Below are positions 1-64,000 of a stretch of DNA of 64,000 nucleotides, in pieces (position 1 is the first letter of the stretch; the number at the start of each line of letters is the position of its first letter). The notes under the pieces are model-generated. The model searched no databases, was not told the DNA's origin, and saw only the letters and a program-made list of their open reading frames with translations. A program made the position numbers and the translations under genes. Origin of the DNA: Bacteroidia bacterium (GTDB taxonomy: Bacteria > Bacteroidota > Bacteroidia > Flavobacteriales_D > Sanyastnellaceae); NCBI GenBank assembly GCA_030427925.1, contig JAUICJ010000011.1, positions 1-64,000 of the forward strand. Direction: 5' to 3'.

Positions 1-257
1 GCCCGTTCGGTCTTGAAAAAATGCGCAAGGAAGGCGAGGGAAACCGGGTCGAGGGACCGAATGGAAAGCGCCCAGTTCCTCAGTTGTTCCCGATCGACGG
101 CAGCCACAATTCGATCCCAGTCGGCTTGGACGCCGAATTCGACGATTTGGCTCAGAACATAGGGACCGTGATCTGGAAGCTTCAAGGAGTGACGGTCCAC
201 GTCCCAAAACAAGTGGGGAGAAAACGCTTTCCAATCCAATTCCGCTCGCTGCGTCAT
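1..257 (-). CDS. DUF6922-domain protein, 3' end beyond window
   Basis: This gene is read leftward from an ATG at 257 and has no stop before base 1, so only the first 85 codons are visible. The N-terminal part contains HLFWDVD followed by LKLPDHGPYVLSQIVEFG. This matches the pattern of DUF6922, a short Bacteroidota domain of unknown function, sometimes found near nucleotidyltransferase or toxin-like genes. An upstream ATG at 300 is in another frame and is not used. The gene follows the cytochrome genes on the same strand with a 57-base gap and may be read through from them. No function can be assigned. The family call rests on recognising the motif, and the C-terminal part is missing. Confidence 0.75.
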   Translation of the reverse strand, partial: MTQRAELDWKAFSPHLFWDVDRHSLKLPDHGPYVLSQIVEFGVQADWDRIVAAVDREQLRNWALSIRSLDPVSLAFLAHFFKTER

Positions 258-314
258 GAGGTGAAGATAATGCGCATTTGCACGCCGAAGTCCGCTTCAT
301 CGCGGCTTGCGGCC

Positions 315-2255
315 TCAGGGCCTGACCACCACTCCGCGCACCACCTGCGGCCCCTCGGCCGTTTCGATGCGCACGAGGAAGGCGCCCTCGGCCACCCACC
401 GGCCGGCATCGAACCCGCCGAGCAGGTCCTGAGGAGTGAGCTCGGCGCACCGCCTGCCTGACGCGTCGAAGAGCGCGCCGCTCAACACCTCCCGTGCATC
501 GCCCGGCTGCACCCGCACCCGCGATCCCGGCGCCACGGGGTTCGGGACGAGCGTCCACGCTCCCCCTTCCGCCACGAAGTCCGTCCAGCCCGACGCCGCC
601 GCCTCCGCGACGACCACGGGCGTCCGGTCCGCCCCCTCATACATGTCCCGGAACGCCGCGATGTCCGGGTGCTCCTCCGAGGCGGCGAGCAACGCACTGA
701 CCCACCGCTTCGGCACCGACTGGTAATGCAAACGCACCGCCACCTCCACGGTACCCCGGTAGTCCCCCACCGCCACGCGGTACATCACCCGGTCCGCCCC
801 CGTCCCCTCGGCCCCTTCAGCCGACCGATTGAAGTCCGCATCGAGCGACGCCGCCGGCCCGATCGCCACCGTGTCGTACGCCGCGTGCGAAGTCCGGAAC
901 CCCCGCGGGGGCAGCCGATTGTCCTTCAGCACCGTCGCCGCCCGCTCGAGGATCGTCGTCTCCTCCCCCGCCACATCGGCAAAGGCGAACTCGTAGATCT
1001 GAACCTCCGAAGGCGACGTGATGACCTCGTGGTGCGGCTCATACGGCAGGTCCCGTCCCACGATGCCCTCCGCTTCCGTCCAGCGCCCGCTGTGGAACAA
1101 CGTGTCCCCTGACGCCGTGCGCAGCGCGAACTCCAGGAACGCCAACCGCGCCGGGTAGCCGCTTGGGAACTTGTGGCCGATTTGGTTCACGACCTCCACC
1201 TCGAACGCCACTTCACCCGTTGGAGCCGGGAGTTGCTGGACGTTCAGCGTGGCCGTCGCCTGCTGCAAACCGCGCAGCGTCCGGGCGATGGTCGAATCGT
1301 ATTGGGTCGGTGTGGCGCTCAGCCCAAGGGCCGCCGCGTTGTCCTTCATCAGCTTGAGCATGAAGGTGTTGCCGCCGACGAAATGGTGGCGGCCGAAGCG
1401 CTGCTCGAACAACCAGTTGGGTTGCGTGGCGGCGATGGCACCGCCTGCGACGAGGGGCATGTGGCAGGTTTGGCATTGAACGCCTTCCGCATTGAAATCG
1501 GAGTTGACCCATTCCAAATACGTGGCCTGCTCAAAGAACACGTTGCCCGTCGACTCGCCCGCCAAATCCTGCGTGTGGCTGTACAGCGAATGGCAACTCG
1601 TGCACACCTCGCTCGCGCGGAAATGCTCGCCGTACGCGGGAATGAACCCGGTCTGCCCACTCATCAAGCCGTCCCACGGGTTCTCGAATCCGCCCCACGC
1701 GACCTGCTCGGGATTGATCGGTAAGTCGCCGTTGAAGCGCCCCGCGAGGCCGATGTTGTCGATGGTGTGGCAGCCCGTGCAGCCAACGCCGTCGAGGCCG
1801 AGGTCGTCCGCAAGCAGGTCCTCCATCGTGTAGTGCGCATCGCCGCCGGTGAGCCGCGCTTCATGGAAGCCCTGCGGCGCGTGGCACGCGGTGCACGTGT
1901 TCTCGATTTCGTCGCGGTGGCCCGGGTTGATCAAGCCCTCCCGGGCGACCTGGGCACGCCAAAACGGATCCCGCGCGCTGTTCGCCATCATGCTGGCTTG
2001 CCAGTCGAACACCGGGCTGACCGTCACCCCGTTCTCATCCACGAGCGCGTGACCATTGGGATCCGGCGCGTGGCAGTTCACGCACTTCCCGGAGCCGCTG
2101 AAAAACTCGCCCTCGACGGTGCACAGCTCGCCCATGCGCCACAATGCGCCTTCGTTCGTTTCCTGATCATAGCGGCGCTCGGGAACCACCGCGGCCAAGA
2201 GGCCCGCAGCCGCTCCCATCACCAACACCACGCGAAGCGTCCGATTCAATTGCAT
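315..2255 (-). CDS. T9SS-exported pentahaem cytochrome c, copy 2
   Basis: A 646-aa exported cytochrome. A hydrophobic N-terminal signal (residues 8-24) precedes five CXXCH haem sites at about C58, C121, C159, C218 and C261, in the order CVNCH, CTACH, CTGCH, CTSCH, CQTCH. A beta-rich middle region follows. The last 80 or so residues form a T9SS type A sorting domain (LVPNPVAPG, then ALFDASGRR and a terminal VVRGVVVRP). The protein should therefore cross the inner membrane by Sec, receive haem in the periplasm, and be exported or anchored at the cell surface. It is a tandem paralogue of the gene at 2286-4205, only 30 bases upstream on the same strand, so the two are probably co-transcribed. The likely role is surface electron transfer. 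The redox partner is not visible in the sequence. Confidence 0.88.
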   Translation of the reverse strand: MQLNRTLRVVLVMGAAAGLLAAVVPERRYDQETNEGALWRMGELCTVEGEFFSGSGKCVNCHAPDPNGHALVDENGVTVSPVFDWQASMMANSARDPFWRAQVAREGLINPGHRDEIENTCTACHAPQGFHEARLTGGDAHYTMEDLLADDLGLDGVGCTGCHTIDNIGLAGRFNGDLPINPEQVAWGGFENPWDGLMSGQTGFIPAYGEHFRASEVCTSCHSLYSHTQDLAGESTGNVFFEQATYLEWVNSDFNAEGVQCQTCHMPLVAGGAIAATQPNWLFEQRFGRHHFVGGNTFMLKLMKDNAAALGLSATPTQYDSTIARTLRGLQQATATLNVQQLPAPTGEVAFEVEVVNQIGHKFPSGYPARLAFLEFALRTASGDTLFHSGRWTEAEGIVGRDLPYEPHHEVITSPSEVQIYEFAFADVAGEETTILERAATVLKDNRLPPRGFRTSHAAYDTVAIGPAASLDADFNRSAEGAEGTGADRVMYRVAVGDYRGTVEVAVRLHYQSVPKRWVSALLAASEEHPDIAAFRDMYEGADRTPVVVAEAAASGWTDFVAEGGAWTLVPNPVAPGSRVRVQPGDAREVLSGALFDASGRRCAELTPQDLLGGFDAGRWVAEGAFLVRIETAEGPQVVRGVVVRP

Positions 2256-2285
2256 CCTTGCCGGTTGAAACCTGCAAGTTACAAC

Positions 2286-4205
2286 TCAGCCTTTCACCCC
2301 GCGCAGCACGTGTTCGCGGCCATCGCGGGTTTCGATGCGAACGAAGAACACGCCCGGTGCGAGGTCCGTCAGGTCGATGCCGAGTGCGGCTTGGGTGCCC
2401 GCGAACTGGCGGACGATTCGGCCCGTGGAGTCGAGCAACCAAGCGCGCGCCACATCCACTCCATCCACCCGCACCCGGTCCGACGCGGGATTGGGAACGA
2501 GGCGACCCGGGGTCGGCGCAATCACCTCCGAAACGCCCACCGCGCTGGCGGGCCACCACACCTTCACGACTTCCACCGGGGTGCGGTCCGCGGCATTGAA
2601 CATCGCTTGGAAGTCGGCAATGGCCTCGGCGTCCGCGGCATAGCCGAACATTTCCTCCACCCACCGAGCGGGCAAAGCGAGGTAATGCAAGGTCACCTCC
2701 GCCGTCACCGCTCCGGTGTACCCGTCCGGTGTGATGCGGTAGGTCAAGCGGTCGCTGCCGCTGCCCTCCGTTCCATCGGCGAACCGGTTGAAGTCGGCAT
2801 CGAGCGCTGCGGCGGGCCCGAAGGCGGCCGTGTCGTAGCTCATGTGCTCCGTGGAGAATCCAGCGGGCGCGATCCGGTTGTCCTTCAAGACCGAAGCGGC
2901 CCGATCGAGCACCGTGGAAGGCGTGCCGCTGACGTCGGCGAAGACCATTTCGTAGACTTGGACTTGGTCGTCGGTCAGGATCTCATTCCAGTGCGGCTCG
3001 AAGGGCAAATCCCTTCCCACGATGCCCTCAGCTTCCGTCCAGTCCCCGCTGTGGAAGAGCTCCGTGCCCGTGGAGTCGCGCAGGATGAACTCGAGGAACG
3101 TCAGGCGCGACGGGTAGCCGGTCGGGAACTTGTGGCCCGCCAGGTTTTCCACTTCGACTTCGAAGGCGTACTCGCCCGTGGGGGCATCGAGGGGCGTCAC
3201 CAGGAGGTTCGCCGAATGGTGTTGCAGCATGCGCTCTGTCCGGGCGATGGTTGAATCGAATTGCACCGTGGAGGCGGAGAGGTCGAGGGCCACGGCGTTG
3301 TCGCGGAGGACCTTGAGCATGAAGGCGTTGCCGCCCACGAGGTGGTGTTGACCGAGGGGATTGGGACCCAACCAAGTGGGCCGATCGGACAAAATGGTGC
3401 CTCCGGGGAGGCGGGGCATGTGGCAGGTTTGGCATTCCACCTCATCCTCGGGATACGAGGAATTCAGCCACTCCAAGTAGGTCGACTGCTCGAAGAAGAC
3501 ACCGTCCGTCGGTTGGCCTTCCAAATCGAACGTGTGCGTGTACAGCGAATGGCACGGCGCGCACACCTCACTCTGCAGCATGTGCCCGCTGGCCGTCGGC
3601 GTGTAATCCACGTTCATCTGCATCGGCATGGTCACCTGCGGCGTGAAGGGACCCCAAATCACGCGGTCCTCGTTCGTCGGCAAATCGCCGTTGAACCGCC
3701 AGCGGAGCGAGTCGTCGTTGATGGTGTGGCAGCTCGTGCAGTTCACGCCATCAAGCCCCATTTCGTCCGCTTCGAGGTCGGCGATGCTGTACAAATCGTC
3801 GCCCGCCCAGTGCGCTTCGTGGTGTCCGGCGGGCGCGTGGCAACCGGTGCACACGTTCGCGATTTCGTCGACGTAATCCGGGTTGACGAGGCCTTCGTGG
3901 GCCACTTTTGCACGCCAAAACGGATCCTTCGCGCTGTTCGCCATCATGGTCGACTGCCAATGCGTCACAACGCTCACGTCATTGCCTTCTGCGTCCTGCA
4001 TCGCCACCGGGTCCGGCCCGTGGCACAACACGCAGTTGCCCGAACCCATGTGGTGCTCGCCTGCTGCGAACGTCAAATCCGCCATCCGGAGCAGGAGCGA
4101 GTCCTGTTCCGTCTTGACGGTGTCTTCGGGATCGACGGCTCCAGCCAGCACCAACGCACCAGCCACCAAGCCCATCGTTCCCAACCAAGCGAGTTTGCCC
4201 TTCAT
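2286..4205 (-). CDS. T9SS-exported pentahaem cytochrome c, copy 1
   Basis: A 639-aa paralogue of its downstream neighbour. From the ATG at 4205 (preferred over an in-frame TTG nine bases upstream) there is a signal peptide, then five CXXCH sites at about C58, C119, C156, C215 and C258 (CVLCH, CTGCH, CTSCH, CAPCH, CQTCH). Between the haem sites runs the conserved stretch WQSTMMANSAKDPFWRAK, nearly identical in the other copy. The C-terminus has PTPGRLVPNPASDRV and ends in a short T9SS type A sorting domain with LRGVKG. It is probably the first gene of a two- or three-gene leftward unit. The promoter at 4211-4240 lies directly in front. It faces a divergent T9SS sugar dehydrogenase. Oxidase, reductase or conduit roles cannot be separated from sequence. 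Confidence 0.88.
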   Translation of the reverse strand: MKGKLAWLGTMGLVAGALVLAGAVDPEDTVKTEQDSLLLRMADLTFAAGEHHMGSGNCVLCHGPDPVAMQDAEGNDVSVVTHWQSTMMANSAKDPFWRAKVAHEGLVNPDYVDEIANVCTGCHAPAGHHEAHWAGDDLYSIADLEADEMGLDGVNCTSCHTINDDSLRWRFNGDLPTNEDRVIWGPFTPQVTMPMQMNVDYTPTASGHMLQSEVCAPCHSLYTHTFDLEGQPTDGVFFEQSTYLEWLNSSYPEDEVECQTCHMPRLPGGTILSDRPTWLGPNPLGQHHLVGGNAFMLKVLRDNAVALDLSASTVQFDSTIARTERMLQHHSANLLVTPLDAPTGEYAFEVEVENLAGHKFPTGYPSRLTFLEFILRDSTGTELFHSGDWTEAEGIVGRDLPFEPHWNEILTDDQVQVYEMVFADVSGTPSTVLDRAASVLKDNRIAPAGFSTEHMSYDTAAFGPAAALDADFNRFADGTEGSGSDRLTYRITPDGYTGAVTAEVTLHYLALPARWVEEMFGYAADAEAIADFQAMFNAADRTPVEVVKVWWPASAVGVSEVIAPTPGRLVPNPASDRVRVDGVDVARAWLLDSTGRIVRQFAGTQAALGIDLTDLAPGVFFVRIETRDGREHVLRGVKG

Positions 4206-4210
4206 GCCGC

Positions 4211-4240
4211 GCAAGGTAACCCTGACACATCCGTGACAAA
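4211..4240 (-). promoter_or_regulatory. Bacteroidota-type promoter for the cytochrome pair
   Basis: On the minus strand TTTG (4237-4240) is followed after 18 bases by TACCTTGC (4211-4218). This is close to the Bacteroidota sigma-A consensus TTTG-N19-TAnnTTTG. The -7 box ends 5 bases before the chosen ATG at 4205. Confidence 0.5.
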
Positions 4241-4272
4241 GCGACCGCCGTCACGTTCCGCGGGGCGGGCGG

Positions 4273-4280
4273 TATCTTTG
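4273..4280 (+). promoter_or_regulatory. -7 box TATCTTTG
   Basis: TATCTTTG matches the Bacteroidota -7 element TAnnTTTG exactly and lies 19 bases before the ATG of the sugar dehydrogenase. No clear TTTG is seen at the -33 position. Confidence 0.6.
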
Positions 4281-4299
4281 CTCCAGAAATTGACTCCCC

Positions 4300-5823
4300 A
4301 TGCGCCTGCTTCCCCTCCTGTTTCTGCCCACCCTTGCGTTTGCCCAAGCTCCCAGCACCATCGTTGCGGAGCGACTGATGTATGCGGATTGGCCGGTGGC
4401 CGTGCGCAGCGTTTCGCACGATCCGGATGAAACGGCGGTGCTCATCGTGGGGCACGACGGGGTCGTCCATTGGTTCGACAACGCCACCGGCGAAGAACGA
4501 CCCGAGCCCTTCCTCGACCTCGGGGAGAACGGCTTGGACATCGTGGATTACGGCGTCATGAGCGAGCAAGGAGTGAACGACCTCGTGCTGGATCCGGATT
4601 TCGAGAACAACGGACTGTTCTATGTGGTCTACAACGGCTACCGACCGGATGGCACCGGGAACCTCATTGATGAGCGCGTCGTGTGCTTTGGAACCAACCC
4701 GGAGCGGACGTTTGCCGACGTGACGGTTTGGTCCGAAGTCTTGGAACTCGTCCAGCCCGCTCGCGGCCACAACGGCGGCCAAGCGCATTTCGGGCCCGAC
4801 GGCCACTTCTACCTCTCCACCGGCGACGGTGGCGGAACCGGCACCGGCGAACCCGGCGGCAACAGCGGCGGCGACGACCACGGCCCCATCGGCAACGGCC
4901 AGAACCTCCAAACCCTGCTCGGCAAGCTCCTCCGCATCGAGGTCCACGGGCTCGACCCGTACACGATTCCGTCGGACAACCCGTTCGTGGGCAACCCGGA
5001 TGCGCTCGATGAGATCTGGGCCTACGGGTTCCGGAATCCGTGGCGGTGGAGCTTCGACCGGTTGACCGGGGACAAATTCATCGCCGACGTAGGCGAGGTC
5101 GATTGGGAGGAAGTGAGCATCGAGCGGGCGGACAGCCCGGGCGGGTTGAACTTCGGGTGGCGGATCATGGAAGGGCCGATGTGTTATGATCCCGTCGTGG
5201 ACTGCGATCCGGACGGCGCGCTTGAGCTGCCGATTCACGCTTATCCGCACGACAACGGGTGGTGCTCGGTCATCGGCGGGTACCGGTACCGGGGCGAGGC
5301 GATTCCCACGCTGTACGGGGCGTACATCCACTCGGATGCGTGCGGGTTCAACGACCACAAGTTTTGGTCTTTGACGGAAGAAGCGGACGGCAGCTGGACG
5401 AGCGCGAAGCTCACCATCGACGTGCCCGGCGGCTTCGTGCCCTGGGAAGAAGTGCGCTACGCCTTCGGCGAAGACAACGCGGGGGAATTGTACCTGTGCA
5501 CGCGCTTGGCGGTGTACAAATTGAGCTACGACCCGGACGACGGGGTCACGGGTGGGGTGGCGGAAACGGTGCGGTTCACGCCCAATCCCGCTGCGGCCGG
5601 TGGGGGCGCGGTCGCGTTGGATGCGGGCGAGGGCATCTTGTTGGAGCGGATTCGGTTCACCGATGCGACCGGGCGCGTGGTGCACGATGCGGCGCTCAAC
5701 AGCCCGTCGTCGCCGTACACGTTCTACACGAACGACCTGTCGGCGGGCACTTACATTGTGGAGGTTTGGCCGGTGGGGCAAGCGGCACCGATTTGGGGGC
5801 GGCTTGCGGTCGTGGATCCGTGA
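4300..5823 (+). CDS. PQQ-dependent sugar dehydrogenase with T9SS tail
   Basis: A 507-aa exported protein with a clear signal peptide ending near AFAQ. It carries the six-bladed glucose/sorbosone dehydrogenase (GSDH) fold. Recognisable motifs are GHNGGQAHFGPDG, which carries the expected catalytic histidine, the following LSTGDGG, and GFRNPWRWSFDRLTGD with GGLNFGWRIMEG. The last 80 or so residues (FTPNPAAAGG, then a short LERIRFTDATGRVV module) form a T9SS type A sorting domain. Family members oxidise sugars or aldoses with PQQ and pass electrons to cytochromes or quinones. The substrate here is unknown. It is divergent from two T9SS-exported pentahaem cytochromes, which could be its surface electron acceptors (inference). 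Its stop abuts the convergent stop of the next gene. Confidence 0.85.
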   Translation: MRLLPLLFLPTLAFAQAPSTIVAERLMYADWPVAVRSVSHDPDETAVLIVGHDGVVHWFDNATGEERPEPFLDLGENGLDIVDYGVMSEQGVNDLVLDPDFENNGLFYVVYNGYRPDGTGNLIDERVVCFGTNPERTFADVTVWSEVLELVQPARGHNGGQAHFGPDGHFYLSTGDGGGTGTGEPGGNSGGDDHGPIGNGQNLQTLLGKLLRIEVHGLDPYTIPSDNPFVGNPDALDEIWAYGFRNPWRWSFDRLTGDKFIADVGEVDWEEVSIERADSPGGLNFGWRIMEGPMCYDPVVDCDPDGALELPIHAYPHDNGWCSVIGGYRYRGEAIPTLYGAYIHSDACGFNDHKFWSLTEEADGSWTSAKLTIDVPGGFVPWEEVRYAFGEDNAGELYLCTRLAVYKLSYDPDDGVTGGVAETVRFTPNPAAAGGGAVALDAGEGILLERIRFTDATGRVVHDAALNSPSSPYTFYTNDLSAGTYIVEVWPVGQAAPIWGRLAVVDP

Positions 5824-6198
5824 TCAGGGGCAATCGCAGCCCGGCACCGCTTCGTCCACGCTCAGCATCCACCGCGCTTGGTTGCGGGTGACGGTGAACG
5901 AGCTGACCGGACCTTCCGTCAAACGGAACACATAGCGCTTCGGGGTTTCGCGCGGGCCGCTGGCCTGCCAGTCCACCTCGGCGGCGTAGAGCCAAGCGAT
6001 GGGGTCGGCGTCGTCGAGGCAGGCGAGCAGGCAGGTCGCGCGGGCGTCCTCGTCCAGTCCTTCCATTTCGATGTCCGCGCGGAGGCGGCGTTCGGGCAGC
6101 CAATCGCTGCAACCGCGCCAGCCGAGCAGGAGGTACGAGAGGACCGTTCCGATGAGGAGGCCGGTGCCAAAAATCAATAACCTGCGCTTGATGGTCAT
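5824..6198 (-). CDS. Membrane-anchored hypothetical protein, DUF4258-like
   Basis: A 124-aa protein with one N-terminal membrane segment (about residues 8-25) and a cytosol-side KRR. After it come GCSDWLPERRL and the cysteine-containing stretch CLLACLD, and the protein ends with GCDCP. It resembles a small Bacteroidota family annotated as DUF4258 or uncharacterised, in which a single TM helix is followed by a WLPNxR-type motif. The match is by memory and moderate. It converges on the dehydrogenase with no spacer and is divergent from the ABC operon with only 34 bases between starts. Function unknown. Confidence 0.65.
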   Translation of the reverse strand: MTIKRRLLIFGTGLLIGTVLSYLLLGWRGCSDWLPERRLRADIEMEGLDEDARATCLLACLDDADPIAWLYAAEVDWQASGPRETPKRYVFRLTEGPVSSFTVTRNQARWMLSVDEAVPGCDCP

Positions 6199-6219
6199 GC
6201 CGCGAATCTACGACCTGCG

Positions 6220-6227
6220 TACCTTCG
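6220..6227 (+). promoter_or_regulatory. -7-like box TACCTTCG near start codon
   Basis: TACCTTCG differs from TAnnTTTG at one base and ends 5 bases before the ABC ATPase ATG at 6233. This would place the transcription start at or beside the start codon. Confidence 0.4.
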
Positions 6228-6232
6228 GGGGG

Positions 6233-6889
6233 ATGATTGCGACGGAAAACCTGACTTTTCAATACGCGCCGGAAACGCCGATGTTGCGGTTCCCGGACGT
6301 GGTGTGCGCGGCCGGCGATCGGCTGTTGCTGCTGGGCGACTCGGGATGTGGGAAAACGACGCTGCTGCACTTGATGAGCGGGTTGTTGCGGCCGGCGACG
6401 GGGACCGTGACGGTGGCGGGGACTGTGCTCGGTGGGCTGACTGGGCGGGAGCTCGATCGGTTTCGGGGGGCGGAGGTGGGCATCGTGTTCCAGCGGGCGC
6501 ATTTTGTTCAGAGTTTGACCGTGTTGCAAAACCTGGCCTTGCCGGGCTTCCTTTCGGGGAAGGGAACGGAAGGCGGGGAGGAACGGGCGCGGGCGATGTT
6601 GGAGCGGTTGGGGATCGGGGAGAAGGCCGACAAGCGGCCGCGGGACTTGAGCATCGGCGAGCAGCAGCGGGCGGGGATTGCAAGGGCGCTCATCCATTCG
6701 CCGTCGGTGCTGCTCGCGGATGAACCGACGAGTGCGCTGGACGATCGGTCAACGGAGCGGGTGATTGCGCTGTTGGAATCGGAGGCCGATCGCGTGGGGG
6801 CAGCGTTGGTGGTGGTGACGCACGATACGCGCCTCAAGGACCGGTATGCAAACCGGGTGACGTTGAACCCTGTAATGGAGCAGGCATGA
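6233..6889 (+). CDS. ABC transporter ATPase, LolD/MacB type
   Basis: A 218-aa ATP-binding subunit. The ATG at 6233 is chosen because homology starts at once (IATENLTFQY). A longer frame upstream overlaps the divergent gene and is low-complexity. Walker A is GDSGCGKTT (about residues 35-43). The Q-loop sits in VFQRAHFVQSLTVLQN, the signature is LSIGEQQR, Walker B is LLADEPT, and the switch histidine is in VVTHD. The sequence groups with the LolD/MacB/FtsE ATPases, which power transmembrane mechanotransmission rather than simple import. It overlaps the permease by 4 bases (ATGA), so the two are coupled. The partner permease and the DUF3299 protein downstream form a recurring trio in which the substrate is not established. 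Confidence 0.9.
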   Translation: MIATENLTFQYAPETPMLRFPDVVCAAGDRLLLLGDSGCGKTTLLHLMSGLLRPATGTVTVAGTVLGGLTGRELDRFRGAEVGIVFQRAHFVQSLTVLQNLALPGFLSGKGTEGGEERARAMLERLGIGEKADKRPRDLSIGEQQRAGIARALIHSPSVLLADEPTSALDDRSTERVIALLESEADRVGAALVVVTHDTRLKDRYANRVTLNPVMEQA

Positions 6890-8064
6890 AACTGAGCTGG
6901 ATCAAGATTGCGTGGCGGAATTTGGCCTCGAAGCCGTTGAGCACCGCCCTCAGCATGGCGCTGCTTGCCTTCGGTGTGGGCATGGTCAGCCTCATGATGC
7001 TCGCGGAACACCAACTTCGCGACGCGTTCGACCGCAACATCAAGGACATCGACATGGTGCTGGGGGCGAAAGGCAGTCCGCTGCAGCTCATCCTCGCGAA
7101 CGTGTACCACGTGGACGCGCCCACCGGCAACATCCGGCTGGCCGATGCTGAAAAAGTCATGCGGCACCCGTATGTGGCGGAGGCGATTCCGCTCGCGTAC
7201 GGCGACAACTTCCAGCGTTACCGCATCGTCGGGACGGAGCCTTCCTACGTGGAGCACTACGGGGCCGAACTCGCGGAAGGACGGTTGTGGGAAACGCCCT
7301 TCGAGGTGGTCGTCGGGGCGCGGGTGGCGCGGGAAGCCGGGCTGAAGCTGGGCGACACGTTTTTCAGCTCGCACGGGTTGCTCGACGAAACCGACGTCCA
7401 CACCGACAAGACCTTTACGGTGGTGGGGGTACTGGAAGAATCGCGGAGTGTGCTTGACCAATTGTTGTTGTGCAACGTGCAGACGGTTTGGGGGGTGCAC
7501 GAGCACGAGGGGGAGGAGGTGGATCCGGAGGTGACGGCGGTGTTGCTGAAGAAGCGGAATCCGTTGGCGGTTTTGACCTTGCCCAACCTCATTTCCGACA
7601 CGAACATGCAGATCGCCTTGCCCGCCATCGAGGTGAATCGCCTGACCCAAAACTTCGGGCTCGGGCTCGGCACCTTGCGGACCATCGCCCTGCTCATCAT
7701 GGCGCTGAGCTTCGCGAGCATCTTCATTTCCGTGTACGACAGCTTGCTCGCGCGTCGGTATGAACTCGCGCTGATGCGGACGATGGGCTCCAGCGCGCGC
7801 GGCCTGTACGGCTCGCTGCTGCTGGAAGGCGGGCTGTTGAGCCTCGGGGGCGTCGTGCTGGGCGCCGTGGTGAGCCGCGTGGGCATTGCCTTGCTCGCCA
7901 CCCTCGTCGAGGACAAATTCCGATACGACCTCAACGCCCTCGCCATCCTCCCGTCCGAATGGCTCCTCGCCGCCGCCGCAATCGCCGTGGGCTTGTTGGC
8001 CGCCGCGATCCCCGGACTGCGCGCCCTGCGCCTCGACATTTCTCGGACCCTCTCTGATGCGTAA
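6886..8064 (+). CDS. ABC transporter permease, FtsX/MacB family
   Basis: A 392-aa permease with the FtsX/MacB layout. An N-terminal TM helix (about residues 20-40) is followed by a periplasmic domain of about 220 residues (MacB-PCD-like) and three C-terminal TM helices, with the signature SLLARRYELALMRTMGSSA between the second and third. It pairs with the ATPase encoded just upstream (4-base overlap). Such type VII ABC systems move lipoproteins, peptides or toxins between membrane and periplasm, or regulate envelope enzymes. The co-encoded DUF3299 protein suggests a dedicated but uncharacterised envelope function. Confidence 0.87.
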   Translation: MKLSWIKIAWRNLASKPLSTALSMALLAFGVGMVSLMMLAEHQLRDAFDRNIKDIDMVLGAKGSPLQLILANVYHVDAPTGNIRLADAEKVMRHPYVAEAIPLAYGDNFQRYRIVGTEPSYVEHYGAELAEGRLWETPFEVVVGARVAREAGLKLGDTFFSSHGLLDETDVHTDKTFTVVGVLEESRSVLDQLLLCNVQTVWGVHEHEGEEVDPEVTAVLLKKRNPLAVLTLPNLISDTNMQIALPAIEVNRLTQNFGLGLGTLRTIALLIMALSFASIFISVYDSLLARRYELALMRTMGSSARGLYGSLLLEGGLLSLGGVVLGAVVSRVGIALLATLVEDKFRYDLNALAILPSEWLLAAAAIAVGLLAAAIPGLRALRLDISRTLSDA

Positions 8065-8074
8065 CTTGCGAACC

Positions 8075-8632
8075 ATGAAAACCCTTCGTTCTTCTTCGTT
8101 GATTGGGGGCTTGCTGCTCCTCGGGGTCAGCACCTTGGATTTGAGCTCGATGTGCCATCCGTCGGAAGCGGCGGTGGCGGCCCGCGAATCGGTGTTGCGG
8201 GCGGCGGAGGACCACGCGCCGGTGTCCGCCGCTGCGGTAGAAGGCCAGCCGAAAGAATTGACGTGGCGCACGCTGGAAGACGTGGTCTTCACGGACGTTT
8301 ACATGGAATCGCTCGAGTCGTTCTACTGGAAACCGACCTTCGGTCCGGAGGTGGAGGCTGTCAGCGGCAGCCACGTGCACATCACGGGGTACATCATTCC
8401 CGTGGATTTGGACGAAGACTTCTACGTGCTGAGCCGGTATCCCTACGCGAACTGCTTCTTCTGCGGAGGCGCCGGGCCGGAATCGGTTGTGGATCTGCGG
8501 TTTGAAGGCGGCTCGAAGCGGGTGTACCAAACCGATGAACGCCTGACCTTCTCCGGCACCCTCCGCCTCAACGCGGACGACATCTACCAAATGAACTACA
8601 TCCTCGACGGCGCCGTCGAGTACACGCCATGA
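8075..8632 (+). CDS. DUF3299 family exported protein
   Basis: A 185-aa protein with an N-terminal hydrophobic signal (SSLIGGLLLLGVS). The ATG at 8075 is chosen because the signal starts there. An ATG at 8057 overlapping the permease stop would add six residues. The core shows GYIIPVDLDEDF and PYANCFFCGGAGPES, the conserved CFFCG motif of DUF3299. In other bacteria DUF3299 proteins are often encoded beside LolD/FtsX-type ABC pairs, as here, and their role is unknown. The cysteine pair could bind metal or form a disulfide. The start is 10 bases after the permease stop, and the stop overlaps the next gene by 4 bases. Confidence 0.8.
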   Translation: MKTLRSSSLIGGLLLLGVSTLDLSSMCHPSEAAVAARESVLRAAEDHAPVSAAAVEGQPKELTWRTLEDVVFTDVYMESLESFYWKPTFGPEVEAVSGSHVHITGYIIPVDLDEDFYVLSRYPYANCFFCGGAGPESVVDLRFEGGSKRVYQTDERLTFSGTLRLNADDIYQMNYILDGAVEYTP

Positions 8633-9012
8633 CGCCGGCGGTGGTGGCCATCCACCTCGCCACCGTGCTTCCCGCAGCCCTCATCGGGACCGCTTTGATG
8701 GCGATGCGCAAAGGATCGAACCGGCACCGGCTCCTGGGGAAAACCTACCTCATCCTCATGGCCTTCACGGGGATGTGGACGCTGTTCATGCCGTCGTTCT
8801 TCCCGTTGATTGGCGGGCATTTCGGCCCCTTGCATGCCTTGAGTTTGTTGACGATTTGGACAGTCCCCACCGCCTGGCGCGCGGCACGCCGGGGCAACAT
8901 CCGCGGACACCGCAGCGCGATGATCCAATTGTACATCGGTGGCATCCTGTTGGCAGGTGGTTGGGCGGTCTTCGGACCCGGGCGGTACTTGAATCAGCTG
9001 CTCTTCAACTGA
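8629..9012 (+). CDS. DUF2306-type four-helix membrane protein
   Basis: A 127-aa polytopic protein with four predicted TM helices. The motif pattern, an early HLA, then KGSNRHRLLGKTY, a mid-helix GPLHALSL and a later IRGHRSAMIQLYIG, fits DUF2306. Members of that family have paired histidines in helices that suggest haem b or copper binding, though this is unproven. It overlaps the DUF3299 gene by 4 bases and closes the four-gene unit. It converges on trhO with a 6-base gap. Confidence 0.7.
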   Translation: MTPAVVAIHLATVLPAALIGTALMAMRKGSNRHRLLGKTYLILMAFTGMWTLFMPSFFPLIGGHFGPLHALSLLTIWTVPTAWRAARRGNIRGHRSAMIQLYIGGILLAGGWAVFGPGRYLNQLLFN

Positions 9013-9018
9013 CACGCG

Positions 9019-10080
9019 TCACCGGGGCCGAACGGCGCTCAAGGTTTCGGGCGACAAAGCGGGACGCTTCGGACGCAACCGGCCTTTGCTGTAGCGCTCG
9101 CGGGCTTGGTGGCCCTTGCGCAGCGCGGCTTGTTCTTCTTCGGGCAGGTGAATGGTCTGCTGGCATTCCACCCCGCACGTCCCTTCGAACTGCTCGGCGC
9201 AGGAGGGGCATTGAATGAACAACAGGTTGCACGCGAGGTTCTTGCAGTTCGTGTGATCGTCGCACGGGGCGCCGCATTGGTGGCAGCTGGCCACCACGTC
9301 GTCCGAAATGCGCTCCGCCATCCGTTCGTCAAAAACGAAGTTCTTCCCGATGTACAAGTTGTCGAGCCCTTGCTCGCGGACCTGGCGGGTGTACTCGATG
9401 ATGCCGCCATTGAGCTGGTGGACGTTCGGGAAACCGCGGTGCTTGAGCCACGCGGAGGCTTTTTCGCACCGAATTCCACCGGTGCAGTACATGACGATGT
9501 TGCGGTCGTTTTGGCCTTCCAACATGTGTTCCACCTGCTCAATTTCCTCGCGGAACGTGTCCACATCGGGCAAAATCGCGCCCTTGAAGTGGCCCACCTC
9601 GCTCTCGTAGTGGTTGCGCATGTCAATCAAAATCGTGTCCTCCTGCTGGATCAACTCGTTGAACTCCGGGGCATTCAGGTGCACGCCGCAATCGCGCACA
9701 TCGAACGTCTCGTCGTTGAGTCCGTCCGCCACGATTTTCGGGCGCACCTTGACGATGAGCTTGAAGAACGACTTGCCCTCGTCGACCGCGAGGTTGAGGC
9801 GGATGCCTTCAAGGAAGTCGATGCTGTAGAGGTGGGTGCAAAACGCATCGAACTGCTCCGTCGGAACGGAGATTTGTGCGTTGATGCCTTCGTAGGCGAC
9901 GTAGGTCCGGCCGAGGATGTCCATGGACTCCCAGTGGAGGAACATGTAGTCGCGGAAGAATTGCGGATTCTCGATGCGGGCGTACTGGTAGAACGAAACC
10001 GTCGTCCGTTCACGCTGCTCGTCGCGCATGCGTTGAATCAACACCTTCCGATCGACCAAGTTGCGCAATTCGTGCTTCAT
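9019..10080 (-). CDS. trhO: tRNA uridine(34) hydroxylase TrhO
   Basis: A 353-aa YceA/TrhO protein. The N-terminal domain (about residues 25-120) leads into a rhodanese domain with the active-site loop CTGGIRC; C199 is the catalytic cysteine. A C-terminal cysteine-rich segment (CHQCGAPC, CKNLAC, CPSC) probably binds metal. TrhO makes 5-hydroxyuridine at the tRNA wobble position in an O2-dependent reaction. The length matches the family. It is monocistronic, with a -7-like box 55 bases upstream. Confidence 0.93.
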   Translation of the reverse strand: MKHELRNLVDRKVLIQRMRDEQRERTTVSFYQYARIENPQFFRDYMFLHWESMDILGRTYVAYEGINAQISVPTEQFDAFCTHLYSIDFLEGIRLNLAVDEGKSFFKLIVKVRPKIVADGLNDETFDVRDCGVHLNAPEFNELIQQEDTILIDMRNHYESEVGHFKGAILPDVDTFREEIEQVEHMLEGQNDRNIVMYCTGGIRCEKASAWLKHRGFPNVHQLNGGIIEYTRQVREQGLDNLYIGKNFVFDERMAERISDDVVASCHQCGAPCDDHTNCKNLACNLLFIQCPSCAEQFEGTCGVECQQTIHLPEEEQAALRKGHQARERYSKGRLRPKRPALSPETLSAVRPR

Positions 10081-10135
10081 GCGATTTCAGGTCACAGGCC
10101 TCCGGCGCGGAGGGTCGTTCGGGAAAATTTAGATT

Positions 10136-10143
10136 CGAAGATA
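10136..10143 (-). promoter_or_regulatory. -7-like box TATCTTCG upstream of trhO
   Basis: On the minus strand TATCTTCG matches TAnnTTTG except at one base and lies 55 bases before the trhO ATG. Confidence 0.4.
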
Positions 10144-10294
10144 CGCCAAACCCCACCGCGCCTAGCTGACCCAAGTCCCCTCCCCGCTCCGATGTGAATA
10201 ACCGATGCGGTTTTGGCGATTTTTCGCTTGGTAGTCGGTACCAAAGGCGCGATTTTTGAGTTGATGCAATGTCCATCCTTAAAACTGATTTGCC

Positions 10295-10489
10295 ATGCTG
10301 GAATTTTGTAAGCGGGTGTTGTCGAAAGTGAGTTTCGACCGACAACTTTTTGCAAAGGAGTTGAAGAAGAGCACGCGGTGGCTGAAAGGCGATGAACTGC
10401 GCGCGCTTCGAGACTGGTGCCTTGGGCAATATGGAGGGCGTTACGGCGACCTCATTCACGAAACGTTTCAACCTTTGGCCCTCGTTTGA
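10295..10489 (+). CDS. Conserved 64-aa Bacteroidota protein, unknown function
   Basis: A 64-aa, strongly basic protein beginning MLEFCKRVLSKVSFD and containing KELKKSTRWLKGDEL and YGGRYGDLI. I recognise the pattern from a small protein widespread in Flavobacteriia that lacks any named domain. It is predicted helical, with no signal or membrane segment. It stands alone between trhO and queG. The intrinsic terminator at 10477-10502 overlaps its last codons, so the stop codon begins in the hairpin loop. That tight arrangement supports a short dedicated transcript, and the high charge could suit a nucleic-acid or ribosome-associated role (speculative). Confidence 0.75.
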   Translation: MLEFCKRVLSKVSFDRQLFAKELKKSTRWLKGDELRALRDWCLGQYGGRYGDLIHETFQPLALV

Positions 10490-10502
10490 GGGCCTTTTTT
10501 TT
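10477..10502 (+). terminator. Intrinsic terminator overlapping the 64-aa gene's stop
   Basis: GGCCCTC (10477-10483) pairs with GAGGGCC (10488-10494) around a GTTT loop and is followed by eight T. The TGA stop of the small protein (10487-10489) lies at the loop/3' arm boundary. The T-run reaches the last codon of the convergent queG. Confidence 0.9.
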
Positions 10503-11451
10503 ATCCCTTCGGTTCGGTCGCAATCCACTTGAGGTTGCGCATCATGCCGTCCCATCCCGTCCGCCAAAGCGGACTGTCGCGGAAGTGCTCCCGAAACGAT
10601 TCCCGCGTCAATTCTTCCCAGTCCTTCCTCCCCCACGTGAGCAAGTCGGGCGAAGGTTCGAATCGGGGCTCGCTGTGTGGCTTGGCGTGTCGATTCCAAG
10701 GACAAACTTCCTGGCAGATGTCGCATCCAAACACCCAATTCCCATGCTCGGCAGGTGCCGGTTCGGGGATTTCGCCCTTCAGTTCGATGGTGAAGTAGCT
10801 GATGCACCGGGATCCGTCCACCACTTGGGGCTGGATGATGGCGCCGGTCGGGCACGCATCGATGCACCTGCGGCATGTGCCGCAATGATCGAGCGCAGGA
10901 GCGTCGGGTTCGAGCTCGATGTCGAGCATCAATTCGCCAATGAAAAAGTAGCTCCCCATCCGCTTGTTCAAGAGCAGGCTGTTCTTACCTGTCCAACCCA
11001 GTCCCGCTCGCTCCGCCCACTGGCGTTCCATGACCGGCGCGGAATCGAGGTAAACGCGGCCTTGGACCTCGCCCCATCGGGCTTGGAACCGCTTGAGCAA
11101 TTCCTTGAGCTTCCATTTGACGACGTAGTGGTAGTCCTCCCCGAGCGCATAGGAAGCTACGCGGGGGGCATCCGGATCCGTCGGAGAAGCGGGGTTGTGG
11201 TAGTTGAAGAGCAGGCTCACCACGGTGCGCGTCCCGGGAAGCAGCAGCGTGGGGTCGACCCGCTTGTCGAAGTTGCGCTCGAGGTAGCTCATCTCGCCCG
11301 CATGACCCGCTTTGAGCCACGCCTCGAGGCGTTCGGCCTCCTCATCGAGTCGTTGGGCCTTGGCGAAGCCGATGGCTGCAAATCCGAGCGTTTTGGCCTC
11401 GTCGCGCAACCACTTGCGCTGCTCCGCCTGTAGCCAAGCTGTTCGGCCCAT
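10501..11451 (-). CDS. queG: Epoxyqueuosine reductase QueG
   Basis: A 316-aa cobalamin-dependent [4Fe-4S] enzyme that performs the last step of queuosine synthesis in tRNA. The start at 11451 is chosen because homology begins with the helix containing RKWLRDEAKTLGF. A longer open frame runs back into ruvB but is not coding. The N-terminal DUF1730-type domain contains the KNSLLLN stretch. It is followed by two ferredoxin-like clusters, CGTCRRCIDACPTGAI and CDICQEVCPWN. It lacks the C-terminal HEAT repeat of the longer E. coli enzyme, as is common in Bacteroidota. One base separates it from the ruvB stop, so it is translated from the ruvB message. Confidence 0.93.
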   Translation of the reverse strand: MGRTAWLQAEQRKWLRDEAKTLGFAAIGFAKAQRLDEEAERLEAWLKAGHAGEMSYLERNFDKRVDPTLLLPGTRTVVSLLFNYHNPASPTDPDAPRVASYALGEDYHYVVKWKLKELLKRFQARWGEVQGRVYLDSAPVMERQWAERAGLGWTGKNSLLLNKRMGSYFFIGELMLDIELEPDAPALDHCGTCRRCIDACPTGAIIQPQVVDGSRCISYFTIELKGEIPEPAPAEHGNWVFGCDICQEVCPWNRHAKPHSEPRFEPSPDLLTWGRKDWEELTRESFREHFRDSPLWRTGWDGMMRNLKWIATEPKG

Positions 11452-11452
11452 T

Positions 11453-12484
11453 TCAGGTATCGAAGAGCGTGCCCGTTGAAGCTTGAGGCGTGCGCCCCAA
11501 ATGACGCCACGCCTCCTCAGTCGCCTGACGTCCCCGCGCGGTGCGCATGATGAGGCCTTCTTGAATGAGGTAAGGCTCGTACACCTCCTCCACCGTGCCC
11601 GCGTTCTCGCCGATGGCGGTCGCAATGGTGCTGATGCCCACCGGACCTCCTTTGAACTTGTCGATGAGCGCGCTCAGGATGCGGTTGTCCATTTCATCCA
11701 ATCCGCGTTTGTCCACATTCAAAGCATCCAATGCCAAAGCCGTAATGGACGGCGTGATGGTGCCGTCGCCCTTGACCTCGGCGAAGTCCCGCACGCGGCG
11801 CAACAACGCATTGGCAATCCGGGGGGTTCCCCGGCTGCGCGACGCAATCTCCCGAGCTGCCGACGCCTGGCAAGGAATGCCCAACAAGCGCGCGCTGCGC
11901 TCGATGATGGCCTGCAACGTTTCAGCATCGTAATACTGCAACCGCAAGTTGATGCCAAACCGCGCCCGCAGCGGCGCCGTCAGCAGACCCGACCGCGTGG
12001 TCGCACCGACCAAGGTGAACGGCTCCAAGTCGATTTGCACCGTCCGCGCATTCGGGCCCGAATCAATGACCAAGTCGATTCGAAAATCCTCCATTGCGCT
12101 GTACAGGTATTCCTCCACAACAGGACTCAAGCGGTGAATCTCGTCAATGAACAGCACGTCATGTGCCTCCAAATTCGTGAGCAGCCCCGCCAGATCGCCC
12201 GGCTTGTCCAACACCGGCCCAGAAGTCGTTCGGATGTTGACCGCCATCTCATTGGCAACGATGTTGGCCAACGTCGTTTTCCCCAAACCCGGCGGGCCGT
12301 GAAACAGCACGTGATCCAACGCCTCTCCGCGATTCCGGGCTGCGCGAACAAACACCTCCAGGTTGTCCATCGCCGCAGGCTGTCCAGTAAAGTCTCCAAA
12401 TCGCGCCGGACGCAGCACGCGCTCCAACTCCCCATCCGAGGCCCGCTCCGCCTCGCCCCTCAAATCAAAATCCTCGTGGCTCAT
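11453..12484 (-). CDS. ruvB: Holliday junction helicase subunit RuvB
   Basis: A 343-aa AAA+ motor for branch migration with RuvA and RuvC. The ATG at 12484 gives the usual length; a 15-residue extension upstream is not conserved. Walker A is GPPGLGKTT, Walker B is LFIDEIHRL, the sensor/arginine-finger region is [10 protein letters not shown], and the C-terminal winged helix ends around [15 protein letters not shown]. It heads a ruvB-queG unit. A -7-like box lies only 4 bases before the ATG. Confidence 0.96.
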
Positions 12485-12488
12485 GGCA

Positions 12489-12496
12489 CCAAGATA
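12489..12496 (-). promoter_or_regulatory. -7-like box TATCTTGG at ruvB start
   Basis: On the minus strand TATCTTGG, one base off TAnnTTTG, ends 4 bases before the ruvB ATG. Confidence 0.4.
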
Positions 12497-12520
12497 CGCC
12501 GTGCAAACCAGTGTTGAATG

Positions 12521-12557
12521 AAAAAGCAAGACCCGGACACGAGGCCCAGGTCTTGCT
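12521..12557 (-). terminator. Intrinsic terminator of the act-cox operon
   Basis: On the minus strand AGCAAGACC and GGTCTTGCT are perfect 9-base arms around a 15-base loop that is itself GC-rich, followed by TTTTT. It lies about 20 bases after the coxA stop and just upstream of ruvB. Confidence 0.88.
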
Positions 12558-12577
12558 CAATGTGTTGTCGACCGAAC

Positions 12578-14335
12578 TCAGTGGATCTCCTCGCCCGGAA
12601 TCGCCGGAGTGATCTGAGAAACGAAGTCCTCCTCGTGTGCAGGGTTCGAGTAATCGTAAGCCCAACGGTGCACTTCGGGCAAGGCACCCGGCCAGTTGCC
12701 GTGAACGTGCTCGACTGGCGTCGTCCACTCCAGTGTGTTGGAGCGCCATGGGTTTTGGACGGCGACTTGGCCGCGGAACATGCTGTAGAAGAAGTTGAAC
12801 AGGAAGAACAACTGACCCAACGCACCCACGATTGCGAACACCGAAATGACCGGCTGCAAATCCATCACGAAATCGAGGTACTCAAACGCCGAATAATCGT
12901 AGTAACGACGCGGTGCACCTGCGATGCCCACGAAGTGCATCGGGAAGAAAACGCCGTAGCCCGAAATGATCGTGATCCAGAAGTGCACAAAGCCCAACTT
13001 CGTATTCATCATGCGACCGAACATTTTCGGGAACCAGTGGTAAACCCCAGCCAACATCCCGAAGATGGCGGACATGCCCATCACAATGTGGAAGTGAGCC
13101 ACAACGAAATAGGTGTCGTGCACGCTAACGTCCAACGCGGAGTCTGCGAGGATGATGCCCGTCAAACCACCGGTAACGAAGGTGCTGACCAAGCCCACGC
13201 TGAACAACATCGCCGGTGTGAAGCGGAGATTCCCCTGCCACAAGGTCGTGATGTAGTTGAAGGCCTTGACCGCAGAAGGAATGGCAATCAACAAGGTCGT
13301 GAAGACGAATACGCTGCCGAGGAACGGGTTCATTCCCGTCACGAACATGTGGTGTCCCCAAACGATGAAGCTCAAGAAACCGATGCCCAAGATCGAACCG
13401 ACCATCGCCTTGTATCCGAAAATCGGCTTGCGAGCGTTCGTCGCGATGACCTCCGAGCTGATTCCCAGCGCCGGAAGCAACACGATGTACACCTCCGGGT
13501 GGCCGAGGAACCAGAACAAGTGCTGGTACAAAATCGGGCTCCCCCCGGTCACGTCCAACGCCTCCCCTCCGATGAAGATGTCGCTCAAGTAGAACGCCGT
13601 ACCCATCGTCCGGTCCATCAACAACAACACCACGGCCGAAACCAACACCGGGAAGCTCAGCACCCCAAGAACAGCGGTGATCAAGAACGCCCAGATGGTC
13701 AAGGGCAATCGGGTCATTTTCATGCCCTTCGTCCGCAGGTTGATGATGGTCACGATGTAGTTCAGACCGCCCAAGAGCGAAGAGACCACGAAAAGGACCA
13801 TGGAAATCAACCACAACGTCATCCCCATTCCCGAACCCGGCATCGCCTGAGGCAACGCGCTGAGCGGCGGGTAAACTGTCCAACCGCCCGATGCCGCACC
13901 ACCTTCCACGAACAGGGAGAAGATCATGATGACGCTCGAGACAAAGAAGAACCAATAGCTCAACATGTTCAGGAAGCCGCTCGCCATGTCACGCGCACCA
14001 ATCTGGAGCGGAATGAGCAAGTTCGAGAACGTGCCCGACAAGCCACCCGTCAAAACGAAGAACACCATGATGGTGCCGTGGATGGTCACCAAGGCCAAGT
14101 AAGCGTTCCGGTCCAGGACCCCACCAGGAGCCCACTTGCCCAAGAACGTTTCCAAGATGGCAAAGCTTTCACCCGGCCAACCCAACTGCAAGCGGAAGAA
14201 AATGGACAGCATGACCGCCACAATTCCCATGAACACCGCAGTGATCAGGAATTGCTTCGAAATCATTTTGTGGTCCTGCGAGAAGATGAACTTCGAAACG
14301 AAGGACTCTTCGTGGTGGTGTGCGTGATCAGCCAT
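12578..14335 (-). CDS. coxA: Cytochrome c oxidase subunit I
   Basis: A 585-aa haem-copper oxidase catalytic subunit with twelve or more TM helices. Visible ligands are the low-spin haem histidine in TIHGTIMVF, the CuB site GHPEVY (His-Tyr cross-link, with the Glu of the A1-type D channel), WGHHMF for CuB, and VAHFHIVMG carrying the haem a3 and haem a histidines. It reduces O2 to water and pumps protons in the inner membrane. It is the last gene of the act-cox unit, 2 bases after coxB. Subunits III and IV are not encoded next to it. Confidence 0.96.
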   Translation of the reverse strand: MADHAHHHEESFVSKFIFSQDHKMISKQFLITAVFMGIVAVMLSIFFRLQLGWPGESFAILETFLGKWAPGGVLDRNAYLALVTIHGTIMVFFVLTGGLSGTFSNLLIPLQIGARDMASGFLNMLSYWFFFVSSVIMIFSLFVEGGAASGGWTVYPPLSALPQAMPGSGMGMTLWLISMVLFVVSSLLGGLNYIVTIINLRTKGMKMTRLPLTIWAFLITAVLGVLSFPVLVSAVVLLLMDRTMGTAFYLSDIFIGGEALDVTGGSPILYQHLFWFLGHPEVYIVLLPALGISSEVIATNARKPIFGYKAMVGSILGIGFLSFIVWGHHMFVTGMNPFLGSVFVFTTLLIAIPSAVKAFNYITTLWQGNLRFTPAMLFSVGLVSTFVTGGLTGIILADSALDVSVHDTYFVVAHFHIVMGMSAIFGMLAGVYHWFPKMFGRMMNTKLGFVHFWITIISGYGVFFPMHFVGIAGAPRRYYDYSAFEYLDFVMDLQPVISVFAIVGALGQLFFLFNFFYSMFRGQVAVQNPWRSNTLEWTTPVEHVHGNWPGALPEVHRWAYDYSNPAHEEDFVSQITPAIPGEEIH

Positions 14336-14337
14336 GA

Positions 14338-15720
14338 TTACAACGATGCAGTGGTTTTGTCAGTGGTTCCTTCGAGGTCCGCCGTTTCAGCAGGAGCCTC
14401 CTCAGATTCCTCTTTCACGAGGTATTCTTTTTGTTCCTTGATCCAAGCGTCGTACTCCTCTTGGGTTTCTACGACGATTTTCATCTCCATGTTGAAGTGC
14501 GCGGCACCGCAAACCTTGTTGCACAACAGCACGTAGTCGAAATTCTCGTCTCCTGTGATGTAACGCATGCTGTCGGTCGTGATGGTCGGCGTCATTTTGA
14601 ACCGGGTCGGAACGCCCGGCACCGTGTTCATTTGAGCGCGGAACTGCGGCATGTAAGCCGAGTGAATGACGTCCCGCGAACGGAAGACCATTTCAACCTC
14701 GCGACCCACTGGCAAGTGGAATTCGCCTTTGACGATTTGGTCGTCGTTGCCCGCAGCCCAAGCGCTCAGTCCGCCGTCGTAGTTGAACTCGGAGATTTCC
14801 AAGAGGCGCTGGCGGTGGCGCTTGAGGCGATTGAGCTTGTCCTCCTTCGCCTCGTAGGCCGCCTCCGTGAGGATGGTCAAGGATGACTCATCTTCCAAGA
14901 GGGTTTCGATTTCATGCAACCGGGCTTCAACGGCTGCGTGGTCCACACCGTGGCCATGGTCCGCGTGATCGCCGTGGTGATCGCCACCGTGCAACATCGC
15001 TTCCAATTCCAGCTGCTCTTTCAAGAGGTGGCCGCGCTCGTGCTTCAATTCCTTCTCGAGCTTGGCAATCGACTTTTCCACTTCTGACATCGAAGCCTCC
15101 AAGCCCTCCGCCGTCACGATGCCCAAGGGATTCGTCGGGGTAATCAGGTTGTAATTCGACAAGCCAAATTCACCATCGTTGCCCGGATAGCGTGCCGTCC
15201 AGTCGAACTGCTTCGAATAAATCTCAACGCGCAACGCGTCTTCAGCGGGTGCGCCGGTCATTTGGTTCCACGTCGACAAGCCGTACGCGATGATGACCGC
15301 CAAAACGATGGAAGGAATCACCGTCCAGACAAGCTCCAATCGGTTGTCGTGCGCGAAGAACCGCGCCTTGCGTTCAGGGCGGTAGTAGTATTTGGCCGAG
15401 AACCAAAACAGCAGCGTGTTGACCAAGAAGAACACCGCAAAGATGATGGCCAAGTTGAAGCCCATCAGGGTGTCCACGGCCTCCCCATGCAGCGACGCAG
15501 AAGGCAAAGCATAATCGCCGTAGCGCACGACCAGCCAAATCACGGAGGCATAGAACAACACCATGAAGGCCAAGAACAACCCGCCGTTCAACCGGTTGTC
15601 CGCCTCCGAAATGTCTTCCTCACGCCGAGCGCGCAACGAAGAAGTCAATTGGTACACCTTAGCAAGCTGCACAATGGCAACCAACCCGATGACAACGACA
15701 AGTAAGATGAGGAGTTTCAT
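14338..15720 (-). CDS. coxB: Cytochrome c oxidase subunit II with His-rich coiled-coil insert
   Basis: A 460-aa subunit II, much longer than the usual 250-350. There are up to four hydrophobic N-terminal segments (about residues 3-20, 47-66, 88-108, 130-150). The cupredoxin begins at YSKQFDWTARYPG. The CuA ligands are H353 in DVIHSAYMP, C400 and C404 in CNKVCGAAH, H408 and M411. CNK replaces CxE, as in other Bacteroidota. Residues about 205-310 are an insertion inside the CuA domain: two charged heptad-like helices flank a histidine/aspartate-rich loop around GGDHHGDHADHGHG. There is no fused haem c domain. It accepts electrons from cytochrome c or from the ActE haem and passes them to CoxA. 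Confidence 0.94.
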   Translation of the reverse strand: MKLLILLVVVIGLVAIVQLAKVYQLTSSLRARREEDISEADNRLNGGLFLAFMVLFYASVIWLVVRYGDYALPSASLHGEAVDTLMGFNLAIIFAVFFLVNTLLFWFSAKYYYRPERKARFFAHDNRLELVWTVIPSIVLAVIIAYGLSTWNQMTGAPAEDALRVEIYSKQFDWTARYPGNDGEFGLSNYNLITPTNPLGIVTAEGLEASMSEVEKSIAKLEKELKHERGHLLKEQLELEAMLHGGDHHGDHADHGHGVDHAAVEARLHEIETLLEDESSLTILTEAAYEAKEDKLNRLKRHRQRLLEISEFNYDGGLSAWAAGNDDQIVKGEFHLPVGREVEMVFRSRDVIHSAYMPQFRAQMNTVPGVPTRFKMTPTITTDSMRYITGDENFDYVLLCNKVCGAAHFNMEMKIVVETQEEYDAWIKEQKEYLVKEESEEAPAETADLEGTTDKTTASL

Positions 15721-15741
15721 GAGAATGAGGTTCTTTCCTGA

Positions 15742-16998
15742 TCAGTGGTGCAAATCTTTCGACTCTTGGAGCATCGGATGGTTCACCGGAATCAACGGAG
15801 CTTTCGACAACGCCGTCAAAACGCGGTTGATGAACAATCCCAGGAAGCCCAAAAACAGACCGACTTCGAATAAGCCAAACACATTGTGGTCGAACATAGT
15901 TCCCGGAATCACCATCAAATACACATCGGCGAAATGACCGACGAAGATGAGGAAGGCGACGGGCAACACGAATTTCACATTCCGCTTGGCATCTCGCGCG
16001 ACCAACATGTAGAAAGGTACAGCGAAGTTCACAAAGAACGTGATGATGAAGGGCCACTTATAGTCCGTGAAGAAGCGTTGTGTGTAGTAAGTCACCTCCT
16101 CCGGAATGTTCGAGTACCAAATGAGCAAGAATTGGCTCACCCACAGGTAGCTCCACAACATGGAAATGGCGAACATCCACTTGCTGATGTCGTGCATGTG
16201 GCTTTCATTGACCTCGGCGAAGTAGCCTTTTGAACGAAGCCAAATCAACAACACGTTCGCAAAAATCAGCAAGCTCACCCACATGCCCGAGAACACGTAC
16301 CATCCGTAAAGGGTCGAGAACCAGTGCGTATCGATCGACATCAACCAGTCCCACGACAGCGTCGAGCTGAACACCGCAAAGAACACGAGGAACAGGGCGC
16401 TCCGACGGAATTGCTTGTAGTGCAAATCCAAACTCGGTTGGGCATCTTCCTGCAACGACCAGCGGCGGAACAACGTCGCAAAAATCAAGAACGTCGCGAT
16501 GTACGCAATCGTCCGGAACCAGTAAAACGCGGGGGCGAAGTACGCTCCCTTGTGGGCAATCAAATGATCGTAGTTCGGGTTGGCCACCGCTCCCGCTTCC
16601 ATGGTGTCCACGTAATTCACGTGTTCCCCTTCCACCACCATGTATTCGTGGTACAAACTGGAATCCATCCAGTGATACAAATGGTGCGCATGGAACTGAC
16701 CGGCAAGCAGGATGAACAACATCACCCCTGCACCGATGGGCAAGAACTTGAAAATCGCTTCCCAAACGCGCTTCAAAATGGCCGACCACGCCGCTTCCAC
16801 CGCGTAATTCAGCGCATAGAAAAACAACGCCGCCAATGAAATGGAGAACCAGAAGAAGCCGTTGACCAACAAGTTCGCCCACCACCGCTGGTGATGTTCC
16901 GTGCCGTCCGTGAGGTAACCGCCGATGAGCGCTACCACGCCGATTCCCATCAATGCGAGGGAAATCGTTTTTGCTCGTCCTTCAAATTTGAATTCCAT
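15742..16998 (-). CDS. actF: Alternative complex III subunit ActF
   Basis: A 418-aa polytopic membrane protein with about ten TM helices, matching the ActF/NrfD-like quinol:cytochrome c oxidoreductase subunit. Characteristic stretches are HAHHLYHWMDSSLYH, SWDWLMSIDTHWFSTLYGWY and WYSNIPEEVTYY. ActF is one of the two large membrane subunits of ACIII and provides quinol-side structure and possibly a proton path. It lies 1 base after actE and 21 bases before coxB, supporting an ACIII-oxidase supercomplex. Confidence 0.94.
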   Translation of the reverse strand: MEFKFEGRAKTISLALMGIGVVALIGGYLTDGTEHHQRWWANLLVNGFFWFSISLAALFFYALNYAVEAAWSAILKRVWEAIFKFLPIGAGVMLFILLAGQFHAHHLYHWMDSSLYHEYMVVEGEHVNYVDTMEAGAVANPNYDHLIAHKGAYFAPAFYWFRTIAYIATFLIFATLFRRWSLQEDAQPSLDLHYKQFRRSALFLVFFAVFSSTLSWDWLMSIDTHWFSTLYGWYVFSGMWVSLLIFANVLLIWLRSKGYFAEVNESHMHDISKWMFAISMLWSYLWVSQFLLIWYSNIPEEVTYYTQRFFTDYKWPFIITFFVNFAVPFYMLVARDAKRNVKFVLPVAFLIFVGHFADVYLMVIPGTMFDHNVFGLFEVGLFLGFLGLFINRVLTALSKAPLIPVNHPMLQESKDLHH

Positions 16999-16999
16999 A

Positions 17000-17698
17000 T
17001 CAGTCGTTCATTGCCGTGGCCCCCGCTTCCGCAGATGCCGATTCAACTGCATTGCCAGCTTCGTCGAACTCAGGCAGCTCACCGCCGTTCTGAAGCACTT
17101 TGATGTACTCGATGACCAACCAACGATCGCGTTGATCGAGTTGAGAGGCATGCGAACCCATCAAGCCCTTTCCGTAGGTCAAGGTGTGGTACATGTTGCC
17201 CACCGGGAGGTCCTTCAATTTCCCGCTGTACGAGGGGATGCCCTGGATGTGGCCATTGCGCGACAACGCGCCATCGCCCTCACCCTTCTCACCGTGGCAC
17301 TGCGTGCACATCTGCGTGTAAATCGCCTTGCCCTCTTCGATGTGAGCCTTGGTCGTAGCCAACGGCGATGTCAACTCCCGCCCCGCAGCTTCGTAGCCTG
17401 CGGGCGTGTTCGGATACGGATAAGGCATCGCGAACTCCTTCGCATCGGGCTGGAAAGCGATGGATCCCTTCACCGGCTTCCGAGCCGATTGAATCAACCG
17501 CTGCTCAGCTTGCTCAGCCCAACCAAATGCGTACTCGTCCATCCCATAGTCGACATACGCTTCAATCGCCGCAGAGCGGTACATGTCCGGCATGTACTCC
17601 AACCCCGGGCTGTTCGGGTCCGTCACGCAGCCCGAAAGGACCACCAACCCCGTCAACGCTGCAATCGGCAGCAACTGCTTCGAACGCGTCTTCATCAC
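17000..17698 (-). CDS. actE: Alternative complex III subunit ActE, mono-haem lipoprotein
   Basis: A 232-aa lipoprotein cytochrome c. The lipobox LSGC places the mature N-terminus at about C24. A single haem site CTQCH is followed by the axial methionine in GKGLMGSH. In ACIII, ActE carries the exit haem that passes electrons to a soluble cytochrome or straight to the oxidase. The C-terminus is an Ala/Glu-rich tail. It overlaps actD by 4 bases. Confidence 0.94.
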   Translation of the reverse strand: MMKTRSKQLLPIAALTGLVVLSGCVTDPNSPGLEYMPDMYRSAAIEAYVDYGMDEYAFGWAEQAEQRLIQSARKPVKGSIAFQPDAKEFAMPYPYPNTPAGYEAAGRELTSPLATTKAHIEEGKAIYTQMCTQCHGEKGEGDGALSRNGHIQGIPSYSGKLKDLPVGNMYHTLTYGKGLMGSHASQLDQRDRWLVIEYIKVLQNGGELPEFDEAGNAVESASAEAGATAMND

Positions 17699-18225
17699 TT
17701 GTATTCTTTGATGCTGAGCTCAACGAGCGGGGTTTCCTTGATGAAGGATTCCAATTCGTCGGCAGCCAGGTGATTGTCCTCCGTGGTGATCTCCATGACA
17801 AACATGTTGTCCGTCGTGCGGGGATCTGGGTTCGTCGCCGGCATGCCCGGCAGGGTTCCGTTCCGCAACAAGTAGGTAATGGCCATGCCATGAGCCGCGC
17901 ACAAAACGCTGAACTCGAACGTCACAGGAATGAATGCCGGCAAGTTCTCAATCAGCGAGAAGCTTGGCTTACCCCCAATGTTCATCGGCCAGTCGCTGAT
18001 CATGAAATACCACATGCCCAACAGCGCGAGGGTCGTGCCCGTCGTCGCGTACATGAACGACGCAATGGCCAAACGCGTCCGCTTCACCCCAATGATGGGG
18101 TCGATGCCGTGAATCGGGAACGGAGAAAACACATCCTTCACGCGGATGCCCTTTGCGACGAGCTGAGAGGCCGCGCCTTTCAGGGTATCGTCGTCGTCGT
18201 ACATGACATGGAAAACCTTGTTCAT
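17695..18225 (-). CDS. actD: Alternative complex III subunit ActD (DUF3341)
   Basis: A 176-aa DUF3341 protein with two TM helices (about residues 52-72 and 95-115) flanking a short loop and a soluble C-terminal domain with ending HLAADELESFIKETPLVE. ActD is the small membrane-anchored subunit of ACIII. It lies between actC and actE with an 11-base gap and a 4-base overlap respectively. Confidence 0.93.
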   Translation of the reverse strand: MNKVFHVMYDDDDTLKGAASQLVAKGIRVKDVFSPFPIHGIDPIIGVKRTRLAIASFMYATTGTTLALLGMWYFMISDWPMNIGGKPSFSLIENLPAFIPVTFEFSVLCAAHGMAITYLLRNGTLPGMPATNPDPRTTDNMFVMEITTEDNHLAADELESFIKETPLVELSIKEYK

Positions 18226-18236
18226 GGCGTCTGCAA

Positions 18237-19616
18237 TCAGTGGTTGTCGTGTTGTTTCTTGTAAGCCTCACCGCTCGACTTGAGGATGGTCTTCAACTCG
18301 TTCAATGCCAAAACCGGGAAGAACCGCGCAAAGCCCAAGAACAAGGTGAAGAAAATGCCCAGCGTGCCGATGAAGATGCCCAAGTCCATGCTGGACGGGT
18401 GGAACTCACCCCAGCTCGACGGGTTGTAGTCCCGGTGAATCGACGTCACGATGATCACGTAACGCTCGAACCACATGCCGATGTTCACCACGATGGACAG
18501 GATGAACGTCGCGATGAGGCTGCGGCGAATCTTCTTGAACCAAAACAGCTGCGGGCTGATCACGTTGCACGTCATCATGATCCAGTAGCTCCAGCTGTAC
18601 GGACCCGAGAACCGGTTGATGAACGCGTAGCTCTCGTACTCCACACCGCTGTACCAGCTGATGAACAGCTCGGTCAAGTAAGCCACGCCAACGATGGAAC
18701 CCGTCACGATGATGACGATGTTCATGTACTCGACGTGTTTGACGTGGATGTAATTCTCGAGCTTCATGCCCTTCCGCATGATGAGGAGCAACGTCTGCAC
18801 CATGGCGAAACCGGAGAAGACGGCCCCGGACACGAAGTACGGAGGGAAGATCGTGGTGTGCCATCCCGGGATGACCGAGGTCGCGAAGTCCATCGAGACG
18901 ATGGAGTGCACCGAGAACACGAGGGGGGTTGCGATGCCTGCGAGGACGAGGCTGACCTCTTCGAAGCGGGTCCAGTGTTTGGCCCGACCACTCCAGCCGA
19001 ATGCGAGGATGCCGTAAATCTTCTTCGGCAGCGGCTTCACCATCCGATCGCGGATCGTCGCGAAATCAGGAATGAGGCCGATGTACCAAAACACGAGGGA
19101 TACCGAGAAGTACGTCGAAATGGCGAACACGTCCCACAACAGCGGCGAGTTGAAGTTCACCCACAACGAACCAAATTGGTTCGGCAGCGGCAACACCCAG
19201 TAGCTGACCCAAATCCGGCCCATGTGAATGCCCGGGAAGGTCGCCGCCATGATGACCGCGAAAATCGTCATCGCCTCCGCAGAACGGTTGATGGCCATCC
19301 GCCACTTCTGACGGAAGAGCAACAACACTGCGGAAATCAACGTTCCCGCGTGGCCGATGCCGACCCACCAAACGAAGTTGGTGATGTCCCACGACCAACC
19401 CACGGTCTTGTTCAACCCCCACACCCCGATGCCCGTACCCAAGAGGTACAAGATGGAGCCGACCCCATACACGGCGATGATGGCCGAGATGGTGATCATG
19501 ATTTTCCAACCGATCGGCGCGGGACCCTGGATCGGGCCCACCACGTCGTCGGTGATGTCCTTGTAGGACTTGTTCCCCAGAATCAGGGGTTCCCGAATGG
19601 CTGCTTCTCTTTGCAT
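18237..19616 (-). CDS. actC: Alternative complex III subunit ActC (NrfD-like)
   Basis: A 459-aa membrane protein of the NrfD/PsrC family with about ten TM helices. Motifs include WWVGIGHAGTLISA, FPGIHMGR and HSIVSMDFATSVIPGWHTT. ActC forms the quinol-binding membrane core of ACIII next to the ActB iron-sulphur arm. It ends 9 bases from the actB stop. Confidence 0.95.
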   Translation of the reverse strand: MQREAAIREPLILGNKSYKDITDDVVGPIQGPAPIGWKIMITISAIIAVYGVGSILYLLGTGIGVWGLNKTVGWSWDITNFVWWVGIGHAGTLISAVLLLFRQKWRMAINRSAEAMTIFAVIMAATFPGIHMGRIWVSYWVLPLPNQFGSLWVNFNSPLLWDVFAISTYFSVSLVFWYIGLIPDFATIRDRMVKPLPKKIYGILAFGWSGRAKHWTRFEEVSLVLAGIATPLVFSVHSIVSMDFATSVIPGWHTTIFPPYFVSGAVFSGFAMVQTLLLIMRKGMKLENYIHVKHVEYMNIVIIVTGSIVGVAYLTELFISWYSGVEYESYAFINRFSGPYSWSYWIMMTCNVISPQLFWFKKIRRSLIATFILSIVVNIGMWFERYVIIVTSIHRDYNPSSWGEFHPSSMDLGIFIGTLGIFFTLFLGFARFFPVLALNELKTILKSSGEAYKKQHDNH

Positions 19617-19625
19617 GGCGATCGG

Positions 19626-22600
19626 TTATGCTTCGGTGGATTCGGTGTTCCGCACTTTCGTCATGTAGAAGATGTTCGGCTGGACACCGATTTCCTCCAA
19701 CGCGTGGTACGCGCGGTTGTTCTCAGACACGGCTGCGACGTGCGACTGCTTGTCGTTGAGGTCGCCAAACTGGATGGCGTTCGTGGGACACGCTTCAGCG
19801 CAAGCCGTAACGACCGCTCCGTCTGGAACCTTCGTGCCCGCTTTCTTCGCGTTGAGCTTGCCCTCCTGGATGCGCTGAACGCACATGCTGCACTTCTCCA
19901 TGACCCCGCGCGAACGAACGGTCACATCCGGGTTCAACACCATGCGCGTCAAGTTGTCCTGCGACGGGTTGAAGTTCATGAACTTCTTGTAGCCCGGGTA
20001 GTTGAACCAGTTGAAGCGACGGACTTTGTACGGGCAGTTGTTCGCGCAGTAACGCGTACCAATGCACCGGTTGTAGGTCATTTGGTTCAAGCCCTCGTTG
20101 CTGTGCGTCGTGGCGGCAACCGGGCAGACCGTTTCGCACGGTGCGTGGTTGCAGTGCTGGCACATCATCGGCATGTGGACCGTTTGCGGGTTTTCCGCGG
20201 GGTCCTCCATGCGGCGGTACGAACCGATGGCTCCAACGCCTTCCTCCTCGCCGCGCTCCAAGCTGTAGTCGGAGGCGAAGAAGCGGTCGATGCGCATCCA
20301 GTGCATGTCGCGGTGGCGGCGGACCTCGTCCTTACCGACTACCGGCACGTTGTTCTCGATGTGGCACGCCGTAACGCAAGCGCTGCATCCCGTGCAGGTC
20401 GTCAAATCGATGGTCATGCCCCACCGGTGGCCCACCTCCTCAACGGGGTGCTCGTGCCACAAGTCAAAGGCCGCAGTGGGCTTCGAGTCCTGTGCGTTGA
20501 TGACGCCGTCGCCATTCACGTCCTCGTGAACGCCGATGCGAATGAGTTTATTCCACGAGGCAGAACCCTTCGCCGCTTTGCGCTCCGCGAAGTACGAGCC
20601 GAAGGTGGTCTCTTTCACGATGGAGTCGCGGCCCATGTCCGTGCTGTGAACCTGCGTGCTCGCCAACGCATACGTTGCGCCCGTCGCCTCCACCGTCACG
20701 TTCAGTTGCTCGTATTGCGGCAGACCGGAAGCCGAACCCAAAAGCGGGAAGGCGTTCGTTCCGACCGGCACGAGCGCGCTGTTGGCGTCGCGGAGGAAGT
20801 CCCCGTTTTCTGCCATTTGGAAGGCGGCTCTGCCGACCTCCTCGCCGTTCGCGCCGCGGCCATAGCCCAATGCGATGCCCATGGTGCCCGGCTTTTGGCC
20901 TGGCAGCAAGACCGCAGGCATCTCGACGCTTTGGCCTCCGACGGTCACGCGCACCACGGACGCAGGCTTCTCCTGACCGATGTACGTGTTGAGGCCCATG
21001 GCGTCCATGTCGGACTTCGCCATGGTCACGTAGTTGTCCCACGTGATTTTCGTCAGTGGGTCCGGCGTCTCTTGCAGCATCGGGTTGGCGGTTTGATCGC
21101 CCTGACCGATGGTGTTCTTCTGGTAGAAGGCCAACTCAAAGGCGCCGCCCTTGGTTGCCATCACCGCCTGTTTCGCAGCAGCCAAGCCCGAGCCGGCCCC
21201 TTCGAAGCTGACGGGGAAGCCCTCCGATTCGAGGGCCATGAAACCGTCGTGCAAGGAGCTGTTCCAAGCCGCGTCGGTGTAGAGCTGGTCTGCCGTGTAG
21301 TTCGGATTCCACGTTTGGCGCAAGAAGGTGTACCAATCCGTCTCCGGGTTGCCCGCCCACGTCAAGAGGCTGCTGCCCGCTGCACGTGAGTCGAACAAAG
21401 GCGAAATCGTCGGCTGCACCCAATCCACGCGCTTGGTGGTGCGCTGTGCATCGCCCCACGACTCCAACCAGTGGTGGTCCGGTGCGATGTGCGTGCAACG
21501 GGAGGCCGTTTCGTCCGCGAACAGCGAGGTGCTGATGGACGCCTTGACCTTGCCCAAAGCCGTGGCGAATGCCGTTGAGGTGTAAGCTGGGTTGACGCCG
21601 TGGATGAGCAACGTGCCCACTTTGCCCGCGGCCATGTCAGCGACCAATGCCGCGAAGGCCTCGTCGTTTCCACGACCCAACACCCAAGCGTTCTCCAAGT
21701 CCACGGTGGTGCCGTATGCACCGAGCGCGCGGTTGCACGCGTTCACAATCAATTGCACGTTGGGGTCGTTCGAACCCGCAACGACCAAGCCTTTGGAACC
21801 CGCAGCCTTCAGCGCGGCAACCGCTGGAGCGATGCCCGCTGCGGCAGATTCCGACAAATCACCGCTGTTTCCGCCGCCCGTCAAGCCGTTCAGCAGCGCC
21901 AACGCCACGCGTCCCGCTTCCGATGGCTTGATCATGTTCCGACGGTCCGCGTTGGAGCCGGTGAGGGTCATCACGCTCTCAAAGGCGTGGAGGGACGACA
22001 TCTTGCCGTTCTCAGGCTGGCGTCCTTTCGACCAAGCGGTGGTTTGAACCGCCACATCGCCCCATGTTCCGAGGAAATCGGCCCCGATGGTGACGATGGC
22101 TTCAGTTTGATCCAACGCGTACGTAGGAACCACATCACGGCCGTAATCCGCAAGGTTCGCCTTGCGCATGCCGCTGTAGCTGATGGCGTCGTATTGAATG
22201 TGCTCGGCGCCAGTAGCAGCGCAGAACAGGGAAATGGCGCGATTCAACGAAGGGCTCACCACGGTATGGGTCAACACCACCTTCCGACCACCAGCCGCAA
22301 GCGCTCCTTGCACGTCCGCATCGATGGTGGCCCAATCCGTCGGTTGGCCGCCCTTGCGGGGACCGTTGAGGCGAGCGCTGTCGTACAAACCCATGACCGA
22401 AGCGTTCACCCGCACGCCCACTTTGCCTTCGCCGGTGAGGGCGTTCGACTTGATGAAAATCGGGCGGCCCTCACGCGTCTTCACCAACACCTGGCCATAG
22501 TCTTGGCCGTTGTAGAAGGTGGAAGCGTAGTAGTTCGCCACCCCTGGGGTGACCTCCTCAGGCTTGTTCGTGTAGGGAATGGACTTGATGACCGGGGTCT

Positions 22601-22808
22601 CGCAAGCGGCCAACGTAGCAGCCGTCAAGCTGAATCCCATGAACTTCAAGAAGTCCCGGCGACCCGTGTGGGTGGATTCCAAGCGGTCGTCCGAGAGGAA
22701 TTCGTCCACCGACTGAACACCGGGGAACTCCTGTCCTTGGATGGCTTTGAACTCTTCCGTCCCGTGCAATTCATCGAGACCGGACCAGTAGCGTTTATTC
22801 TGCGACAT
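19626..22808 (-). CDS. actB: Alternative complex III subunit ActB, iron-sulphur protein
   Basis: A 1060-aa periplasmic subunit. An N-terminal twin-arginine-type signal (TGRRDFLKFMGFSLTAATLA) ends in a lipobox-like AAC, so the protein may be a Tat-exported lipoprotein. The large middle part is a molybdopterin-oxidoreductase-like domain that in ACIII carries no cofactor. The C-terminal third holds ferredoxin clusters: CTGCSACVTACH, CQHCNHAPCETVCP, CIGTRYCANNCP, CSMC and CAEACP, fitting three [4Fe-4S] and one [3Fe-4S]. It moves electrons from the quinol site to the ActA haems. Length and order match known Bacteroidota operons. Confidence 0.96.
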   Translation of the reverse strand: MSQNKRYWSGLDELHGTEEFKAIQGQEFPGVQSVDEFLSDDRLESTHTGRRDFLKFMGFSLTAATLAACETPVIKSIPYTNKPEEVTPGVANYYASTFYNGQDYGQVLVKTREGRPIFIKSNALTGEGKVGVRVNASVMGLYDSARLNGPRKGGQPTDWATIDADVQGALAAGGRKVVLTHTVVSPSLNRAISLFCAATGAEHIQYDAISYSGMRKANLADYGRDVVPTYALDQTEAIVTIGADFLGTWGDVAVQTTAWSKGRQPENGKMSSLHAFESVMTLTGSNADRRNMIKPSEAGRVALALLNGLTGGGNSGDLSESAAAGIAPAVAALKAAGSKGLVVAGSNDPNVQLIVNACNRALGAYGTTVDLENAWVLGRGNDEAFAALVADMAAGKVGTLLIHGVNPAYTSTAFATALGKVKASISTSLFADETASRCTHIAPDHHWLESWGDAQRTTKRVDWVQPTISPLFDSRAAGSSLLTWAGNPETDWYTFLRQTWNPNYTADQLYTDAAWNSSLHDGFMALESEGFPVSFEGAGSGLAAAKQAVMATKGGAFELAFYQKNTIGQGDQTANPMLQETPDPLTKITWDNYVTMAKSDMDAMGLNTYIGQEKPASVVRVTVGGQSVEMPAVLLPGQKPGTMGIALGYGRGANGEEVGRAAFQMAENGDFLRDANSALVPVGTNAFPLLGSASGLPQYEQLNVTVEATGATYALASTQVHSTDMGRDSIVKETTFGSYFAERKAAKGSASWNKLIRIGVHEDVNGDGVINAQDSKPTAAFDLWHEHPVEEVGHRWGMTIDLTTCTGCSACVTACHIENNVPVVGKDEVRRHRDMHWMRIDRFFASDYSLERGEEEGVGAIGSYRRMEDPAENPQTVHMPMMCQHCNHAPCETVCPVAATTHSNEGLNQMTYNRCIGTRYCANNCPYKVRRFNWFNYPGYKKFMNFNPSQDNLTRMVLNPDVTVRSRGVMEKCSMCVQRIQEGKLNAKKAGTKVPDGAVVTACAEACPTNAIQFGDLNDKQSHVAAVSENNRAYHALEEIGVQPNIFYMTKVRNTESTEA

Positions 22809-22820
22809 GGTAGCGTGTTC

Positions 22821-24245
22821 TTAGTAGTGGCACTTGGCGCATTCCCAGCCACCAAGCTCTTTAACGGTGATCTTGTCGTCCTCCAAGTAGCGGCGCAACT
22901 CCTCGTTTCCGCGCTCGTCGTCCCGAAGGCGCTCGTGCATTTCCTCGTAGTAACCGCTGGAAGCCAAACTCACTTCCGCCTTGTTGTGGCACTCGATGCA
23001 CCACCCCATGGTCAAGGTCGGCTTCGACAACTGAATCAAACCGGGGTAATCATCCACCAACTTGTTGATGTCCTCGGTGCGCGCTTGGCGACCGACCGTG
23101 TAGGTTTGGACATCGCCGTGGCAGTTTTGGCAGTGCAAACCACCCACCACAACGTGCTGTTGGTGGCTGAAGAACACGTGATCCGGCAAGTTGTGAACCT
23201 TGTTCCAACGGATGGGCTCGCCACCGAAATCGTCTTGGGGGTTCGTGAAGCCTTTCTCACCTGCACCGTTCATGTACGTTCCCGACTCGGGATCGAAACC
23301 GATGGCCGCGTAAATCTTGCCGATTTCCGTTTCGCCGTAGCGGCGACCTTTCTTCACGGCTTTGTGGCAGTTCATGCACACGTTCGTCGAGGGAATGCCT
23401 GCGTGCTTCGACTCGTATGCGCTGTGGTGGCAGTACTTGCAATCCACTTCGTTCTCGCAAACGTGCACCGAGTGGATGAACTTGATGGGCTGGTCGGGCT
23501 TGTAGCCTTCCATCACGCCGATTCCCATGAGGCCTTGGTAGCCGATGACCACTGCGTAGGCCACGACAAAGAGCCCCACCAGTGAGACGAAGACCAAGTT
23601 GTTCCACATCCAACCCTTCGCGCGTTGGAAGTAGGTGGCGTCCGGGAGGGGCGATTCGCCTTTCGAGACGTTCACGGCGCTGCGCAACGTGCGGTTGACG
23701 CCTGCCGCGCTCAGCGCGATGACGAGGAACAGCACGAGGAGGACCAAGAACCAAATCGACGGGTTGTCCGCGTTCTGAACCGGCAACTCATCGACCGTGA
23801 TGCAATCCGTGCCGGCAGAGGCCGCAGGGGCAGCAACGTCAGGCGGGTTTTGGACGTACGCCATGATGTCCTTGACGTCGTCCGCGGAAACGGCTTGCGC
23901 GCTCATCCAGCCGTACGTACCGACGTAGCGGTCGACCAGCGACTTGATGTACGGATCGCCGGATTCCGCAGCGGCCTGCGGGTTTTGGATCCATTGGACC
24001 AACAGCTCGTCCCCAGACGTCCACCGGTCGCGGATGCCCGCAAGACCCGGAGCCGCAAGGACTTCGTTGGTCACTTTGTGACAGGAAGCGCAGTTCGCAT
24101 TGAACAACGCTTGCCCATTTTCCACATTGCCTCCTTCCCAGATTTGTCCAAATGCCGCAGCATTCGAGAGGAGGAGGCAAGCGGCGAGGAAACTCTGAAC
24201 TGCCCATCGAGCTGTCCGAGTGCCGTTAAAAATCGCTTGTTGCAT
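22821..24245 (-). CDS. actA: Alternative complex III subunit ActA, multihaem cytochrome c
   Basis: A 474-aa subunit with six CXXCH motifs. A signal peptide ending near AAFGQ is followed by a mono-haem domain (CASCH at 52-56) and a TM helix at about 164-182. A second helix at about 217-235 leads into the periplasmic pentahaem part, with CKYCH at 269, CMNCH at 290, then CQNCH, CIECH and CAKCH at the very end. Classical ActA is pentahaem, so the N-terminal mono-haem domain is an extra module found in several Flavobacteriia. It begins the act-cox unit, with a strong -7 box 30 bases upstream. Confidence 0.95.
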   Translation of the reverse strand: MQQAIFNGTRTARWAVQSFLAACLLLSNAAAFGQIWEGGNVENGQALFNANCASCHKVTNEVLAAPGLAGIRDRWTSGDELLVQWIQNPQAAAESGDPYIKSLVDRYVGTYGWMSAQAVSADDVKDIMAYVQNPPDVAAPAASAGTDCITVDELPVQNADNPSIWFLVLLVLFLVIALSAAGVNRTLRSAVNVSKGESPLPDATYFQRAKGWMWNNLVFVSLVGLFVVAYAVVIGYQGLMGIGVMEGYKPDQPIKFIHSVHVCENEVDCKYCHHSAYESKHAGIPSTNVCMNCHKAVKKGRRYGETEIGKIYAAIGFDPESGTYMNGAGEKGFTNPQDDFGGEPIRWNKVHNLPDHVFFSHQQHVVVGGLHCQNCHGDVQTYTVGRQARTEDINKLVDDYPGLIQLSKPTLTMGWCIECHNKAEVSLASSGYYEEMHERLRDDERGNEELRRYLEDDKITVKELGGWECAKCHY

Positions 24246-24275
24246 GACGATGGTTTACCCTCACATATTCGGGCG

Positions 24276-24283
24276 CAAAAGTA
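24276..24283 (-). promoter_or_regulatory. -7 box TACTTTTG of the act-cox operon
   Basis: On the minus strand TACTTTTG matches TAnnTTTG exactly and ends 30 bases before the actA ATG. This spacing is shared with several other genes in the window. Confidence 0.65.
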
Positions 24284-24335
24284 ATGCAGTGTGCCTCAGT
24301 TCTGCGGAAAGCTGTCATAGCAATGTCTGATGACT

Positions 24336-24357
24336 TTCTAATTTAGAATGACTCTAA
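24336..24357. promoter_or_regulatory. Overlapping Fur/PerR-like palindromes
   Basis: TTCTAA-T-TTAGAA (24336-24348) is a perfect 13-base palindrome. Its right half is reused in TTAGAAT-G-ACTCTAA (24343-24357), which matches a Fur-family 7-1-7 box at 6 of 7 paired positions. The pair sits between the divergent act-cox operon and the SPOR gene, upstream of the -7 box, in an AT-rich patch that stands out from the surrounding DNA. The identity of the regulator is inference. Confidence 0.4.
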
Positions 24358-24439
24358 TTAAGTTCGGGCGGTTGATTTTTTGCAGGAATTGTGGGGGGCA
24401 ATGCACTTTGAGCCACACCCCGATCTTCGTTTCGAACGT

Positions 24440-24447
24440 TACCTTCG
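24440..24447 (+). promoter_or_regulatory. -7-like box TACCTTCG near start codon
   Basis: TACCTTCG ends 4 bases (CAGC) before the ATG of the SPOR-like gene. The same CAGC spacer separates the box and ATG at 63191-63203. Confidence 0.4.
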
Positions 24448-24451
24448 CAGC

Positions 24452-25084
24452 ATGCAACGCGTTCGTTCAATCGCTTGGCTAGGAGCCTCGTTCCTGCTCG
24501 CATCCCCGTGTGCCCTTGCTCAATCCGATTCCCTGGAAACGGGTGAAGCGAGCTGGTGGAAGTCGCTTTTCAGGCCCAAAACCGTCGAAATCGTCGAAGC
24601 CGAATCGCCCGTTTTGGACACCGAATCCGCCCCCAACGACCGCTCTGCTAACGCCCCACTGGACACGGTAGCTGCGGTGCAACCGCCCTTGTTCGATTCG
24701 GTTTCCGCAGCGCCGGAGGTGGCCACGTGGCGCATGGAGTCCGATGGGCGCTTGCTCGCGCTCGACAGCGCGTGGAAGGCGAACCCGCCCGCCATGAAAG
24801 GCTACCGCATTCAATTGATGACGGGAAGCCTTCAGGAATGCCGGCGGGAGCGTTCCACCTTGCGCAGCACCACCGACTGGAGCATTTATTTGGTACCACT
24901 CTCGATGAACTACCAGCTCATGCTGGGCGACTTTCGCGATCCATGGAGTGCCGAACGCGAACGGGAGCGTTGGCTCGAAACCCATCCGCAATCGCTCGTT
25001 GTTCCGGGTCCCATCGCCCTGCCGCCTCTGAATTGGGCCGAAAACAACATCGCCGAGCCCCGTGAAGGACTCGGCGATGAATGA
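24452..25084 (+). CDS. Exported SPOR-domain-like protein
   Basis: A 210-aa exported protein. The start at 24452 is chosen because it opens a clear signal peptide (SIAWLGASFLLASPCALAQ). A low-complexity acidic linker follows. The C-terminal 80 residues (GYRIQLMTGSLQECRRE, YQLMLGDFRDPWSAERERE) have the beta-alpha-beta-beta pattern of a SPOR domain, which binds denuded peptidoglycan at division sites. It is monocistronic and converges on infB. A hairpin overlaps its last codons. Confidence 0.72.
   Translation: MQRVRSIAWLGASFLLASPCALAQSDSLETGEASWWKSLFRPKTVEIVEAESPVLDTESAPNDRSANAPLDTVAAVQPPLFDSVSAAPEVATWRMESDGRLLALDSAWKANPPAMKGYRIQLMTGSLQECRRERSTLRSTTDWSIYLVPLSMNYQLMLGDFRDPWSAERERERWLETHPQSLVVPGPIALPPLNWAENNIAEPREGLGDE
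25049..25078. other. Hairpin at convergent gene ends
   Basis: ATCGCCGAG and CTCGGCGAT are perfect 9-base arms with a 12-base loop at the end of the SPOR gene, facing infB. No T-run follows on either strand, so it is a stem-loop that might stabilise 3' ends rather than a standard terminator. Confidence 0.4.
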
Positions 25085-25104
25085 GTTCAACGCGGGGGAC
25101 CGAA

Positions 25105-28008
25105 TCAGTCCTCGAGCGTTTGCTTGACTTCAATTTCTTCGTACGCTTCGATCACGTCGCCGACCTTGATGTCGTTGAAGCGATCCACGTTCAGGCCGCA
25201 TTCGAAGCCATTCTTGACCTCCTTGACGTCGTCCTTGAAGCGCTTCAGTGAGCCGAGCGTTCCGGTGTACACCACCACGCCATCGCGGATGACGCGGATC
25301 TTGGAGGAACGCTTGATGAGGCCGTCGGTGACGAAGCAACCCGCAATGGTTCCCACTTTCGAAATCTTGAAGGTCTCGCGAATTTCTGCAGAACCCACGA
25401 TGGTCTCTTCGATCTTCGCGGAGAGCAAGCCCTCCATGGCTTCCTTCATTTCTTCGATGGCCTTGTAGATGACCGAGTAGAGCTTGATTTGGACTTCTTC
25501 GCGCTCGGCCAACTTCCGGGCAGCCCCCGAAGGACGCACCTGGAAACCAATGATGATGGCGCTTGACGCAGAGGCGAGCAACACGTCCGACTCGGAAATC
25601 TGACCGACCGCCTTGTGGATGATGTTCACCTGAACCTTCTCGGTGCTCTGCTTCTGCAACGAGTCGCTCAACGCTTCGATGGAGCCGTCCACGTCGCCTT
25701 TCACGATCAAGTTCAATTCCTTGAACTCGCCCACGGCAATCCGACGACCCAATTCTTCCAACGTAACGGTCTGTTGCGCACGGACGCCCTGCTCGCGCTG
25801 CAATTGCTGGCGCTTCGTCGCGATGGCCCGGGCTTCCTTTTCGTCTTCGAACACGTGGAACTTGTCACCGGCGTTCGGAGCGCCGTCAAAGCCAAGGACC
25901 GAAACGGGAACCGAAGGACCCGCCTCTTCGATGCGCTGACCGCGCTCGTTGAACATGGCCTTGATTTTGCCCGAGAATTGACCCGCCAAAATCGCATCGC
26001 CCACGCGCATCGTTCCGCCCTCCACCAAGAGGTTCGTGACGTAACCGCGCCCTTTATCGAGCGAACTTTCAATGACCGTTCCCAGTGCGGCCTTGTTCGG
26101 ATTCGCTTTCAAATCCAGCAACTCCGCTTCGAGCAGCACCTTTTCGAGGAGCTCGTCGATGTTCAGGCCTTGCTTGGCCGAAATCTCCTGGCACTGGTAT
26201 TTGCCGCCCCAATCTTCCACTAAGATGTTCATCTCGGCCAATTCGCCTTTGATTTTCTCGGGGTTTGCTTCCTCCCGGTCCACCTTGTTGATGGCGAAAA
26301 TCATCGGAATGCCCGCTGCTTGAGCGTGGTTGATGGCTTCTTTCGTTTGCGGCATAACGGCGTCATCGGCCGCCACCACGATGATGGCGAGGTCGGTAAC
26401 CTGCGCACCACGGGCACGCATGGCCGTGAACGCCTCGTGACCCGGGGTATCAAGGAACGTCATTTTCCCTCCACTCGGCAATTCGACGCTGTACGCACCG
26501 ATGTGCTGCGTGATGCCGCCGGCCTCGCCGCTGATGACGTTCGCCTTGCGGATGAAGTCCAACAGCGACGTCTTTCCATGGTCAACGTGACCCATGACCG
26601 TCACGATGGGCGCACGCGGCTCGAGATCCTCCGGTGCATCCTCTTCTTCCTCAATGGCCTCTTGGACGTCCGTCGAGACGAATTCCGCCGTGTAGCCAAA
26701 TTCTTCGACGATGATGGAGATGGTCTCTTGGTCCAAACGTTGGTTGATGGACACCATCATCCCCAGCGCCAAACACGCACTGATGACTTCGTTGACGCTG
26801 GCGTTCATCATGGACGCCAGTTCGGCGGCCGTTACGAACTCGGTCAACTGCAGGACCGTGGCCTGTTGCTGTTGCCGTGCGGCCTCTTGCTCTTGGCGCT
26901 CCTGAACGGCGCTCCGCTTCGCACGGCGCAACTTCGAAGACTTGGACTTCGAGCCGCCGCTGAGGCGTGCCAGTGTTTCCTTGATTTCCTTCTGGATGTC
27001 CGCTTGCGTGACTTCCTTCTTGGGCTCGTTCCGACGGCCTCCGCGCTTGTTCGCTGCCGCTGCAGCGCCGGCACCTGGTGTCGTTTTGGCCGTTTTCGCC
27101 ACGTCGACTTTGGTGATGCGCTTGCGCTTGCGTTTGTTTTCTTCTGCTGCCGTTCCCCGCTTCCGCTCGACGGGCAATTCGATCTTGCCGACCACCGTCG
27201 GACCGGTGAGTTTCTCTGCCCGTGCGCGCATCACTTCCGGCTTCTTCGGCTCCTCAGGCTTGACCTCGGGCGCTACCGGCTTTTCTGGAGCGGGCTTTGC
27301 TGCGGCCGGTGGAGGCGTTGGAGCCGCCTTCGGCTTGGATGCAGGCTTGGGCTCCTCCTTCTTCTTCTCTGACTTCGCCGCGGGCTTCTTTTTCCGATCA
27401 GCGGGCAATTCGATTTTGCCCACCACCTTCACGCCAGTCTCCGCAGGAGCCGCAACGGGTTCTTCCTTCTTTGCAGGAGCTTCCGGTTCCGGCGCAGGCG
27501 CCGGTGCGGGAACTTCCTCGGCCTTCACTTCAGGAGCTGCCGGCACAACGGGCTCGGCTGGAGGTTCAGGGGCCTTCGGCTCTTCTGCCTTCACCTCTGG
27601 GGCTGGGGCAGGGGCTGGAGGTTCCGGCTCAACCGGAGTCACCACTTCGGGTTCAGGCTGCGCCTCGATGCGCTCCACCACAGGCTGCTGCTCGCTCTTT
27701 TTGAAAATGGAGAGGTCGATCTCTGGTTCCTCCTCCTTGACCTTGGTGGCCTTGCGCTTCGCGGACTCGAGCGTGATGCTCTCCCGCTCTTGGACGGAAC
27801 GCGAAGACGCAGTGGCCTTTTGCTTGGCTTCCTTTTGGTCTTGGAAATTGGCCCGCACCAGCGCATAAGCCTCCGGGTCGATTTTTCCGTTGGGCGAGGA
27901 ATCGATGGCGATGCCTTTTCCGGTTAGGAATTCGACAAGGGTCGGAATGCCGAGGTTGAATTCTCGGGCTACTTTGCTGAGTCGTACGGGTTTGCTTGCG
28001 TCTGCCAT
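25105..28008 (-). CDS. infB: Translation initiation factor IF-2
   Basis: A 967-aa IF-2. Residues 1-50 form the N-terminal IF2N-like domain ([12 protein letters not shown]). A long Pro/Glu/Ala/Lys-rich linker follows to about residue 300. The GTPase domain has GHVDHGKTS at about residue 472, DTPGHEAF and NKVD. The beta-barrel domains II-IV end with the initiator-tRNA-binding C2 domain ([23 protein letters not shown]). It delivers fMet-tRNA to the 30S subunit. It is the last gene of rimP-nusA-infB, with a 63-base gap after nusA. Confidence 0.97.
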
Positions 28009-28071
28009 TGGCGTTTAGAGCGGGCTCTGGTGTGGGTTAAACGAACACGAAAGGTAACGGGAGGTGTGGCA

Positions 28072-29307
28072 TCAAGCCAATTCCTCCTTCAATATTTTAA
28101 GGACTTCCACGATGGTCTCGACTTCGAGGTCCGTCCTGCGGGCCAAATCTTCCTGTCCAATTTCGAGGACAGCACGGGCGGTTTCCAATCCGATTTTCCG
28201 GAACTCATCGAGGATCCAGGCATCGATTTCATCCGCAAATTCACGCAAATCCACGTCTTCGAGGACATCCTCGTCATCGCGGTAAACGTCGATCTCGTAA
28301 TTGGTCAATTGCCCAGCGAGCTTGATGTTGTTCCCGCCGCGACCGATGGCCAAGCTGACCTGGTCGGCCTTGAGGAACACCTTCGCGTGGCGGGTCTTTT
28401 CATCCAATTCCATGGAGGTGATTTTCGCGGGGCTGAGGGCCCGAGAAACCAGCAACTGTTCGTTGTCGGTCCAGTTGATCACGTCGATGTTCTCGTTCTT
28501 CAGCTCGCGCACGATGCTGTGGATGCGGGAGCCTTTCATGCCCACGCATGCGCCCACGGGATCGATGCGGTCGTCGTAGGACTCCACGGCGACTTTCGCG
28601 CGCTCGCCCGGGGCGCGGACCACGCGCTTGATGGTGATGAGGCCGTCGAAAATCTCGGGGACTTCCTGTTCGAACAGGCGCTCAAGGAACTCCGGAGCGG
28701 TGCGCGACAGGATGATGCGCGGGCTGTTGTTCCGCATTTCCACCTCCGCCACCACGGCACGCACGGTGTCGCCCTTCTTGAAGAAGTCACCGGGAATTTG
28801 GTGTTCGCGGGGCATCACGACCTCGTTGTCTTCGTCGTCGACGAGGAGGATTTCGCGTTTCCAAATTTGGTACACCTCCGCAGTGACCACCTCGCCCACG
28901 CGCTCGCGGTACTTCTCGTACAACGCGTCCTTCTCCAAATCCATCACACGGCCCGCCAAATTCTGGCGCAGCGCCAACACGTTCCGGCGGCCAAACTGTT
29001 CCAGCTTGATCTCCTCCGAAACCTCCTCACCCACCTCGAAGTCGTCCTCAATCTTCAAGGCTTCGGACAACGCGATCTGCGAATTCTCATCCTCCACCTC
29101 ACCGTCGGGAACGATTTCGCGGTTGCGCCAAATCTCCAAGTCCCCCTTATCCGGGTTGATGATGATGTCGAAATTCTCGTCGTCACCGTAATTCTTGACG
29201 ATCATCGCGCGGAAGACGTCTTCCAGAATGCCCATCATGACCTCGCGGTCGATGTTCTTGAACTCTTTGAATTCCTTGAAGGAATCGATCAAATTGAGTT
29301 GCGCCAT
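28072..29307 (-). CDS. nusA: Transcription termination/antitermination factor NusA
   Basis: A 411-aa NusA. The ATG at 29307 begins the conserved helix AQLNLIDSFKEFKEFKN. A longer frame reaches past the rimP end and is rejected. Domains in order are the N-terminal RNA polymerase-binding domain, S1 (about residues 130-200), and KH1/KH2 with GACVGMKGSRI and LAIGRGGNNIKLA. The C-terminal acidic repeats of E. coli NusA are missing, as usual outside Gammaproteobacteria. It acts in pausing, termination and antitermination, possibly on its own operon leader. Confidence 0.96.
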   Translation of the reverse strand: MAQLNLIDSFKEFKEFKNIDREVMMGILEDVFRAMIVKNYGDDENFDIIINPDKGDLEIWRNREIVPDGEVEDENSQIALSEALKIEDDFEVGEEVSEEIKLEQFGRRNVLALRQNLAGRVMDLEKDALYEKYRERVGEVVTAEVYQIWKREILLVDDEDNEVVMPREHQIPGDFFKKGDTVRAVVAEVEMRNNSPRIILSRTAPEFLERLFEQEVPEIFDGLITIKRVVRAPGERAKVAVESYDDRIDPVGACVGMKGSRIHSIVRELKNENIDVINWTDNEQLLVSRALSPAKITSMELDEKTRHAKVFLKADQVSLAIGRGGNNIKLAGQLTNYEIDVYRDDEDVLEDVDLREFADEIDAWILDEFRKIGLETARAVLEIGQEDLARRTDLEVETIVEVLKILKEELA

Positions 29308-29336
29308 GTCAGCTTGATTTATTGCTACTGTGGGAG

Positions 29337-29804
29337 TTACTTGAATGAAATGACCACTTTCGTGGAGGCGATTTGTGTGAAAGGCCAAACCACTTCCTCC
29401 TCCACCCACTCCTTCGCCTTCCTTCCTTCAATGCGCCGTTTCTCTCGAATTTTCAGCGTGAGTGCGTCGTCGTCCACTCGGATGAGTTCGCCTTCGACCT
29501 TCGGGCCCTCCACCGGCTTCACTTGCACCGATCGCCCGATGTTCTTCACGTACTGGCGGTGCATTTTCAGCGGCTGGTCCAACCCCGGCGAGCTCACGTC
29601 CAAGCTGAAATCCTCCACGTCCCGGTCGAGGGACGACTCGATGTGGCGGTGCAACGCCATGCAGTCCTCGATGGACGTGGACACGTCGTGGTCGAGGAGC
29701 ACCTTGATGTGGTTGCCCTCGCTGACGTGCACGTCGACGATGAACCCGGGGGTTCCTTCGAGGTGCGATTCGGCGATTTCGCGGATGGTGGATGCGGTGA
29801 TCAT
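29337..29804 (-). CDS. rimP: Ribosome maturation factor RimP
   Basis: A 155-aa RimP, needed for 30S subunit maturation. The core motif DVSSPGLDQPL is present, followed by the SH3-like C-terminal domain (VEGELIRVDDDALTLKIRE). It starts the rimP-nusA-infB operon with 29 bases to nusA. Its leader, unlike others here, is about 100 bases long and holds an intrinsic terminator. Confidence 0.94.
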   Translation of the reverse strand: MITASTIREIAESHLEGTPGFIVDVHVSEGNHIKVLLDHDVSTSIEDCMALHRHIESSLDRDVEDFSLDVSSPGLDQPLKMHRQYVKNIGRSVQVKPVEGPKVEGELIRVDDDALTLKIREKRRIEGRKAKEWVEEEVVWPFTQIASTKVVISFK

Positions 29805-29852
29805 GTTGTTTCGCGCCGGATTGCGAAGCGGCTGTTTCCCTCGGTAGGGGCC

Positions 29853-29878
29853 AAAAAAAGAGGGGTTGCGGCCCCTCT
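29853..29878 (-). terminator. Leader terminator upstream of rimP
   Basis: On the minus strand AGAGGGG and CCCCTCT form a 7-base stem with a 6-base loop, followed by seven T (29853-29859). It lies between the -7 box at 29908-29915 and the rimP ATG, so it would end transcripts before the operon. The stretch AGGGGCC in its 5' arm can also pair perfectly with GGCCCCT just past the T-run (29846-29852). Confidence 0.75.
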
Positions 29879-29907
29879 GTGCTTCTCCGTTTCTCTGACG
29901 TTCGGGG

Positions 29908-29915
29908 CAAAATTA
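29908..29915 (-). promoter_or_regulatory. -7 box TAATTTTG of the rimP operon
   Basis: On the minus strand TAATTTTG matches TAnnTTTG exactly. It is 103 bases from the rimP ATG, leaving room for the leader terminator. Confidence 0.6.
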
Positions 29916-29974
29916 CGCAAAAGCTCTTCACAACCGGCGGTTTGGCGCGAAAAATTGACCAACTTCACCGGCAG

Positions 29975-30682
29975 ATGTCGTACGTGATGAACATGATCGC
30001 CGAAGGGGAGCACCAACGGCAGGACTTCAAGACCCGAGTGGACGATGCCCGCAAAATTGCGCGCACGCTCTCTGCGTTCGCCAACACGGACGGGGGGCGC
30101 TTGCTCATTGGAGTGAAGGACGACGGCAGCATCGCTGGGGTGAATGCGGAGGAAGAATACCACATGCTGAACGAGGCGGCGCAGGCCCACTGCCGGCCCG
30201 CGGTGCCGTTTGAGGTGCAGGTTTGGAAGGCCGAATTCCGGACCGTCCTGGAGGTGCAGGTGCCGCGCAGCGCAGGCCGGCCGCATTTCGCGGAAACGGC
30301 ACCGGCTTCGGAAGCGGGGCCCGACCGGTGGCAGGCGTTCTTGCGACGGGGCGACGCGAATTTGAAGGCGAATCCGGTTTTGGTCAAGGTGTGGCAATAC
30401 GAAATGCGGGCCGAACGCCCGGAATTCCACTACGACCAGTACATCGGCAAGGTGTTCCGCGCCTGGCGAGAGGGCAAAACCCTGCACTTCAAGCACGTCA
30501 TGCGCAAGGGCCGGCTGCACCCGGAAGATGCGGAAGACTTGCTGAGCTTGTTGGTGGTTTGGGGCATCGTGGAATGGGTGCCTACGCGGCGGGGATTCGT
30601 CTACCGGCTCGCGAGCGAGGCGGCCCTGGACCGGCTGGAATCGCAGGGCGCGGATGCCTTCCGGTGGAACCAAGCGGGTTGA
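29975..30682 (+). CDS. AlbA_2 (Schlafen-like) DNA-binding domain protein
   Basis: A 235-aa protein. The start at 29975 is chosen because homology begins just after it; upstream codons overlap the rimP promoter. The N-terminal half contains EGEHQRQDFKTRVDD, KIARTLSAFANTDGG and LLIGVKDDGSIAGV, the signature of AlbA_2/Schlafen-type ATP-binding or DNA-binding domains. The C-terminal half has RKGRLHPEDAEDLLSLLVVWGIVEW, which looks like a winged helix. Such proteins are often called ATP-binding proteins or transcriptional regulators, with target unknown. It is divergent from rimP and 63 bases before porZ. Confidence 0.78.
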   Translation: MSYVMNMIAEGEHQRQDFKTRVDDARKIARTLSAFANTDGGRLLIGVKDDGSIAGVNAEEEYHMLNEAAQAHCRPAVPFEVQVWKAEFRTVLEVQVPRSAGRPHFAETAPASEAGPDRWQAFLRRGDANLKANPVLVKVWQYEMRAERPEFHYDQYIGKVFRAWREGKTLHFKHVMRKGRLHPEDAEDLLSLLVVWGIVEWVPTRRGFVYRLASEAALDRLESQGADAFRWNQAG

Positions 30683-30745
30683 GCCGCCGATTTGGGCACA
30701 ATAACCCGAACTTTGCAGCGTAAGGAGTTGCGTAAACCGAAGGCC

Positions 30746-33151
30746 ATGCCCCTGATCCGTCCGATTTTCTTGTGGATTGTGCTGATGCAAGCCGCCTCCC
30801 TTTCTGGCCAAATCCCCGTAGGCAGCTGGGAAGATCACCTTCCCTACGGCGAGGCCGAGGAGACCGTCTACTGCGGCCCGGGGGGCGAAGCGGGATTCTG
30901 GGCCACCCGAACCGCAAACGCCGTCTTCATCTACCGGCTCGACGACCGAACGCTGACCACGTGGTCGACGGTCACGGGCCTTTCCGGCTCCAGCCCCACG
31001 GCGCTGGGCTGGGATGCGGAGACGGAGCTCGTGCTCATCGGTTACGCCGATGGCCTCATCGACTGGGTGGCACCCGACGGTTCAGTGGCGTTCACGCTGA
31101 CGGACATCCGGGACAGCAACCTGACGGGGAACAAGGCCATCAACGCCTTCAGCGGACCGTTCGCCGACCGGCGGGTGGTGGCGGCCTGCGGCTTCGGGCT
31201 TGTGGCCCTGGAAGCGGACGCGCGCTACGTGGTCGACACGTGGTACCCACAAGGAAGCGGCAATCCGTGCGATGTGCATGCGTTGGTTCGGCAAGGGGAT
31301 CGCTGGGTGGCCGCCACCGATGCGGGGATTTTTGAGGCGACGGTGAGCCATCCGTTCCTGTCTTCGCAGGATGCGTGGACGCGGTGGGCGGATGTGCCGG
31401 TGGAGGATGGGGATTACTTGGATTTGGCCTTCACGCCCGATGGCGAACCCATTGTGCATTGGTACGATGCGGAGAACGAACCCGCGCATCAGGTGTGGGT
31501 GCGAACCGGGGGACTTTGGCAACCCTTGCCGGATTACGAAGGCATCACGGTGGCCGGGATCGCGACGGGAACCGACGACTCCGGGTGGCGGCTGGCGGTG
31601 GCCGATTGGAACGCCATCCGGCAGTACGATGCGGATTTCAATGCCATCAAGTTGGACTTTTCGGCGGGCGGCGAACCGCTGCGGGTGCGCGACATGGTCT
31701 TCCACCCCGCCGTCGATGCGCAAGGGGTGCGCTCCTTTCGGGACCTGTACATCGCCAACGCCAACGGCGGGTTGCTGCGCATGGATTTGTTCGATGAACC
31801 GCGGGATGCCAGCTGGGCTCCCGATGGGCCGCCGGTGGCCACGGTGCGCCACATCGACTGCTGGAACGACGCCTGTTGGGTCGCTTCCGGGGGGGTGGAC
31901 GCTTCGTGGACCAACCTGTATTACGAGCACGGCATGTTCGGCCAAGTGAATGGGTCGTGGTTGCACCTTGACCCCGGCGAAGGGTCCAACGACGTGTTGG
32001 GCGTCCGCGATTTCATGGCCGTTTCCATCGACCCGCTCGACCCCACCCACGTCTGTTTCGGATCGTGGGAGGACGGCGTTTTCGAGCTGCGCGACGGCGC
32101 CATCGCCGACCACCACACCCCCGCCAACAGCACCCTCCAAGCCGCCAACTTCGGGGGTTCGTTGCGCACGGGAGTGGGCGGGTTGGACTTCGATGCCGAG
32201 GGGAACTTATGGGTCACCAACGCCTTCGCGGATGACCCGTTGCACGTGTTGACGGCCGAGGGCGAATGGACGGCGCTCGATGTCGGGAACGCGTTGGGAA
32301 CCGACGGGTTTCTGGAACAGGTGCTTGCTGCACGGAACGGCTACATTTGGGCGGTGATTCCGCGCGGTGGGGGCGTCTTGGTGTACGACCCAGCGGGTAC
32401 GCCGAACGACGTATCGGACGACGACTGGCGGGTGTTGACGAAGGAAAACGCCGCGCTGCCGTCGGACAACGTGCTGTGCTTGGAGGAAGACCTCGATGGG
32501 GAGATTTGGTTGGGAACCGAAGCGGGGCCGGCGGTGATTTACTTGCCTTCGGCGGTGTTCGAGTCGGGGTTTGATGGGGATTTGGCCAGCCAAATCTTGA
32601 TTCAACAAGACGGAAACTTCCAATACCTGCTTGAAACCGAATCCGTTACGAGCATTTGCATCGACGGCGGCAACCGCAAATGGATCGCCACGCAAACGAG
32701 CGGCGCTTACCTCATCGAAGCCGATGGCCTGTCGCAAGTGGCGCATTTCACGACCGAGAACAGTCCGCTGCTGAGCGATAACGTCTTCGACATCGCCATC
32801 AACCACGGCAACGGCACCGTGTTCTTCGGCACGGAAAAAGGGCTGGTGAGCCGGATGGGGGATGCGACCAATTTCGTTCCCATCATCGACGAACTCACCG
32901 TCTTCCCCAACCCGGTGCGCGCCGATTTCGACGGTCCCATCACGGTGGACGGCTGCGCTTACGGCTCAACCGTTCACATCACGGACGCGGGCGGACGGTG
33001 GATCGCCACATTGGAATCGCAAGGTGGCCGGGCGGTTTGGGATGGGCTCGATGCCCACGGCCATCCGGTTCCTTTCGGGGTTTACCTCATCTTTGTGACC
33101 GATGCCAAAGGGAAATCCGGCGGCGTCACGAAACTCGCCATCACCCGCTGA
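30746..33151 (+). CDS. porZ: Type IX secretion system protein PorZ
   Basis: An 801-aa exported two-component-regulator-like beta-propeller protein. The ATG at 30746 opens a signal peptide ending near SLSGQ. The mature protein begins IPVGSWEDHLPYGEA, the typical PorZ opening. Two propellers follow, with blades such as NLWVTNAFAD and EIWLGTEAG. The end is a T9SS type A sorting domain (LTVFPNPVRADF and TDAGGRWIATLE). PorZ works with PorU, PorV and Q in the surface attachment complex, delivering A-LPS to T9SS clients. Six T9SS clients lie in this window. Methionine aminotransferase follows by one base. Confidence 0.87.
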   Translation: MPLIRPIFLWIVLMQAASLSGQIPVGSWEDHLPYGEAEETVYCGPGGEAGFWATRTANAVFIYRLDDRTLTTWSTVTGLSGSSPTALGWDAETELVLIGYADGLIDWVAPDGSVAFTLTDIRDSNLTGNKAINAFSGPFADRRVVAACGFGLVALEADARYVVDTWYPQGSGNPCDVHALVRQGDRWVAATDAGIFEATVSHPFLSSQDAWTRWADVPVEDGDYLDLAFTPDGEPIVHWYDAENEPAHQVWVRTGGLWQPLPDYEGITVAGIATGTDDSGWRLAVADWNAIRQYDADFNAIKLDFSAGGEPLRVRDMVFHPAVDAQGVRSFRDLYIANANGGLLRMDLFDEPRDASWAPDGPPVATVRHIDCWNDACWVASGGVDASWTNLYYEHGMFGQVNGSWLHLDPGEGSNDVLGVRDFMAVSIDPLDPTHVCFGSWEDGVFELRDGAIADHHTPANSTLQAANFGGSLRTGVGGLDFDAEGNLWVTNAFADDPLHVLTAEGEWTALDVGNALGTDGFLEQVLAARNGYIWAVIPRGGGVLVYDPAGTPNDVSDDDWRVLTKENAALPSDNVLCLEEDLDGEIWLGTEAGPAVIYLPSAVFESGFDGDLASQILIQQDGNFQYLLETESVTSICIDGGNRKWIATQTSGAYLIEADGLSQVAHFTTENSPLLSDNVFDIAINHGNGTVFFGTEKGLVSRMGDATNFVPIIDELTVFPNPVRADFDGPITVDGCAYGSTVHITDAGGRWIATLESQGGRAVWDGLDAHGHPVPFGVYLIFVTDAKGKSGGVTKLAITR

Positions 33152-33152
33152 C

Positions 33153-34343
33153 ATGGATTTTCCCGGTAGCGCTCCTGCGTCGAAACTGCCCCAAGTGGGC
33201 ACGACCATTTTCACCGAAATGTCTGCGTTGGCCAGCGAGCACGGCGCCCTGAACGTGGCCCAGGGGTTCCCGGATCTCGCCCCCCCAGCCGCCTTGCGAC
33301 AAGCCGTTGCGCACGCCATGGAAAGCGGAGCGAACCAGTACGCTCCCATGGCCGGGAACATCCGCCTGCGCGAGTGGATTGCGGCCGATTGCGAGCAGCG
33401 GACCGGGACGATCTACCATCCCGCGGATGAAATCACCATCGGGGCGGGGGCGTCGTCGATGCTCTTTGCGGCCATCATGGCCCTGGTGAGCGAAGGCGAC
33501 GAAGTCATCATCATGGAGCCCGCCTACGACCTCTACGCGCCCGTCGTGCGCCTTGCTGGCGGGACCGTTCGTCGGCTGGAGCGGAATTTGCCGGATTACG
33601 ATTTGGACTACCAAGGCCTTCGGACCATGCTCAGCCGCCACACGCGGATGGTCGTGGTCAACTCGCCGCACAACCCCACCGGGGCGACGTGGGGACGCGA
33701 AGACCTCGAGGAACTGCACCGCTGCCTCGACGGCAGCGACGCCATCGTCCTGAGCGACGAGGTCTATGGCCCCATCGTCCACGACGGGCGGGAGGCGCTG
33801 AGCGCGGCTCACCATCCCGCGCTAGCGGCGCGCACGCTCATCGCGGGCTCGTTCGGTAAAGTCCTGCACGCCACCGGTTGGAAAATCGGATGGCTCGCGG
33901 GGCCGGCCGCTTTGATGGCCGAGGTCCGGAAGGTGCACCAGTACGACGTCTTCTCGACGGGCGCGCCGTTCCAGGCGGGCATCGCCGAGTTCCTTTCGCA
34001 GGAGGCAGGCCAAACCCACCTCGCCGAACTCGCCAGCACCTACACCGCGCTGCGCAACCGCCTGTGCGATGGATTGCAGGACACGGCTTGGTCCTTTGCG
34101 CCGGCGGAAGGCGGCTACTTCCAAGTCCTCGACTACGCCGCGTTTCACTCCGGTTCCGATCAGGACGTCGTGCGCGACTGGACCCGAGCACCCCAAGGAA
34201 TCGCCACCATTCCACTCTCGTCCTTTTACGACCCCAGCCACCCGTTGCGCACCGAGTCAACGCGCATCCGCGTTTGCTTTGCCAAGCAACCCGACACGCT
34301 CGACCTGGCCATCGAACGCCTGCGCCGCCTCGCTGGATCATGA
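33153..34343 (+). CDS. PLP-dependent methionine/glutamine aminotransferase
   Basis: A 396-aa class I/II aminotransferase of the YbdL/KAT (kynurenine/methionine) type. Typical motifs are LNVAQGFPD, SPHNPTGATW and the Schiff-base lysine in GSFGKVLHATGWKIGW. The start at 33153 follows the PorZ stop by one base. These enzymes regenerate methionine from 4-methylthio-2-oxobutyrate with glutamine as donor. The product alpha-ketoglutaramate is the substrate of the omega-amidase encoded next, which overlaps by 4 bases. The two genes thus form a coupled glutamine transaminase-omega-amidase step. Confidence 0.9.
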   Translation: MDFPGSAPASKLPQVGTTIFTEMSALASEHGALNVAQGFPDLAPPAALRQAVAHAMESGANQYAPMAGNIRLREWIAADCEQRTGTIYHPADEITIGAGASSMLFAAIMALVSEGDEVIIMEPAYDLYAPVVRLAGGTVRRLERNLPDYDLDYQGLRTMLSRHTRMVVVNSPHNPTGATWGREDLEELHRCLDGSDAIVLSDEVYGPIVHDGREALSAAHHPALAARTLIAGSFGKVLHATGWKIGWLAGPAALMAEVRKVHQYDVFSTGAPFQAGIAEFLSQEAGQTHLAELASTYTALRNRLCDGLQDTAWSFAPAEGGYFQVLDYAAFHSGSDQDVVRDWTRAPQGIATIPLSSFYDPSHPLRTESTRIRVCFAKQPDTLDLAIERLRRLAGS

Positions 34344-35119
34344 AGGCTGCGCTCCACGTTCACGGCCTCCAAACCCCGCTGGTTTGGGAATCCCCTGATG
34401 CGAACCTGGACGCGTTCGATGCCCAATTCGCACTTGCCCCGGCCGACGCCGACGTGTTCGTCCTCCCTGAAATGTGGTCAACGGGGTTCACCATGCAGCC
34501 GGAACGCCACGCGGAACTTGCGGAAGCGGGGCCGGCGTTCGCGGCCATGCAGCGTTGGGCGGCCGAGACGGGAGCTTTGGTTTGCGGCAGCCTGAGCGTC
34601 CGAGAGGGTGCGCACTTCCGCAACCGGCATTACGCGGTAGAACCCAGCGGTCGATTCCGGTTCTACGACAAACGGCACGCCTTCACCTTCGCAGGCGAGC
34701 ACGCCCATTACACGCCCGGCACAGAACGCGTCGTCGTGGAGTGGCAGGGCTGGCGTTTGCTGCTGCTCACGTGCTACGACCTGCGGTTCCCGGTTTTCGC
34801 CCGCAACCGTCGGACTGCGCCGTACGATGGCGTGGTCGTGGTGGCCAATTGGCCTGCAGTGCGCTCCGATGCCTGGGCCACCCTGCTGCGGGCCCGCGCC
34901 ATCGAAAACCAAGCGTACTGCATCGGAGTGAACCGGCTGGGCGCGGATGGAAACGGTGTGCATCACGATGGCCGCAGCGCGTGCATCGATCCCTACGGCC
35001 GCGGTCAGGAGGTGCTGGAAGGCGGCTGGTTCGGGAGCCGATGGGAAGCCGCAACGCTCGCGGATTTCCGGGCAAAATTCCCGGTGCTCCTCGACGCCGA
35101 CGACTTCACTTGGTCATAA
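34340..35119 (+). CDS. Omega-amidase, nitrilase family (YafV-like)
   Basis: A 259-aa carbon-nitrogen hydrolase. The catalytic triad is visible as E44 in LPEMW, K111 in YDKRHAF and C145 in CYDLRFP. The order and length match omega-amidase YafV/NIT2, which hydrolyses alpha-ketoglutaramate to 2-oxoglutarate and ammonia. It overlaps the aminotransferase stop (ATGA), supporting one pathway. Its TAA runs into the A-run of the opposite-strand terminator. Confidence 0.9.
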   Translation: MKAALHVHGLQTPLVWESPDANLDAFDAQFALAPADADVFVLPEMWSTGFTMQPERHAELAEAGPAFAAMQRWAAETGALVCGSLSVREGAHFRNRHYAVEPSGRFRFYDKRHAFTFAGEHAHYTPGTERVVVEWQGWRLLLLTCYDLRFPVFARNRRTAPYDGVVVVANWPAVRSDAWATLLRARAIENQAYCIGVNRLGADGNGVHHDGRSACIDPYGRGQEVLEGGWFGSRWEAATLADFRAKFPVLLDADDFTWS

Positions 35120-35146
35120 AAAAAGCGGTCCGAATTCGGACCGCTT
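35117..35146 (-). terminator. Intrinsic terminator of the DUF6089 gene
   Basis: AAGCGGTCC and GGACCGCTT flank GAATTC, a perfect 24-base palindrome, followed on the minus strand by TTTTTTT. It lies about 10 bases after the DUF6089 stop. The plus strand has no T-run after it. Confidence 0.88.
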
Positions 35147-35155
35147 CCCGGGCGT

Positions 35156-36097
35156 TCAACGGAAAAACCCGCGGCGTCGGAACTGCCCGACCCACGAACC
35201 GGGGCGGGAGCGCAACGAGGCATCCGGCCGCGATAGAGTGAATTGAATCGTACCAAACCCATCCCGCGATTCGGGGTTTCCTCTCGGCACCCCCCCGACC
35301 TGGTACTGGTGGTTCTGAACGGTCCCACCCGCTGGACCCGCAATGGCTGTGCTGTACGCATTCGCCTGTGAACTCAGGAGGGCCCCCAACTCGGACAATT
35401 GGCTCGGGTCTGCGTAATTCCCCGAGACGTCGTCCAAGTAATCCGTCGTCGTGTACCGCCAATTGATCTCGCAACCGACTTGCCATCCACCGGTCAAATT
35501 CCAATCGAAGCCAATGCCCATGGGCATCGAAAACGCGATGAGGCTGTACGGTTCCTCTTGGCCTTCCGTCGTCAATTCGCGGAGGGAATACCAAATCGGG
35601 TTGCTGATGTCATTCGAATCCGAACGCACCCGCGATTTCGGGTTGTACGTGAATGCCCCGATGCCCAAGAACACGAAGCCGCGCGAACCCGCACTGCGGT
35701 TCCAATGGCGCGGACGGTCCCAAAACTTGAACTGACCCCGAGCCGAAGCCTCCCACACCGAACTCTTAAAATGCAAGTTGCGCGCAACACGCGTCGGGCT
35801 GTCGGCAAACCGGTCATCGCCGTACAACTGTACGAAGCTCAAGCCCGTATGCACTTGCCAGCGGCCTTCCGTCGGAAATTCCACAAACCCTGAAATGGCG
35901 AGCCGTGAAGCCCGCATGCTGGTGGTTTTCCACGGAGCGATGGAAGCGGAGCCCCCTAAATCGCCCACGTAGTGAGAGGTGCCGATTCCCAATCCATAGC
36001 TCCTGCCTTGCGCATGAAGCTGCTCGGGGAGCACCATCACGAGAACGGCAAAAAACCCCAACGTCACTCCAACCCGGATGCACTTACGATGTCCCAT
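35156..36097 (-). CDS. DUF6089 outer-membrane beta-barrel, PorG-like
   Basis: A 313-aa exported protein with a signal peptide ending near EQLHAQ. The mature protein opens with YGLGIGTSHYVGDLGG, the DUF6089/PorG opening. Amphipathic beta strands follow, including YSLIAFSMPMGIGFDW and WRYTTTDYLDDVSG. The C-terminal arginine-rich end (RSRPGSWVGQFRRRGFF) lacks the usual terminal aromatic motif of PorG. In T9SS, PorG is the outer-membrane barrel linked to PorK/N rings. DUF6089 also has paralogues of unknown role, and this could be one of them. Confidence 0.78.
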   Translation of the reverse strand: MGHRKCIRVGVTLGFFAVLVMVLPEQLHAQGRSYGLGIGTSHYVGDLGGSASIAPWKTTSMRASRLAISGFVEFPTEGRWQVHTGLSFVQLYGDDRFADSPTRVARNLHFKSSVWEASARGQFKFWDRPRHWNRSAGSRGFVFLGIGAFTYNPKSRVRSDSNDISNPIWYSLRELTTEGQEEPYSLIAFSMPMGIGFDWNLTGGWQVGCEINWRYTTTDYLDDVSGNYADPSQLSELGALLSSQANAYSTAIAGPAGGTVQNHQYQVGGVPRGNPESRDGFGTIQFTLSRPDASLRSRPGSWVGQFRRRGFFR

Positions 36098-36123
36098 GGC
36101 ATTGATTACGAAGAACTCAACGC

Positions 36124-36131
36124 CAAAGTTA
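36124..36131 (-). promoter_or_regulatory. -7 box TAACTTTG upstream of DUF6089 gene
   Basis: On the minus strand TAACTTTG matches TAnnTTTG exactly, 26 bases before the ATG at 36097. Confidence 0.6.
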
Positions 36132-36182
36132 CATCAACTTCTTCTTGCTTCTTGTATGCGAATCAATGAGTTACACACAACA

Positions 36183-37361
36183 TCAAGTGAATGCGTTGAG
36201 TCCCGTGACGTCCAATCCGGTGATGAGGAGGTGGATGTCGTGGGTGCCTTCATACGTCACCACCGACTCGAGGTTCATCATGTGCCGCATGATGGGGTAC
36301 TCGCCCGTGATGCCCATTCCGCCTAGCATTTGGCGGGCTTCGCGGGCGACATTCAGAGCGGTTTCGACGTTGTTGCGCTTCGCCATGGAGATCTGCGCTG
36401 AGGTGGCGCGGCCTTCATTGCGCAAAGTGCCCAACCGGTAGGTCAACAGCTGCGCCTTCGTGATCTCCGTGATCATCTCCGCGAGTTTCTTTTGCTGCAA
36501 CTGGAATCCACCGATGGGGCGGTCGAACTGCTGGCGCTCTTTGGAGTATTGCAAAGCGACGTCGTAACAGTCGAGGGCGGCTCCGATGGCGCCCCAAGCA
36601 ATGCCGTATCGCGCCGAGTCGAGGCAGCTGAGTGGCGCACCCAAGCCATCGCGTCCCGGGAGGATGTTCTCCTTCGGCACGCGCACGTTGTCGAAAATGA
36701 GTTCGCCGGTGTCGGAAGCGCGGAGGCTCCACTTGCCCTTCATGGTCGGGGTGGAAAAGCCTTCCATGCCGCGCTCGACGAGGATGCCCTTGATGCGGCC
36801 CGCCTCGTTCTTCGCCCACACCACCGCCACTTGGGCGAATGGAGCGTTCGAAATCCACATCTTCGCCCCGTTGAGGATGACGTGGTCGCCGTCCTCCTTG
36901 AAGTTCGTGGTCATGCCACCGGGGTTCGAACCGTGGTCCGGTTCGGTGAGTCCGAAGCAACCCATCCACTCACCGGAAGCGAGCTTCGGGAGGTACTTCT
37001 TGCGCTGTTCTTCCGATCCGTACTTCCAAATGGGGTACATCACGAGCGAGCTCTGAACCGAGGCTGTGGAACGCAGGCCGCTGTCGCAACGCTCGAGTTC
37101 CTGCATGATGAGGCCGTAGCTGATTTGGTCCAAACCCGCTCCGCCATATTCCTCCGGAATGTACGGGCCAAACGCCCCAATCTCTCCCAAACCGGGCAAC
37201 AAGTGCTTCGGGAACGCGCAATTTTCCGCAGCGTCCTCGATGATGGGACTGACCTCCTTCTTCACCCATGCGCGCGCGGTGTCGCGGATGAGCTTGTGCT
37301 CCTCGGTCAGCCATTCGTCCAATTGGTAGTAGTCGTGTCCAGCGTAGTTGTCCGTGCGCAT
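36183..37361 (-). CDS. Acyl-CoA dehydrogenase, glutaryl-CoA dehydrogenase type
   Basis: A 392-aa FAD enzyme. The ATG at 37361 is preferred over an in-frame TTG at 37388 because that codon lies inside the -7 box. Features include CFGLTEPDHGSNPGG (FAD/substrate stretch) and the catalytic glutamate in VVTYEGTHDIH. The ISNAPFAQVAVVWAK stretch and length fit the glutaryl-CoA dehydrogenase branch, which makes crotonyl-CoA from glutaryl-CoA in lysine and tryptophan breakdown. The 3-hydroxyanthranilate dioxygenase at 45.9 kb fits the tryptophan side but is not adjacent. Confidence 0.85.
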   Translation of the reverse strand: MRTDNYAGHDYYQLDEWLTEEHKLIRDTARAWVKKEVSPIIEDAAENCAFPKHLLPGLGEIGAFGPYIPEEYGGAGLDQISYGLIMQELERCDSGLRSTASVQSSLVMYPIWKYGSEEQRKKYLPKLASGEWMGCFGLTEPDHGSNPGGMTTNFKEDGDHVILNGAKMWISNAPFAQVAVVWAKNEAGRIKGILVERGMEGFSTPTMKGKWSLRASDTGELIFDNVRVPKENILPGRDGLGAPLSCLDSARYGIAWGAIGAALDCYDVALQYSKERQQFDRPIGGFQLQQKKLAEMITEITKAQLLTYRLGTLRNEGRATSAQISMAKRNNVETALNVAREARQMLGGMGITGEYPIMRHMMNLESVVTYEGTHDIHLLITGLDVTGLNAFT

Positions 37362-37385
37362 CGCTTCGGGAATTAAGTTCGGGGA

Positions 37386-37393
37386 CAAAGATA
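37386..37393 (-). promoter_or_regulatory. -7 box TATCTTTG upstream of acyl-CoA dehydrogenase
   Basis: On the minus strand TATCTTTG matches TAnnTTTG exactly, 24 bases before the chosen ATG. It overlaps the rejected upstream TTG start. Confidence 0.6.
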
Positions 37394-37415
37394 CGGGAGG
37401 TTCACCCCTCCGCGG

Positions 37416-37886
37416 TCATCCTTGCGACGCCACGCTTCGCTCGTACCCCTCATCCGTTTCGAGCACGCCTTCCTTGTAGGCCATGACCGCGAGTTGATCC
37501 GCCCGCTCGTTGTAGCGATCGCCCGAATGGCCCTTCACCCAATGGAACCGCACGTGATGGGGCTGGGCGGCGGTGAGGTATCGGCGCCACAGGTCCGGGT
37601 TCTTTCGATCCTTGAAGCCTTTGCGAACCCAATTCTGAAGCCAGCCTTTCGTGATCGCGTCCACCACATACTTCGAATCCGAATGGATGTCGATGTGCGT
37701 GCCCGGGTGGCGAAGGGACTCGAGCGCCACGATGACGGCGAGCAGCTCCATGCGGTTGTTCGTCGTCAGTCGGTAAGCCCTGCTGATTTCCTTCAGGTGG
37801 TGGCCGCTCATGAGCACCACCCCGAACCCACCCGGCCCGGGGTTGCCGCTGGCTCCTCCATCGGTGTAGGCGATGACTTGCGGCAT
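37416..37886 (-). CDS. rnhA: Ribonuclease HI
   Basis: A 156-aa RNase HI that cuts RNA in RNA-DNA hybrids. The four acidic active-site residues are visible in YTDGGASGNPG, NRMELLAV, SDSKYVVDA and NERADQLA. The length is typical. Its ATG shares one base with the marC stop (TGATG), so it is the last gene of the DUF2723-purN-marC-rnhA unit. Confidence 0.95.
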   Translation of the reverse strand: MPQVIAYTDGGASGNPGPGGFGVVLMSGHHLKEISRAYRLTTNNRMELLAVIVALESLRHPGTHIDIHSDSKYVVDAITKGWLQNWVRKGFKDRKNPDLWRRYLTAAQPHHVRFHWVKGHSGDRYNERADQLAVMAYKEGVLETDEGYERSVASQG

Positions 37887-38464
37887 CAGAGCAGGTGCGT
37901 CACGTTGGACGTAAACAGCTTCACCGCAATGGACAGGAGGATGATGCCGAAGACCTTTTGGAGCACCACGATGCCGCCATCACCGAGCAGTCGCCCGATG
38001 CGGTCCGTGAGCCGCAGCACCACGAACACCAAGAGGATGTTGACGAGGATCGCGAGGACGATGTTGATTTGGTGAAACTCCGCGCGCAAGGACAAGATGG
38101 ACGTCATGCTGCCCGCTCCTGCGATGAGGGGGAACGCCACGGGAACAATGGTGGCCGCCTTCATGCTTTGGGCATCCTGCTTGAACAATTCCACGCCCAA
38201 AATCATCTCCAGCGACATGAAGAATATGATGAACGAACCCGCTACAGCAAAGCTGTTCACGTCAATGCCGAGGAAATTGATGAGGCCTTCCCCGACGAAC
38301 AAAAACAGGAGCATGAGCCCGAGCGCCACCAGCGAGGCCCTACCGGAATGGATGTCCCCCACCTTGCGCTTGAGGTCAAGGATGATGGGAATGCTCCCGA
38401 TGATGTCGATCACCGCGAAGATGACCATGGTGCTTTTCAAAAACTCTTCCCAATCGAACAACAT
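37886..38464 (-). CDS. MarC family membrane protein
   Basis: A 192-aa integral membrane protein with about six TM helices, including FAVIDIIGSIPIILDLK and FPLIAGAGSMTSIL, the MarC/UPF0056 signature. The family was once linked to multiple antibiotic resistance, and its substrate is unknown. It is 6 bases from purN and overlaps rnhA by one base. Confidence 0.88.
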   Translation of the reverse strand: MLFDWEEFLKSTMVIFAVIDIIGSIPIILDLKRKVGDIHSGRASLVALGLMLLFLFVGEGLINFLGIDVNSFAVAGSFIIFFMSLEMILGVELFKQDAQSMKAATIVPVAFPLIAGAGSMTSILSLRAEFHQINIVLAILVNILLVFVVLRLTDRIGRLLGDGGIVVLQKVFGIILLSIAVKLFTSNVTHLL

Positions 38465-38470
38465 GCTGCC

Positions 38471-39091
38471 TCAGGTTTTTTTCGCTCCGTTCAACCGACG
38501 TTCGGTCCAGCCCACGATCAGGCCTTCCAACACCGGCGGATAATACTGGTGTTCCAACTGCAACACCTTGGCGGCAATCGCCTCCGCATCGTCGTCAGCC
38601 GTCAACTCCACTTCCCCTTGAAACACCACCGCGCCTTCATCGTACGCCTCGGTGACCCAATGGATGGTCATCCCGGAACGCTCCGATCCAGCCGCAGCCA
38701 CTGCCCGGTGTACGTTCATGCCGTACATCCCCGGCCCTCCAAAATCCGGCAGCAACGCCGGGTGAATGTTGACCATCCGACCCTCAAAGGCCTGCACCAC
38801 ATCGGCTGGCACCATGAGGAGGTAACCCGCCAACGCCACCCAATCGATTTCCCGCTCCCGCAACTCCTCCAGCAGGCCCCCACCCGCCGCGTCTTTTCCA
38901 GAAAAAGCCGAGGCGGCCACTCCCAACCGTTGAGCACGCTCAAGCACGCCCGCCTGCTTGCGGTTCGACCCGACCCACGCCACCTCGACGTGCGGGTGGT
39001 CCGCAAAATGGCGCATGATCGCCTCCGCGTTCGAGCCAGAGCCCGATGCCAAGATGGCCAAGCGCGCGCGCTGCTTCGCTTCCCCTTGCAT
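38471..39091 (-). CDS. purN: Phosphoribosylglycinamide formyltransferase PurN
   Basis: A 206-aa GAR transformylase (10-formyl-THF dependent). The N-terminal LAILASGSGSNAEAI binds the phosphate of GAR. The catalytic N/H/D set is in VNIHPALLPDFGGPGMYG and TEAYDEGAVVFQ. It makes formyl-GAR in purine synthesis. Its ATG overlaps the DUF2723 stop by one base (TAATG), indicating coupling. Confidence 0.94.
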   Translation of the reverse strand: MQGEAKQRARLAILASGSGSNAEAIMRHFADHPHVEVAWVGSNRKQAGVLERAQRLGVAASAFSGKDAAGGGLLEELREREIDWVALAGYLLMVPADVVQAFEGRMVNIHPALLPDFGGPGMYGMNVHRAVAAAGSERSGMTIHWVTEAYDEGAVVFQGEVELTADDDAEAIAAKVLQLEHQYYPPVLEGLIVGWTERRLNGAKKT

Positions 39092-42000
39092 TAAAACTCG
39101 ACCCGTCCCAAATCGATCAACTCGCGTTTCCGGCCTTCCACACGCTCCTGCATGCCCTTCACCCGGTCACCCAACTGACCCGCCCACTCGGAATCGGGGT
39201 TGTAGAATTTCACCACATCCACCAAGCGATTGGCCACGGACAACGCCATCCGGCGGTCCTGGTACGTCGCTTCGAAGTCACCGCTCTCCAAGGAAACGAA
39301 GTAGTCGATGAGTTCCTCTTGCTGCTTCAGCAGTTCCTCGGTGATCCAAGCCGCTTGTTCCGATGCATGGGCGCGTTGTTCCTCCGTCAAACGGGCAGCC
39401 CCCCGTGCCCGCAACGTGTCGGCGGTCGCGAGTTCCACGTACTGTTCCTGAACGGGCAGCATCACCCGCGTGAACGGCACGTTCTCCTTCGGGGTCTTCT
39501 CCAGAAGCAAGTCCAGGATTTCCAAGGCGCGCACGCCATCTCCATCCTCCAACAACGCTTCCGCGAGGTTCGACATTTGGATGCGGGTGTTCACCACCAT
39601 GCGGCGGTTGTTCTCGTCCATGTAGATGCCGTTCTCCACATCGTCCATGTTGCCCCACTGCCATTGCGTGGTGACGTGCTCGTACATGATTTCGGTGCCC
39701 ACGCCACCCGTGCGGTTGGGGTCCGCCGGCTCGGGGTACTTGATCGGCACCAACCGGTAGGCCAACCCTTCCAATCGGAAGTAATCCTGCAACCCGATGT
39801 AGCTATCGGGACCGGTCGTTACCGCAAAGTATATGGGGCGCTCCCAATCGTTCTCACGCAACATTTCCAACACCGCGAAGGCGTTCTTCAGGATGTACGT
39901 TTTCGGGTTATCCCGGTCGTCCACGATGGTCCACTCCACGGCATCGACCAGTTGGGCTTTTTCCTCTGCCGTCAACCAATCCGCTCGGGACAGCGCAGCG
40001 GAGTCCACGGGCAAGGAGAAGCTGTTCGAGGGAAGGGATTGGTAGCTCTTTCCCCCACCGAAGTTCCGGCTCTTCGAATCGTCCAGCGCGTGCTCCATGG
40101 CCGCATCGAGGTCCAGGTAGGGATCATTCGGGTTCGCAGGCGAGTCGAGCAACACGATGTCGCGGGTGCCTTGGCGGTACTTTTCCTCCGACATCCGAAT
40201 GGGCAGCGGCCGGCTTTCATAAGCCGCGCGCTTCATTTGGTCAATGTACCAATCCGTGTTGAGCAAGCTGAGGTTGCAAACGCGCACGTCCGTTCGGATG
40301 CCTTCCACTTCTTGGGCGTACCAAAGCGGGAACGTGTCGTTGTCACCGTTCGTGAACAAAATGGCCTGTGGCGCCAGCGATTCGAGGTAGTTCTTTGCGA
40401 AGTCGACCCCCGTCCGGCGGCGTGCGCGGCTGTGGTCGTCCCACCCGTCAGCGCCCATCACGTAGGGGATGAGCAGGCCGAGCACGACCATCACCGCGGC
40501 GCGTGCGGTTTCGCTGGTGGAGGTTTGGCGCATCAGCGCGCCCAACGCCAAGGCCAACGAAGCCACGCCCGCAATGAACAAGACGCTGTAGCTCAAGGCG
40601 TGCCCCTTGCCGCCCGCGGTTTCCACCACGAACAGCACCACGCCAGCCCCCACCGTCGCACCCGCCATCTTCGCCCATTCCGACCAGGTCAGCGCACGTG
40701 CCGCTTCGAACAGCGCCAGCACCCCAAGCCCAACCCAAATGGCAAAGGCGTAGAACGAACCCACGTACGCGTAGTCGCGCTCGCGCGGCTGGAACGGGGT
40801 TTGGTTCAAGTACACCACGATGGCCAGCCCCGTCAAGATGAAGAGCAATCCCACGACGAGCGATTGCTCCGGATCGCGCAACACGTGGAAGACCAACCCG
40901 ATCAACCCCAAAATGAGCGGGAGGTAGAAGAACTTATTCAGGCCGCGGTTGTCCTTCATTTCCTGGGTCAACGCGTCCCGCGAGCCCAAGCGCTCCGCGT
41001 CAATGAAATCGATGCCGCTCAACCAGTTGCCATCGAGGATGTCCCCATGGCCTTGGATGTCGTTTTGGCGTCCTGCGAAGTTCCACATGAAGTAGCGGAG
41101 GTACATCCAGCCGATTTGGTAGTTCGTGAAGAAGCGCCAGTTTTCCGAGAATGACGGAATGAGCTCGCGCTCAATGGCGCGCTGTCGGTTCATCAATTGC
41201 TGGGCCAACCGCTGATCCTCCGCACTCCCCGTGCGGTTCGCACGCGAAATGGCCTGCCGCACCATGCCGCCCAAATCGGAAAGTTCCCGCTCCTTCGCCG
41301 TCACCCAATCCCGGCCCCAGCCCAACGAGCCTTGGATGTTCGACACCATCATGCTCGCCAACTGACCGCGAATGCCGTCGTTGTCGAGGGGAGCCACGAT
41401 GCTCATTTGACCCGATTGCGGATCGCGCACCAGGATTTCCCGCGGCTTGTTCACCTTGAACTCGCTGCTGAAATTCGCCCCGTTCTGTTTGAACAACGCA
41501 TTCAAAATCCGCGTCAATTCCTGGAGGCCATATTCCTGTTTCAGCACCTCGTTCTTCAGGTGATTCTCCAGCTCCGTCGCGGTCATGCCGCCGTCCACAA
41601 GGGGACTCGTGAGCAACACTTGCTCGCTGTACCCTTTGTAGTTCGACCACTCCTTGTATGCTTGCTTGTGCGAGGCTGTGGAGCTGTACATCCGCGGGAA
41701 GAAGAAGGTGAACTCGTCGTCGTAGTTGGGCACTGTGCCCCGCTTTTCGCCGCTGTCCACGTATTCCTCCACCACGGAATAGCGCGTCCCTTCGAGCGAT
41801 TCCACGTAGCGAACCGCCTCCGCCTCGTTGCGGTAGGAAGCGACGCGCTCGTCCGAAACGCCCTTCTTTTCATAAACGCTGAAGCTCTTGACCCACGCGG
41901 GTTTGCCATCCAAATAGGGCTGTTCATCGTCCGTGGGAGACCCCCAGTATTCCCCGCGCAGCAGCGGACGATCCCCGTATTGCTCCCGGCTCAAGTAAGA

Positions 42001-42978
42001 CAGCAAGGCAAACAGGTTCTCCGGGTTGTTCTCGTCCATGGGCGGGTTCGCCGCCGAACGCACCACGATGGTCGCGAACGTGGAGTAGCCGATGAGCACC
42101 ATGGCCAGCGCCATGACCGACGTGTTCATCACCGGCCAGTTGCGGCGGTGCGTCAACACCACCAGCCCGGCAATCAACCCGATGAGCAACAGGATGTACA
42201 CAATGACCCCGGTGTTGAAGCCCATCCCCAAATCGTTCACGAAGAACAACTCAAAGGAACCGGCCAACTGAACCGCCCCTTTGATGAGCCCTTCTTGAAT
42301 GAACCCGAGGATGACCAGGGAAATCAACCCCGTGATGGCCAGGCCCTTCCACGAGAACGTGAACTTGCGGAAGTAGTAAACGAAGGCGATGGCCGGGATG
42401 GCGAGCAAATTGAGCAAGTGGACCCCGATGGACAAGCCCATGAGGTAAGCAATGGCAATCACCCAGCGGTTCGCGCCGGGTTCATCCGCGATGTTTTCCC
42501 ACTTCAAGATGGCCCAAAACACGAGGGCCGTAAACAAGCTCGACAGCGCATACACCTCGCCTTCCACCGCACTGAACCAGAACGAATCGCTGAACGTGTA
42601 AGCCAGTGCGCCCACGGCGCCCGCCCCCAACACCGCGAGCGTCTCCCCCATCCCCGGCTCGCCGTCCCGGCGGATCACCTTGCGCCCGAGGTGCGTGATG
42701 GTCCAAAACAGGAACACGATCGTGAACGAACTGCTCAGCGCCGAAAGGACGTTCGCCGCCAACGCCGGGTTCGACGGGTTGAAGATCATGAGGAACCGCG
42801 ACAACAGCATGAAGAACGGCGCCCCAGGAGGGTGCCCCACTTCGAGCTTGTACGCGGAGGCGATGAATTCGCCGCAGTCCCAGAAACTGGCGGTGGGTTC
42901 GACGGTGAGGACGTAGACGATCGTGGCCAAAGCCCAGACCGCCCAGCCCGTAATGGTATTCAGTTTAGAGTACTGCAT
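39091..42978 (-). CDS. DUF2723 GT-C-like giant membrane protein
   Basis: A 1295-aa protein that opens with a TM helix and the signature TASFWDCGEFIASAYKLEVGHPPGAPFF, which defines DUF2723. About twelve TM helices span the first 300 residues and a middle block around 690-850, with a large soluble part between them. The C-terminal 250 residues look TPR-like (EALLEDGDGVRALEILDLLL). DUF2723 proteins resemble GT-C glycosyltransferases, with an acidic DCGE loop instead of the PMT DD motif. They are near-universal in Bacteroidota. They may glycosylate proteins or lipids, but the reaction is unknown. This one is somewhat longer than the usual size of about 1000-1100. Confidence 0.88.
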   Translation of the reverse strand: MQYSKLNTITGWAVWALATIVYVLTVEPTASFWDCGEFIASAYKLEVGHPPGAPFFMLLSRFLMIFNPSNPALAANVLSALSSSFTIVFLFWTITHLGRKVIRRDGEPGMGETLAVLGAGAVGALAYTFSDSFWFSAVEGEVYALSSLFTALVFWAILKWENIADEPGANRWVIAIAYLMGLSIGVHLLNLLAIPAIAFVYYFRKFTFSWKGLAITGLISLVILGFIQEGLIKGAVQLAGSFELFFVNDLGMGFNTGVIVYILLLIGLIAGLVVLTHRRNWPVMNTSVMALAMVLIGYSTFATIVVRSAANPPMDENNPENLFALLSYLSREQYGDRPLLRGEYWGSPTDDEQPYLDGKPAWVKSFSVYEKKGVSDERVASYRNEAEAVRYVESLEGTRYSVVEEYVDSGEKRGTVPNYDDEFTFFFPRMYSSTASHKQAYKEWSNYKGYSEQVLLTSPLVDGGMTATELENHLKNEVLKQEYGLQELTRILNALFKQNGANFSSEFKVNKPREILVRDPQSGQMSIVAPLDNDGIRGQLASMMVSNIQGSLGWGRDWVTAKERELSDLGGMVRQAISRANRTGSAEDQRLAQQLMNRQRAIERELIPSFSENWRFFTNYQIGWMYLRYFMWNFAGRQNDIQGHGDILDGNWLSGIDFIDAERLGSRDALTQEMKDNRGLNKFFYLPLILGLIGLVFHVLRDPEQSLVVGLLFILTGLAIVVYLNQTPFQPRERDYAYVGSFYAFAIWVGLGVLALFEAARALTWSEWAKMAGATVGAGVVLFVVETAGGKGHALSYSVLFIAGVASLALALGALMRQTSTSETARAAVMVVLGLLIPYVMGADGWDDHSRARRRTGVDFAKNYLESLAPQAILFTNGDNDTFPLWYAQEVEGIRTDVRVCNLSLLNTDWYIDQMKRAAYESRPLPIRMSEEKYRQGTRDIVLLDSPANPNDPYLDLDAAMEHALDDSKSRNFGGGKSYQSLPSNSFSLPVDSAALSRADWLTAEEKAQLVDAVEWTIVDDRDNPKTYILKNAFAVLEMLRENDWERPIYFAVTTGPDSYIGLQDYFRLEGLAYRLVPIKYPEPADPNRTGGVGTEIMYEHVTTQWQWGNMDDVENGIYMDENNRRMVVNTRIQMSNLAEALLEDGDGVRALEILDLLLEKTPKENVPFTRVMLPVQEQYVELATADTLRARGAARLTEEQRAHASEQAAWITEELLKQQEELIDYFVSLESGDFEATYQDRRMALSVANRLVDVVKFYNPDSEWAGQLGDRVKGMQERVEGRKRELIDLGRVEF

Positions 42979-43021
42979 GCGTTCGCTTCCAATGGTTGTG
43001 CGCCGCTCGGGCGCGTGGTCG

Positions 43022-43029
43022 CGAAGTTA
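43022..43029 (-). promoter_or_regulatory. -7-like box TAACTTCG upstream of DUF2723 operon
   Basis: On the minus strand TAACTTCG is one base off TAnnTTTG and lies 43 bases before the DUF2723 ATG. It would start the DUF2723-purN-marC-rnhA unit. Confidence 0.4.
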
Positions 43030-43079
43030 GCAAAGCGCAAGGGAAGGCAGGCACCTGTTTTGCAGGCGTTGCCCGTGAA

Positions 43080-45806
43080 TCAACGAACGACCACCAAGCG
43101 CTCCACGAGCCGCTCACCGGACCGGGTCGACAGCTCCACGAAATAGAGGCCGGGCGCCCATTCCGAGGTGTCGAACGACGGGGTGGAACCGGCCCAAACC
43201 GCGCGCCCCGCTTGGTCGAGGACCCGCACCGTGGCGGACGCGTCGGCGGGGTGGGACCAGCGGACGAGGCCGGACGTCGGGTTCGGGTAGAGCTCAAGGG
43301 ACGGCGTGGGTGCGGGGAACGTGGACAGGGAGAGGCAGTCGTCGGCCCAGCCGAAGCCCAATTCCGTCACGCCGTTGGAGGTGCCGGTGGCGATGAGGGG
43401 CAGGATTTGGTCTGCCCAGGCGACCCACGCCGAGAACAGCTCCACCCCCTCGCCTTCCACCGGCCAATTCGCCCACGAAAGCTCCATGTCGTAACACGCG
43501 TACGGCAGGCAGAACGACACCTCGTACGGCCCTTCGTTCACCCAATTCCACGCGCCCTCAAGGTCGAGGCCACCCAGCTCCAAGCCCTCCACCTCCGCCG
43601 CCATCGCCCAGATCAACTGCAGCTCGGCCACGTTGAGCACCGACGCGTCCAGCGTGAAGCTGACCTCCTCGCAACCCGGAGCCACCGGCTCGATCACCGC
43701 GCACAACTCGCCCGGCGATTCGCAGCCCTCCCACGCCGGGAACGACGCGCACACCTCCGTGATTTCGGGCGTATCGTCGAACCACGTGTACGCCACGGGA
43801 TTGCCCTCCATCGTCGCGTCCGGGCCAAACCACCACGTCAGCGGGCCGGTGTACAGCTCGCCATCGGCGGTGAAGGCTGTGAATTGGTAGACGCCCTCGG
43901 CGAGCGATTCGAATTCCATGTAGGACGCGCAGTCGTTGCAAGCGGTGGGGCAGATTTGGACTTCAGCCTCCGACCCTTCGCACGCGCCCGACGTCACGGT
44001 GAACGCGAAGACGTGGCACTCCATGTCGTTCACGGTGTAGGCGAATTCGAGGCCCGCATCGTACGGCTCGCCGTCCAACGTCCACGCGACCGCCGAGCCT
44101 TCTGGCACGCCGCTCGCCCACAGCACGAAGCTGTCGCAGTCCTGCTGGTTCGCGTGGGCTTCCTGGTTGCAGGCCGTTTCCCCGCAGCCCGTCGCGTCGA
44201 CCACGGTGAAGTACGACTCGCCCGGGCATCCCGTGCTCACGTAGTACGCGCTGATTTCGTGCTCGCCGCCTTCCGGGAATTCCAGGGTGATGGGCGAGCC
44301 GGTTTGTTCAATGTACTCGCCGTCCACGGACCACGTGATGCCGGCGTTGGGGTTGCCGTCGCCGAGCCACAATTCGAAGCCGCAGCCTTCAAACGGGGCG
44401 ACTTCGATGCCGGTGTTGGGGCAGCCCGATCCGCCCATGTAGTCGAAGCACGCTTCCGTGAGGCCTTCGCACGGCCCGGAGGCGTAGGCGACACAAACTT
44501 CCCAGTACGGGTTGAAGTCGAAGCCCGCTTCGAACTGCCCGTTTTCGGTGGTTGCGACGTAAATGCCATCGATGAACCAGTCGAGCGCCGTGCCTTCAGC
44601 CGGGCCGCTGGCCGTGAAGTTCCACCACATGCCGTCCATCGTCACCGCGTCCATTTCGAGCGGGCATTCGCCGCCACAGGCTTCCGCGCAGAGTTCCACG
44701 TTGGCCGTGGCCAAACCGCATTCCAGCTCCGCATACCCCGTCACCGCGTAGCATTCCACCCCGGCTTCCGGCGCCAGTCCGTCCACGAGGATTTCCATCC
44801 CGGAACCGACAAACGCCCCGTCGAGGTACCAGTTCGGCTGCGCTCCCTCCGGCAAGCCGACGGCATTGAGCTGGGCGATGCCGCAGCCGAGGGGCGTGGT
44901 CGTCGCCTCGAAGGTGCAACCGCCGCAATTCGTGACCTGCACCGTGCCGACGAGTTCCACCACGTCCGGGCAGAGCGACGACGAATACGAAGCGATGACG
45001 TCGTACGTGCCGTTGCCCGCGTATTCGTGCTGGATGAAGTGGCCCCCTTCCACGGGATCCGTCCCGTCAAGGAAGTTCCACACCACCGACTCGCCCTCCA
45101 CAAAATTCGCGACCTCAAACGTCCCGAGGCACCCGTCCACCGCGAGGTATTCGATGGACTCCGGGCAATCGTTGCCCCCGCAACCCGTCACCGCAACGAC
45201 CGCCTCCAACCACGCGCCGTCCGGGCACGCCGACGAGGTGTACCACGCCGTCACGTCGTACTCCCCATTGCCTTCGTACACGTGCTCCGCAAAATGCCCG
45301 CCGACCACCTCATCCGACCCGTCGCCGAAATTCCATACCACCTGCTCGCCCTCTTCAAAACTCCCGATCTCAAAGGTCCCGTGGCACCCTTCAACGGCGA
45401 TGAAATCGATGGAAGCCGGGCAATCCTGCATCACCTCGGGATTCACGCAGAACGTGTACCAATTCGTTGCATCCCCGAACACCACGTCCACTTCCTGCTC
45501 CCCGCCAAACGCCTCGACGCCGACTTGGAAGAACTCCGGATTCAACGGCGCGTTGCCGATGACGGCCAGGGTGTAGCACCCGGGATACAGGCAGAACGTC
45601 TCTTGCCACGCGCCTTCGGGCAACGGGGTTTCGATCGAAGCGACTTCGCCAATGCCGTCCCACGTCAGCGTGGCCGAAACCGCGGAGGGGCCGGCCTCGC
45701 CGTTGGAGGTGAGGAAGAGGGTGGTGTTGTAGCAGATTTGGCCTTGAACAGACCACGTGATCAGCGCAGCCACAGCCACGCTCAGGGAACGGAGAATCAA
45801 TTGCAT
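43080..45806 (-). CDS. Cysteine-rich PKD-repeat T9SS surface protein
   Basis: A 908-aa exported protein. The ATG at 45806 is chosen because it opens a signal peptide ending at WSVQGQ. Two PKD-like domains (about residues 125-290) share the pattern CPxSIxxLAVxGCxGTFEV, VVWNFxDG, GGHFxxHxYxGNGxYDV and CPD, with many paired cysteines. Further Cys-rich Ig-like repeats follow. They often start after CGGECP-, CPNTGI- or CNDCA-type knots. The C-terminus is a T9SS type A sorting domain (LELYPNPTSGLVRW, VLDQAGRAVW). This is a surface adhesin or structural protein of unknown ligand. An upstream ORF extension of 17 residues is rejected. Confidence 0.82.
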   Translation of the reverse strand: MQLILRSLSVAVAALITWSVQGQICYNTTLFLTSNGEAGPSAVSATLTWDGIGEVASIETPLPEGAWQETFCLYPGCYTLAVIGNAPLNPEFFQVGVEAFGGEQEVDVVFGDATNWYTFCVNPEVMQDCPASIDFIAVEGCHGTFEIGSFEEGEQVVWNFGDGSDEVVGGHFAEHVYEGNGEYDVTAWYTSSACPDGAWLEAVVAVTGCGGNDCPESIEYLAVDGCLGTFEVANFVEGESVVWNFLDGTDPVEGGHFIQHEYAGNGTYDVIASYSSSLCPDVVELVGTVQVTNCGGCTFEATTTPLGCGIAQLNAVGLPEGAQPNWYLDGAFVGSGMEILVDGLAPEAGVECYAVTGYAELECGLATANVELCAEACGGECPLEMDAVTMDGMWWNFTASGPAEGTALDWFIDGIYVATTENGQFEAGFDFNPYWEVCVAYASGPCEGLTEACFDYMGGSGCPNTGIEVAPFEGCGFELWLGDGNPNAGITWSVDGEYIEQTGSPITLEFPEGGEHEISAYYVSTGCPGESYFTVVDATGCGETACNQEAHANQQDCDSFVLWASGVPEGSAVAWTLDGEPYDAGLEFAYTVNDMECHVFAFTVTSGACEGSEAEVQICPTACNDCASYMEFESLAEGVYQFTAFTADGELYTGPLTWWFGPDATMEGNPVAYTWFDDTPEITEVCASFPAWEGCESPGELCAVIEPVAPGCEEVSFTLDASVLNVAELQLIWAMAAEVEGLELGGLDLEGAWNWVNEGPYEVSFCLPYACYDMELSWANWPVEGEGVELFSAWVAWADQILPLIATGTSNGVTELGFGWADDCLSLSTFPAPTPSLELYPNPTSGLVRWSHPADASATVRVLDQAGRAVWAGSTPSFDTSEWAPGLYFVELSTRSGERLVERLVVVR

Positions 45807-45866
45807 CGCAGATGGGTTGAGCGCATGTGCGCAACCGGTAGACCCCCGCCCGCGCAAAAACGTTGC

Positions 45867-46400
45867 TTACGCGGTGAACCGCGGGTCCGCCTCCATCACG
45901 TGCCCGCACTCCCCGCACGTCCGCAGCTCCTCGCTGCCATAAAACGCGCGGAAGTGGCCGAGGAAGTCCTTTTCGATGTCGGTGAGCGGGAAGTACACCT
46001 CGTGGAGCTTGTGGTTGCACGCATCGCAGAACCACAACAGCCCATCCTTCGCCCCCGTCCCCTCGCGCTTCCGCTCAATGACGAGGCCGATGCTGCCCTC
46101 CTCGCGCGACGGGCTGTGCGGCACGCCGGCGGGATGCAGGTACATGTCGCCCGGGCCGAGGCGCATGTCGACGGGCTGGCCGTCCTCCTGAATCCGCACG
46201 TTGATGTTGCCTTCGAGCTGATAAAACAGTTCCTCGGTCTCGTTGTAATGGTAGTCCTTCCGCGCATTCGGACCCGCGACGATCATGACGATGTAGTCGC
46301 CGCTTTCGACATACAGGTTCTTGTTGCCGACGGGCGGCTTCAGCAGGTGCCGATGTTCCTCAATCCAAGCGGTGAGGTTGAAGGGTTTCGCAATGGCCAT
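45867..46400 (-). CDS. 3-hydroxyanthranilate 3,4-dioxygenase
   Basis: A 177-aa cupin dioxygenase. The Fe(II) ligands are visible as the HYNETEELFY motif (His, Glu) and the later His in GDMYLHPAGVPHSP. The C-terminal CDAC and CGEC pairs form the rubredoxin-like iron site of the bacterial enzyme. It opens the ring of 3-hydroxyanthranilate to ACMS, which cyclises to quinolinate, in tryptophan degradation and NAD synthesis. Other kynurenine genes are not in the window. Confidence 0.93.
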   Translation of the reverse strand: MAIAKPFNLTAWIEEHRHLLKPPVGNKNLYVESGDYIVMIVAGPNARKDYHYNETEELFYQLEGNINVRIQEDGQPVDMRLGPGDMYLHPAGVPHSPSREEGSIGLVIERKREGTGAKDGLLWFCDACNHKLHEVYFPLTDIEKDFLGHFRAFYGSEELRTCGECGHVMEADPRFTA

Positions 46401-46434
46401 GATGCCCGCAATTTAGGCCAAACCCCACAACTCC

Positions 46435-47313
46435 TCACCGACCCCAGTCCTGGTAAACCTCCGTTCGCTGCCACCGAATGAACGCCGGCTCTGGATCCGT
46501 GACCACGCTTCGCTGACGCGGAATGAAAATCTCCTTCCCCTCGTAATCCAACACCATCGCTCGCGTCCTTTCACCCGAAAAACTCGGACTGATCATGACC
46601 CGCAACTCATCACTCAAACCGATTGCGCCCAAATCGAACAATTTGTGATGGAGGGAACACAAGGCAAGGCCGTTTCTGATTTCGTCAGGTCCCCCGTAGG
46701 CAAACCACTTGATGTGAGCCGCCTCGACTCCTACGAGGCCGCCCTTCAGGCGCCCGGAAAACCCGCAAATGGCGCACTGGCCGTTGTAGATGTCCAGACC
46801 TTGCTGCCTGAACTCGGCGCTTCGGGCCCTTTTTTTGATTTGCACACTCGAAAAGGCCTCCTCCACATTCAGCGCCGACAGGATTTCATCGTGCAAGGAA
46901 GGCGGGAACTCCAACTCCAACACTTCCTTCATTCGGAGAAACGCCCAGTTTGGACTTCCAAGCGCTGAGCACGCCGCAATGAACTCGTCCGTCAAACCAC
47001 CTTCTGGATTGAGCGCATTCAACGACTTCAGACTCGCATCGCCGCTAGCCGTATAAACCAGGCCCTCGCTGTTCCTCAATGACCAAATTCCATCCGTCTG
47101 CAACCGAATGAATGGATAATGCGGTTTGGGAGAGGGGTCATGACAAAACGTGGACAACAACATCCCCAACTCCTCATGAACCTGCTTCCATGAAATCCAC
47201 CGCTGACCATGCGACAATCGAGCAAGGGCCAAGAGGACAAGCAGCGGCTTGTGTGGAGCGCGGCGATCGTTTCTGCGCCAGGACCGAAATTGCAATTCCA
47301 ACGGATCGTTCAT
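46435..47313 (-). CDS. HNH endonuclease, phosphorothioate-DNA-binding type
   Basis: A 292-aa protein. The start at 47313 is chosen because the conserved N-terminus (LELQFRSWRR) begins there. Residues about 15-100 contain APHKPLLVLLALARL and HYPFIRLQTDGIW, resembling the sulfur-binding domain of ScoMcrA-type enzymes. The C-terminal HNH core has CAICGFSG, VEAAHIKWFAYGG and NGLALCSLHHKLFDLG. In characterised relatives these enzymes cut phosphorothioated or methylated DNA as type IV restriction. No dnd genes are nearby. GC here is visibly lower than its neighbours: by hand count 29/60 at 46621-46680 and 25/60 at 47281-47340. This fits recent acquisition. Confidence 0.82.
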   Translation of the reverse strand: MNDPLELQFRSWRRNDRRAPHKPLLVLLALARLSHGQRWISWKQVHEELGMLLSTFCHDPSPKPHYPFIRLQTDGIWSLRNSEGLVYTASGDASLKSLNALNPEGGLTDEFIAACSALGSPNWAFLRMKEVLELEFPPSLHDEILSALNVEEAFSSVQIKKRARSAEFRQQGLDIYNGQCAICGFSGRLKGGLVGVEAAHIKWFAYGGPDEIRNGLALCSLHHKLFDLGAIGLSDELRVMISPSFSGERTRAMVLDYEGKEIFIPRQRSVVTDPEPAFIRWQRTEVYQDWGR

Positions 47314-47430
47314 CTTCAAAGCTGAAAGATCAGCAAAGAAAACGAACAGTGAAAGCCGGGCAACCAGGCATTCGTCAGAATCTTTATTCCAAATCAATGG
47401 GCTTTACAAGCACATGATGACCCAACCCCG

Positions 47431-48003
47431 TCACTCGCACGCCTCGCCGAACACGGACAGGAACAGGACCAGGTCCGCTGTCGACCGCGCCCCGTCCTCG
47501 TTCAAGTCGCCCAAACACGACACGTTGAAGCACATCCCGTCGCACGAACCGTCGTCCACCGTCGCCGCCGGATTGTAGTTCGCGCTCATCGAATACGTGC
47601 AGCCCGGCACCGGACACGGCCCCGCCTCCCAGTCCAGCACGCCAAACCACCACTCCGCCATGCACGCGTTGTCGTACGTCACGCCGTCGCAGCCGCACAC
47701 CGGGTCCAACACCGCCTCGCATTCCACGATGATGCCCGTCGCCAGCATCGCATCCGAAACGCACGCATCCGGCTCGCAGGCCCGCACGCACTCGATCAAC
47801 GTCCCGTGAATGGCCGCCGCGTAATCGATGCCGCCCGCGTACGACATGCAGCCGTACACCAGCGCGCACTGCCCGTTCACGTTCGCGAAGCCCAGCGGCA
47901 TCCCGCAATCGCCGAAGTCGACGTTGGCCACGTTTTGGCAGGACCAACTTTGGGCCCACACCGCCGCCGGCCAGGCGAAGCACATCAACAAGAACCATTT
48001 CAT
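47431..48003 (-). CDS. Exported Kazal-domain protein with dockerin-like tail
   Basis: A 190-aa exported protein. The ATG at 48003 opens a signal peptide ending AAVWAQ. A cysteine-rich first part is followed by a Kazal-type protease-inhibitor motif (DPVCGCDGVTYDNACMAE) and CTYSMSANYNPAATVDDGSC. The C-terminal CLGDLNEDGARSTADLVLFL resembles the DLNxDG calcium-binding/dockerin-like ending common in marine Bacteroidota surface proteins. It may inhibit foreign proteases or act in adhesion. It lies 38 bases after the orphan HTH gene. Confidence 0.75.
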   Translation of the reverse strand: MKWFLLMCFAWPAAVWAQSWSCQNVANVDFGDCGMPLGFANVNGQCALVYGCMSYAGGIDYAAAIHGTLIECVRACEPDACVSDAMLATGIIVECEAVLDPVCGCDGVTYDNACMAEWWFGVLDWEAGPCPVPGCTYSMSANYNPAATVDDGSCDGMCFNVSCLGDLNEDGARSTADLVLFLSVFGEACE

Positions 48004-48041
48004 CAACAGCAAGTTACGGCAAATCCGACCGGCATGCCCGT

Positions 48042-48254
48042 TCACTCCAACTCCGGACGCGGCATTTCAACAGGACCCAATTCCTTACCGAAGAGCGCCA
48101 ACACCACATTGACCTTGTCCATCCGCAGCGTGGGCTTTCCTTGCTCCAAATCCCGAACAAACCGCAACCCCACGCCCGCCTTGAAGGCCAGGTCCTCCTG
48201 CGTCATCCCCAGCAGCTTCCGCCGCTCCTTGACAAATTGACTCAGTGCATTCAT
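48042..48254 (-). CDS. HipB-like XRE-family regulator, orphan antitoxin
   Basis: A 70-aa helix-turn-helix protein. LSQFVKERRKLLGMTQEDLA, FKAGVGLRFVRDLEQGKPTL and DKVNVVLALFGKEL follow the Y4mF/HipB antitoxin family closely. In the family it sits in front of a HipA kinase toxin, but here no HipA or HipA-N gene follows; the next gene is a secreted Kazal protein. It should still be an active DNA binder, since three matching palindromes lie upstream, one over the -7 region and one over the -33 region. A -7-like TACCTTTA (48279-48286) lies 24 bases before the ATG. It is likely autoregulated. Confidence 0.85.
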   Translation of the reverse strand: MNALSQFVKERRKLLGMTQEDLAFKAGVGLRFVRDLEQGKPTLRMDKVNVVLALFGKELGPVEMPRPELE

Positions 48255-48262
48255 CGCTTGGT

Positions 48263-48280
48263 TCGTCCCGTTCGGGTATA
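48263..48280. promoter_or_regulatory. Operator A of the HipB-like regulator
   Basis: Read on the minus strand: TATACC-CGAACG-GGACGA, an imperfect palindrome. Its centre (48271.5) is 41 bp from that of operator B. It overlaps the end of the -7-like box TACCTTTA. Confidence 0.5.
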
Positions 48281-48303
48281 AAGGTAAGCAAAACCCGTGA
48301 ATT

Positions 48304-48321
48304 TATACCCGTTCAGGTATG
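48304..48321. promoter_or_regulatory. Operator B of the HipB-like regulator
   Basis: TATACC-CGTTCA-GGTATG, a near-perfect palindrome (5 of 6 paired bases). The layout resembles HipB operators, which have inverted TATCC half-sites. The centre is at 48312.5, at the expected -33 position of the HTH gene. Confidence 0.65.
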
Positions 48322-48344
48322 ATTCGTTGCGCAAAGCCTTGAAC

Positions 48345-48362
48345 TATACCCGATGGGGTACA
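48345..48362. promoter_or_regulatory. Operator C of the HipB-like regulator
   Basis: TATACC-CGATGG-GGTACA, with the left half identical to operator B. The centre is at 48353.5, again 41 bp from B, one base before the stop of the DMT transporter gene. Confidence 0.55.
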
Positions 48363-48363
48363 G

Positions 48364-49287
48364 TCAGGTTGCCTTCCTAGCCGGCACGCTCACCAGCGCC
48401 ACGCCCGCAAAGATCGCCGCCGCGCACGCCGCCGTCCAGCCGTCCAGCTCCGCCGTGTAGTCCACGCCGCCCCGCTGCGCCATCCACCAGCTCAGGCCCG
48501 TGGCGAGCAGGGGTTGCAGGTAGATGTAGATGCTCACGACCGTGGGCTGGACGATTTGGAGCGCGTAGATGTTGAGCAGGTAGACCAGGAAGGTCGTGCA
48601 GAGGACCACGAACGCGAGGCCTTGCCAGTGGACCGCCGAGAAGGCCGACCAGTCGATGGCGGCGGCTTGGGAGGCGCCGATGGGCAGGACGAAGAGCGCG
48701 CCCATCAGGAAGACCCAGGAGATGACCGTGAGGGGGCGGTATTTGGCCATCAAGGGCTTGACCACCACGAGGTAGACCCCGTAACTCGCCGCGTTCACCA
48801 GCACCATCAAGTCGCCCTGCCAACTCGCATGCAGCGCCTGCGACCGCGCGCCCAGCAGCAGCAACGCCACCGCGCCCGCCATGCCGAGCGCCACGCCCGC
48901 CACCTTGCGCCGCGTCACCTCCGTCCCCAGCAACGCCGCCGAAATCAGCAGCACCAGCACCGGATTCACCGTCATGATGAGGCTCGCATTCACGGGACTT
49001 GTCAAATTCAGCCCGTTGAAGAACAGCAACTGGTTCATCGCCACCCCCGTCAACCCCGCCAGCGCCAGCCGCGGCAAATCGCCCCGCTCCACCCGCTCCC
49101 ACCGGCCCTTCGTCGCCCGCAGCACCCCGCGCACCACCCAAAACAGCCCCCCACCGCCGACCACGCGCAACACAATGAACCCGCTGGGCCCGATCAAATC
49201 CGGCATCAAGCCCTTCGCCACCAAGTAGTTCGCCCCATACGTGAACGCCACGAGGAGCAGCGCAACGTGCGCCAGCAAGCGCGGCAT
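48364..49287 (-). CDS. DMT family transporter (EamA)
   Basis: A 307-aa ten-TM exporter with two EamA repeats, e.g. FTYGANYLVAKGL in the first and YGVYLVVVKPLMAKY in the second. The family exports amino acids, purines or other metabolites; the substrate is unknown. It is the last gene of the GH3-udk-arsC-DMT unit, with a 2-base gap from arsC. Operator C touches its 3' end. Confidence 0.87.
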   Translation of the reverse strand: MPRLLAHVALLLVAFTYGANYLVAKGLMPDLIGPSGFIVLRVVGGGGLFWVVRGVLRATKGRWERVERGDLPRLALAGLTGVAMNQLLFFNGLNLTSPVNASLIMTVNPVLVLLISAALLGTEVTRRKVAGVALGMAGAVALLLLGARSQALHASWQGDLMVLVNAASYGVYLVVVKPLMAKYRPLTVISWVFLMGALFVLPIGASQAAAIDWSAFSAVHWQGLAFVVLCTTFLVYLLNIYALQIVQPTVVSIYIYLQPLLATGLSWWMAQRGGVDYTAELDGWTAACAAAIFAGVALVSVPARKAT

Positions 49288-49289
49288 CG

Positions 49290-49646
49290 TCAGCCGTTCA
49301 GCCGTTCCCGCGCCTCGGCCACCGCGGCCTTCGCCGACCCCGCCGTCACCGCGTCATCGAACAAGAACACCGGCCGCTTCAAGAACGTGTACTCCTCGAG
49401 GATGAGCCGCCGATAATCCGCCTCCGTCAGCGCCTGATCCGCCAAGCCCATGCTCCGAAACTTCATCGCCCGCCGCGAAAACAGCGCCTCGTACGAACCG
49501 GCGTGGGCCGCCATCGCGTCGAGGTCCTCCGGCGCGATGCCTTCCGATTTGATGTCCACCACCTCGCACCCGTGCGCCGCCGGCTGCAATTCGTCAAAAA
49601 TCCGCTTGCACGTCGTGCACGTGGGGAGGGTAAACGCCTTCTTCAT
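49290..49646 (-). CDS. ArsC/Spx family protein
   Basis: A 118-aa thioredoxin-fold protein. The N-terminal LPTCTTCKR gives a CxxC pair, and the C-terminus has FLKRPVFLFDD. Both match the ArsC/Spx/MgsR family (glutaredoxin-like arsenate reductase or regulator). The CTTC pair suggests a redox-active role, so arsenate reduction is only one possibility. It overlaps the uridine kinase stop by 4 bases. Confidence 0.82.
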   Translation of the reverse strand: MKKAFTLPTCTTCKRIFDELQPAAHGCEVVDIKSEGIAPEDLDAMAAHAGSYEALFSRRAMKFRSMGLADQALTEADYRRLILEEYTFLKRPVFLFDDAVTAGSAKAAVAEARERLNG

Positions 49647-50248
49647 TTCGTGTGATTTTCCATGCGATCGATGAGCTCATTCAGGCCGTCTTGCCAGTGG
49701 TGGTGGTTGTCGATGACCACGTCCGCCTCCGCTTTCCACGGCTCGATGTAGGCCAAATCCGCAGGCCGCACATGCCGACGCCACTGGTACAACACCTCGT
49801 CCTCCGTGTACCCGCGCTCCGACCCATCCCGCCGAATCCGCCGCTGCAACCGCACCTCCTCCGGCGCGTCGATGTACCCCACCAAATCCGCCCGTTCCCG
49901 CATCCCGTCGTACGCCATGGCAAACAGCCCCTCCACCACCAACCACTCCGCCGGCTCGATGACGATCTCCTCCGACTGCATCACGTCCCGGTTGTACGTG
50001 TACGTCGCCAGCCGCACCGACTCCCCACGCGCCAACCGGTCCACATCGGCCAGCAGCGCCTCGTGGTCGATGACTTCCGGCAAATCGAAATTCGTTTCCC
50101 CGGCGTCGTCCACCGGAAGTTGGTCCTTGGGTTTGTAGTAGTCGTCCAACGACAGGACGGCCACGCGCTCATCGAAATGGGAGCGCAATCCGCGGAGCAC
50201 GGTCGATTTGCCGCTTCCGCTTCCTCCGATCAGGACAGCGATGTTCAT
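49643..50248 (-). CDS. udk: Uridine kinase family protein
   Basis: A 201-aa P-loop kinase with Walker A GGSGSGKST, the substrate loop SLDDYYKP and VVEGLFA. The size matches uridine/cytidine kinase in pyrimidine salvage. The start at 50248 (ATGA overlap with GH3) is chosen over a long upstream frame that is a GH3 shadow. Phosphoribulokinase-like relatives exist, so nucleoside specificity is probable rather than certain. Confidence 0.85.
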   Translation of the reverse strand: MNIAVLIGGSGSGKSTVLRGLRSHFDERVAVLSLDDYYKPKDQLPVDDAGETNFDLPEVIDHEALLADVDRLARGESVRLATYTYNRDVMQSEEIVIEPAEWLVVEGLFAMAYDGMRERADLVGYIDAPEEVRLQRRIRRDGSERGYTEDEVLYQWRRHVRPADLAYIEPWKAEADVVIDNHHHWQDGLNELIDRMENHTK

Positions 50249-51738
50249 GGGGTGAGGAGTTCGGCCATCGCGCGGTCGTTCGCGAGGCGGGGGATTTTGT
50301 TTTGGCCACCGAGCTTGCCTTTGCGGCGCATCGCTTGGTGGAAGGCGCCGGCGGGCAACGGGGTGAGGCGGGCGGGCTGCAGCACCGAGCCGGTGATGAG
50401 GTCCCGGTAGTACGGGTTGCGCCGTTGCAGGGCCGCATCGAGGGCGGCGCTGAAGGCGGCGAGGTCGGTGGGTTGCGCGTCGAACTCGACGAGCCATTCG
50501 TGGAAGGGCAGGTCGCCGGCGGGCGGCGTGACTTGGGGCGCGACGTGGAATTCGCGGACCACGCCCCCGTGGGCGGCGACCGCCTCCTGCATCGCCCCCT
50601 CGACCTCTTCGGCGATGACGTGTTCGCCGAAGGCGCTCGTGAAGTGCTTGATGCGGCCCGTGACGACGATGCGCGGCGGGTCGAGCGAAACGAATCGCAC
50701 GGTGTCGCCAATGTCGTAGGCCCAAAGCCCCGCGTTGTTGCTCAGCACCACCGCGTACTGCGTGTCCAGCTCCACCTCGTCGATGCCGAGGCGGGGCGGG
50801 GTTTCGTCGAAGTACCGGTCCGCCGGAATGAACTCGAAAAAGATGCCGTCGGCGGTGTTGAGTAAGAGGCCGGGCGCGGTTTGGCTATCCTGAAAAGCGA
50901 GGAAGCCCTCCGATGCCGGGTAGAGCTCCACGACCGGCACGTCCGCCCCGATGAGCTGGCGGAAGCGCTCGCGGTACGGCTCAAACGCCACGCCGCCGTA
51001 AACGAACAGCTCGAAGCGCGGAAACACCTCCTTCACCGTCGCCTTGCCCGTGTGCGCCAGCAGCCGCTCGAAGTACATCTGCACCCAACTCGGAATCCCG
51101 CTAATCAGCCGCAAATCCTCCCCCGCCGTTTCCCGCACGATCGCCTCCACCTTTTCCTCCCAATCCTCGATCGTGTTCGTCTCAAACGAAGGCAACCGGT
51201 TCTTCTGCAAATAGCCCGGCACGTGGTGCGCCACAATGCCGCTCAACCGCCCGAGCGGCACCCCGCCCGGCGTCTCCGCGAGCGTGGGCGACCCCTGCAA
51301 GAAGATCATCTTGCCGTCCACGAAATCCGCCTTCCCCGTCTCCGCGATGTACGCGAGCAGCGCATTCCGCGCGCTACCGATGTGGTTCGGCAGGCTCTCG
51401 CGCGTGAGGGGAATGTACTTCGCGCCGCTCGTCGTGCCGCTCGTTTTGCAGAAATAGAGCGGCTTTCCAGGCCAAACCACGCCCTCCTCCCCGGCCACAG
51501 CCCGGTCCATCCACGGCTTCAACCCCTCGTAATCCCGCACGGGCACCGCCGCCCGAAAGTCCGCCGGGCTCATGTCGGCGTGCAGCCCGTGCTCCCGCCC
51601 GAAGGCGGTCTGGGCACCCCGCAGCATGAGCTCCCGGAACACAGCATCCTGCGCCGCAACCGGATCCGCCGTTCGCCGCCGCAGCCCGCGCAAGGCCCAG
51701 CGGGCGAAGGGCTTGCTGAGTTGTGCCTTCCATCCCAT
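50245..51738 (-). CDS. GH3 family acyl-adenylating enzyme
   Basis: A 497-aa GH3-type protein. The start at 51738 is chosen because the preceding 46 codons cross the divergent promoter. The ATP-binding stretch FCKTSGTTSGAKYIPLT, then ELYPASEG and VVTGRIKHF are typical of the ANL superfamily. In plants GH3 joins amino acids to jasmonate or auxin. Bacterial GH3 proteins of this size are common in Bacteroidota with unknown acid substrates. It starts the leftward operon with a -7 box 5 bases before its ATG. Confidence 0.86.
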   Translation of the reverse strand: MGWKAQLSKPFARWALRGLRRRTADPVAAQDAVFRELMLRGAQTAFGREHGLHADMSPADFRAAVPVRDYEGLKPWMDRAVAGEEGVVWPGKPLYFCKTSGTTSGAKYIPLTRESLPNHIGSARNALLAYIAETGKADFVDGKMIFLQGSPTLAETPGGVPLGRLSGIVAHHVPGYLQKNRLPSFETNTIEDWEEKVEAIVRETAGEDLRLISGIPSWVQMYFERLLAHTGKATVKEVFPRFELFVYGGVAFEPYRERFRQLIGADVPVVELYPASEGFLAFQDSQTAPGLLLNTADGIFFEFIPADRYFDETPPRLGIDEVELDTQYAVVLSNNAGLWAYDIGDTVRFVSLDPPRIVVTGRIKHFTSAFGEHVIAEEVEGAMQEAVAAHGGVVREFHVAPQVTPPAGDLPFHEWLVEFDAQPTDLAAFSAALDAALQRRNPYYRDLITGSVLQPARLTPLPAGAFHQAMRRKGKLGGQNKIPRLANDRAMAELLTP

Positions 51739-51743
51739 GGCGG

Positions 51744-51751
51744 CAAAGATA
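51744..51751 (-). promoter_or_regulatory. -7 box TATCTTTG at GH3 start
   Basis: On the minus strand TATCTTTG matches TAnnTTTG exactly and ends 5 bases before the GH3 ATG. Only 22 bases separate it from the divergent box at 51774-51781. Confidence 0.55.
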
Positions 51752-51773
51752 GCCGCTCCCTCGTTGCGCGCCT

Positions 51774-51781
51774 TATCTTCG
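51774..51781 (+). promoter_or_regulatory. -7-like box TATCTTCG of the electron-transfer operon
   Basis: TATCTTCG (one base off TAnnTTTG) ends 7 bases before the fusion-gene ATG at 51789, facing the GH3 promoter. Confidence 0.45.
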
Positions 51782-51788
51782 CGGGGCC

Positions 51789-53354
51789 ATGTGGATGTCC
51801 GCTCTTCTGCACCCCCGACGCCGCCTGACGGCCGCTGCCGTTGAAGTGGCGATCCACCGCCGCGGCTTACCGGCACCGCTTCCGGGTCAATTCTGCGTCA
51901 TCGAAGTGACGTTGAACGGGCACACAGAACGCCGTTCCTTTTCCATCGTCGGGGTGGACGCCGAAGGCCGGTGGCTCCTCGGCATCAAGCAGGCGCGCAC
52001 GGGCGGCGTTTCGGAGTGGGTGAATCGGCTGACGGAGCCCGCGGAAGTGGCGGTTGCTGGGCCGTTTGGGGAGTTTGGACCGCTGGAAGCGGAGCGCCAC
52101 GTGCTCGTGGCCGGGGGGAGCGGCATCACGCCGATTTGGGCGGTGACGCAGGCGTTGTTGGCGGCGGGCGCTCGGCCGGAATTGTGGTTTGGCAACGACC
52201 GCCCGGAGGACGCGATGTACGGGGACGAGATCCGGCAGGCCGCGGCTTCAGGCCAAATCACCCTCCACGAAGTCCACGACCGCCGCTTCACCCCCGACCT
52301 CACCCCCTCCACCGCCCTCTACGTCTGCGGCCCCCCCGGCCTCCTGTCCGCCTTGCAGCCGCTCCTCACCGCCCACCCCGCCCACCTCACGGCCCTGGAA
52401 TCCTACGGCCCGGCCCCGGGCGAAGGCATAGCGGCCCAACTGACCTGGCAGCCCCGCTTCGGCCGCAGCGCCTCCACCACCGGCCAAACCGGCGCAACCC
52501 TGCTCGAAACGGCGACCGAGGCCGGCTGGCCCTGGGACCACGCGTGCGGCGTCGGCGCATGCGGCACCTGCCGCGTCGCCCTCCAGTCCGGCGCCGTCGA
52601 CTGCGCGGGCCAGCGGCACGAAGCCGGCGAGGAAGTCCTCTCCTGCATCGCCCGCCCGCTCACCCCCCACGTCACCCTCAAGCCCGCGCGGGGCTGGCGA
52701 CGGCCCGAAGCGGTCGCGGCCGCCCTCGTCCTCGCCGTCCTGTCCATCGGCCTCTGGGCCGTCCCCCCAGGCATGGGCTTCCGCGCGCAAGGGCCGCTCA
52801 ACACAGGCCACCAAAGCCTCGCGTGCGGGGACTGCCACCGCGACGCCCCCGGCACGGTCCGCCAACAACTGAGCCACAACGCCCGGGGCCTCCTCGGCCT
52901 CCACGACGCCCCCTGGGTCGACGTCCTCTACGGCCCGGTCGGCAACGCCGCATGCCTCGCATGCCATGACCGGCCCAACGACCGCCACCCCACGTCCCGC
53001 TTCGAAGAACTCCGCTTCGCCGAACAACGCGCGACCCTCGGTCCGCACGAATGCAACAACTGCCACGGCGAGCACCACGGCGAGCGCGTCGCCGCCGTCG
53101 AGCCGGGCTTCTGCGTGAACTGCCACAGCGACCTCGAGGTGGAGGATGACCCGATCGATGTGCCGCATGCGGATTTGGTCTCGGCCGAAAACTGGGCCAG
53201 CTGCCTGACCTGCCACGACTTCCACGGAAACCACGAACGCCCGGCGCCCACGCGCATGGCCGACCGCCTCAGCGAAGCCGCCGTGCGCGCCTACTTCGCC
53301 GGCGAGGCCGACCCCTACGGCGACGAAAAACGCTACACCGCCACCCAGCCATGA
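51789..53354 (+). CDS. NAD(P)H reductase-[2Fe-2S]-pentahaem cytochrome fusion
   Basis: A 521-aa four-part chain. Residues 10-100 are a flavin-binding barrel with RRSFSIVG. Residues 104-205 are the NAD(P)-binding domain with VAGGSGITPI and CGPPG. Residues 225-300 are a plant-type [2Fe-2S] ferredoxin with CGVGACGTC (C253, C258, C261) and C286. One TM helix (about 307-324) follows. The C-terminal 190 residues hold five CXXCH haem sites: CGDCH at 346, CLACH at 389, CNNCH at 422, CVNCH at 442 and CLTCH at 472. With the reductase inside and haems outside, it would carry electrons from cytosolic NAD(P)H into the periplasm. The combination is unusual. The next gene overlaps by 4 bases. Confidence 0.88.
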   Translation: MWMSALLHPRRRLTAAAVEVAIHRRGLPAPLPGQFCVIEVTLNGHTERRSFSIVGVDAEGRWLLGIKQARTGGVSEWVNRLTEPAEVAVAGPFGEFGPLEAERHVLVAGGSGITPIWAVTQALLAAGARPELWFGNDRPEDAMYGDEIRQAAASGQITLHEVHDRRFTPDLTPSTALYVCGPPGLLSALQPLLTAHPAHLTALESYGPAPGEGIAAQLTWQPRFGRSASTTGQTGATLLETATEAGWPWDHACGVGACGTCRVALQSGAVDCAGQRHEAGEEVLSCIARPLTPHVTLKPARGWRRPEAVAAALVLAVLSIGLWAVPPGMGFRAQGPLNTGHQSLACGDCHRDAPGTVRQQLSHNARGLLGLHDAPWVDVLYGPVGNAACLACHDRPNDRHPTSRFEELRFAEQRATLGPHECNNCHGEHHGERVAAVEPGFCVNCHSDLEVEDDPIDVPHADLVSAENWASCLTCHDFHGNHERPAPTRMADRLSEAAVRAYFAGEADPYGDEKRYTATQP

Positions 53355-54427
53355 ACTTCCTCCTCAGCTTCCTCCTCCTCACGGACACGACGTACACCGC
53401 GGAATTGCAAGTCCGCCCGCGAACCGAATGGCGCGACGGGTACAAGGTCGTCCAAACGGCCGCCGATGCTTCCACCCTCGCCACGCAACAGCGGACGCGC
53501 ATCGGACTGACGGCCTCGTTTCCGCGCTGGGAAGTGAAGGTCGGCTTGCAGGACGTGCGGACCTACGGTGCCGACGGGCAGGTCGGGACGTACGAGGCCT
53601 GGGGCGCGTGGAAGGTGAGCGACCAAACCCGCATCACCCTCGGCCGCCAAGCCATCCAATTCGACGACGAGCGCGTGGTGGGCGCCCTCGACTGGGCCCA
53701 AACCGGCCGCTTCCTCGACGGCATCCGGCTCACCCACCGCAGCGGTCTCGGCCTCACGAGCGCGGTCTACACCCGCGACCCTGCGACGTTGTTGCATCGG
53801 TCGATGCTCCACCACGTTTATGAAGGGAGCGGGCACCGGGTGGCGGGCTTGCTGTTCGACGAGCGGTCGCCCGTGGAGTCGCGCTTCACGGCGGGCCTGA
53901 ACTACAAATACCGCAGCGAGTCCGGCTGGTTCGCCGGCTTGGAACTCGACGGGCAGTTCACCGATTCGACCTTTGCGAGCTTGTTCGCAGCCGAAGTCGG
54001 CCACCAAGGCACGGGGCGCACGACGCTGGGCCTCGACCGGCTGAGCGGCGGCGACGAAACGGCGTTCAACCCGATGCTCGGCACGAACCACAAATGGTAC
54101 GGGTGGATGGACCACTTCTACGTGGGGACGATGGCCGACGGGCTGTTCAATGCGCGGCTCGCGCACGTCCGGCCGCTGGGAAAGGGCGCCTCCATCGGCA
54201 TCATCGCGCACCACTTCCGAACCCCCGACGCAGGGCGGTTGTTGGGCAATGAGGTCGACACCCACGTGACGTTCAAACCGACGAAGGAAATCAACGCGAC
54301 CATCGGGTACTCCGCGATGGTGGCGGGCGAGGCCCATGCGGAACGGCAGGGCCGCCCCTTCGAAGCGGGCGTGCTGCAGCAGTGGGGGTGGATTTCGGTT
54401 TCGTTCTTCCCGCAATGGTTACTTTGA
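53351..54427 (+). CDS. Alginate-export-type outer-membrane beta-barrel
   Basis: A 358-aa protein with a short hydrophobic N-terminus, then a barrel. LQVRPRTEWRDGYK, GLQDVRTYG and ITLGRQAIQFDDERVVG match the alginate_exp (AlgE-like) family, and the end (ISVSFFPQWLL) is a barrel-like strand. No substrate can be inferred, because many members are only named by homology. Because it is coupled to the cytochrome fusion (ATGA overlap), it may act as an outer-membrane passage for a substrate or as the sleeve of an electron conduit. It is not an MtrB homologue by any motif I can see. Confidence 0.78.
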   Translation: MNFLLSFLLLTDTTYTAELQVRPRTEWRDGYKVVQTAADASTLATQQRTRIGLTASFPRWEVKVGLQDVRTYGADGQVGTYEAWGAWKVSDQTRITLGRQAIQFDDERVVGALDWAQTGRFLDGIRLTHRSGLGLTSAVYTRDPATLLHRSMLHHVYEGSGHRVAGLLFDERSPVESRFTAGLNYKYRSESGWFAGLELDGQFTDSTFASLFAAEVGHQGTGRTTLGLDRLSGGDETAFNPMLGTNHKWYGWMDHFYVGTMADGLFNARLAHVRPLGKGASIGIIAHHFRTPDAGRLLGNEVDTHVTFKPTKEINATIGYSAMVAGEAHAERQGRPFEAGVLQQWGWISVSFFPQWLL

Positions 54428-54428
54428 T

Positions 54429-55250
54429 ATGAAAGCGATTCGATTTTGGGCGGTCCTTGGGGTCGCGGGGGCGGCGGTGCTGACCTACTTGTTCGCGACG
54501 GCGCCCGCGCCGCTGACTTCGGAGGCTTCGGCGAAGCCCGTCCTTTCGACGGCGGATGCGTTGACCTTGCTGGCGCACGAAAACGACGTGACGCGCACGC
54601 TGTTCACGAAGGCGATCGTGGGGGCGGGCAAGCCGCAGGGCTTGAAGTTTTCGGAGCATTGGGCGGATCCGGACGTGGTGGCGGGGCCGTTGCCGGCGCT
54701 GTTTTTGCGGGGCGTGGCTTCGCATTTGGCCTCGAGCGAAGTGCCCCTCGGGCTGTTCCTCGGCAGCGACCACCCGATCGAAAGTTCGAACCGGTTCCAG
54801 GGGCGGCAAGCGGAGGAATTTCAAGCGATGCGCGCTGAACCGGCGCCGCGCATCTTCACCGACGCGGCGAGCGGCGACGTCATCGGCATGTTTCCCGACT
54901 TCGCGTCGGCGCCGGCGTGCGTGAGCTGCCACAACGAGCACGAGCGGAGCGCGAAGACGGACTGGGCACTGAACGACCTGATGGGCGCCACGACGTGGTC
55001 CTACCCGAAAGACAGCGTCACGACGGACGAGTTCCTGGCGATGCTGAAGGCGTACCGCGCGGGCGTGGCGGCGGTTTGGACGGCCTACCTCGCGGAGGTG
55101 GACCAAATCCCCGCCGACTCCCGCCCCACCGTCGGCCCCCGCTGGCCCTCGCACGGCTTCGCCCTCCCGGACCTGGCGACCCTGCAGGACAGCATCGACG
55201 AGTTGGCCTCCCCGCGCGTCCTGGACCGCCTCGTAGCCGCAGCCCGATGA
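54429..55250 (+). CDS. Tll0287-like (DUF3365) single-haem protein
   Basis: A 273-aa exported or membrane-anchored protein with an N-terminal TM segment (about residues 6-22). The core has IESSNRFQGRQAEEFQA and the single haem motif CVSCHNEH. Both are typical of the DUF3365/Tll0287-like haem domain, which in other proteins serves as a redox sensor or periplasmic electron carrier. It lies one base after the barrel gene and overlaps the next gene by 4 bases. Confidence 0.78.
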   Translation: MKAIRFWAVLGVAGAAVLTYLFATAPAPLTSEASAKPVLSTADALTLLAHENDVTRTLFTKAIVGAGKPQGLKFSEHWADPDVVAGPLPALFLRGVASHLASSEVPLGLFLGSDHPIESSNRFQGRQAEEFQAMRAEPAPRIFTDAASGDVIGMFPDFASAPACVSCHNEHERSAKTDWALNDLMGATTWSYPKDSVTTDEFLAMLKAYRAGVAAVWTAYLAEVDQIPADSRPTVGPRWPSHGFALPDLATLQDSIDELASPRVLDRLVAAAR

Positions 55251-55690
55251 ACCGCTGGGTCGCCGTCAGCACCGTGGCGGGCTTCCTCGCCTTGACCGTT
55301 GGCTCCCTGACGGGCTGGTCGGGCTTCGCGGGCCAATTCGACCCGACCTACCGCGCCATCTCGGGACTGACCGTGGCGGGCCTGATCGCGGGCCAGTGGG
55401 CGCTCACCTTAGGCCGTACCGTCTTCGAGCGCACAGGCCGTTCCTGGGACCGCTGGGTCCAGGTCCACCACCTCATCGGCCTCGCTTTGCCGTTGGCCGT
55501 TTGGGCGCACAGCCCGCGCTTCGGCTACGGCCTGCTCGCCGCCCTGCCGCTGGCCCTCTTCGGGTCCGCGTGGTGCGGCACCCGCCTCAGCGCCGGCCAG
55601 CAGCGGTGGCTTCCGTGGCACGTCGGCCTCGCCGGCCTCACCGCGGCCATGACGCTCGTGCACCTGTACATGGTGGTGGCGTACAACTGA
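55247..55690 (+). CDS. Small membrane protein, putative di-haem cytochrome b
   Basis: A 147-aa protein with four TM helices. Histidines lie in pairs on two helices: H74/H75 with H88 (13-14 apart) and H125 with H139 (14 apart). This is the spacing of the two stacked bis-His haems of ferric reductase/NOX-type and related b cytochromes. No enzyme domain is attached, so it would be a bare haem relay in the inner membrane. It ends the four-gene unit, with ATGA overlap to the previous gene. The family is not named with certainty; the haem call is inference from spacing. Confidence 0.65.
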   Translation: MNRWVAVSTVAGFLALTVGSLTGWSGFAGQFDPTYRAISGLTVAGLIAGQWALTLGRTVFERTGRSWDRWVQVHHLIGLALPLAVWAHSPRFGYGLLAALPLALFGSAWCGTRLSAGQQRWLPWHVGLAGLTAAMTLVHLYMVVAYN

Positions 55691-55721
55691 ACTTGTTCGG
55701 GCGCAACGTCGGCTCGCTCAA

Positions 55722-55740
55722 ATTGAAATCCCCACTTTCG
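55722..55740 (-). repeat. Intergenic repeat, copy 1 (inverted)
   Basis: Read on the minus strand: CGAAAGTGGGGATTTCAAT, 19 bases identical to the core of copy 2. Copies 1 and 2 thus form a perfect 19-base inverted repeat around a 46-base loop. Some weaker similarity continues left to about 55701. Confidence 0.85.
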
Positions 55741-55786
55741 GGCGAGTGGTGAACGGATCCCTGTTCGTTTCGACCCTCCCTCACCG

Positions 55787-55831
55787 CGAAAGTGGGGATT
55801 TCAATCACAGCGGAACGAATTTTTGCAGCGC
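55787..55831 (+). repeat. Intergenic repeat, copy 2
   Basis: Core CGAAAGTGGGGATTTCAAT, then CACAGCGGAACGAA and a T-rich tail ending CAGCGC. Aligned with copy 3 it matches at 40 of 45 positions, after allowing a two-A insertion in copy 3. Confidence 0.85.
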
Positions 55832-55902
55832 GACGGCCAAAAACACGCTTCATCGGGATCGTCCCTCCCACAACGGCCAAAGCCCTCCGTGCCCCGCTTC
55901 CC

Positions 55903-55949
55903 CGAAAAAGTGGGGATTTCAATCACAGCAGAACGAACTTCTTCAACGC
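55903..55949 (+). repeat. Intergenic repeat, copy 3
   Basis: CGAAAAAGTGGGGATTTCAAT, then CACAGCAGAACGAA and CTTCTTCAACGC. The unit is 118 bp downstream of copy 2 at the shared GTGGGG. It ends at the base of the terminator stem. Confidence 0.85.
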
Positions 55950-55950
55950 A

Positions 55951-55981
55951 AAAAGGGCGGCCCACCAAGGACCGCCCTTTT
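55951..55981. terminator. Bidirectional intrinsic terminator
   Basis: AAAAGGGCGG (55951-55960) pairs with CCGCCCTTTT (55972-55981) around an 11-base loop. Four T follow on the plus strand and five on the minus, so it can serve both the electron-transfer operon and the T9SS gene ending at 55999. Confidence 0.82.
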
Positions 55982-55998
55982 CCATTTCAAATCGGTGT

Positions 55999-58032
55999 TC
56001 AGCGCACCACCATCTTCTTCGTCAAGCGCATGCCATCGGCCACCAAGGTGTAGGTGTAGATGCCGGCGTTGAGGACGTCCGTGTCGAGGACCAAGTTGTG
56101 CATGCCTGCGGGCAACTGGCCGCGATCAACGGTCTGGACCAAACGACCCTGCAGGTCCCGAACTTCCAACGCAACCCGACGCGCTTGGAGCATTTCGAAC
56201 CGGATGGTCGTCGTTCCATTTGCGGGGTTTGGCGTGTTTTGGAACAATTGGATGCCGTTTGCATTGGCAATCTCGTCGACGCCCACGCGCTCCGACGTGA
56301 TCAACCGAATGGCCGGGGTCGCCGTTTGGGAAGTGAACCAAACGTAGTCGCCGGATCCCGCCTGGCTGTATTGGCCCGTCGAGTTGTCCGTGTCGCTGTT
56401 CGAATTTCCGAGTACGGTCAGTTCCGCATCGGTCTCGAATTCAACGATGACACTCGCGAAGTAGAAGTTGCCTTGATCCAATGCGATGGGGTCCTCGAAC
56501 GACAAGTAAACGAACTCCGAGGTCGCAATGCTCGACGGGGTCCACTCATCGTTGTACAACCAGTAAGTGGATTCAAACGGCGAATCCGTCAAGCCCACGG
56601 CACCATCCAACGTGTACAAACGCGTCTCGAATTCCAACTCGCCCACACCGCCCGTATTGGGGCCGAAGCGCACCGTCATGCCGTACGCCGTTGAACCTTC
56701 GTTCTGCATGTGGTAGAAGTTTCCGTAGCCCGTGGGCTCGAACAAATCCGAACCATCAATGGCGCGCGGACGGAACTCAATGTCCAAGTTGTCCGCGTCG
56801 TCGTGGCCATACTCATCGGTCGTGAACGTCACGTCCGTGACGGCCGAGTTGTCATTGGCAACTTCGTCCGCCGCCATCGCCATGATGTTCGCTTGGACGG
56901 TGTACGTTCCCAGGTCCGTCGGTTCCCAACCCGTCGTGATGTAGACGGTGTCCTGAGGGTTCGACGGGCAGGTTGCGCCATTGCCGAAGCTCGGCACCGT
57001 TCCCAACGTCTCCGTGGTGGAGCTCACAACGTTGCCGTTGGCATCCAAGATGTCCACGACAATTTCGACGCCTTCCTGATCCGTGTTGCCGTTGTTGCGG
57101 TACAACACGCCCGCCACCAAGCCCCCGTCAGCCGCCAAAATGCGCTGCTCGAAAGGAATGTGCTTGTACTCGTAAACGTTGAAGACATCACCGGTCGTCA
57201 ATTGAACGATGGACAGGTCATTCACAACGGGGTTCTCCGAAATGACCACGTCGTCGATGCCCCAGAAGTAGTGGCTGTAGCCGTCGCCCGTTTCCTCCGG
57301 CTGGAGGTAGGAGAAGCGGATTTGCACGTTGCTTTGGCCTGCAGCGGCGCACGAAATGTCCACGCTCGTGGTGAGCGGGTTCGCCGAAGCCGTGTTGGCC
57401 GATTCGATGAACGAACCGTGACCATCAAACGTGATCCAGTTGTTGCCACCGTCGTTGCTGACTTCCAAGAAAACTGGAGCAAACGGGTAGCAGCAGTAGC
57501 GGAAGTACTGCTCCCACGACACGATGACCGATGCGTTGTTCGTGAAGTCCAATACCGGGCTGGTGATCCAGCCTTCCGTGTTTTCGACGCCCGAGGAGAT
57601 CGGCGTGTTGTAGTAGTCGCAATCGAAGATCATCCAACCGTTGGCTCCCGTGGTAGAAGCCAGCGAATTGATGTTCCCCGAGAATTCACCTGCAGGCGGC
57701 TGCACGCCTGAAGCCGTTCCATCAGCCCATTGACCGTTGCCGCTGGCATCAACGTACTGCCAAATGGAACCGCCTCCGGTGTCTTCCGCCGTCCAAGCCC
57801 CGAAGGTGTTGTTTCCTGCGAAACCGTTGGCAAAATCCTCCTGGAACAAAACGGTGCCGCCCCCACGGGTAGCCATTTCCATGGAAGAAGTGGTCGCTTG
57901 ACGAACAGTCTGCGTTTCGACAGCGGACAGGGCTTGTGGAGCCTGTGCAAAATCCTGGCGGTCGTGCAAGCGCTGTGCGCTCAAACTTCCGGCTGCCAAA
58001 ACACCGCACAAGGCGAGGGTCAAATGCTTCAT
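55999..58032 (-). CDS. T9SS-sorted exported protein A
   Basis: A 677-aa exported protein. The ATG at 58032 opens a signal peptide ending AGSLSAQ. The N-terminal half has VLFQEDFANGFAGNNTFGAW, ending a domain with SWEQYFRYCC, FLEVSNDGGNNW and FWGIDDVVISENP, a jelly-roll fold seen in MAM-like or peptidase-associated surface domains. The C-terminus is a T9SS type A sorting domain (QLFQNTPNPANGTTTI, LVADGMRLTKKMVV). It is paralogous to the gene at 58176-60161, has its own terminator at 55951-55981, and its function is unknown. Confidence 0.82.
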   Translation of the reverse strand: MKHLTLALCGVLAAGSLSAQRLHDRQDFAQAPQALSAVETQTVRQATTSSMEMATRGGGTVLFQEDFANGFAGNNTFGAWTAEDTGGGSIWQYVDASGNGQWADGTASGVQPPAGEFSGNINSLASTTGANGWMIFDCDYYNTPISSGVENTEGWITSPVLDFTNNASVIVSWEQYFRYCCYPFAPVFLEVSNDGGNNWITFDGHGSFIESANTASANPLTTSVDISCAAAGQSNVQIRFSYLQPEETGDGYSHYFWGIDDVVISENPVVNDLSIVQLTTGDVFNVYEYKHIPFEQRILAADGGLVAGVLYRNNGNTDQEGVEIVVDILDANGNVVSSTTETLGTVPSFGNGATCPSNPQDTVYITTGWEPTDLGTYTVQANIMAMAADEVANDNSAVTDVTFTTDEYGHDDADNLDIEFRPRAIDGSDLFEPTGYGNFYHMQNEGSTAYGMTVRFGPNTGGVGELEFETRLYTLDGAVGLTDSPFESTYWLYNDEWTPSSIATSEFVYLSFEDPIALDQGNFYFASVIVEFETDAELTVLGNSNSDTDNSTGQYSQAGSGDYVWFTSQTATPAIRLITSERVGVDEIANANGIQLFQNTPNPANGTTTIRFEMLQARRVALEVRDLQGRLVQTVDRGQLPAGMHNLVLDTDVLNAGIYTYTLVADGMRLTKKMVVR

Positions 58033-58124
58033 TGAAGTAAGATTGGAATGATATGGCGTACAAATTACTGCAGCCGCGACAATCCGCCACCGCTTCAACC
58101 CAAGGATTTGAACAATTCAGGGCA

Positions 58125-58154
58125 CAAAAAAGGGCCGCCCGGAGGCAGCCCTTT
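58125..58154 (-). terminator. Intrinsic terminator of T9SS gene B
   Basis: On the minus strand AAGGGC and GCCCTT with a GC-rich inner stem are followed by T6. It lies about 20 bases after the stop at 58176. Confidence 0.8.
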
Positions 58155-58175
58155 CATCAGATTTCGTGATGTCGA

Positions 58176-60161
58176 TTACTGGATCGACATGCGCTTCGTG
58201 TCGCGTGCACCGTCCACCGTCAAGGTGTAGGTGTACATGCCCGCGCCCCAGTTGCTGACGTCGAGCGTCAAGCTGTGGTAGCCGGCGGGCTGCGTGCCGC
58301 GGTCTTCGCTGTAGACGAGCTTGCCCGTCAAGTCGCGCACTTCGAACGTGACGTCCGCGTTGTGCTCGAGGCTGTACTGAACGCGCGCGTTGTCGCTGGC
58401 CGGGTTCGGGAAGCTCTGGAACAAACGGAAGTCCAACGCGTCCGTCGTTTCCACAGAAACCGTGTTCGTTGCCGTCGGGTCGAGGTTCAAGCGAACCATC
58501 GGGACTTCGTTCGTGTAGTACCACGCGTATGCGCCGCCTGAACCGAAGGGACCGTAGACGAAGGAGGTTTGGTCTTGGGTGTACTTCGACTCCCAGATTT
58601 GGACATTCGAACCGCCGTAGTGCTCGAAACCAGCACCGATGAAGTCGCCTGCCGTCACTTCGTAAGGCTCTTCCAACACGAGGGTGTACCAAACGATGTC
58701 GCCCACAGCCTCCGAACCGTCGTTGCTGTAAGAAGCCGCGAGGTCCATTTCAGCCGAGCTCACGAGGAGGCCGCCGTAAGGATCGGTGTCGAGGAACGCA
58801 GCGTCCGTGCCGTCGTACAAGTGCGCAATGACCGGCGTGCCTTCTTCAGAACCCGCAGCAATGGCCACGTCGATGGCGTAGATGGTTGCGTCGCCCCAAA
58901 TGTCGTACGGGTTGCAAGCGACGAAGTCGTCCGCACCGTCCGCAGGGAACAAGCCCGTCATGGTTCCGTCGTCCCGTCCGTACTGGAGCGTGGTGACTTC
59001 GAAGCTCTGAACGGCCACGTTGTTGCCTTCGTTCTCGTCGGCGCTGTCAGCGGCCAACGTGTAGGTGATCTCGTAGTTGCCCGGTCCGTCTGCGGGAGTC
59101 CACTGCAAGTAGCGCAACGTGTCCGCTCCCTGGTAAGCAATGTTCACCGCGTCCGAAGCGCCCACGTCCGTGCCGTTCACGGCAATGTTCACGTGCGTAC
59201 CCGTGGCTTCTTCGTAGCCGGTGTTCACCGCCTTCACCGCGAGGTCGAGGGGGATCAATTGGCTCTCCGCCCAAGCACCGTTCTCGTAGATGCCCGTGGT
59301 TTCGAAGTCCGTGTACGAAACGTAGTTGTCCACGCGAACGTCGTGCGCCGGGGTGTCAAACAACTGGATGTCGTCGACCTCCCAGCTGTAGCCCCACGTG
59401 CCGACCCAACGGAACCGGATGTAGACCATGCCTTGGTCGCCGGCAGCTTCCGTGATGTCCAACTCGATGAAGCTCGGGTTGTCGGTTTGGTCAGACGTCG
59501 CGTAGCCCGGGAACACTTCCCAACGGCTTTGGACGGGACCGTCGCCGTAATCGACCGTGCCCGAAGCCTCGTCGGAGGTGGCGATGTCCGGCCAGTTCAC
59601 GCCGTCGCGGCTGACCTCAACCAAGCACTTCTCGCTGTCGTCCGAAGCGCCGTTGTCCCAGCAGCGGTAACGCGTTTCGAAGGAGATGGTCACGTATGGG
59701 TGGCCCGAGCAGTCGATGGCCTCCGCGTTTTGGAACCACGCGTTCTCGACCCACGCTGCGCTGTAGTTCGACTCTTGACCGAATTCGTCGGAATCGATGA
59801 TGAGCCAACCGTTGGCGCTGGTCGTCGAGTTCAAATCGCTCGCCGCGTTGCCGTCACCGCTTCCACCTGCCCACTGGTTGTAAGGACCGATGGGACCTTC
59901 CGTGGTGCACATGAAGTTGATGTCGATGCCCTCCCACGGAGCCCCCGCCACGTCAGAACCGTTGCCGAAGACCCAGTCTCCGCAGTTGTCCACGTTGCAG
60001 TCGTTCGTGTAAATGATTTCGCGATCGCCCGTTGGCTGCGTCGACATCGCGTCCACGCGGCGTGCTTGGGCGTCTTTTTGGTGAGCCACAGGCAAGAGGC
60101 CTTGGGCCGTCACACCCGCTGCCAAGAGCAAGGAGAGTGAAGAGAGGTAGATGTGCTTCAT
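58176..60161 (-). CDS. T9SS-sorted exported protein B
   Basis: A 661-aa exported protein. The ATG at 60161 opens a signal peptide ending GVTAQ. The first half parallels protein A: ITISFETRYRC-like core, CLVEVSRDGVNW and SWEVDDIQLFDTP. A CARDB/Ig-like domain with NIAVNGTDVGASDAV follows, and the end is a T9SS type A sorting domain (RLFQSFPNPASDNARV, YSEDRGTQPAGYHSL, ending KRMSIQ). It is probably a surface protein with carbohydrate- or protein-binding jelly-roll domains. The substrate is unknown. Confidence 0.82.
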   Translation of the reverse strand: MKHIYLSSLSLLLAAGVTAQGLLPVAHQKDAQARRVDAMSTQPTGDREIIYTNDCNVDNCGDWVFGNGSDVAGAPWEGIDINFMCTTEGPIGPYNQWAGGSGDGNAASDLNSTTSANGWLIIDSDEFGQESNYSAAWVENAWFQNAEAIDCSGHPYVTISFETRYRCWDNGASDDSEKCLVEVSRDGVNWPDIATSDEASGTVDYGDGPVQSRWEVFPGYATSDQTDNPSFIELDITEAAGDQGMVYIRFRWVGTWGYSWEVDDIQLFDTPAHDVRVDNYVSYTDFETTGIYENGAWAESQLIPLDLAVKAVNTGYEEATGTHVNIAVNGTDVGASDAVNIAYQGADTLRYLQWTPADGPGNYEITYTLAADSADENEGNNVAVQSFEVTTLQYGRDDGTMTGLFPADGADDFVACNPYDIWGDATIYAIDVAIAAGSEEGTPVIAHLYDGTDAAFLDTDPYGGLLVSSAEMDLAASYSNDGSEAVGDIVWYTLVLEEPYEVTAGDFIGAGFEHYGGSNVQIWESKYTQDQTSFVYGPFGSGGAYAWYYTNEVPMVRLNLDPTATNTVSVETTDALDFRLFQSFPNPASDNARVQYSLEHNADVTFEVRDLTGKLVYSEDRGTQPAGYHSLTLDVSNWGAGMYTYTLTVDGARDTKRMSIQ

Positions 60162-60191
60162 GTAAAAGCGTTTGGATGGTTTGTTACGTTG

Positions 60192-60221
60192 CAAATATAG
60201 GGGCATGAATTTATTGACAAA
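60192..60221 (-). promoter_or_regulatory. Bacteroidota promoter TTTG-N18-TATATTTG
   Basis: On the minus strand TTTG (60218-60221) precedes TATATTTG (60192-60199) by 18 bases, the best full promoter match in the window. It lies 30 bases upstream of T9SS protein B, squeezed between that gene and the gcvP stop. Confidence 0.75.
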
Positions 60222-60222
60222 T

Positions 60223-63096
60223 TCACACCAACGCATCGACAAATTCGCTCACGGGCGGACAGGTACAGACCAAATTCCGATCGCCATACGCATTGTCAAC
60301 CCGCGCCACTGAACTCCAGAACTTCCGGAACCGCAAATCGGCGGCCGGGTAACACGCGGCCTCGCGCGAGTACGGGTGGGTCCATTCGGTCGCCGTGGCT
60401 TCGGCAGCGGTGTGGGGCGACATCTTCAAGACGTTGTCCTCGCGGTCCGCGATGCCCTGCTCGATGGCCCGGATTTCCTCGCGGATGGACACCATCGCGT
60501 CGGCGAAACGATCGAGCTCCTCGAGGGCCTCGCTTTCTGTCGGCTCGACCATGAGCGTGCCCGCAACCGGCCACGAAACGGTCGGTGCGTGGAAGCCGTA
60601 ATCGATGAGGCGCTTCGCAATGTCCATGACTTCGATGCCCGCCGTGTTCTTGAACTCGCGGCAGTCGAGGATCATTTCGTGGGCGACCGTGCCATGCGCT
60701 CCGAGGTACAAGATGTCATAGGAACCTTCGAGGCGAGCGCGCAGGTAGTTCGCGTTGAGGATAGCCCATTCCGTAGAAGCGCGGAGTCCGGCCTCGCCGA
60801 GCATTTTGATGTAGGCGTATGAGATTTGGCATACCAATGCGCTGCCATACGGCGCTGCGCTCACCGCATCGATTGCCTGCTCGCCGCCCACTTGCTGCAC
60901 GGGGTGGCCCGGCAAGAACGGCACGAGGTGCGCCGCCACGCCGATGGGACCGACGCCCGGCCCGCCGCCGCCGTGCGGGATGGCGAACGTCTTGTGCAAA
61001 TTCAGGTGGCACACGTCCGCGCCGATGAGGCCCGGGCTCGTGAGCGCGACTTGAGCGTTCATGTTCGCGCCGTCCATGTAGACTTGGCCCCCGTGCTCGT
61101 GCACGATGGAGGTCAGTTCGAGGATGCTCTCTTCGTAGACGCCGTGCGTGGACGGGTAGGTCACCATGATGGCGCCGAGGTGGTCCGAGTGGGCCTCCGC
61201 CTTCGCACGCAGATCGTCGAGGTCGATGTTGCCTTGGTCATCGCAACCGACCACGACCACCCGCATGCCCGCCATGACCGCGCTCGCTGGGTTCGTGCCG
61301 TGAGCCGACGACGGAATGAGGCACACGTCGCGGTGGTGATCGCCGCGGCTGTCGTGGTACGCCCGGATGACCATCAATCCCGCGAATTCGCCTTGCGCAC
61401 CGGAGTTGGGCTGCAAGCTCACGCCAGCAAAGCCGGTGATTTCCGCCAAATCCCGCTCCAATCCTTCCAACATCTCCCGGTACCCCTCCGCTTGGTTCGT
61501 GGGGCAGAACGGATGCAGCTCCGCAAACGCCGGGAACGTGATCGGAATCAATTCCGTGGCCGCGTTCAACTTCATGGTGCACGAGCCGAGCGGAATCATG
61601 GCGTGCACCAGGGACATGTCCTTGTTTTCGAGGTGCTTGATGTACCGCATCATCTCGGTTTCCGAGCGGTAGCGGTTGAACACCGGGTGCTGCAGGTAGG
61701 TGCTTTCACGCCAAACCCCGCCCAAGAACGCCGAATCCACCTCCACGCCGGCCACCGAGCTCACCCCGAACACGCCGCACAGGTCGCTCAAGTCCGCGTC
61801 CGTCATGCGTTCGTGCATGGACACGCCCACGTGTTCCCCATCCGGGAAGTAGCGCAAGTTGATGCCCCGCGATTCCGCCCGAGCGCGCAAGGCGTTCATG
61901 GCGTCTTCGCCCCCGGCGACCTTGATTTTCAGGGTGTCGAAGTAGGTGCGGTTGAGCTGCTCGTAGTCGCTCGACGCTTTGAGCGCCACATCGAGGGTGC
62001 GGGCCCGGCTGTGGATCCGCTTCGCGATGGCCCGCAGGCCTTCCGGTCCGTGGTAGACCGCGTACATGGAGGCCATGATGGCCAGCAGGGCTTGGGCCGT
62101 ACAAATGTTCGATGTCGCCTTGTCCCGGCGGATGTGTTGCTCCCGCGTTTGGAGGGCCATGCGGAGGGCTGAAGCGCCCAAGCGGTCCACCGAAACGCCG
62201 ATGATGCGACCGGGGAACTGCCGCTTGTAGGTGTCGCGCGCCGCGAAGAACGCCGCGTGCGGTCCGCCGTATCCCATGGGCACCCCGAAGCGTTGGCTGT
62301 TGCCCACCACGACGTCAGCGCCCATTTCGCCCGGTGCCTTGAGGAGGGCGAGGGACATCAGGTCGGCGGCCACTGCGATTTGGACTTCCGAAGCATGCGC
62401 TTGCGCAATCAGCTCCGTCAAATCCTGCGCCACCCCGTTTGCATCCGGGTACTGCAACAACGCGCCGAAGACGCCCTCCGCCTCAAACGCCATCGCCTCG
62501 CGCGCCACCACCTGCAGCTCGATGCCGATGTGCTTCGAGCGCGTCCGCAGCAACGCCATCGTCTGCGGGAACACCGCCTCGTCCACGAGGAACGTGTTCG
62601 CCCCCGCCTTCGCCTGCGCCCGAGGACGCGACGCGTGCATCATGGCCATGGCCTCCGCCGCAGCCGTCGCCTCGTCGAGCAACGAACCGTTCGCCACTTC
62701 CATGCCGGTCAAATCCGTCACGACCGTTTGGAAATTCAGCAGCGCTTCGAGCCGGCCCTGGGCAATCTCGGCTTGGTACGGCGTGTAAGCCGTGTACCAA
62801 CCCGGATTCTCGAGCACGTTCCGCCGGATGACGCTGGGCACCTCCGTCGGGTGATACCCCATGCCGATGTAATTCTTGAACACCTGATTTTTCGCAGCAA
62901 TCGCGCTGATGTGGTCCAAATACTGGGCCTCCGTCAACGGAGCCGACAACGACAACTTTTCCCGCAACCGAATGCCCCCGGGCACCGTGCGGTTGATGAG
63001 GTCGTCCATCGAGTCCACGCCGATCGCGCGGAGCATGACTTCACGATCCGCCTCGCGGGGACCGATGTGCCGAGAGAGAAAGCTTCCCGTGTTCAT
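60223..63096 (-). CDS. gcvP: Glycine dehydrogenase (decarboxylating), GcvP
   Basis: A 957-aa P-protein of the glycine cleavage system. The ATG at 63096 starts the conserved FLSRHIGPREADR; the 23-residue extension upstream is in the promoter region. The two halves of the fold-type I PLP enzyme are fused in one chain. The PLP-lysine stretch HLNLHKTFAIPHGGGGPG is in the second half. It decarboxylates glycine and loads the aminomethyl group on GcvH. Other gcv genes are not in the window. A -7 box is 29 bases upstream. Confidence 0.96.
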   Translation of the reverse strand: MNTGSFLSRHIGPREADREVMLRAIGVDSMDDLINRTVPGGIRLREKLSLSAPLTEAQYLDHISAIAAKNQVFKNYIGMGYHPTEVPSVIRRNVLENPGWYTAYTPYQAEIAQGRLEALLNFQTVVTDLTGMEVANGSLLDEATAAAEAMAMMHASRPRAQAKAGANTFLVDEAVFPQTMALLRTRSKHIGIELQVVAREAMAFEAEGVFGALLQYPDANGVAQDLTELIAQAHASEVQIAVAADLMSLALLKAPGEMGADVVVGNSQRFGVPMGYGGPHAAFFAARDTYKRQFPGRIIGVSVDRLGASALRMALQTREQHIRRDKATSNICTAQALLAIMASMYAVYHGPEGLRAIAKRIHSRARTLDVALKASSDYEQLNRTYFDTLKIKVAGGEDAMNALRARAESRGINLRYFPDGEHVGVSMHERMTDADLSDLCGVFGVSSVAGVEVDSAFLGGVWRESTYLQHPVFNRYRSETEMMRYIKHLENKDMSLVHAMIPLGSCTMKLNAATELIPITFPAFAELHPFCPTNQAEGYREMLEGLERDLAEITGFAGVSLQPNSGAQGEFAGLMVIRAYHDSRGDHHRDVCLIPSSAHGTNPASAVMAGMRVVVVGCDDQGNIDLDDLRAKAEAHSDHLGAIMVTYPSTHGVYEESILELTSIVHEHGGQVYMDGANMNAQVALTSPGLIGADVCHLNLHKTFAIPHGGGGPGVGPIGVAAHLVPFLPGHPVQQVGGEQAIDAVSAAPYGSALVCQISYAYIKMLGEAGLRASTEWAILNANYLRARLEGSYDILYLGAHGTVAHEMILDCREFKNTAGIEVMDIAKRLIDYGFHAPTVSWPVAGTLMVEPTESEALEELDRFADAMVSIREEIRAIEQGIADREDNVLKMSPHTAAEATATEWTHPYSREAACYPAADLRFRKFWSSVARVDNAYGDRNLVCTCPPVSEFVDALV

Positions 63097-63125
63097 GGGT
63101 TCGGGGTTTGCAGGTGAATAGCGGA

Positions 63126-63133
63126 CAAATATA
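63126..63133 (-). promoter_or_regulatory. -7 box TATATTTG of gcvP
   Basis: On the minus strand TATATTTG matches TAnnTTTG exactly, 29 bases before the gcvP ATG. Confidence 0.6.
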
Positions 63134-63190
63134 CTTCGCTCCCCCCCGAATCGGTTGAGGTTCAATCGTCAAATCAACGGGCTTTGGAGC

Positions 63191-63198
63191 CAACTTTG
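63191..63198 (+). promoter_or_regulatory. -7-like box CAACTTTG near start codon
   Basis: CAACTTTG is one base off TAnnTTTG and ends 4 bases (CAGC) before the ATG at 63203, the same spacer as at 24440-24452. Confidence 0.4.
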
Positions 63199-63202
63199 CA
63201 GC

Positions 63203-64000
63203 ATGCGTTTTCCGGCCCCCACGCACCTGGCCATCGCCCTCGGCGGAGCGATTGCGCCCGCCACGCAGTTCGTCCTGTGGGGAGGATCCACGGCGCACGC
63301 TTGGGCGTTGGCCGGACTCACGGGTGCCCTAACGGGAGCGGCCTATTCGCTGCACCGGGTGGTGAAGGCCCACCGAGCGCCGGAGGAACTGCGGCCGGAG
63401 CGGCGGGCGTTCCTGACCGAGCACGGGGGGAAGCTGTTGGCGGTTTGGGGGGCGGCGTTGCTGGCGGCGGGGTGTGCGTTCGTGGCGCACGCGATGCCGC
63501 TGGTGCAGCGGTTGCTTGCTCCCGGGCCGGTGGCGGTGGCGGCGTTGGGTGGCGCGTTGACGGTAGCGTACGCGTTCTTGCCGTGGCGGGCCGGTGGGCG
63601 GCGGGCGGCGGGGCGCGAGTGGCCGGGTGCGAAGTTGCCGTGGATTGCGCTGACGTGGGCGGTGCTGTCGGTGGCGCTGCCGGCGTATTTGGTCGGGGAG
63701 GGCGCGGAGCACGCGTGGCTCGTCTTTCTAGGCCAAACCGCATTCGTCGCCGGCATCACCGTCCCGTTCGATGTGCGCGACCTCGACGTGGACGCCCCGG
63801 CGATGCGCACCCTCCCGCACCTCCTCGGCCCGTCCCAGTCCATCCGCATCGCGCTGTTCCTCGTGGCCTTCAGTGCGGCGGCCTTTGTGAGCGCGGACCT
63901 CGCGGCCGGCCGCTACCTCGTGAGCGCCGCTGCGCTGCTCGTGGTCGCCTTCGGTTCGCGCGCCCGCGGCACCCGCTATTACGACCTCCTGCTCGACGGG
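63203..64000 (+). CDS. UbiA-like prenyltransferase family membrane protein, truncated
   Basis: A 266-codon frame without a stop, cut by the window edge. It encodes a very hydrophobic, Ala/Leu/Val-rich protein with at least six TM helices. The second aspartate motif FDVRDLDVDAPAMRTLPHLLG resembles the DxxxD loop of UbiA-type prenyltransferases in the form common in Bacteroidota. The first NxxxD motif is not obvious; the early CAFVAHAMPLV region does not carry it. It could therefore be a UbiA-like protein of unknown activity rather than a confirmed prenyltransferase. It is divergent from gcvP. Confidence 0.68.
   Translation, partial: MRFPAPTHLAIALGGAIAPATQFVLWGGSTAHAWALAGLTGALTGAAYSLHRVVKAHRAPEELRPERRAFLTEHGGKLLAVWGAALLAAGCAFVAHAMPLVQRLLAPGPVAVAALGGALTVAYAFLPWRAGGRRAAGREWPGAKLPWIALTWAVLSVALPAYLVGEGAEHAWLVFLGQTAFVAGITVPFDVRDLDVDAPAMRTLPHLLGPSQSIRIALFLVAFSAAAFVSADLAAGRYLVSAAALLVVAFGSRARGTRYYDLLLDG

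Follow-up and report, generated by a model that had tools for sequence, protein, structure and literature searches.

A conserved gene set for predicted electron export across the inner membrane, with a Cache-fold haem protein as its candidate terminal subunit

Introduction

How might electrons taken from NAD(P)H in the cytosol be delivered to haems in the periplasm, and what would receive them there? The question is raised by four co-directional genes on the forward strand of the window, the whole 64,000-nucleotide stretch of Bacteroidia DNA analysed here. Gene 1 (51789..53354, 521 aa) encodes an FAD/NAD(P)H reductase, a [2Fe-2S] domain, a transmembrane (TM) helix and a pentahaem cytochrome c; gene 2 (53351..54427, 358 aa) an outer-membrane barrel of the Alginate_exp family; gene 3 (54429..55250, 273 aa) a mono-haem protein of the DUF3365 or sCache_heme type; and gene 4 (55247..55690, 147 aa) a predicted five-helix di-haem cytochrome b of the ferric-reductase/NOX/MsrQ type. 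An earlier note on this DNA had described a 1-nt gap and three ATGA overlaps; the gap lies between genes 2 and 3 as described, but the overlaps are two, at genes 1/2 and 3/4. All four genes occur in the same order in a genome of the same genus (G001). A search of the open-access literature for DUF3365, Tll0287 and combinations of terms found no paper describing the operon.

On balance, the operon is probably a self-contained chain exporting electrons across the inner membrane, with gene 3 as a proposed terminal subunit that would reduce a small periplasmic molecule.

The reductase-pentahaem fusion

The architecture first read in gene 1, an FNR-type reductase, a ferredoxin, one TM helix and five CXXCH sites within 521 residues, was confirmed by Pfam matches and motifs. 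The FAD- and NAD-binding domains (aa 1-212, 51789..52424), predicted to be cytosolic, score 22.9 bits with FAD_binding_6 (cut-off 21.1) and 31.6 bits with NAD_binding_1 (cut-off 22). They are followed by a plant-type [2Fe-2S] ferredoxin domain (aa 228-290, 52470..52658; Fer2 37.2 bits, cut-off 21, E=2.8e-9) with cysteines 253, 258, 261 and 286. The motifs RSFS, GGSGITP and CX4CX2C are present, and residues 44-294 match phthalate dioxygenase reductase (2pia, E=2.6e-18). The single TM helix, at about aa 308-327 (52710..52769; Kyte-Doolittle 2.29 over 19 residues at aa 308), recurs in every fused homologue where scoring was possible and leads into the pentahaem domain (aa 333-515, 52785..53333; Cytochrom_c3_2 31.4 bits, cut-off 25). 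The two halves of the fusion are predicted to sit on the membrane sides that their cofactors need.

The five CXXCH sites begin at residues 346, 389, 422, 442 and 472 (52824-52838, 52953-52967, 53052-53066, 53112-53126 and 53202-53216). Together with additional histidines at 341, 400, 429, 460, 479 and 482, they are invariant in 82 of 82 sequences. Shuffling the haem part 20,000 times gave a mean of 0.036 CXXCH sites and a maximum of 2, so the five sites are not a product of chance. A pentahaem sequence profile found only weak matches to NrfH, NrfA and OmcS in the PDB, and the haem part bears a weak likeness to DmsE and OmcA/MtrC models. The earlier statement that these proteins share no motif with Mtr was slightly wrong, as the haem part matches the MtrC/MtrF pentahaem domain below threshold (PF22113, 24.1 bits against a cut-off of 30). 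The orthologue of gene 1 in the same genus is 68% identical. A PF09699 search of the window's own genome for further multihaem proteins misses gene 1 itself and is therefore uninformative.

The predicted membrane cytochrome b

The single TM helix of gene 1 cannot carry electrons, and the membrane-crossing step would therefore be supplied by gene 4. From its sequence and structural model, gene 4 is predicted to be a di-haem cytochrome b of the NOX/ferric-reductase type. Four TM segments and paired histidines had been noted previously; the histidines stand, but the model (pLDDT 92.7) has five long helices, at residues 3-21, 33-58, 64-88, 96-115 and 119-146. Two His-x13-His pairs are formed by His 74 and 88 on helix 3 (55466-55468 and 55508-55510) and by His 125 and 139 on helix 5 (55619-55621 and 55661-55663). 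All four are invariant in 81 of 81 sequences, with a spacing that is always 14 within each pair. Two His-x12/14-His pairs on helices 3 and 5 are the pattern that defines NOX/FRD proteins (PMC5676040).

Family searches with gene 4 gave a weak match to Ferric_reduct (PF01794, E=0.22), reached at E<=1 by 26 of 46 homologues (best 1.9e-5), and 9 of the 46 match DUF4405; both families are classes of known trans-membrane cytochromes (PMC11334425). Fold matches of the model to superoxide oxidase (Z 9.9), SpNOX (9.6), NOX5 (8.5) and STEAP2 (8.3) lie within the range for unrelated helical bundles, talin bundles reaching 10.9. Foldseek returned no match at E<=0.001, and the sequence profile matched nothing in the PDB. 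Because five helices are predicted and not six, gene 4 is treated as a relative of the NOX/FRD proteins and is not filed as a NOX.

Linkage and reductase arrangements across bacteria

Relatives were sought with the haem domain as query, since the whole of gene 1 mostly found other FNR-type reductases through its N-terminal part only. Among the loci of the best 80 of 234 relatives plus the window, the pentahaem, DUF3365 and gene 4 coding regions are adjacent in all 80 that could be judged, the sole exception being a locus cut by a contig end. This three-gene linkage extends over at least seven phyla: Bacteroidota, Pseudomonadota, Methylomirabilota, Nitrospirota, Myxococcota, Chloroflexota and Gemmatimonadota.

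The reductase is joined to this core in three ways. Fusion to the pentahaem domain is found in 23 members among the loci fetched (one of them, L036, with an N gap), which form a single Bacteroidota clade (98/87 support) that includes the window; this recurrence rules out an assembly error as the source of the fusion. Elsewhere the reductase has a gene of its own, which in most cases neighbours a flavohaemoglobin-type globin gene within a nitrate-assimilation cluster. In the Chloroflexota locus L045, a reductase with a BFD [2Fe-2S] domain is fused N-terminally to gene 4, and an ORF in the Gemmatimonadota locus L065 is probably the same fusion, with a sub-threshold NAD domain. A further 17 loci have no reductase gene nearby, so that NAD(P)H is at most a candidate for a universal donor.

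A chain from cytosol to periplasm is well supported by the constant three-gene linkage and the three ways of joining the reductase. The path outlined in the earlier note, which leads from NAD(P)H in the cytosol by way of flavin, FeS cluster and cytochrome b to c haems and the periplasm, is likewise sustained by the invariant histidine pairs of gene 4 and the two different reductase fusions; the cytochrome b, offered there only as a possibility, becomes the central step. Electrons might instead run inwards, with gene 3 and the pentahaem domain oxidising a periplasmic donor and NAD(P)+ or ferredoxin being reduced. The cofactors are reversible in principle, and the three-gene loci lacking a reductase would suit such a direction. 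It is nevertheless very improbable, as the c haems normally lie at potentials well above that of NADH and inward transfer would run uphill unless something drove it. The NOX, MsrPQ and ferric reductase systems of the same layout also run outwards (PMC5676040).

The outer-membrane barrel

Gene 2 is an Alginate_exp barrel, as originally proposed (28.2 bits, cut-off 25.2). Its sequence profile found no relative in the PDB, the sole match being an unrelated enzyme (E=0.99). A barrel beside a pentahaem domain and cytochrome genes suggests that the chain could use soluble carriers or the barrel to feed a dedicated acceptor in the periplasm or outer membrane, for iron reduction, metal uptake or extracellular electron transfer, much as the earlier note proposed, with gene 3 only as a relay. 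The resemblance of the haem part to MtrC/MtrF, DmsE and OmcA/MtrC models and that of gene 4 to Ferric_reduct, all of them weak, point the same way. However, among the fetched loci classed as fused, 12 of 21 have the barrel within 1.5 kb, but where the downstream sequence is complete it is missing from 7 of 22 fused loci, and no barrel lies within 10 kb of any of the 17 reductase-less loci. It is thereby ruled out as an obligatory conduit. The barrel is also small and haem-free, the pentahaem domain is tethered to the inner membrane through its cytosolic N-terminus, and the operon has no extracellular cytochrome. The conduit across the outer membrane advanced in the earlier note is thus not upheld, and delivery of electrons to such an acceptor is considered unlikely. 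Gene 2 is proposed to be an accessory porin, not a wire.

The Cache-fold haem protein

Gene 3 begins with a membrane anchor or signal and carries one CXXCH (54918-54932), conserved in 80 of 80 sequences. It scores 21.8 bits with the Tll0287-like/DUF3365 family (PF11845), 2.3 under the cut-off of 24.1; all 44 aligned homologues match the family at E<=0.1 (best 2.6e-10), and the predicted fold is closest to Tll0287 (5b82, Z 9.6; next 6.6). Homologues and fold agree with the original assignment as a single-haem DUF3365 protein; the sequence profile found nothing in the PDB. Residues N52, R56 and T60 on the first helix are invariant (80/80), and the 80 sequences have no conserved extra cysteine of the kind that serves as distal ligand in the Tll0287 subgroup.

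According to PMC12889525, about half of the DUF3365/sCache_heme family consists of stand-alone proteins, to which no function is assigned, signalling members sense NO, and a protein lacking the cysteine binds NO tightly. The only stand-alone member tested, a P. putida protein, showed weak NO binding and resembled a redox protein, even without the cysteine. Gene 3 could be a redox relay or a sensor and not an enzyme. If it were a redox or NO sensor, the remaining genes would keep its haem reduced, for signalling or haem maintenance. Its match to sensor domains in fold and the NO sensing of signalling relatives would fit this role. Yet neither gene 3 nor its homologues, all stand-alone proteins, were found to carry an output domain of the kinase, MCP or cyclase type, and seven further haems, a flavin and an FeS cluster would be a costly way of keeping one haem reduced. 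A sensor is judged slightly less likely still than the feeding of an iron or extracellular acceptor.

Nitrate and nitric oxide context

In 35 of the fetched loci the operon includes a gene for a flavohaemoglobin-type globin. Most Flavobacteriaceae loci and L100 lie among genes for NasC-like nitrate reductase, NirB, NirD, NarK and NMT1-type ABC transport, and Methylomirabilota loci adjoin NorB-type genes. In Bradyrhizobium, Bjgb-Flp is an NO-detoxification operon with flp among nitrate-assimilation genes (PMC4724949). This similarity would suit a role in nitrate assimilation, with the reductase serving nitrate reductase and globin, and the haem genes playing an auxiliary part. Such a role is highly improbable: the three-gene loci of Pseudomonadota and Nitrospirota have unrelated neighbours, and in the window-clade genomes searched no nitrate-reductase-class molybdopterin protein was found beyond a single distant match in G000 (84 bits, 1047-aa frame). 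For the window operon a nitrate system is ruled out on this ground. The earlier note had made its reading depend on homologous operons not all containing a dedicated nitrate, sulfur or polysaccharide gene set. The reading passes this check: only the split-reductase layout of Bacteroidota is accompanied by nitrate-assimilation genes, and the window clade yielded no nitrate reductase.

In the window clade the operon has no neighbours related to nitrate or NO, a globin with flavin reductase is absent beside all of its loci, and neither qNOR nor NorB was found in its genomes searched; the COX1 matches of the window genome (593 and 747 aa) are terminal-oxidase-like by size. The NO reading therefore draws on other lineages. 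PF22085 is present in 3 of 39 genomes searched (38 module carriers besides the window's own), which rules out the module as an obligate partner of NO reductase.

Proposed mechanism and significance

In the preferred reading, an export chain ending at gene 3, the cytosolic half of gene 1 would pass a hydride from NAD(P)H to FAD, and the [2Fe-2S] cluster would split it into single electrons. Two stacked bis-His b haems in gene 4 would ferry each electron across the inner membrane to the periplasmic part of gene 1 with its five c haems, which would in turn reduce the Cache-fold haem c of gene 3. Gene 3 would be the terminal, substrate-binding subunit, acting most likely on a reactive species of nitrogen or oxygen, for example nitric oxide. 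The domain content, the invariant ligands for cofactors, the linkage and the two kinds of reductase fusion are observed; haem occupancy, the direction of electron flow, the terminal place of gene 3 and its substrate are inferred. A small reactive substrate is suggested by the 35 globin loci, which recall the Bjgb-Flp operon, by the NorB-type neighbours in Methylomirabilota and by the absence of the cysteine from gene 3, given the tight NO binding of a cysteine-less sCache_heme protein (PMC12889525). The best guess for the acceptor, offered tentatively, is nitric oxide or some other small reactive molecule reacting at the haem of the DUF3365 protein. With slightly more reserve, the module may be a kind of trans-membrane reductase that has not been described before and occurs in at least seven phyla; its catalytic subunit would be a Cache-fold haem protein that receives electrons from a di-haem b and a pentahaem c and reduces NO or another small reactive molecule.

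The strict linkage gives a subgroup of stand-alone DUF3365/sCache_heme proteins fixed partners and a power supply, making their role testable. The electron-exporting trans-membrane cytochromes gain a compact member with five predicted helices. Through the gene 1 fusion, a single polypeptide holds the flavin at one end of the chain and the c haems at the other. Should gene 3 prove to be an enzyme, a fold otherwise used for sensing would have become the active subunit of a reductase found across many phyla.

Comparison with known systems

Like the MtrCAB conduit, the operon combines a multihaem c protein, weakly similar to the MtrC/F pentahaem domain, with a barrel. Its five haems are anchored in the inner membrane, whereas MtrCAB has an outer-membrane decahaem; an extracellular cytochrome is lacking, and the 358-aa Alginate_exp barrel is neither MtrB-type nor obligatory. 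The Bjgb-Flp operon shares the Flavobacteriaceae layout of globin, FAD/NAD reductase, NarK, NasC-like and transport genes, but the published operon names no pentahaem, DUF3365 or cytochrome b, and the window operon has no adjoining globin and nitrate genes.

Gene 3 shares with sCache_heme/Tll0287 proteins a Cache fold with an inserted CXXCH in stand-alone form, yet it lacks the distal cysteine, is about 110 residues longer and is strongly conserved. It also has fixed partners in the pentahaem domain and cytochrome b, a linkage not described in the available text of the 2026 preprint. Gene 1 resembles phthalate dioxygenase reductase-like FNR proteins, with its FAD, NAD and Fer2 domains all above cut-off.

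MsrPQ with Fre and the DUF4405/PepSY-type cytochromes similarly pass electrons from a split flavin reductase through a membrane cytochrome to a periplasmic redox protein; here the periplasmic partners are a pentahaem and an sCache_heme protein instead of a molybdoenzyme or flavinylated protein. NOX/FRD proteins such as SpNOX share the sequence of NAD(P)H, FAD and two bis-His b haems, the His-x13-His pairs on helices 3 and 5 and the export of electrons. They have six helices and a C-terminal FAD/NADPH dehydrogenase in the same chain, whereas the operon has five predicted helices, a [2Fe-2S] cluster and a reductase carried on gene 1, fused to the pentahaem domain, so that electrons would continue to c haems.

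Operon structure and the fusion protein

The operon sits in the window, contig 32 of 51 in a genome of 2.95 Mb whose same-genus relative is a Flavobacteriales MAG. Four genes on the forward strand encode a fusion protein (gene 1, 51789-53354), an Alginate_exp barrel (gene 2, 53351-54427), a DUF3365/Tll0287-like haem protein (gene 3, 54429-55250), and a small protein with five long helices in its model (gene 4, 55247-55690). ATGA overlaps join genes 1 and 2 and genes 3 and 4; a third overlap claimed in the earlier note is absent, genes 2 and 3 being spaced by one base. The note's reading of gene 1 as an FNR reductase, a ferredoxin, one transmembrane helix, and five CXXCH sites is borne out by Pfam matches over cut-off (FAD_binding_6, NAD_binding_1, Fer2, and Cytochrom_c3_2), by the motifs RSFS, GGSGITP, and CX4CX2C, and by a single hydrophobic helix near residue 308. 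All five CXXCH sites are present, compared with two at most in shuffled versions of the haem part.

Upstream of the operon, a divergent gene (50245-51738, minus strand) reads like a GH3-family protein. On the 3′ side, 55715-55949 holds GAAAGTGGGGATTTCAAT-type repeats, with two direct 58-nt copies and one inverted copy. The repeat core occurs 15 times in the genome with at most one mismatch (reversed control, 0) and was not found in the same-genus genome; it is a dispersed, lineage-specific intergenic repeat.

A rare but widespread three-gene core

Among 60 relatives, only the same-genus genome matched full-length gene 1, and at E<=1e-15 the haem domain found nothing else in a phylum sample of 395 genomes. 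A haem-domain scan of 84,980 species confirmed 234 relatives, placing the module in at least about 0.3% of species, in Bacteroidota, Pseudomonadota (Methylococcales and Rhodobacterales), Methylomirabilota, Nitrospirota, Myxococcota, Chloroflexota, and Gemmatimonadota; a further copy lies on a plasmid of Flammeovirga kamogawensis. The module is thus rare but wide. Loci were fetched and read for the best 80 of the 234, a set biased towards sequences close to that of the window.

Every judgeable locus keeps three things side by side: a pentahaem (as a gene or a domain), a DUF3365 gene, and a gene-4 homologue. The one exception, L067, is a sequence that stops within the haem domain. The pentahaem keeps all five CXXCH sites and six additional histidines in 82/82 sequences; gene 4 keeps four identically spaced histidines (81/81), and the DUF3365 protein its CXXCH (80/80). 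The unit of selection is a pentahaem c, a Cache haem c, and a di-haem b protein.

Reductase arrangements

The reductase is joined to the pentahaem in 21 fetched loci and also in L036, where a run of N explains an apparent split; adding the window makes 23 members, which the haem tree unites in a single clade (support 98/87), hosted by Flavobacteriales, Saprospiraceae, and one Allomuricauda. A separate reductase-ferredoxin gene occurs in Flavobacteriaceae, Reichenbachiella, and Flammeovirga, with a flavohaemoglobin-family globin nearby in 35 loci. The core stands alone in 17 loci of other phyla, among unrelated neighbours except in Methylomirabilota (L044:1-6200 and L040:1-2893), where NorB/COX1-type genes and a small c-type cytochrome lie upstream. 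The gene 1 fusion is a clade-specific form of the module.

A second fusion is found in L045 (Anaerolineae, 8427-9827), where a BFD [2Fe-2S]-FAD-NAD reductase is joined to the gene-4 N-terminus; a similar-looking fusion in L065 (Gemmatimonadota, 882-1856) shows only the NAD domain, just under cut-off. Both would be NOX-like bacterial proteins with the domain order reversed. Because the same kind of electron-input module is fused to two different core members, the pentahaem and gene 4 would belong to one chain, for which the two fusions are strong indirect evidence.

CcmF-like genes lie in or beside the operon in L100 (7365-9896) and L055 (7290-9884, judged by its start), as do ResB and Cytochrom_C_asm genes in L074 (11031-14191), and hemA and a globin lie upstream in Flammeovirga, Reichenbachiella, and L100; in some lineages the operon travels with its own haem-making and haem-attaching genes. 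In L062 (Nitrospirota), a gene for a hemerythrin-domain protein (8351-8755) follows the module after about 0.6 kb.

Gene 4, the barrel, and the probable electron path

The paired histidines noted earlier in gene 4 stand, while the four transmembrane helices become five long ones in the model (pLDDT 92.7). Its His-x13-His pairs lie on helices 3 and 5, the arrangement that defines NOX/FRD proteins (PMC5676040), which supports the cytochrome b first offered as a "perhaps". Homologues match Ferric_reduct (26/46, weakly) and DUF4405 (9/46), two families of trans-membrane cytochromes (PMC11334425). The fold comparison points the same way, with SpNOX, NOX5, STEAP2, and superoxide oxidase as matches, but these fall inside helical-bundle noise. 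Gene 1 cannot wire its cytosolic FeS cluster to its own periplasmic haems because its single helix carries no cofactor, and gene 4 would supply this membrane-crossing step. Electrons would pass from NAD(P)H through FAD, [2Fe-2S], two haems b, and five haems c to the gene-3 haem. Such a chain is considered probable; the full explanation, in which the chain weighs most, is modestly favored.

The earlier proposal that electrons cross the barrel is not supported by comparison. Twelve fused loci have the barrel inside the operon, as the window does; L028 and L036 have it nearby but elsewhere, and in seven others (L029, L035, L041, L043, L046, L059, and L082) it is out of reach. The fusion with a DUF3365 neighbor recurs across genomes, in one clade, without a constant barrel. 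Related barrels occur within 10 kb of 23/35 globin loci. A role as a porin, passing the substrate or product of the cluster, suits the barrel better than one as a sleeve around a wire.

Gene 3 and its possible substrate

Gene 3 scores slightly under the DUF3365/Tll0287-like cut-off, its homologues match the family in 44/44 cases, and its model (pLDDT 93.9) best matches Tll0287 (5b82; Z 9.6, next 6.6). Residues N52, R56, and T60, invariant in 80/80, are each one turn apart on the first helix, presumably the same helix that bears the Cys ligand of Tll0287. An exchangeable distal haem site with these polar neighbors would suit a substrate, and gene 3 as the terminal catalytic subunit is given slightly less than an even chance. 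In a 2026 preprint (PMC12889525), DUF3365 is named sCache_heme; a signaling member without an axial Cys binds NO tightly, whereas one stand-alone member from Pseudomonas putida, with Cys/His ligation, seems to be redox-active and shows weak NO binding, also after Cys removal. Gene 3 likewise stands alone yet has no such Cys. The leading candidate substrate, though with odds below even, is nitric oxide or another small molecule of similar reactivity.

The Flavobacteriaceae neighborhood includes globin, reductase, NarK, NasC-like, NirB, NirD, and ABC transport genes, a set that parallels Bjgb-Flp of Bradyrhizobium, an operon for detoxifying NO formed in nitrate assimilation (PMC4724949). Most Flavobacteriales genomes of the window clade gave no match to a nitrate-reductase-class molybdopterin protein; Allomuricauda L046 is an exception within the fused clade, with a strong match. 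The window genome's one match (84 bits, 1047-aa frame) probably belongs to alternative complex III as its ActB-type subunit. Window-clade genomes yielded no qNOR. As far as these searches of draft genomes, which may miss genes, can show, the substrate is not supplied by the cell's own denitrification. The window genome's COX1-family matches, of 593 and 747 aa, are taken by size as terminal oxidases. The window itself encodes a COX1 haem-copper oxidase subunit I (12836-14263, minus strand, 460 bits), which, with a second COX1 elsewhere in the genome, suggests an aerobic host.

Comparison with known systems

The module is real, conserved, and of an electron-export type, and is apparently new to the literature. 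Two features that define NOX, six helices and a reductase on the same chain, are missing from it, yet it shares with both NOX and MsrPQ a common scheme of a reductase, a membrane cytochrome, and an outside partner.
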